From positions 1-11,182 of the forward strand of contig JASHYF010000448.1 in assembly GCA_030043235.1 (NCBI GenBank): a stretch of DNA of 11,182 bases, given 5' to 3'. The position numbers and the translations under genes were made by a program. This document shows positions 1 to 11,182 of the stretch, piece by piece. How positions within the stretch are numbered: position 1 is the stretch's first letter; each line of letters starts with the position of its first letter. Under the pieces are notes generated by a model, which was given only the letters and a program-made list of their open reading frames with translations, made no database searches and was not told the origin of the DNA. This DNA is from Solirubrobacteraceae bacterium. GTDB taxonomy: Bacteria; Actinomycetota; Thermoleophilia; Solirubrobacterales; Solirubrobacteraceae.

Positions 1-3000
1 GGTGACGATCGCCGGCGCGAACTTCGTCGGCGTCGCGGCCGTCAGGTTCGGCTCGACGGAGGCGAGCAGCTTCAGGGTGCTCTCGGAAACCGAGATCGAA
101 GCCACCTCGCCCGCGGGCGCCGGCAGCGTGGACGTGACGGTGGAAAACGCCGGCGGCACGAGCGCGACCGGCGAAGCCGACCGGTTCAGCTACCAGATGC
201 TCCCGCCGCCGACCGTCACCGGGGTGGCGCCCAGCGCCGGCCTGTCCACGGGGGCGAGCGAGGTGACGATCACGGGCGCCGACTTCGTCGGCGTGTCGGC
301 GGTCGACTTCGGCTCGACCCCGGCGACGAGCTTCGCGGTGATCTCGGAAACCGAGATCGAAGCCATCTCGCCCACGGGTACGGGCACCGTCGACGTGACC
401 GTGACCACCCCCGGCGGCACCTCTGCGACCGGCGCGTCTGACGAGTTCACCTACGAAGCCGAATCGCCTGCGGGCGCAGCAGCGTGGCTTTCGCCCGCCA
501 ACGTCGCCGAAGACGTTGCCCCGTCTGGGTTCCCGGACCCCGGCGTGGCGGTCGATCGCTACGGCGATGTGGCGGCCGTCTGGAAGGCCTGCAGCGCCAA
601 ATGCGACTCGGAAGACGAATTCGTCGAGGCGTCATTCAGACCGGCGGGTGGCAGCTGGGGCACGCCGGTCCACCTATCGGCGGCGGCTGGTGCATCTGGC
701 GCGCCCCAGATTGCCTTCGACCAGCACGGCGACGCGGTGGCCGTGTTCGCCAGCTACTCCTACCAAGGGACCAGCGAAGTTCCAGCTGAAGGCGAAGTCG
801 TGCAGGCGGCCTTCCGGCCCGCCGGCGGCAGCTGGCAGAAGCCGGTCAGCCTCTCGAGCGGGTGTGAACTGAGCGGGTGGAACGCCGAACCCCACCTCGC
901 CGTCGATCCGGCTGGCGACGCCCTCGCGAGCTGGCGCTGTCACGTGGCTGGAACCAAGCGGATCCTCGCCCAGGCCGCCTACATGCCGGCGGGCGGCAAC
1001 TGGCAGAGCCCCGTGACCCTGGCCGAAGCGATCGAGGAACATGGCGAACAAGCGCTGAGCTCGCCCAACGTCGTCATCGACTCGCACGGCGACGCGTTTG
1101 CGGGCTGGTCCCACAACGGGCTCAGCGGTGAAAGCGAGGTGGCCTACATGCCGGCGGGCGGCAGCTGGCAGGCCCCGACGGAGATCTCCGAAGACGGAGG
1201 TCCGCCCGAGCTGGCGGTCGACGGGCAGGGCGACGCTTACGCCCTCGTCGAACCGGGCGGAGGGCTCGCGATCGCCTACCGGCCCTCCGGCGGCAGCTGG
1301 CAGGCCCCAGTGGAGATCGTCCCACGGGACTCCGAAGGCGGGGGGCCCTACAGCCCCGACCTGGCGGTCGATTCGCGCGGCGACGCACTCGTGGTCTGGT
1401 GGCAGTACAAAAGCGCTTGGCAGTACATCCGGGCCGCTTACAAGCCCGCCGGCGACGGCTGGCAGGCGCCGATCACCCTGGCCGGAAAGACATGCTATGC
1501 CTTGTGGTTCTGCTCACCCGAACCACGGGTCGCCTTCGACGAAGAGGGCGACGCGGTCGCGATCTGGCAGGGCCTTGGCGCCCACGCGAGGCGCCTGCCC
1601 GCGGGCGGCGCCTGGCAGGCGCCAGTCAACATCTCCGGCGGAGAGAGCGCATCGTACTCACGCCTGGCGTTGGATCCCGACGGAAACGGAGCTGCTGTCT
1701 GGGCGTCCGAAGGCAACGGATCATGGGCGATCCAGGCAGTGGGCTACGATGCGGCTGGGCCGCAGCTCGAAGCGCTCTCGATCCCCACCGTGGGCGCCGT
1801 CGGGCAGCCGGTGTCGTTCTCGGTCTCGCCAGCCGGCGTCTGGTCGACGCTCGGCGAAACCAGGTGGACGTTCGGCGATGGCTCGTCGTCCAGCGGAACG
1901 AGCGCCGTACACACCTACACGGCTGCCGGCAGCTACGAAGTCACGGTCGAAAGCGAAGACGCGCTCGGGCGGAGGAGCCACGCCACGGGCACGATCGAGG
2001 TCGTGCCCGCGCCCCCGACGGTCAGCGCGCTCGAACCCGATCACGGCCCGCTCTCGGGCGGCACGCCGGTGATCGTCACCGGTGAACACCTGCAAGGCGC
2101 CACCGCGGTGAGCTTCGGCTCCACCAGCGCCACGAGCTTCAACGTGGAGTCGGAAACAGAGATCGAGGCCGTCTCGCCGGCCGGCGCGGGCACGGTCGAC
2201 GTCACCGTGAGCACCCCGGAAGGCGCCAGTGCCACGGACTCGGCCGACCAGTTCACATATCAGGCGGCGCCCACGGTCATCACGGGCGCCGCGTCCTCAT
2301 TCGGCCAGGCCTCGGCGACCCTGAACGCGACGGTGAACCCGGAAGGTCTGGCGGTGAGCGACTGCCACTTCGAATACGGCAGCACGCCCTCCTACGGCGC
2401 GAGCGTGCCGTGCTCCGCGCTGCCCGGGTCGGGCACCGCCCCCGTGCAGGTGTCCGCGCCGGCGAGCGGCCTGAGCCCGAACGCCACCTACTACTTCCGC
2501 ATCGTCGCGGCCAACGCGGATGGGAGCAGCTATGGCTCCGAGCAGAGGTTCGAAACGCTGCCCAACCCGCCGACGGTCGTGACGGGCGCCGCGTCGTCGC
2601 TTGGACAGAGGTCTGCCACGCTCAACGCCACCGTGAACCCCAACGAAGGGGCCGTGAGCTACTGCCGCTTCGAATACGGCCACTCGCCCCACTATGGCTC
2701 GAGCGTGCCGTGCTCCGCGCTGCCCGGGTCGGGCGCCGCCCCCGTGCCGGTGTCCGCGCCCGTGAGCGGCCTGGTCGCGTACACCACCTACTACTTCCGG
2801 ATCGTCGCGGGCAACGCGGGCGGGGCCGGCTACGGCTCTGCGCAGACGTTCGAACCCTCGCCGCAGCTGCCGGAACTCGGTAGATGCCTGAAGCTCGGCA
2901 CGGCAACCGGCAAGTACGACACCGGCGCCTGCACGACGATGAGCGCCGGCGAAGACACCGGCAGATACGAATGGCAGCCGTGGCCCGCCGCCAAGGACCG

Positions 3001-3550
3001 CTTCAGCGCCAAAGGCGGTGCGGCGACGTTTGAAACGACGGAGGCGAACAAGACGAGCGTGAAGTGCCGCGAACACGTGCTCGCCGGCGAATACACGGGC
3101 TCGCAGAGCGCCTCCGTGTCCCTCACCTTCATGGGCTGCGAAGCCTCCCTTGCTCGCGGCCCATGCCAGAGCGCAGGAGCGAGCGCCGGGGAAATCGAGT
3201 CCGGCGCGCTCGAAGGGAAGCTCGGGCTCATCGAGGCCGCGGCGAAGCCCTCGGCCGGCTGGGATCTGCGGACTGTGGCAGAAGCGCCCGTGGCCACGTT
3301 CACATGCGGCGAAGCGGCGGTATCGGTGACCGGCTCGGTCATCGCGCCCGTGACCAAGCTCGACAAGATGACAACGTCCTTCGAGCTGAACTACAAGGTC
3401 GCCAAGGGCGAGCAGAGACCCGAAGCCTTCGAAGCCGGGTGGCGGGAAACGCTCAACCTCCTCGGCGCATGGGGTACGGCACCGGCCGGTCTCACGATGA
3501 GCGACACGATCTCAGGCGAAGAACCGATCGAGATCAAAGCGATCACCTAG
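1..3550 (+). CDS. Large exported mosaic protein (IPT/TIG, propeller-like repeats, PKD, FN3-like), 5' truncated
   Basis: This is the 3' part of a large, probably secreted or surface protein. The reading frame is open from base 2 to the TAG at 3548-3550 (1182 residues), and the true start and signal peptide lie outside the window. Residues 1-64 and 68-151 are IPT/TIG domains. Residues about 160-580 hold eight repeats, each with a Trp (162, 219, 278, 334, 389, 433, 487, 538) in a PAGGSWQAPV-like strand followed by an AVDxxGDAxAVW-like strand, which suggests a beta-propeller. A PKD-like domain with WTFGDG follows at about 585-670, then a third IPT/TIG (672-755), two FN3-like units (758-853, 858-953) and a C-terminal module with six Cys (962, 977, 1022, 1046, 1055, 1102). 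No C-terminal membrane anchor or LPxTG motif is present. Such modules usually mediate adhesion or matrix contact, but the ligand cannot be inferred. Glu is mostly GAA (15 of 21 near the C-terminus), unlike the cytoplasmic genes downstream. Confidence 0.9.
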   Translation, partial: VTIAGANFVGVAAVRFGSTEASSFRVLSETEIEATSPAGAGSVDVTVENAGGTSATGEADRFSYQMLPPPTVTGVAPSAGLSTGASEVTITGADFVGVSAVDFGSTPATSFAVISETEIEAISPTGTGTVDVTVTTPGGTSATGASDEFTYEAESPAGAAAWLSPANVAEDVAPSGFPDPGVAVDRYGDVAAVWKACSAKCDSEDEFVEASFRPAGGSWGTPVHLSAAAGASGAPQIAFDQHGDAVAVFASYSYQGTSEVPAEGEVVQAAFRPAGGSWQKPVSLSSGCELSGWNAEPHLAVDPAGDALASWRCHVAGTKRILAQAAYMPAGGNWQSPVTLAEAIEEHGEQALSSPNVVIDSHGDAFAGWSHNGLSGESEVAYMPAGGSWQAPTEISEDGGPPELAVDGQGDAYALVEPGGGLAIAYRPSGGSWQAPVEIVPRDSEGGGPYSPDLAVDSRGDALVVWWQYKSAWQYIRAAYKPAGDGWQAPITLAGKTCYALWFCSPEPRVAFDEEGDAVAIWQGLGAHARRLPAGGAWQAPVNISGGESASYSRLALDPDGNGAAVWASEGNGSWAIQAVGYDAAGPQLEALSIPTVGAVGQPVSFSVSPAGVWSTLGETRWTFGDGSSSSGTSAVHTYTAAGSYEVTVESEDALGRRSHATGTIEVVPAPPTVSALEPDHGPLSGGTPVIVTGEHLQGATAVSFGSTSATSFNVESETEIEAVSPAGAGTVDVTVSTPEGASATDSADQFTYQAAPTVITGAASSFGQASATLNATVNPEGLAVSDCHFEYGSTPSYGASVPCSALPGSGTAPVQVSAPASGLSPNATYYFRIVAANADGSSYGSEQRFETLPNPPTVVTGAASSLGQRSATLNATVNPNEGAVSYCRFEYGHSPHYGSSVPCSALPGSGAAPVPVSAPVSGLVAYTTYYFRIVAGNAGGAGYGSAQTFEPSPQLPELGRCLKLGTATGKYDTGACTTMSAGEDTGRYEWQPWPAAKDRFSAKGGAATFETTEANKTSVKCREHVLAGEYTGSQSASVSLTFMGCEASLARGPCQSAGASAGEIESGALEGKLGLIEAAAKPSAGWDLRTVAEAPVATFTCGEAAVSVTGSVIAPVTKLDKMTTSFELNYKVAKGEQRPEAFEAGWRETLNLLGAWGTAPAGLTMSDTISGEEPIEIKAIT
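3..454 (+). repeat. Two tandem IPT/TIG-encoding units, 261-base period
   Basis: Two copies of an 87-codon unit lie one after the other. For example, the GGTGACGAT word at 1-9 recurs at 262-270, and TCTCGGAAACCGAGATCGAA at 81-100 recurs exactly at 342-361. A third, more diverged copy encodes the IPT/TIG domain at about 2013-2265. The copies diverge in third positions, so they are old in-frame domain duplications and not a mobile repeat. Confidence 0.8.
2281..2880 (+). repeat. Tandem 300-base duplication encoding two FN3-like domains
   Basis: Bases 2281-2580 and 2581-2880 align without gaps at a period of exactly 300 bases (100 codons). The best conserved part is 2401-2460 against 2701-2760, with 58 of 60 bases identical, while the flanks are much more diverged. 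Each unit encodes an FN3-like module with FEYG, VPCSALPGSG and TTYYFRIV or ATYYFRIV motifs. The uneven identity suggests local gene conversion or strong constraint on the central stretch. Confidence 0.85.
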
Positions 3551-3718
3551 CAAAGGCAACCCCGGCTGCTGCAAGAGCCCGCTCCGCGGCAGCGGCCCGA
3601 TCCCGTCCCGTCCCACTGATCCTCCCTGACGCCCGGCCGCGCCCCGGCTGACCCGGTCGCATCACCGCCACGCGTTCGACTCGACGGGTGGCCGCGTGTC
3701 GCGCGTCCCACGCGTGAT

Positions 3719-3749
3719 TTGCGGGCGTTGGTAGCAGTTCTGCTACCCT
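3719..3749 (+). promoter_or_regulatory. Putative toxin-antitoxin promoter, probably leaderless
   Basis: A TTGCGG hexamer (3719-3724) could serve as -35 and TACCCT (3744-3749, matching TAnnnT) as -10, with a longish 19-base spacer. Only eight bases separate the -10 from the antitoxin ATG at 3758, and there is no Shine-Dalgarno sequence. Transcription would therefore start at or a few bases before the ATG, giving a leaderless mRNA as is common in actinobacteria. The -10 overlaps the palindromic operator. This is a prediction from motif and spacing only. Confidence 0.45.
3730..3747 (+). promoter_or_regulatory. Perfect palindromic operator of the toxin-antitoxin module
   Basis: The sequence GGTAGCAGTTCTGCTACC is a perfect inverted repeat with 8-base arms and a 2-base centre. 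It ends 10 bases before the antitoxin ATG and covers the predicted -10. Position and symmetry are those expected for the binding site of a dimeric Phd/VapB-type antitoxin, which represses its own operon and does so better with toxin bound. The dyad is seen directly; the binding protein is inferred. Confidence 0.7.
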
Positions 3750-3757
3750 GTGCTCGT

Positions 3758-4000
3758 ATGGCGACGATACCGCAGAAGGAGCTCCGAAACCACGTAAGTC
3801 GGGTACTGCGGCGCGCGGAGGCGGGCGAGGAGATCACGATCACGGTTGCCGGGAGGCCGGTCGCACAGCTCGGGCCGACAGGGCGGCGGCGTTGGGTCAG
3901 CGGTCCGGCGCTGCGCGCGGTCTGGCGTACCCCGGCTCCCGTCACGCCTGCTGCGGATATCGAGCAGTTCCCGGCCTCGCTGACGGACCCCTTCGCATAG
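3758..4000 (+). CDS. Type II antitoxin, Phd/VapB-like (80 aa)
   Basis: This is probably the antitoxin that neutralises the PIN toxin encoded 6 bases downstream and represses the shared promoter. Residues 1-40 match the Phd/YefM-type N-terminal DNA-binding and dimer region, with the pattern IPQKELRNHVSxVLRRAExGEEITITVxGRPVAQL. Residues 45-80 form the variable tail that usually wraps around the toxin and end in LTDPFA. The ATG at 3758 is preferred over an upstream in-frame TTG at 3719, because the family match begins at MATIPQKE and the upstream bases hold the promoter and palindrome. No ribosome binding site precedes the ATG, which agrees with a leaderless transcript. The family call is from remembered patterns; Phd versus VapB naming is uncertain. 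Confidence 0.88.
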   Translation: MATIPQKELRNHVSRVLRRAEAGEEITITVAGRPVAQLGPTGRRRWVSGPALRAVWRTPAPVTPAADIEQFPASLTDPFA

Positions 4001-4006
4001 CTCTGG

Positions 4007-4462
4007 ATGCGTGCACTGCTCGATACCTCCGTGCTCATAGGGGAGGAGCCGCCTCCTGACGTCGAGGCTGCGATCAGTGTCGCCTCGCTCGCCGAGCTTC
4101 ACTTCGGTGTGCTCGTCGCCGTCGACGACGACGAGCGTGCGGTTCGCACTCAGCGTCTCGGCGCGATCGAGTCGGCGTTCGATGCGCTGCCGATCAGCGC
4201 CGCCATCGCCCGCGAGTGGGGTCGCCTGGCCGCTGCCGTGAGCAACCGAGGCGGTCAACCCCGCAGGAGAGCGATCGACCTGGCGCTGGCCGCCACTGCA
4301 AACGTGCACGGCGTACCACTGCTCACCCACGACACCGGCGACTTCCAGATCATCAGCGATCTCACCGACGCCCGCGAGCCTTCCGCCTCGCAGCCGGCCG
4401 AGTCCGAACCGGCTGCAGGCTCCAGGTCCGAGGAGGAGCAAGCGGAACCGCCGGCCGCATAG
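4007..4462 (+). CDS. vapC: VapC-type PIN-domain ribonuclease toxin (151 aa)
   Basis: This is the predicted toxin of the module, a metal-dependent ribonuclease; family members cut tRNA, rRNA or mRNA. The PIN fold spans residues 1-120. The expected acidic residues are all present: D6 in LLDTSVLI, E30 in SLAELHFG, D91 in AIDLALAATA, and D112 in the THDTGDF motif, where D109 replaces the usual Asn. The ATG lies 6 bases after the antitoxin stop with no clear ribosome binding site, so translation is probably coupled. Residues 123-151 form a low-complexity Glu/Pro/Ala/Ser tail that most VapC proteins of about 130 residues lack. The active site looks intact. The RNA target cannot be read from the sequence. 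Confidence 0.9.
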   Translation: MRALLDTSVLIGEEPPPDVEAAISVASLAELHFGVLVAVDDDERAVRTQRLGAIESAFDALPISAAIAREWGRLAAAVSNRGGQPRRRAIDLALAATANVHGVPLLTHDTGDFQIISDLTDAREPSASQPAESEPAAGSRSEEEQAEPPAA

Positions 4463-4710
4463 CGCCATACAGCGTCCGGCGCACCCCCCCATGCTCCCGG
4501 TTGGATGCGGGTGCGCAGGTCGCCCATCGGGCGCATGCGCGTACGCCGGGAAGATATTCGCGCGTGGCGCGTCTCAATGGGCGATGGGGCCAAGGCTGGC
4601 ACTCCGTCGGCTCGTGGCGCGCTGTGGTCCCCGCTTCGGCGCGTCACGAGCGCCCTTCTCGTCCTTTCGCGCCGTTCGCCCGCTTTTTCCCGCCGAGAGC
4701 GTGGGGCCGC
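4463..4710. other. Intergenic region between convergent vapC and the cyclase gene
   Basis: This 248-base stretch lies between two genes that converge. I see no protein match in it. Short GC hairpins occur at 4462-4482 (GCGCC/GGCGC), 4521-4533 (CGCCC/GGGCG, 3-base loop) and 4638-4654 (GGCGC/GCGCC, 7-base loop). The last is followed by a pyrimidine-rich run and could be a weak terminator for vapC, but none has a proper U tract, so no terminator is called. Confidence 0.4.
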
Positions 4711-6048
4711 TCAGGCCGACAGCGCGAACAGCGGCCAGTGGCCGGGAACGCCTTTGAGCTCGTGCAGGCCGCGGTCCGTGAACGCGAACGGACCGCCCAC
4801 GACCGTCCCGAACACCGTGCCAGAGACGAGCACCTCGCCCGCGCTCGCCAGCGCGCTCACGCGGGCGGCGATGTGGACGGCCATGCCGCCCACGTCCTCG
4901 CCGATCAGCTCGCACTCGCCCGTGTGCATGCCGACGCGCACCTCCACGCCCAGCTCGTGCGCGGCGCGCGTGATCGCCAGCGCGCAGCGCAGCGCGCGCG
5001 AGGGGGGCCCCTCGAAGGTCGCGAGGAAGCCGTCGCCCACGGTCTTCACCTCGCGCCCGCCGAAGCGGGCGAGCTCGGCGCGCACGTGCTCGTCGTGGCG
5101 GGCGATCAGGTCGCGCCAGCGGCCGTCGCCCAGCCTCGCCGCGTGCGCGGTGGCGTCGACGATGTCGGTGAACATCACGGTCAGCAACGTGCGCGCCGGC
5201 CCGCCGCTGCCGCGCCGGCCGGTGAGGAACACCTCGATCTCCTCGAGGATCCCCTCGCTGTCGCCGAGGAAGGGGAAGGAGTCGCTCCCCTCCAGCTCCA
5301 CGTAGCGGGCGCCGGCGATGCGCTCGGCGAGATAGCGCGAATGACGCACGTCCCAGCCGCCTTCGCCCGCGCGGTGCATCACCAGCGTGGGCACGCGCAC
5401 GCGCTCGAGCGCCTCGCGCACGTCGAGGTCGTTCGCCGCCTGCAGCACCGCGCGCGCCTCACCGGGGCTTGCGGCGAGGCGCTGCATGCGCGCCAGCCAG
5501 CCCGCCAGCGTGGGGTCGTCCGCCATCGAGGGCGCCAGCGTTCTCAGCCCTTCGTTGTCCAGCTCGCCCCAGCCGCGGACGTTTCGCTCCACCAGCGCCT
5601 CGCGCTCCGCGACGGTCAGCGCCCAGTCGTAGTCCGGCGCCCACGCCGTGCGCGCGATCGACGCGTACATCACCAGCGCCCCCACCCGCTGCGGATGCTC
5701 GGCCGCGAGCAGGATCCCCACGAGCCCGCCGAGCAGGTAGGTGAACAGCGCGGCGCGTTCGCTGCCGGCGGCATCGAGCACGGCGAGCGCATCGCGCACC
5801 TCCTGCTCCAGCGAGTGCGATCCGACAATGCGGTCGGACAGCCCCGTGCCGCGGCGGTCGAACAGGATCAGGCGCCCGAAGCCCGCGAGGCGCTCCAGGA
5901 AGCGCCGCAGCGCGGGCAGCTCCCACAGCTGCTCGATCTGCGAGATCCAGCCCGGGAGGAACAGCACATCGAGCGGCCCCTCGCCGACGACCTGGTAGGC
6001 GATGGTGGCGCCGTCGCTGTGCGTGTAGCGCGTGCTGGGAGCAGTCAT
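4711..6048 (-). CDS. Alpha/beta-hydrolase-like domain fused to class III adenylate/guanylate cyclase (445 aa)
   Basis: The C-terminal domain (residues about 285-445) is a class III nucleotide cyclase, which makes cAMP or cGMP from ATP or GTP. It has both metal-binding aspartates (D295 in FTDIV, D339 in VGDGF), a Lys at the base-selecting position (K335) and D385 in IGEDVGG. The transition-state Asn is replaced by His (H392, in VHIAAR) while R396 is kept. Residues 1-278 form an alpha/beta-hydrolase fold with DRRGTGLSD (64-72) and HPQRV, but the nucleophile elbow reads TYLLGG, so L105 replaces Ser. The catalytic His position is S257 (GSDSFPF) and the acid position looks like E229. The hydrolase part is therefore probably inactive and may sense a ligand. 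The architecture resembles mycobacterial Rv1900c. The ATG at 6048 is chosen because it overlaps the stop of the upstream NYN gene (ATGA); an in-frame start at 6126 would lie inside that gene. No membrane segment is seen. Confidence 0.92.
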   Translation of the reverse strand: MTAPSTRYTHSDGATIAYQVVGEGPLDVLFLPGWISQIEQLWELPALRRFLERLAGFGRLILFDRRGTGLSDRIVGSHSLEQEVRDALAVLDAAGSERAALFTYLLGGLVGILLAAEHPQRVGALVMYASIARTAWAPDYDWALTVAEREALVERNVRGWGELDNEGLRTLAPSMADDPTLAGWLARMQRLAASPGEARAVLQAANDLDVREALERVRVPTLVMHRAGEGGWDVRHSRYLAERIAGARYVELEGSDSFPFLGDSEGILEEIEVFLTGRRGSGGPARTLLTVMFTDIVDATAHAARLGDGRWRDLIARHDEHVRAELARFGGREVKTVGDGFLATFEGPPSRALRCALAITRAAHELGVEVRVGMHTGECELIGEDVGGMAVHIAARVSALASAGEVLVSGTVFGTVVGGPFAFTDRGLHELKGVPGHWPLFALSA

Positions 6049-6419
6049 GCGTCTTCGATCAGCGCACGAAAGGGCGCGGAGGGCTCGACGGTGGCGCCCG
6101 CCGCGTGCACCCGGTCGGACAGCCACGAGTCGGAGGTGACCACGCGCACCGAGCCTGGCTGCTCCTCCACGGTGAGCAGGCGAACGATCTCATCGTCGGC
6201 CGAGTCCCGGCGCGGACGGGGCGCGTACGCGACGGCGATGACCGTCGAGCGGATCGGCGGCGAGGGGGGCTGCTCGAACACGACCGTCACCTCCGCGCCG
6301 CTGCTCGCGGCCCAGCGCTCGAGCAGGCCCACCAGCTTGACCATCGCCGCGTGCCTGTCCTTCCACCACGCGTCCGGCCGCGTGCCGATCACGTTCATGC
6401 CATCCACGAGCCAGCGCAC
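6045..6419 (-). CDS. NYN-domain (YacP/Rae1-like) putative ribonuclease (124 aa)
   Basis: This is a small NYN-domain protein with a PIN-like nuclease fold, related to YacP; the Bacillus member Rae1 is a ribosome-associated mRNA endonuclease. The sequence starts with the signature WLVDGMNVIG (D6, N9), continues with WWKDRHAAM (18-26), TVVFE (45-49), the acidic patch DSADDEIVRLL (72-82) and ends the core with VVTSDSWLSDRV (D97, D102). These acidic residues are at the places expected for the metal site. The GTG at 6419 is chosen because the fold begins directly after it; an upstream TTG at 6464 would overlap the divergent gene. No Shine-Dalgarno is visible, but a TACGCT -10-like box ends 7 bases upstream, so the message may be leaderless. 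Its stop overlaps the cyclase start by 4 bases, indicating an operon. The substrate is unknown. Confidence 0.85.
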   Translation of the reverse strand: MRWLVDGMNVIGTRPDAWWKDRHAAMVKLVGLLERWAASSGAEVTVVFEQPPSPPIRSTVIAVAYAPRPRRDSADDEIVRLLTVEEQPGSVRVVTSDSWLSDRVHAAGATVEPSAPFRALIEDA

Positions 6420-6463
6420 CGCGCCAAGCGTAGACGCGTTTCGTGCTGGAGTTCTCGCCAGCA
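6420..6463. promoter_or_regulatory. Divergent promoter region for the NYN-cyclase pair and the GT operon
   Basis: Only 44 bases separate two divergent starts, so both promoters must lie here or within the opposing genes. On the minus strand TACGCT (6432 to 6427) fits a TAnnnT -10 box 7 bases before the GTG at 6419; no good -35 was found. On the plus strand GGAG (6448-6451) could act as a rather distant ribosome binding site for the ATG at 6464. I could not assign a plus-strand promoter. Confidence 0.3.
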
Positions 6464-6706
6464 ATGCGTCTCGAGGGCATCAACGCCGGCGACATCGTCG
6501 AGGTCGACCGCAAGGGCAGGCGCTTCCATGCCGTGGTCACCGGCACGGTGCCCGGCGGGCTGGCGATCCAGCCCACCGACCGGCGCGTCAACTTCTACTC
6601 CTGCCGCAGTCGCGAGGTCATCGGCCACTGGGCCAAGCGCGGGCGGCCGCGTCAGACGAGCGAGCCGCTGCGCCCGTCGCCGCGCCAACTGCAGATCGAT
6701 CTATAG
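6464..6706 (+). CDS. Small conserved-looking hypothetical protein, possible SH3-like barrel (80 aa)
   Basis: I do not recognise this as a named family. The protein is short and basic. Residues 3-60 read like a small beta barrel: GDIVEVDRKGRRFHAVVTG, then a GGLAIQP turn, RRVNFYSC, and REVIGHWAKRGRP. The start GDIVEV and regular strand pattern suggest an SH3- or KOW-like fold, and the basic tail (KRGRPRQ) could bind nucleic acid. There is no signal peptide or membrane segment. The ATG at 6464 is preferred; an in-frame GTG at 6443 would add seven residues. The gene ends 12 bases before the glycosyltransferase start, so the two are probably co-transcribed. It is divergent from the NYN gene. Function is unknown, but coding status is supported by clean spacing and coherent protein features. 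Confidence 0.7.
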   Translation: MRLEGINAGDIVEVDRKGRRFHAVVTGTVPGGLAIQPTDRRVNFYSCRSREVIGHWAKRGRPRQTSEPLRPSPRQLQIDL

Positions 6707-6718
6707 GGTCTCGGCACT

Positions 6719-7942
6719 GTGAGCGGCCGCGTGCTCATCCTCTCCTGGGAGTATCCGCCGGTGATCGAGGGCGGCCTGGCTCGCCACGTGCGCAAGCTCG
6801 CGCAGGCGCTCGTGCGTCAGGGGGTCGGCGTGGACGTGCTCACGCGGGGGTTGGACCGCGAGGGCGAGCTCGACCCGGTTGGCGCCGGGGAAGGCAGCGC
6901 GGTGAGCGTGCATCGCGTGCGCGAGCCGGGCTGGCCACGCGAGCTCGATCGCTTCGTCGCGTGGGTAGAGCAGATGAACCACGACATGCTCGTCGCCGGC
7001 GAAGCGCTCGCGCAAGAGCGTTCCTACGAGCTCGTGCATGGTCACGACTGGCTCGTGGCGCACGCCGCCGCCGGCCTCGCCGACAGGCTCGAGCTCCCGT
7101 ACGTGACGACCGTCCACGCCACCGAGCACGGGCGCCACCAGGGCTGGGTGCACGAGCAGCCACAGTCGCACATCCACGCGGTCGAGCGCTGGATGGCCAA
7201 CCGCGCGGACGCCGTGATCGTGTGCTCGTACTACATGCGCGGGCACGTGGCCGACATCTTCGACATCGACGAGCGACGGGTCGCCGTCATCCCCAACGGC
7301 GTGGACCCAAGCGAACTGCGGGCGAACGGCGACCTCGAAGCGCTGCGAGGCGAGTTCGCGGCGCCGCACGAGAAGCTCGTGCTGCTCGTCGGGCGCCTCG
7401 TCTACGAGAAGGGCTTCCAGCTCGCGCTCGACGCGCTGCCCGGCGTGCTCGCTCGCCTCCCGGGCGTGCGCTTCCTCGTCGCCGGCAGCGGCACTCACGA
7501 GGCCGAGCTGAAGGCTCAGGCCGTGCGCCTGGGCCTGTCCGGGCACGGGACCTTCCTCGGGTGGATCGGCGACGACGTGCTGCACCGCCTCTACGGCATC
7601 GCCGACCTGTGCGTCGTCCCCTCGATCTACGAGCCCTTCGGGCTGGTGGCTCTGGAGGCGATGGCCTCCGGCTGCCCGTGCATCGTCGCCGACACCGGCG
7701 GGCTGCGCGAGGTGGTGCCGGTCGGCGAGCGCGTGGGACTGCGCTTCAACGGCGGAGACCCAGAGCATCTGGGCGTGATGATCGAGCGCCTGCTCGTCGA
7801 CGAGGCGCTGCGTGACCGCCTCGTCACGGAGGCATCCGAGCACGTGCTGCGCTTCGACTGGGAAGACGTGGCGCAGCGAACACGCGGCATCTACGATGAG
7901 CTGCACAAGCTCGCGCCACGGGAGGAGGCTCGGAGAGGATGA
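6719..7942 (+). CDS. GT4-family glycosyltransferase (407 aa)
   Basis: This is a retaining GT-B glycosyltransferase of family GT4, which moves a sugar from a nucleotide or phosphate donor to an acceptor in the cytoplasm. The N-terminal half has the typical opening ILSWEYPPVIEGGLARHV (G18, G19 form the glycine loop) and a VHGHDWLVAHAA segment. The C-terminal half contains IPNGVDP, VGRLVYEKGF with the donor-phosphate residues R226 and K231, and the E-x7-E motif EPFGLVALE (E305, E313), followed by DTGGLREVV. Length is normal. The style resembles bacterial glycogen/starch synthase-like GT4 enzymes that start with a WEYPP motif, but the donor and acceptor cannot be determined. Start: GTG at 6719, with AGGG (6705-6708) 10 bases upstream. 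The gene follows the small protein by 12 bases and overlaps the acyl-CoA ligase start by 4 bases (ATGA). Confidence 0.92.
   Translation: MSGRVLILSWEYPPVIEGGLARHVRKLAQALVRQGVGVDVLTRGLDREGELDPVGAGEGSAVSVHRVREPGWPRELDRFVAWVEQMNHDMLVAGEALAQERSYELVHGHDWLVAHAAAGLADRLELPYVTTVHATEHGRHQGWVHEQPQSHIHAVERWMANRADAVIVCSYYMRGHVADIFDIDERRVAVIPNGVDPSELRANGDLEALRGEFAAPHEKLVLLVGRLVYEKGFQLALDALPGVLARLPGVRFLVAGSGTHEAELKAQAVRLGLSGHGTFLGWIGDDVLHRLYGIADLCVVPSIYEPFGLVALEAMASGCPCIVADTGGLREVVPVGERVGLRFNGGDPEHLGVMIERLLVDEALRDRLVTEASEHVLRFDWEDVAQRTRGIYDELHKLAPREEARRG
7921..7938 (+). promoter_or_regulatory. Double ribosome binding site deciding the ligase start
   Basis: Two purine-rich Shine-Dalgarno stretches lie in the end of the glycosyltransferase gene. 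GGAGGAGG (7921-7928) is 10 bases before the ATG at 7939, and GGAGAGG (7932-7938) is 9 bases before the ATG at 7948. Either start can be served well; the two proteins differ by only three residues. Confidence 0.6.
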
Positions 7943-9624
7943 GTCAGATGCTGCGGGGTCTGATGCAGGACGACTTCCCGCTGACGCTCGACCACCTCAG
8001 GCGCCGGCTCGGCAGCTGCAACGAGGGCGCCGAGGTCGTGACTCTGAACCCGGACGCAACCAGCGTGTGTCGCGCGAGCCACGCCGAGGTCTCACAGCGC
8101 ATCGACCGCCTCGCGCGGGCGCTGGGCACGCTCGGCATCCAGCAGGGCGACCGCGTGGGCACCTTCGCCTGGAACAACCAACGCCACTTCGAGCTGTACT
8201 TCGCGGTGCCGTGCATCGGCGCGGTGCTGCACACGCTGAACGTCCGCCTGTTCCAGGAGCAGCTCACCTACATCGTCAACCACGCCGAAGACCGGGTGAT
8301 CTTCGTCGACGACTCGCTCGTGCCCCTGCTCGCCAAGCTCGCCCCCACGTTCAACACGGTGGAGCGCTACGTGGTGATGGGCGAGATGCAGGGGGAGGAG
8401 GCGGACGAGCTGCCGAACGCGCTGCCGTATGAGCAGCTGCTCGAGCGGGCGCAGGCGAACCCCGACGACGCGTTCGAGTATCCCCAGCTGGACGAGCGCC
8501 AAGCAGCGTCGCTGTGCTACACGAGCGGCACCACCGGCAACCCCAAGGGCGTGCTCTACTCGCACCGCTCGATCAGCCTGCACTCGACGGTCACGCTGAG
8601 CAAGGACGGCACGGGACTGTCCCGCGCCGATCGCATCCTCGCGGTCGTGCCGATGTTCCACGTGAACGCCTGGGGGCTCCCCTACGGCGCGGCGCTCGCA
8701 GGCGCCGATCTGATCCTGCCCGACCGTCACCTGCAGCCGGAGCCGCTCGCCGGCCTGATCGAGCGCGAGCGCCCGACGCTGATGGGCTGCGTCCCCACGA
8801 TCTTCCAGGGGCTGCTCAGCTACGCCGAGGCGCATCCCGGGCTCGACCTGTCCTCGCTGACCAACGCCGCCTGCGGCGGCTCGGCAGTGCCGCGCCGGCT
8901 GATGAAGGATTTCGAGGAGCGTCACGACGTGCGCATCTTCCAGGCCTGGGGCATGACCGAGACGAGCCCCGTGGCGACCTATTCGCGCCCGCGCGAGCGC
9001 ACCCCCGGCGGAGGCACGCGCGAGCACGACGACGACTACTGGGACGAGCGGGCGACTCAGGGCCGGCCGCTGCCGTGGGTGGAGCTGCGCCTGGCCGGCG
9101 ATGACGGCGGCGAGGTCCCGTGGGACGGAACCGCCACCGGCGAGATCGAAGTCCGCGGCCCGTGGGTGGCCTCGCGCTACTTCGCGGACAGCTCGGAAGA
9201 CGAGAAGTTCGCCACCGGCTGGCTGCGCACCGGCGACATCGCCGCGGTCGACGAGCGCGGCAACGTGCGCATCACCGACCGCTCGAAGGACGTGATCAAG
9301 TCCGGTGGCGAGTGGATCTCCTCGGTCGAGCTGGAGAACGAGCTGATGTCCCACCCGGACGTCGTCGAGGCGGCGGTGATCGCCAAGCCGGACGAGCGCT
9401 GGTCGGAGCGGCCGCTGTGCTGCGTGGTGCTGCGCGAGCACGCCGGCGCGGATGCGCCGGCGCTCGTCGAGCACCTGCGCGGGCGTGTCGCCAAGTGGTG
9501 GCTGCCGGACGAGTTTGCGTTCGTCAGCGAGATCCCCAAGACCAGCGTCGGCAAGTTCGACAAGAAGCTGCTGCGGGCGCGTCTTGCCGAAGGCAAGCTG
9601 GAAGGCCGCGTCCCCGTCTCGTGA
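7939..9624 (+). CDS. AMP-forming acyl-CoA synthetase (fatty acid-CoA ligase, FadD/AlkK type, 561 aa)
   Basis: This is an enzyme of the adenylate-forming (ANL) superfamily that activates a carboxylic acid, probably a medium- or long-chain fatty acid, with ATP and then joins it to CoA. All core motifs are present: the P-loop-like YTSGTTGNPKG (194-204), the GWGMTE-type motif QAWGMTETSP (335-344), GWLRTGD (427-433), the hinge region DRSKDVIKSGGEW (447-459) and the C-terminal lysine of the adenylation step, K539, in SVGKFDKK. Length is normal and there is no membrane segment. All 14 Lys codons read are AAG. The ATG at 7939 overlaps the upstream stop (ATGA); the ATG at 7948 has an equally good ribosome binding site. 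Coupling to a glycosyltransferase could point to glycolipid or lipid metabolism, but this is only inference. The exact substrate cannot be told from these motifs. Confidence 0.94.
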   Translation: MSQMLRGLMQDDFPLTLDHLRRRLGSCNEGAEVVTLNPDATSVCRASHAEVSQRIDRLARALGTLGIQQGDRVGTFAWNNQRHFELYFAVPCIGAVLHTLNVRLFQEQLTYIVNHAEDRVIFVDDSLVPLLAKLAPTFNTVERYVVMGEMQGEEADELPNALPYEQLLERAQANPDDAFEYPQLDERQAASLCYTSGTTGNPKGVLYSHRSISLHSTVTLSKDGTGLSRADRILAVVPMFHVNAWGLPYGAALAGADLILPDRHLQPEPLAGLIERERPTLMGCVPTIFQGLLSYAEAHPGLDLSSLTNAACGGSAVPRRLMKDFEERHDVRIFQAWGMTETSPVATYSRPRERTPGGGTREHDDDYWDERATQGRPLPWVELRLAGDDGGEVPWDGTATGEIEVRGPWVASRYFADSSEDEKFATGWLRTGDIAAVDERGNVRITDRSKDVIKSGGEWISSVELENELMSHPDVVEAAVIAKPDERWSERPLCCVVLREHAGADAPALVEHLRGRVAKWWLPDEFAFVSEIPKTSVGKFDKKLLRARLAEGKLEGRVPVS

Positions 9625-9669
9625 GCACGTTTTGCATCGCCCAAAAGCGGAAACAGCGAGTGCGAAAGC

Positions 9670-9713
9670 GTACGCCGGCCGCGATAGGTGATAGACCTTG
9701 CGCGGCCGCGTGC
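9670..9713 (+). promoter_or_regulatory. Long nested inverted repeat in the LPxTG gene leader
   Basis: An 8-base perfect stem, CGGCCGCG (9676-9683) with CGCGGCCG (9701-9708), encloses a second dyad AGGT-GATAG-ACCT (9686-9698), separated from it by a 2x2 mismatch. The stem extends outward by five more pairs, one a G-T wobble (9670-9674 with 9709-9713), with C9675 bulged. It lies 45 bases after the ligase stop and 120 bases before the LPxTG gene. No U tract follows, so it is a poor terminator. It could be an RNA structure in a 5' leader or a protein binding site. I could not match it to a known riboswitch. Confidence 0.5.
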
Positions 9714-9823
9714 AGGCGAGTGAGCACGGACGGCGAAATCAGAGGCCACGTTGGCAGGACAGCGACCGCACAAGCAACCGAGAGCCCTGAAGCGGGGCCG
9801 CATTCTTCAGCAGACGATCAATC

Positions 9824-9828
9824 GGAGG
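9824..9828 (+). promoter_or_regulatory. Ribosome binding site of the LPxTG gene
   Basis: GGAGG lies 5 bases before the ATG at 9834 and supports that start. A second in-frame ATG at 9852 has GGAG at 9841-9844, 7 bases upstream, and is a possible alternative that would shorten the signal peptide's N-region by six residues. Confidence 0.65.
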
Positions 9829-9833
9829 TTGGC

Positions 9834-10241
9834 ATGACTCGGAGCGATGTCATGGCCTCGAGCAGGCCACACACACCAAGCGCAGCACCTACGCGGAGTC
9901 GCCCGAGGGGCGTCCGGCGCGCGCTGTGCGTCGTTGCCGCGCTCGCGCTCGCGCTGGCGCTCGTGCCCAGCGTGGCGCTCGCCGCGTCGGAAACCACCAC
10001 GGGCTACAAACAGGAACCCAAAGAACCGAAAACCACGACGACAACGACGACCACGCCGAAAGCGGAAGAAAAACCCTCAACCACGTCTACGACCACCACG
10101 ACTCCCGAAAAAGTGACCACGCTTCCCTACACGGGCTTGGATCTGCGCTGGGAGATCGGCCTGGCGGTGCTGCTCGTCCTCGCCGGAGGGTCGATCTTGT
10201 TCGTTCAGCGCCGGCAGCGCCGCGCGGGCAGTAAAGGCTGA
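9834..10241 (+). CDS. Small LPxTG-type cell-wall-anchored protein with Thr-rich stalk (135 aa)
   Basis: This is a short exported protein predicted to be fixed to the cell wall by a sortase. It has a long basic N-region (residues 1-29, ending RPRGVRR), a hydrophobic signal core (30-49) and a likely cleavage site after ALA (about residue 50). The mature part is a low-complexity stalk of Thr, Lys, Glu and Pro (52-96) with a run of eight Thr at 67-74. The sorting signal follows: LPYTG (97-101), a hydrophobic segment (about 108-124) and a positive tail RRQRRAGSKG. After cleavage only about 50 residues would remain, with no globular domain. The function is unknown; a spacer, glycosylated stalk or small wall peptide is possible. 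The stalk uses only AAA for Lys and only GAA for Glu (6 of 6 each), unlike its neighbours. No sortase gene is in the window. It is convergent with the sigma-factor operon. Confidence 0.85.
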   Translation: MTRSDVMASSRPHTPSAAPTRSRPRGVRRALCVVAALALALALVPSVALAASETTTGYKQEPKEPKTTTTTTTTPKAEEKPSTTSTTTTTPEKVTTLPYTGLDLRWEIGLAVLLVLAGGSILFVQRRQRRAGSKG

Positions 10242-10296
10242 GCACACACGCAGAGGCGGGCGCGGCTTCAGGGTCGAGCCGTTCGCGGGGCGCTTG
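10242..10296. other. Short gap between convergent genes with a weak hairpin
   Basis: In this 55-base gap CGGCT (10263-10267) can pair with AGCCG (10277-10281) around a 9-base loop. It is centred where a shared bidirectional terminator would be expected, but the stem is short and no T run lies on either side, so this remains a weak candidate. Confidence 0.25.
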
Positions 10297-10983
10297 CTAG
10301 CGGCGGCGGTGAGACGGCGTGCGGGCCTTGGGCTCCGCCCGCAGGAGTGGCGAAGGCGGCTGGCAGAACGGCGCGCTCGCGGGCTCGGTGACGCTCCCGA
10401 CGTACTCGACGCACGGTTGCGCCGGCTTGGTCGAGCAGCCACCGGCACGCGCTCGCGGGGGGCGCGGTCGACCTGCTATCGCAAGCGCGCAGCCTTCCTC
10501 GCATTCGCCCAGCGTCACCGAGCAGCGACGGCCGCCTCGCGCAAGCCTTTTCACGGACGGGCTGCGCAGCGCCAGCCTGGCCGGCTGCGCCTTCGCCTGC
10601 AGCGCCTGCGGCGATGCGAGAACGCCGTCGTGCGGGCCCACCGGCTGTGCGCCACCGCAGCGCGGCTTGGCAGGGGCTGCACCGGGGGCGCAGGGGCGGG
10701 GCGCCGGCGCGAGCGCTGTCGCGGCAAGGATCGCGGCCGTGACTGCCGCGAGCACGGCGGCGCCCGTCACGGCTCCGCCGATCGAGAGCCGCCGGCGATC
10801 GCGTGAGACGAGCGGATGCGCGGCTGCGCGCGCGCGAGGAGCGCGAGCGCCACCGCGAGCGTCGCCCTCTGCGTGCGCCCCGCGCCGTATGTGATCCGAG
10901 ATGCGCCGCCAGTCAGCGGCCGGTATGGATGGCACGGGGTTTCTCGCGCGCAGCTGCTCGAGTGGATCGGGCGTGCGGCTCAT
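10297..10983 (-). CDS. Single-pass membrane protein, probable partner of the ECF sigma factor, Cys-rich outer domain (228 aa)
   Basis: This gene starts with an ATG that overlaps the stop of the ECF sigma factor gene by 4 bases, so the two are co-translated. That is the usual place for an anti-sigma or sigma-modulating membrane protein. The N-terminal part (1-65) is presumably cytoplasmic and contains DPLEQLRARNPVP (6-18) and W25, a pattern I recall from proteins encoded next to sigma factors in Thermoleophilia. No zinc-finger (HxxxCxxC) anti-sigma motif is present. A hydrophobic segment follows at 66-92. The C-terminal part (93-228) is rich in Pro, Ala and Arg and holds eight Cys (98, 109, 154, 161, 165, 183, 191, 207), all on the predicted outer side. 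In the alternative frame start at 11151 the extra residues are only antisense to the sigma gene, so 10983 is preferred. The protein has no clear named family; the anti-sigma role is inferred from gene order. Confidence 0.7.
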   Translation of the reverse strand: MSRTPDPLEQLRARNPVPSIPAADWRRISDHIRRGAHAEGDARGGARAPRARAAAHPLVSRDRRRLSIGGAVTGAAVLAAVTAAILAATALAPAPRPCAPGAAPAKPRCGGAQPVGPHDGVLASPQALQAKAQPARLALRSPSVKRLARGGRRCSVTLGECEEGCALAIAGRPRPPRARAGGCSTKPAQPCVEYVGSVTEPASAPFCQPPSPLLRAEPKARTPSHRRR

Positions 10984-11182
10984 GCGGAAGCCTCCGAGAC
11001 GGTGTGGCCGGTGCTCACCCTGCCGGCGTCGCCGGGCGATTCGGCCAACACGCGGGCAAGGCGACGGCGAGCGCGATGAAGGCGAACCGCGAGGGCCGCT
11101 GCCGAGCAGCCCGTGACGGTGGCCGCCTCCCTGATGGACAGTCCCTCCCACGCCGTCAAGAGCAGCACCTCGCTGTCACGCT
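10980..11182 (-). CDS. ECF-type RNA polymerase sigma factor, C-terminal part (region 4), truncated by window end
   Basis: Sixty-seven C-terminal residues are visible; the start lies beyond 11182. They match sigma-70 region 4, which binds the -35 element: RDSEVLLLTAWEGLSIREAA is followed by the helix-turn-helix segment TVTGCSAAALAVRLHRARRRL. The pattern (E)VLLLxAWEGLS...GCS..A..VRLHRARRRL is typical of extracytoplasmic-function sigma factors in actinobacteria. Region 2 is outside the window. The stop at 10980-10982 overlaps the ATG of the membrane protein gene, which implies that the two act together. The stimulus and regulon cannot be read here. Confidence 0.9.
   Translation of the reverse strand, partial: RDSEVLLLTAWEGLSIREAATVTGCSAAALAVRLHRARRRLARVLAESPGDAGRVSTGHTVSEASA

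What the first reader, a model, noticed from the sequence alone, without database searches (positions are those of the whole stretch)
4711..6048. Hydrolase-cyclase fusion whose hydrolase triad is lost at all three positions
The nucleophile elbow reads TYLLGG instead of the usual GxSxGG (Ser to Leu105; the codon was checked on the minus strand). The His position is Ser257 in GSDSFPF, and the acid position appears to be Glu229. The fold motifs (DRRGTGLSD, HPQRV, the RYLAERI helix) are kept while catalysis is not. Conserved fold with a lost triad, fused to a cyclase that keeps both metal aspartates, suggests that the hydrolase domain was turned into a ligand-sensing pseudoenzyme that controls cNMP production.
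Basis: partly seen in the sequence, partly recalled or inferred. Interest (0 to 1): 0.7.

Follow-up and report, generated by a model that had tools for sequence, protein, structure and literature searches.

The report
Dead hydrolase fused to cAMP-making enzyme
A bacterium's predicted cAMP-making enzyme carries a hydrolase-like front half that has lost two of its three catalytic residues while its old active-site region stays tightly conserved, which suggests that the dead enzyme now works as a sensor.

Summary
The gene is real: a 445-residue alpha/beta-hydrolase plus class III cyclase fusion (4711-6048, minus strand), nearest to Solirubrobacteraceae proteins. Ser-to-Leu105 and His-to-Ser257 are confirmed. 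Glu229 is not a lost acid: the position is acidic in 120 of 120 nearest sequences, and Glu occurs in 10 of 82 relatives keeping Ser and His. Two of three triad residues are lost.

This is a clade rule: His257 occurs in 0 of 120 and Ser105 in 14. On the best tree of 168 fusion proteins, His257 needs at least 13 changes and Ser105 at least 21. Four proteins over NCBI's 'lipase/adenylate cyclase LipJ' cut-off also lack the triad. Cyclase metal aspartates are kept.

The five most clade-specific hydrolase positions (Y104, D233, H236, S237, S257) lie in the former catalytic loops, though H236 and D233 recur in triad-keeping LuxR fusions of the same module (122 of 123 intact). Best reading: a pseudo-hydrolase input domain that probably binds a ligand and tunes cAMP synthesis. 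Loss of the classical triad is well supported; ligand control is inferred. New variant of a known kind.

The parts
4711..6048 (-). hydrolase-cyclase fusion gene, 445 aa (P0001)
   Evidence: full-length relatives of 74-88% identity
5215..6042 (-). alpha/beta-hydrolase domain, residues 3-278
5734..5736 (-). nucleophile position: CTG, Leu105 instead of Ser
   Evidence: variable in the clade
5362..5364 (-). acid position: GAA, Glu229 (acidic residue kept)
   Evidence: E110/D10 of 120
5278..5280 (-). His position: TCC, Ser257
   Evidence: S119/N1 of 120
5341..5352 (-). D233-V-R-H236, conserved motif at the start of the helix after the acid loop
   Evidence: H236 and D233 in 100% of 41 clade reps against 4% and 10% of 72 cyclase-fusion reps that keep Ser and His; but also common in triad-keeping LuxR fusions
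5737..5739 (-). Tyr104, invariant residue before the lost nucleophile
   Evidence: 120 of 120; 93% against 10%
4720..5190 (-). class III nucleotide cyclase domain, residues 287-443
   Evidence: PF00211; 57% identity, 1.0 A over 161 residues to Rv1900c cyclase domain 1ybu
5164..5166 (-). metal-binding Asp295
   Evidence: 120 of 120
5032..5034 (-). metal-binding Asp339
   Evidence: 120 of 120
6045..6464 (-). upstream YacP-like NYN-domain gene whose stop overlaps the fusion's start (ATGA); conserved neighbour
   Evidence: PF05991; overlap; neighbour in 10 of 11 clade loci and found in 0 of 125 other loci

Best explanation
The protein is a one-component cAMP signalling enzyme. The N-terminal half is a catalytically dead alpha/beta-hydrolase that serves as the input domain. 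The C-terminal half is an active class IIIc-type adenylyl cyclase that works as a homodimer, as Rv1900c does. The former active-site cleft is kept as a binding site with a conserved set of residues (Tyr104, Asp233, Arg235, His236, Ser237, Asp256-Ser257), while the old nucleophile position is free to vary. A small molecule, or possibly a partner protein, binds there and changes how the two cyclase halves pair, so setting the cAMP output. Shown by sequence: loss of nucleophile and His, kept acid, kept fold motifs, kept cyclase metals, clade-wide conservation of the residues named, purifying selection, and the same module fused to another output domain. Inferred: absence of hydrolysis, ligand binding, control of the cyclase, dimer, and cAMP as the product.
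For: Ser/His loss across the clade: 120 of 120 rows lack His257 and 106 of 120 lack Ser105. Ordinary hydrolases in six related genomes keep a Ser or Asp nucleophile in 25 of 25 readable and His in 16 of 16 readable (27 of 30 aligned). The top five clade-specific sites of 276 all fall within 8 residues of a triad position (hypergeometric p 1.8e-4; of the top 12, 6 do, p 0.011; the width of 8 was chosen after seeing the sites). Columns 104-107, 228-230, 235-237 and 256-258 were left out of the tree that defined the clade. Hydrolase half under purifying selection, mean pN/pS 0.41. Cyclase D295, D339, K335, D385, R396 invariant in 120 of 120. The module also occurs with a LuxR HTH: 5 of the 8 loci fetched because little but their hydrolase part had matched, and each of the 120 listed relatives of one of them carries PF00196 with PF00561. 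VIA-align rows include the hydrolase-fold receptors D14 and KAI2-like E, and RsbQ. Homodimer and class IIIc are reported for Rv1900c (passages of PMC3938503, and PMC10837130).
Against: No ligand, binding or activity data. The hydrolase half evolves faster than the cyclase half (74.6% against 86.0% mean identity to P0001), which relaxed constraint would also give. H236 is 122 of 123 and D233 is 96 of 123 in LuxR fusions that keep the triad, so these two are not marks of triad loss as such; of the top five only S237 (5 of 123 there), S257 and Y104 (none there) are not shared with them. In the phylum-wide sample H236 stands in only 14 of 37 proteins without His257.
Confidence: 0.58

Rival explanations
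1. The hydrolase half is only a scaffold (stability, dimerisation, partner docking). It binds no ligand, and the old active site decays because nothing selects for it.
For: Position 105 is the 24th most variable of 276 hydrolase sites in the clade. The hydrolase half has higher pN/pS than the cyclase half (0.41 against 0.25). Loss is recurrent across the family (at least 13 changes at 257 and 21 at 105 on the best tree).
Against: Decay predicts variation at all former active-site positions. Instead Y104, H236 and D256 are invariant and S257 and D233 are 119 of 120, and the strongest clade-specific sites cluster there.
Confidence: 0.22
2. Catalysis was moved, not lost: H236 with D233 or E229 and another nucleophile (S257, Y104 or a water) carries out hydrolysis or another reaction.
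For: Among 216 proteins H236 stands in 100 of 124 without His257 and in 6 of 92 with it. A correlated-evolution model on the tree gives LR 10.5, p 0.033. S257 and D233 are nearly invariant in the 120.
Against: H236 is present in 122 of 123 LuxR fusions, which have Ser105 and His257 in 123 of 123, so it is no substitute. In the phylum-wide sample H236 is in 14 of 37 without His257 and 5 of 52 with it. Independent-pair counts give no support (3 starred pairs, median p 1). Position 257 is Asn, Thr, Gly, Arg, Ala or Asp in other members of the 57-row clade that keep H236.
Confidence: 0.12
3. It is a working bifunctional lipase/adenylyl cyclase, as the nearest NCBIfam name says.
For: Best NCBIfam match is 'bifunctional lipase/adenylate cyclase LipJ', 472 bits.
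Against: Below that model's cut-off of 800. Four proteins above the cut-off themselves read S/S/V, N/S/V, N/A/V and G/P/A at nucleophile/acid/His.
Confidence: 0.04
4. Frameshift, assembly error or pseudogene.
For: The genome is a 475-contig assembly at 59% completeness.
Against: Open full-length frame; 119 database relatives, 118 with Ser257 and one with Asn; low pN/pS.
Confidence: 0.01

Closest known systems
LipJ (Rv1900c type) hydrolase-cyclase fusions of Mycobacterium, NCBIfam NF058673
   Same: Same domain order and length; best NCBIfam hit; cyclase 57% identical to the Rv1900c cyclase structure; His in place of the usual Asn (H392), as reported for Rv1900c (PMC4886424 passage); four proteins over the model's cut-off also lack the triad.
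   Different: 472 bits against a cut-off of 800. Separate clade on the tree. Different residues at the old site: this clade Y-x-x-G ... D-x-R-H-S ... D-S; most of the mycobacterial rows P-G/S-F ... P-x-E/G-H ... D-A/T/V. K335 here, Asn in L090 and L091. Rv1900c itself was not fetched.
Hydrolase-LuxR (GerE) fusions
   Same: Homologous hydrolase domain (38-44% identical to P0001 in the alignment) in front of a signalling output.
   Different: DNA-binding output; triad kept in 122 of 123.
Plant D14/KAI2 hydrolase-fold receptors and bacterial RsbQ
   Different: They keep the triad (recalled); no cyclase; only a structural analogy, about 15-20% identity.
Alpha/beta-hydrolase pseudoenzymes such as GID1, ABHD5 and NDRG (recalled)
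   Same: Hydrolase fold that lost catalytic residues and gained a regulatory role (recalled).
   Different: Eukaryotic, stand-alone proteins; no comparison was run here.

Membership tests
Pfam PF00561 alpha/beta hydrolase fold | score above the gathering cut-off | tested here: met
   33.6 bits against 25.8
Active serine alpha/beta-hydrolase (esterase/lipase) | nucleophile (Ser, Cys or Asp) at the elbow | tested here: not met
   Leu105
Active serine alpha/beta-hydrolase (esterase/lipase) | catalytic His after strand 8 | tested here: not met
   Ser257; His in 0 of 120 clade rows
Active serine alpha/beta-hydrolase (esterase/lipase) | acid after strand 7 | tested here: met
   Glu229; D/E in 120 of 120
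Class III nucleotide cyclase (PF00211) | score above the cut-off and both metal Asp | tested here: met
   48 bits against 21.9; D295 and D339 invariant
Class III nucleotide cyclase (PF00211) | makes cAMP from ATP | not testable with these tools
   K335 and D385 align with a Lys and an Asp of Ma1120; that these specify ATP is recalled, and PDB titles name a KDA-to-EGY mutant of Ma1120
NCBIfam NF058673 LipJ equivalog | score at or above 800 bits | tested here: not met
   472 bits
D14/KAI2/RsbQ-type receptor | same fold | tested here: met
D14/KAI2/RsbQ-type receptor | binds a signal molecule and passes it to a partner | not testable with these tools
   no binding data

The most novel reading that the evidence does not exclude
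LipJ-type cyclases are a large bacterial class of one-component receptors built on alpha/beta-hydrolases. Hydrolysis was dropped many times in the cyclase-linked branch, first the Ser and then the His, while the LuxR-linked branch kept it. In the Solirubrobacteraceae clade the emptied catalytic centre was rebuilt into a dedicated ligand site that controls cAMP, with the old nucleophile position now tuning specificity. The name 'lipase' on LipJ would then be wrong for the whole equivalog family.
Probability: 0.35. Interest if true: 0.68.

Novelty: new variant of a known kind. Interest (0 to 1): 0.5.

Why it matters
Bacteria, mycobacteria above all, carry many class III cyclases whose input signals are largely unknown (recalled). 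If a dead hydrolase is the receptor, its kept site tells where to look for the ligand, and the two paralogues in the same genome that keep Ser and His (L002, L003) give natural enzyme controls. It also warns that proteins named 'bifunctional lipase/adenylate cyclase' may not be lipases. Two outputs, cyclase and LuxR, on one hydrolase module give a handle on how an enzyme becomes a sensor.

Tried and rejected
H236 as replacement for the lost catalytic His: striking in raw counts of the P0001-centred set, weaker in the phylum-wide sample (14 of 37 against 5 of 52), weak once the tree is used, and contradicted by the LuxR fusions, where H236 and the full triad occur together.

Mutual information inside the 120 rows put position 106 with 65, 36, 38, 35 and 32, and position 105 with 44, 202, 231 and others. 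This could mean pocket co-adaptation, but 120 related rows do not separate it from shared ancestry, so I do not use it.

Pocket geometry: the model (mean pLDDT 86.6, pTM 0.63) came without coordinates, so distances and cavity were not measured. The pTM leaves the placement of the two domains unsettled. A hydrolase-only tree with LuxR fusions put P0001 in no starred set, and its deepest branches are weak.

Literature: Sinha et al. 2005 on Rv1900c is not held. Of Shenoy et al. 2004 (PMC2447327) the held text is the abstract and references; I saw the abstract and one passage of the references. Search counts show Rv1900c 11 times and 'catalytic triad' once in its full text, so it may already discuss the triad. 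Of PMC4886424, PMC10837130, PMC3938503 and PMC10865251 I saw passages only. The rows listed by searches (some of them capped lists) hold no paper that by title or abstract start describes triad loss in these fusions; that is no proof that none exists.

Rfam: no match in the window at gathering thresholds.

Sampling limits: the genome searches list and fetch the best matches to P0001, scored at most 5 candidates a genome, and so lean towards its kin. The 335-row set may hold some proteins twice (database proteins and loci of the same organism were not compared with each other); counts given as 'of 216' leave out the 119 database proteins. In the census 101 of the matches were used, 12 of them dropped as unreadable at 105 or 257; eight held loci (L330-L337) were left out, and four listed partial matches (G157:C54, G387:C645, G146:C4, G504:C94) were not fetched. 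In control, loci L261, L271 and L274 gave no alignment and were dropped; its profile was built from fusions that keep Ser and His, its loci are the best Pfam scorers, which favours intact triads, and I did not check each for fused domains. The LuxR set is narrow (71-95% identity to L331), so its contrast with the broad cyclase set is uneven.

Full report

CHECKING THE TRIAD. Codons 105, 229 and 257 read Leu, Glu and Ser. Among P0001 and its 119 nearest database proteins (the only ones listed of 7,997 scored; 74-88% identity), column 105 is L46 A31 Q24 S14 G3 T1 M1, column 257 is S119 N1, and column 229 is E110 D10. Loss of the His is therefore a clade rule, loss of the nucleophile holds for 106 of 120, and the acid is kept. 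Two paralogues in the same genome, L002 and L003 (49% and 46% identity), keep Ser105 and His257 with Glu and Asp at 229. PF00561 loci of six related genomes keep a Ser or Asp nucleophile in 25 of 25 readable and His in 16 of 16 readable cases (27 of 30 loci aligned).

HOW FAR THE LOSS REACHES. In 335 aligned fusion proteins (some perhaps present twice) Ser105 with His257 occurs in 82; without the 119 database proteins this is 82 of 216. In a phylum-wide sample drawn evenly by genome, 101 held matches gave 89 readable: 33 keep both, 4 Ser only, 19 His only, 33 neither, with both metal Asp in 87 and Asp/Glu in 2. On a tree of 168 representatives, built without the triad columns and their neighbours, P0001 lies in starred clades of 20 and 41 rows and in a 57-row clade (support 93, not starred); no row of these has His257. 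The mycobacterial LipJ rows lie in a separate starred clade of 10 rows (with L162 and L209), also without His257. On this best tree, in which 63 of 165 inner branches are open, His257 needs at least 13 changes and Ser105 at least 21. A two-trait model strongly prefers dependence between Ser105 and His257 (LR 57.8, p 8.5e-12), with His lost at rate zero while Ser is present. This suggests that Ser goes first, though fitted rates of this kind are rough.

LIPJ NAMING. The name 'lipase' is thus not backed by the residues in these four. Rv1900c itself was not examined. PMC10865251 lists it among Lip enzymes with a reference to Kumari and Kaur 2021, which I did not see (passage).

WHAT REPLACED THE TRIAD. 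Comparing 41 clade representatives with 72 cyclase fusions that keep Ser and His over 276 hydrolase sites, the five largest differences are H236 (100% against 4%), D233 (100% against 10%), S237 (93% against 7%), S257 (85% against 0%) and Y104 (93% against 10%). All lie within 8 residues of a triad position (p 1.8e-4; the width was set after seeing them). Position 105 itself is among the most variable (24th of 276). The domain as a whole is under purifying selection, weaker than the cyclase half (mean pN/pS 0.41 against 0.25 in 10 pairs). This pattern fits a repurposed site better than plain decay.

AGAINST A MOVED ACTIVE SITE. H236 goes with loss of His257 in raw counts of the P0001-centred set (100 of 124 against 6 of 92), less in the phylum-wide sample (14 of 37 against 5 of 52), only weakly once descent is modelled (p 0.033) and not at all by independent pairs. 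In LuxR fusions H236 is present in 122 of 123 together with Ser105 (123 of 123) and His257 (123 of 123). So H236 is a feature of some branches, not a stand-in for the catalytic His. This also weakens the 'new site' argument, since D233 (96 of 123) and H236 are shared with triad-keeping LuxR fusions.

AN EXCHANGEABLE INPUT MODULE. Eight loci were fetched because the search row covered little but the hydrolase. Five (L331-L334, L337) are hydrolase plus LuxR-type HTH (GerE); L330 and L335 run on into a cyclase and L336 has no readable cyclase in frame. Each of the 120 listed relatives of L331 carries GerE with an abhydrolase domain. The triad is intact in 122 of 123 such proteins (120 database proteins and three loci); this set is narrow (71-95% identity to L331). 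One hydrolase family thus feeds two kinds of signalling output, which supports a sensing role for the domain.

NEIGHBOURHOOD. The upstream YacP-like NYN gene (6045-6464) ends in the ATGA that starts the fusion, a sign of translational coupling. This gene lies upstream in 10 of 11 clade loci (not found at L022/L178) and was found in 0 of 125 other distinct fusion loci, whose flanks reach up to 1.5 or 3 kb and are in part cut by contig ends. Homologues of the window's GT4 glycosyltransferase lie nearby in 7 of 11 clade loci, and of its acyl-CoA synthetase in the window and 5 others; the remaining flanks are in part too short. YacP/Rae1 relatives are RNases (recalled), so a link to RNA turnover is possible but untested.

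CYCLASE. D295, D339, K335, D385 and R396 are invariant in 120 of 120, and H392 is in 119. His at this place is also reported for Rv1900c (PMC4886424 passage). I expect adenylyl cyclase activity, by inference.

VERDICT. Real, partly misdescribed (acid kept), and wider than reported. The sensor reading is plausible and testable but unproven. The architecture is known; the clade-wide dead hydrolase with a conserved old site is a new variant of it as far as the searches could show.

Noticed in passing
L051, L053, L054, L060 and others; columns 335 and 385 of P0001: In 38 of 272 related sequences (a few without a readable cyclase) the cyclase's K335/D385 pair is swapped to Asp/Lys, and others carry Asp with Arg, Gly or Asn. 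A charge swap of the pair thought to read the base may mean a different substrate or a mirrored way of reading ATP.
   Followed up: partly
L331:400-1440, L332, L333, L334, L337: Alpha/beta-hydrolase domains of this family fused to LuxR-type HTH domains, with the triad intact in 122 of 123 such proteins.
   Followed up: yes
6045-6464: YacP-like NYN gene overlapping the fusion's start codon and kept next to it in 10 of 11 clade loci.
   Followed up: partly
3719-4462: A small ORF that looks Phd/VapB-like by eye, followed by a PIN-domain (VapC-like) ORF: a probable toxin-antitoxin pair (PIN hit; ORFs).
   Followed up: no
2-3550: Long ORF with TIG and PKD domains, probably a secreted or surface protein, reaching the window edge.
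   Followed up: no
L090, L222, L197, L202: Proteins above the NCBIfam LipJ 'lipase' cut-off that lack the catalytic triad: a likely misleading family name.
   Followed up: partly
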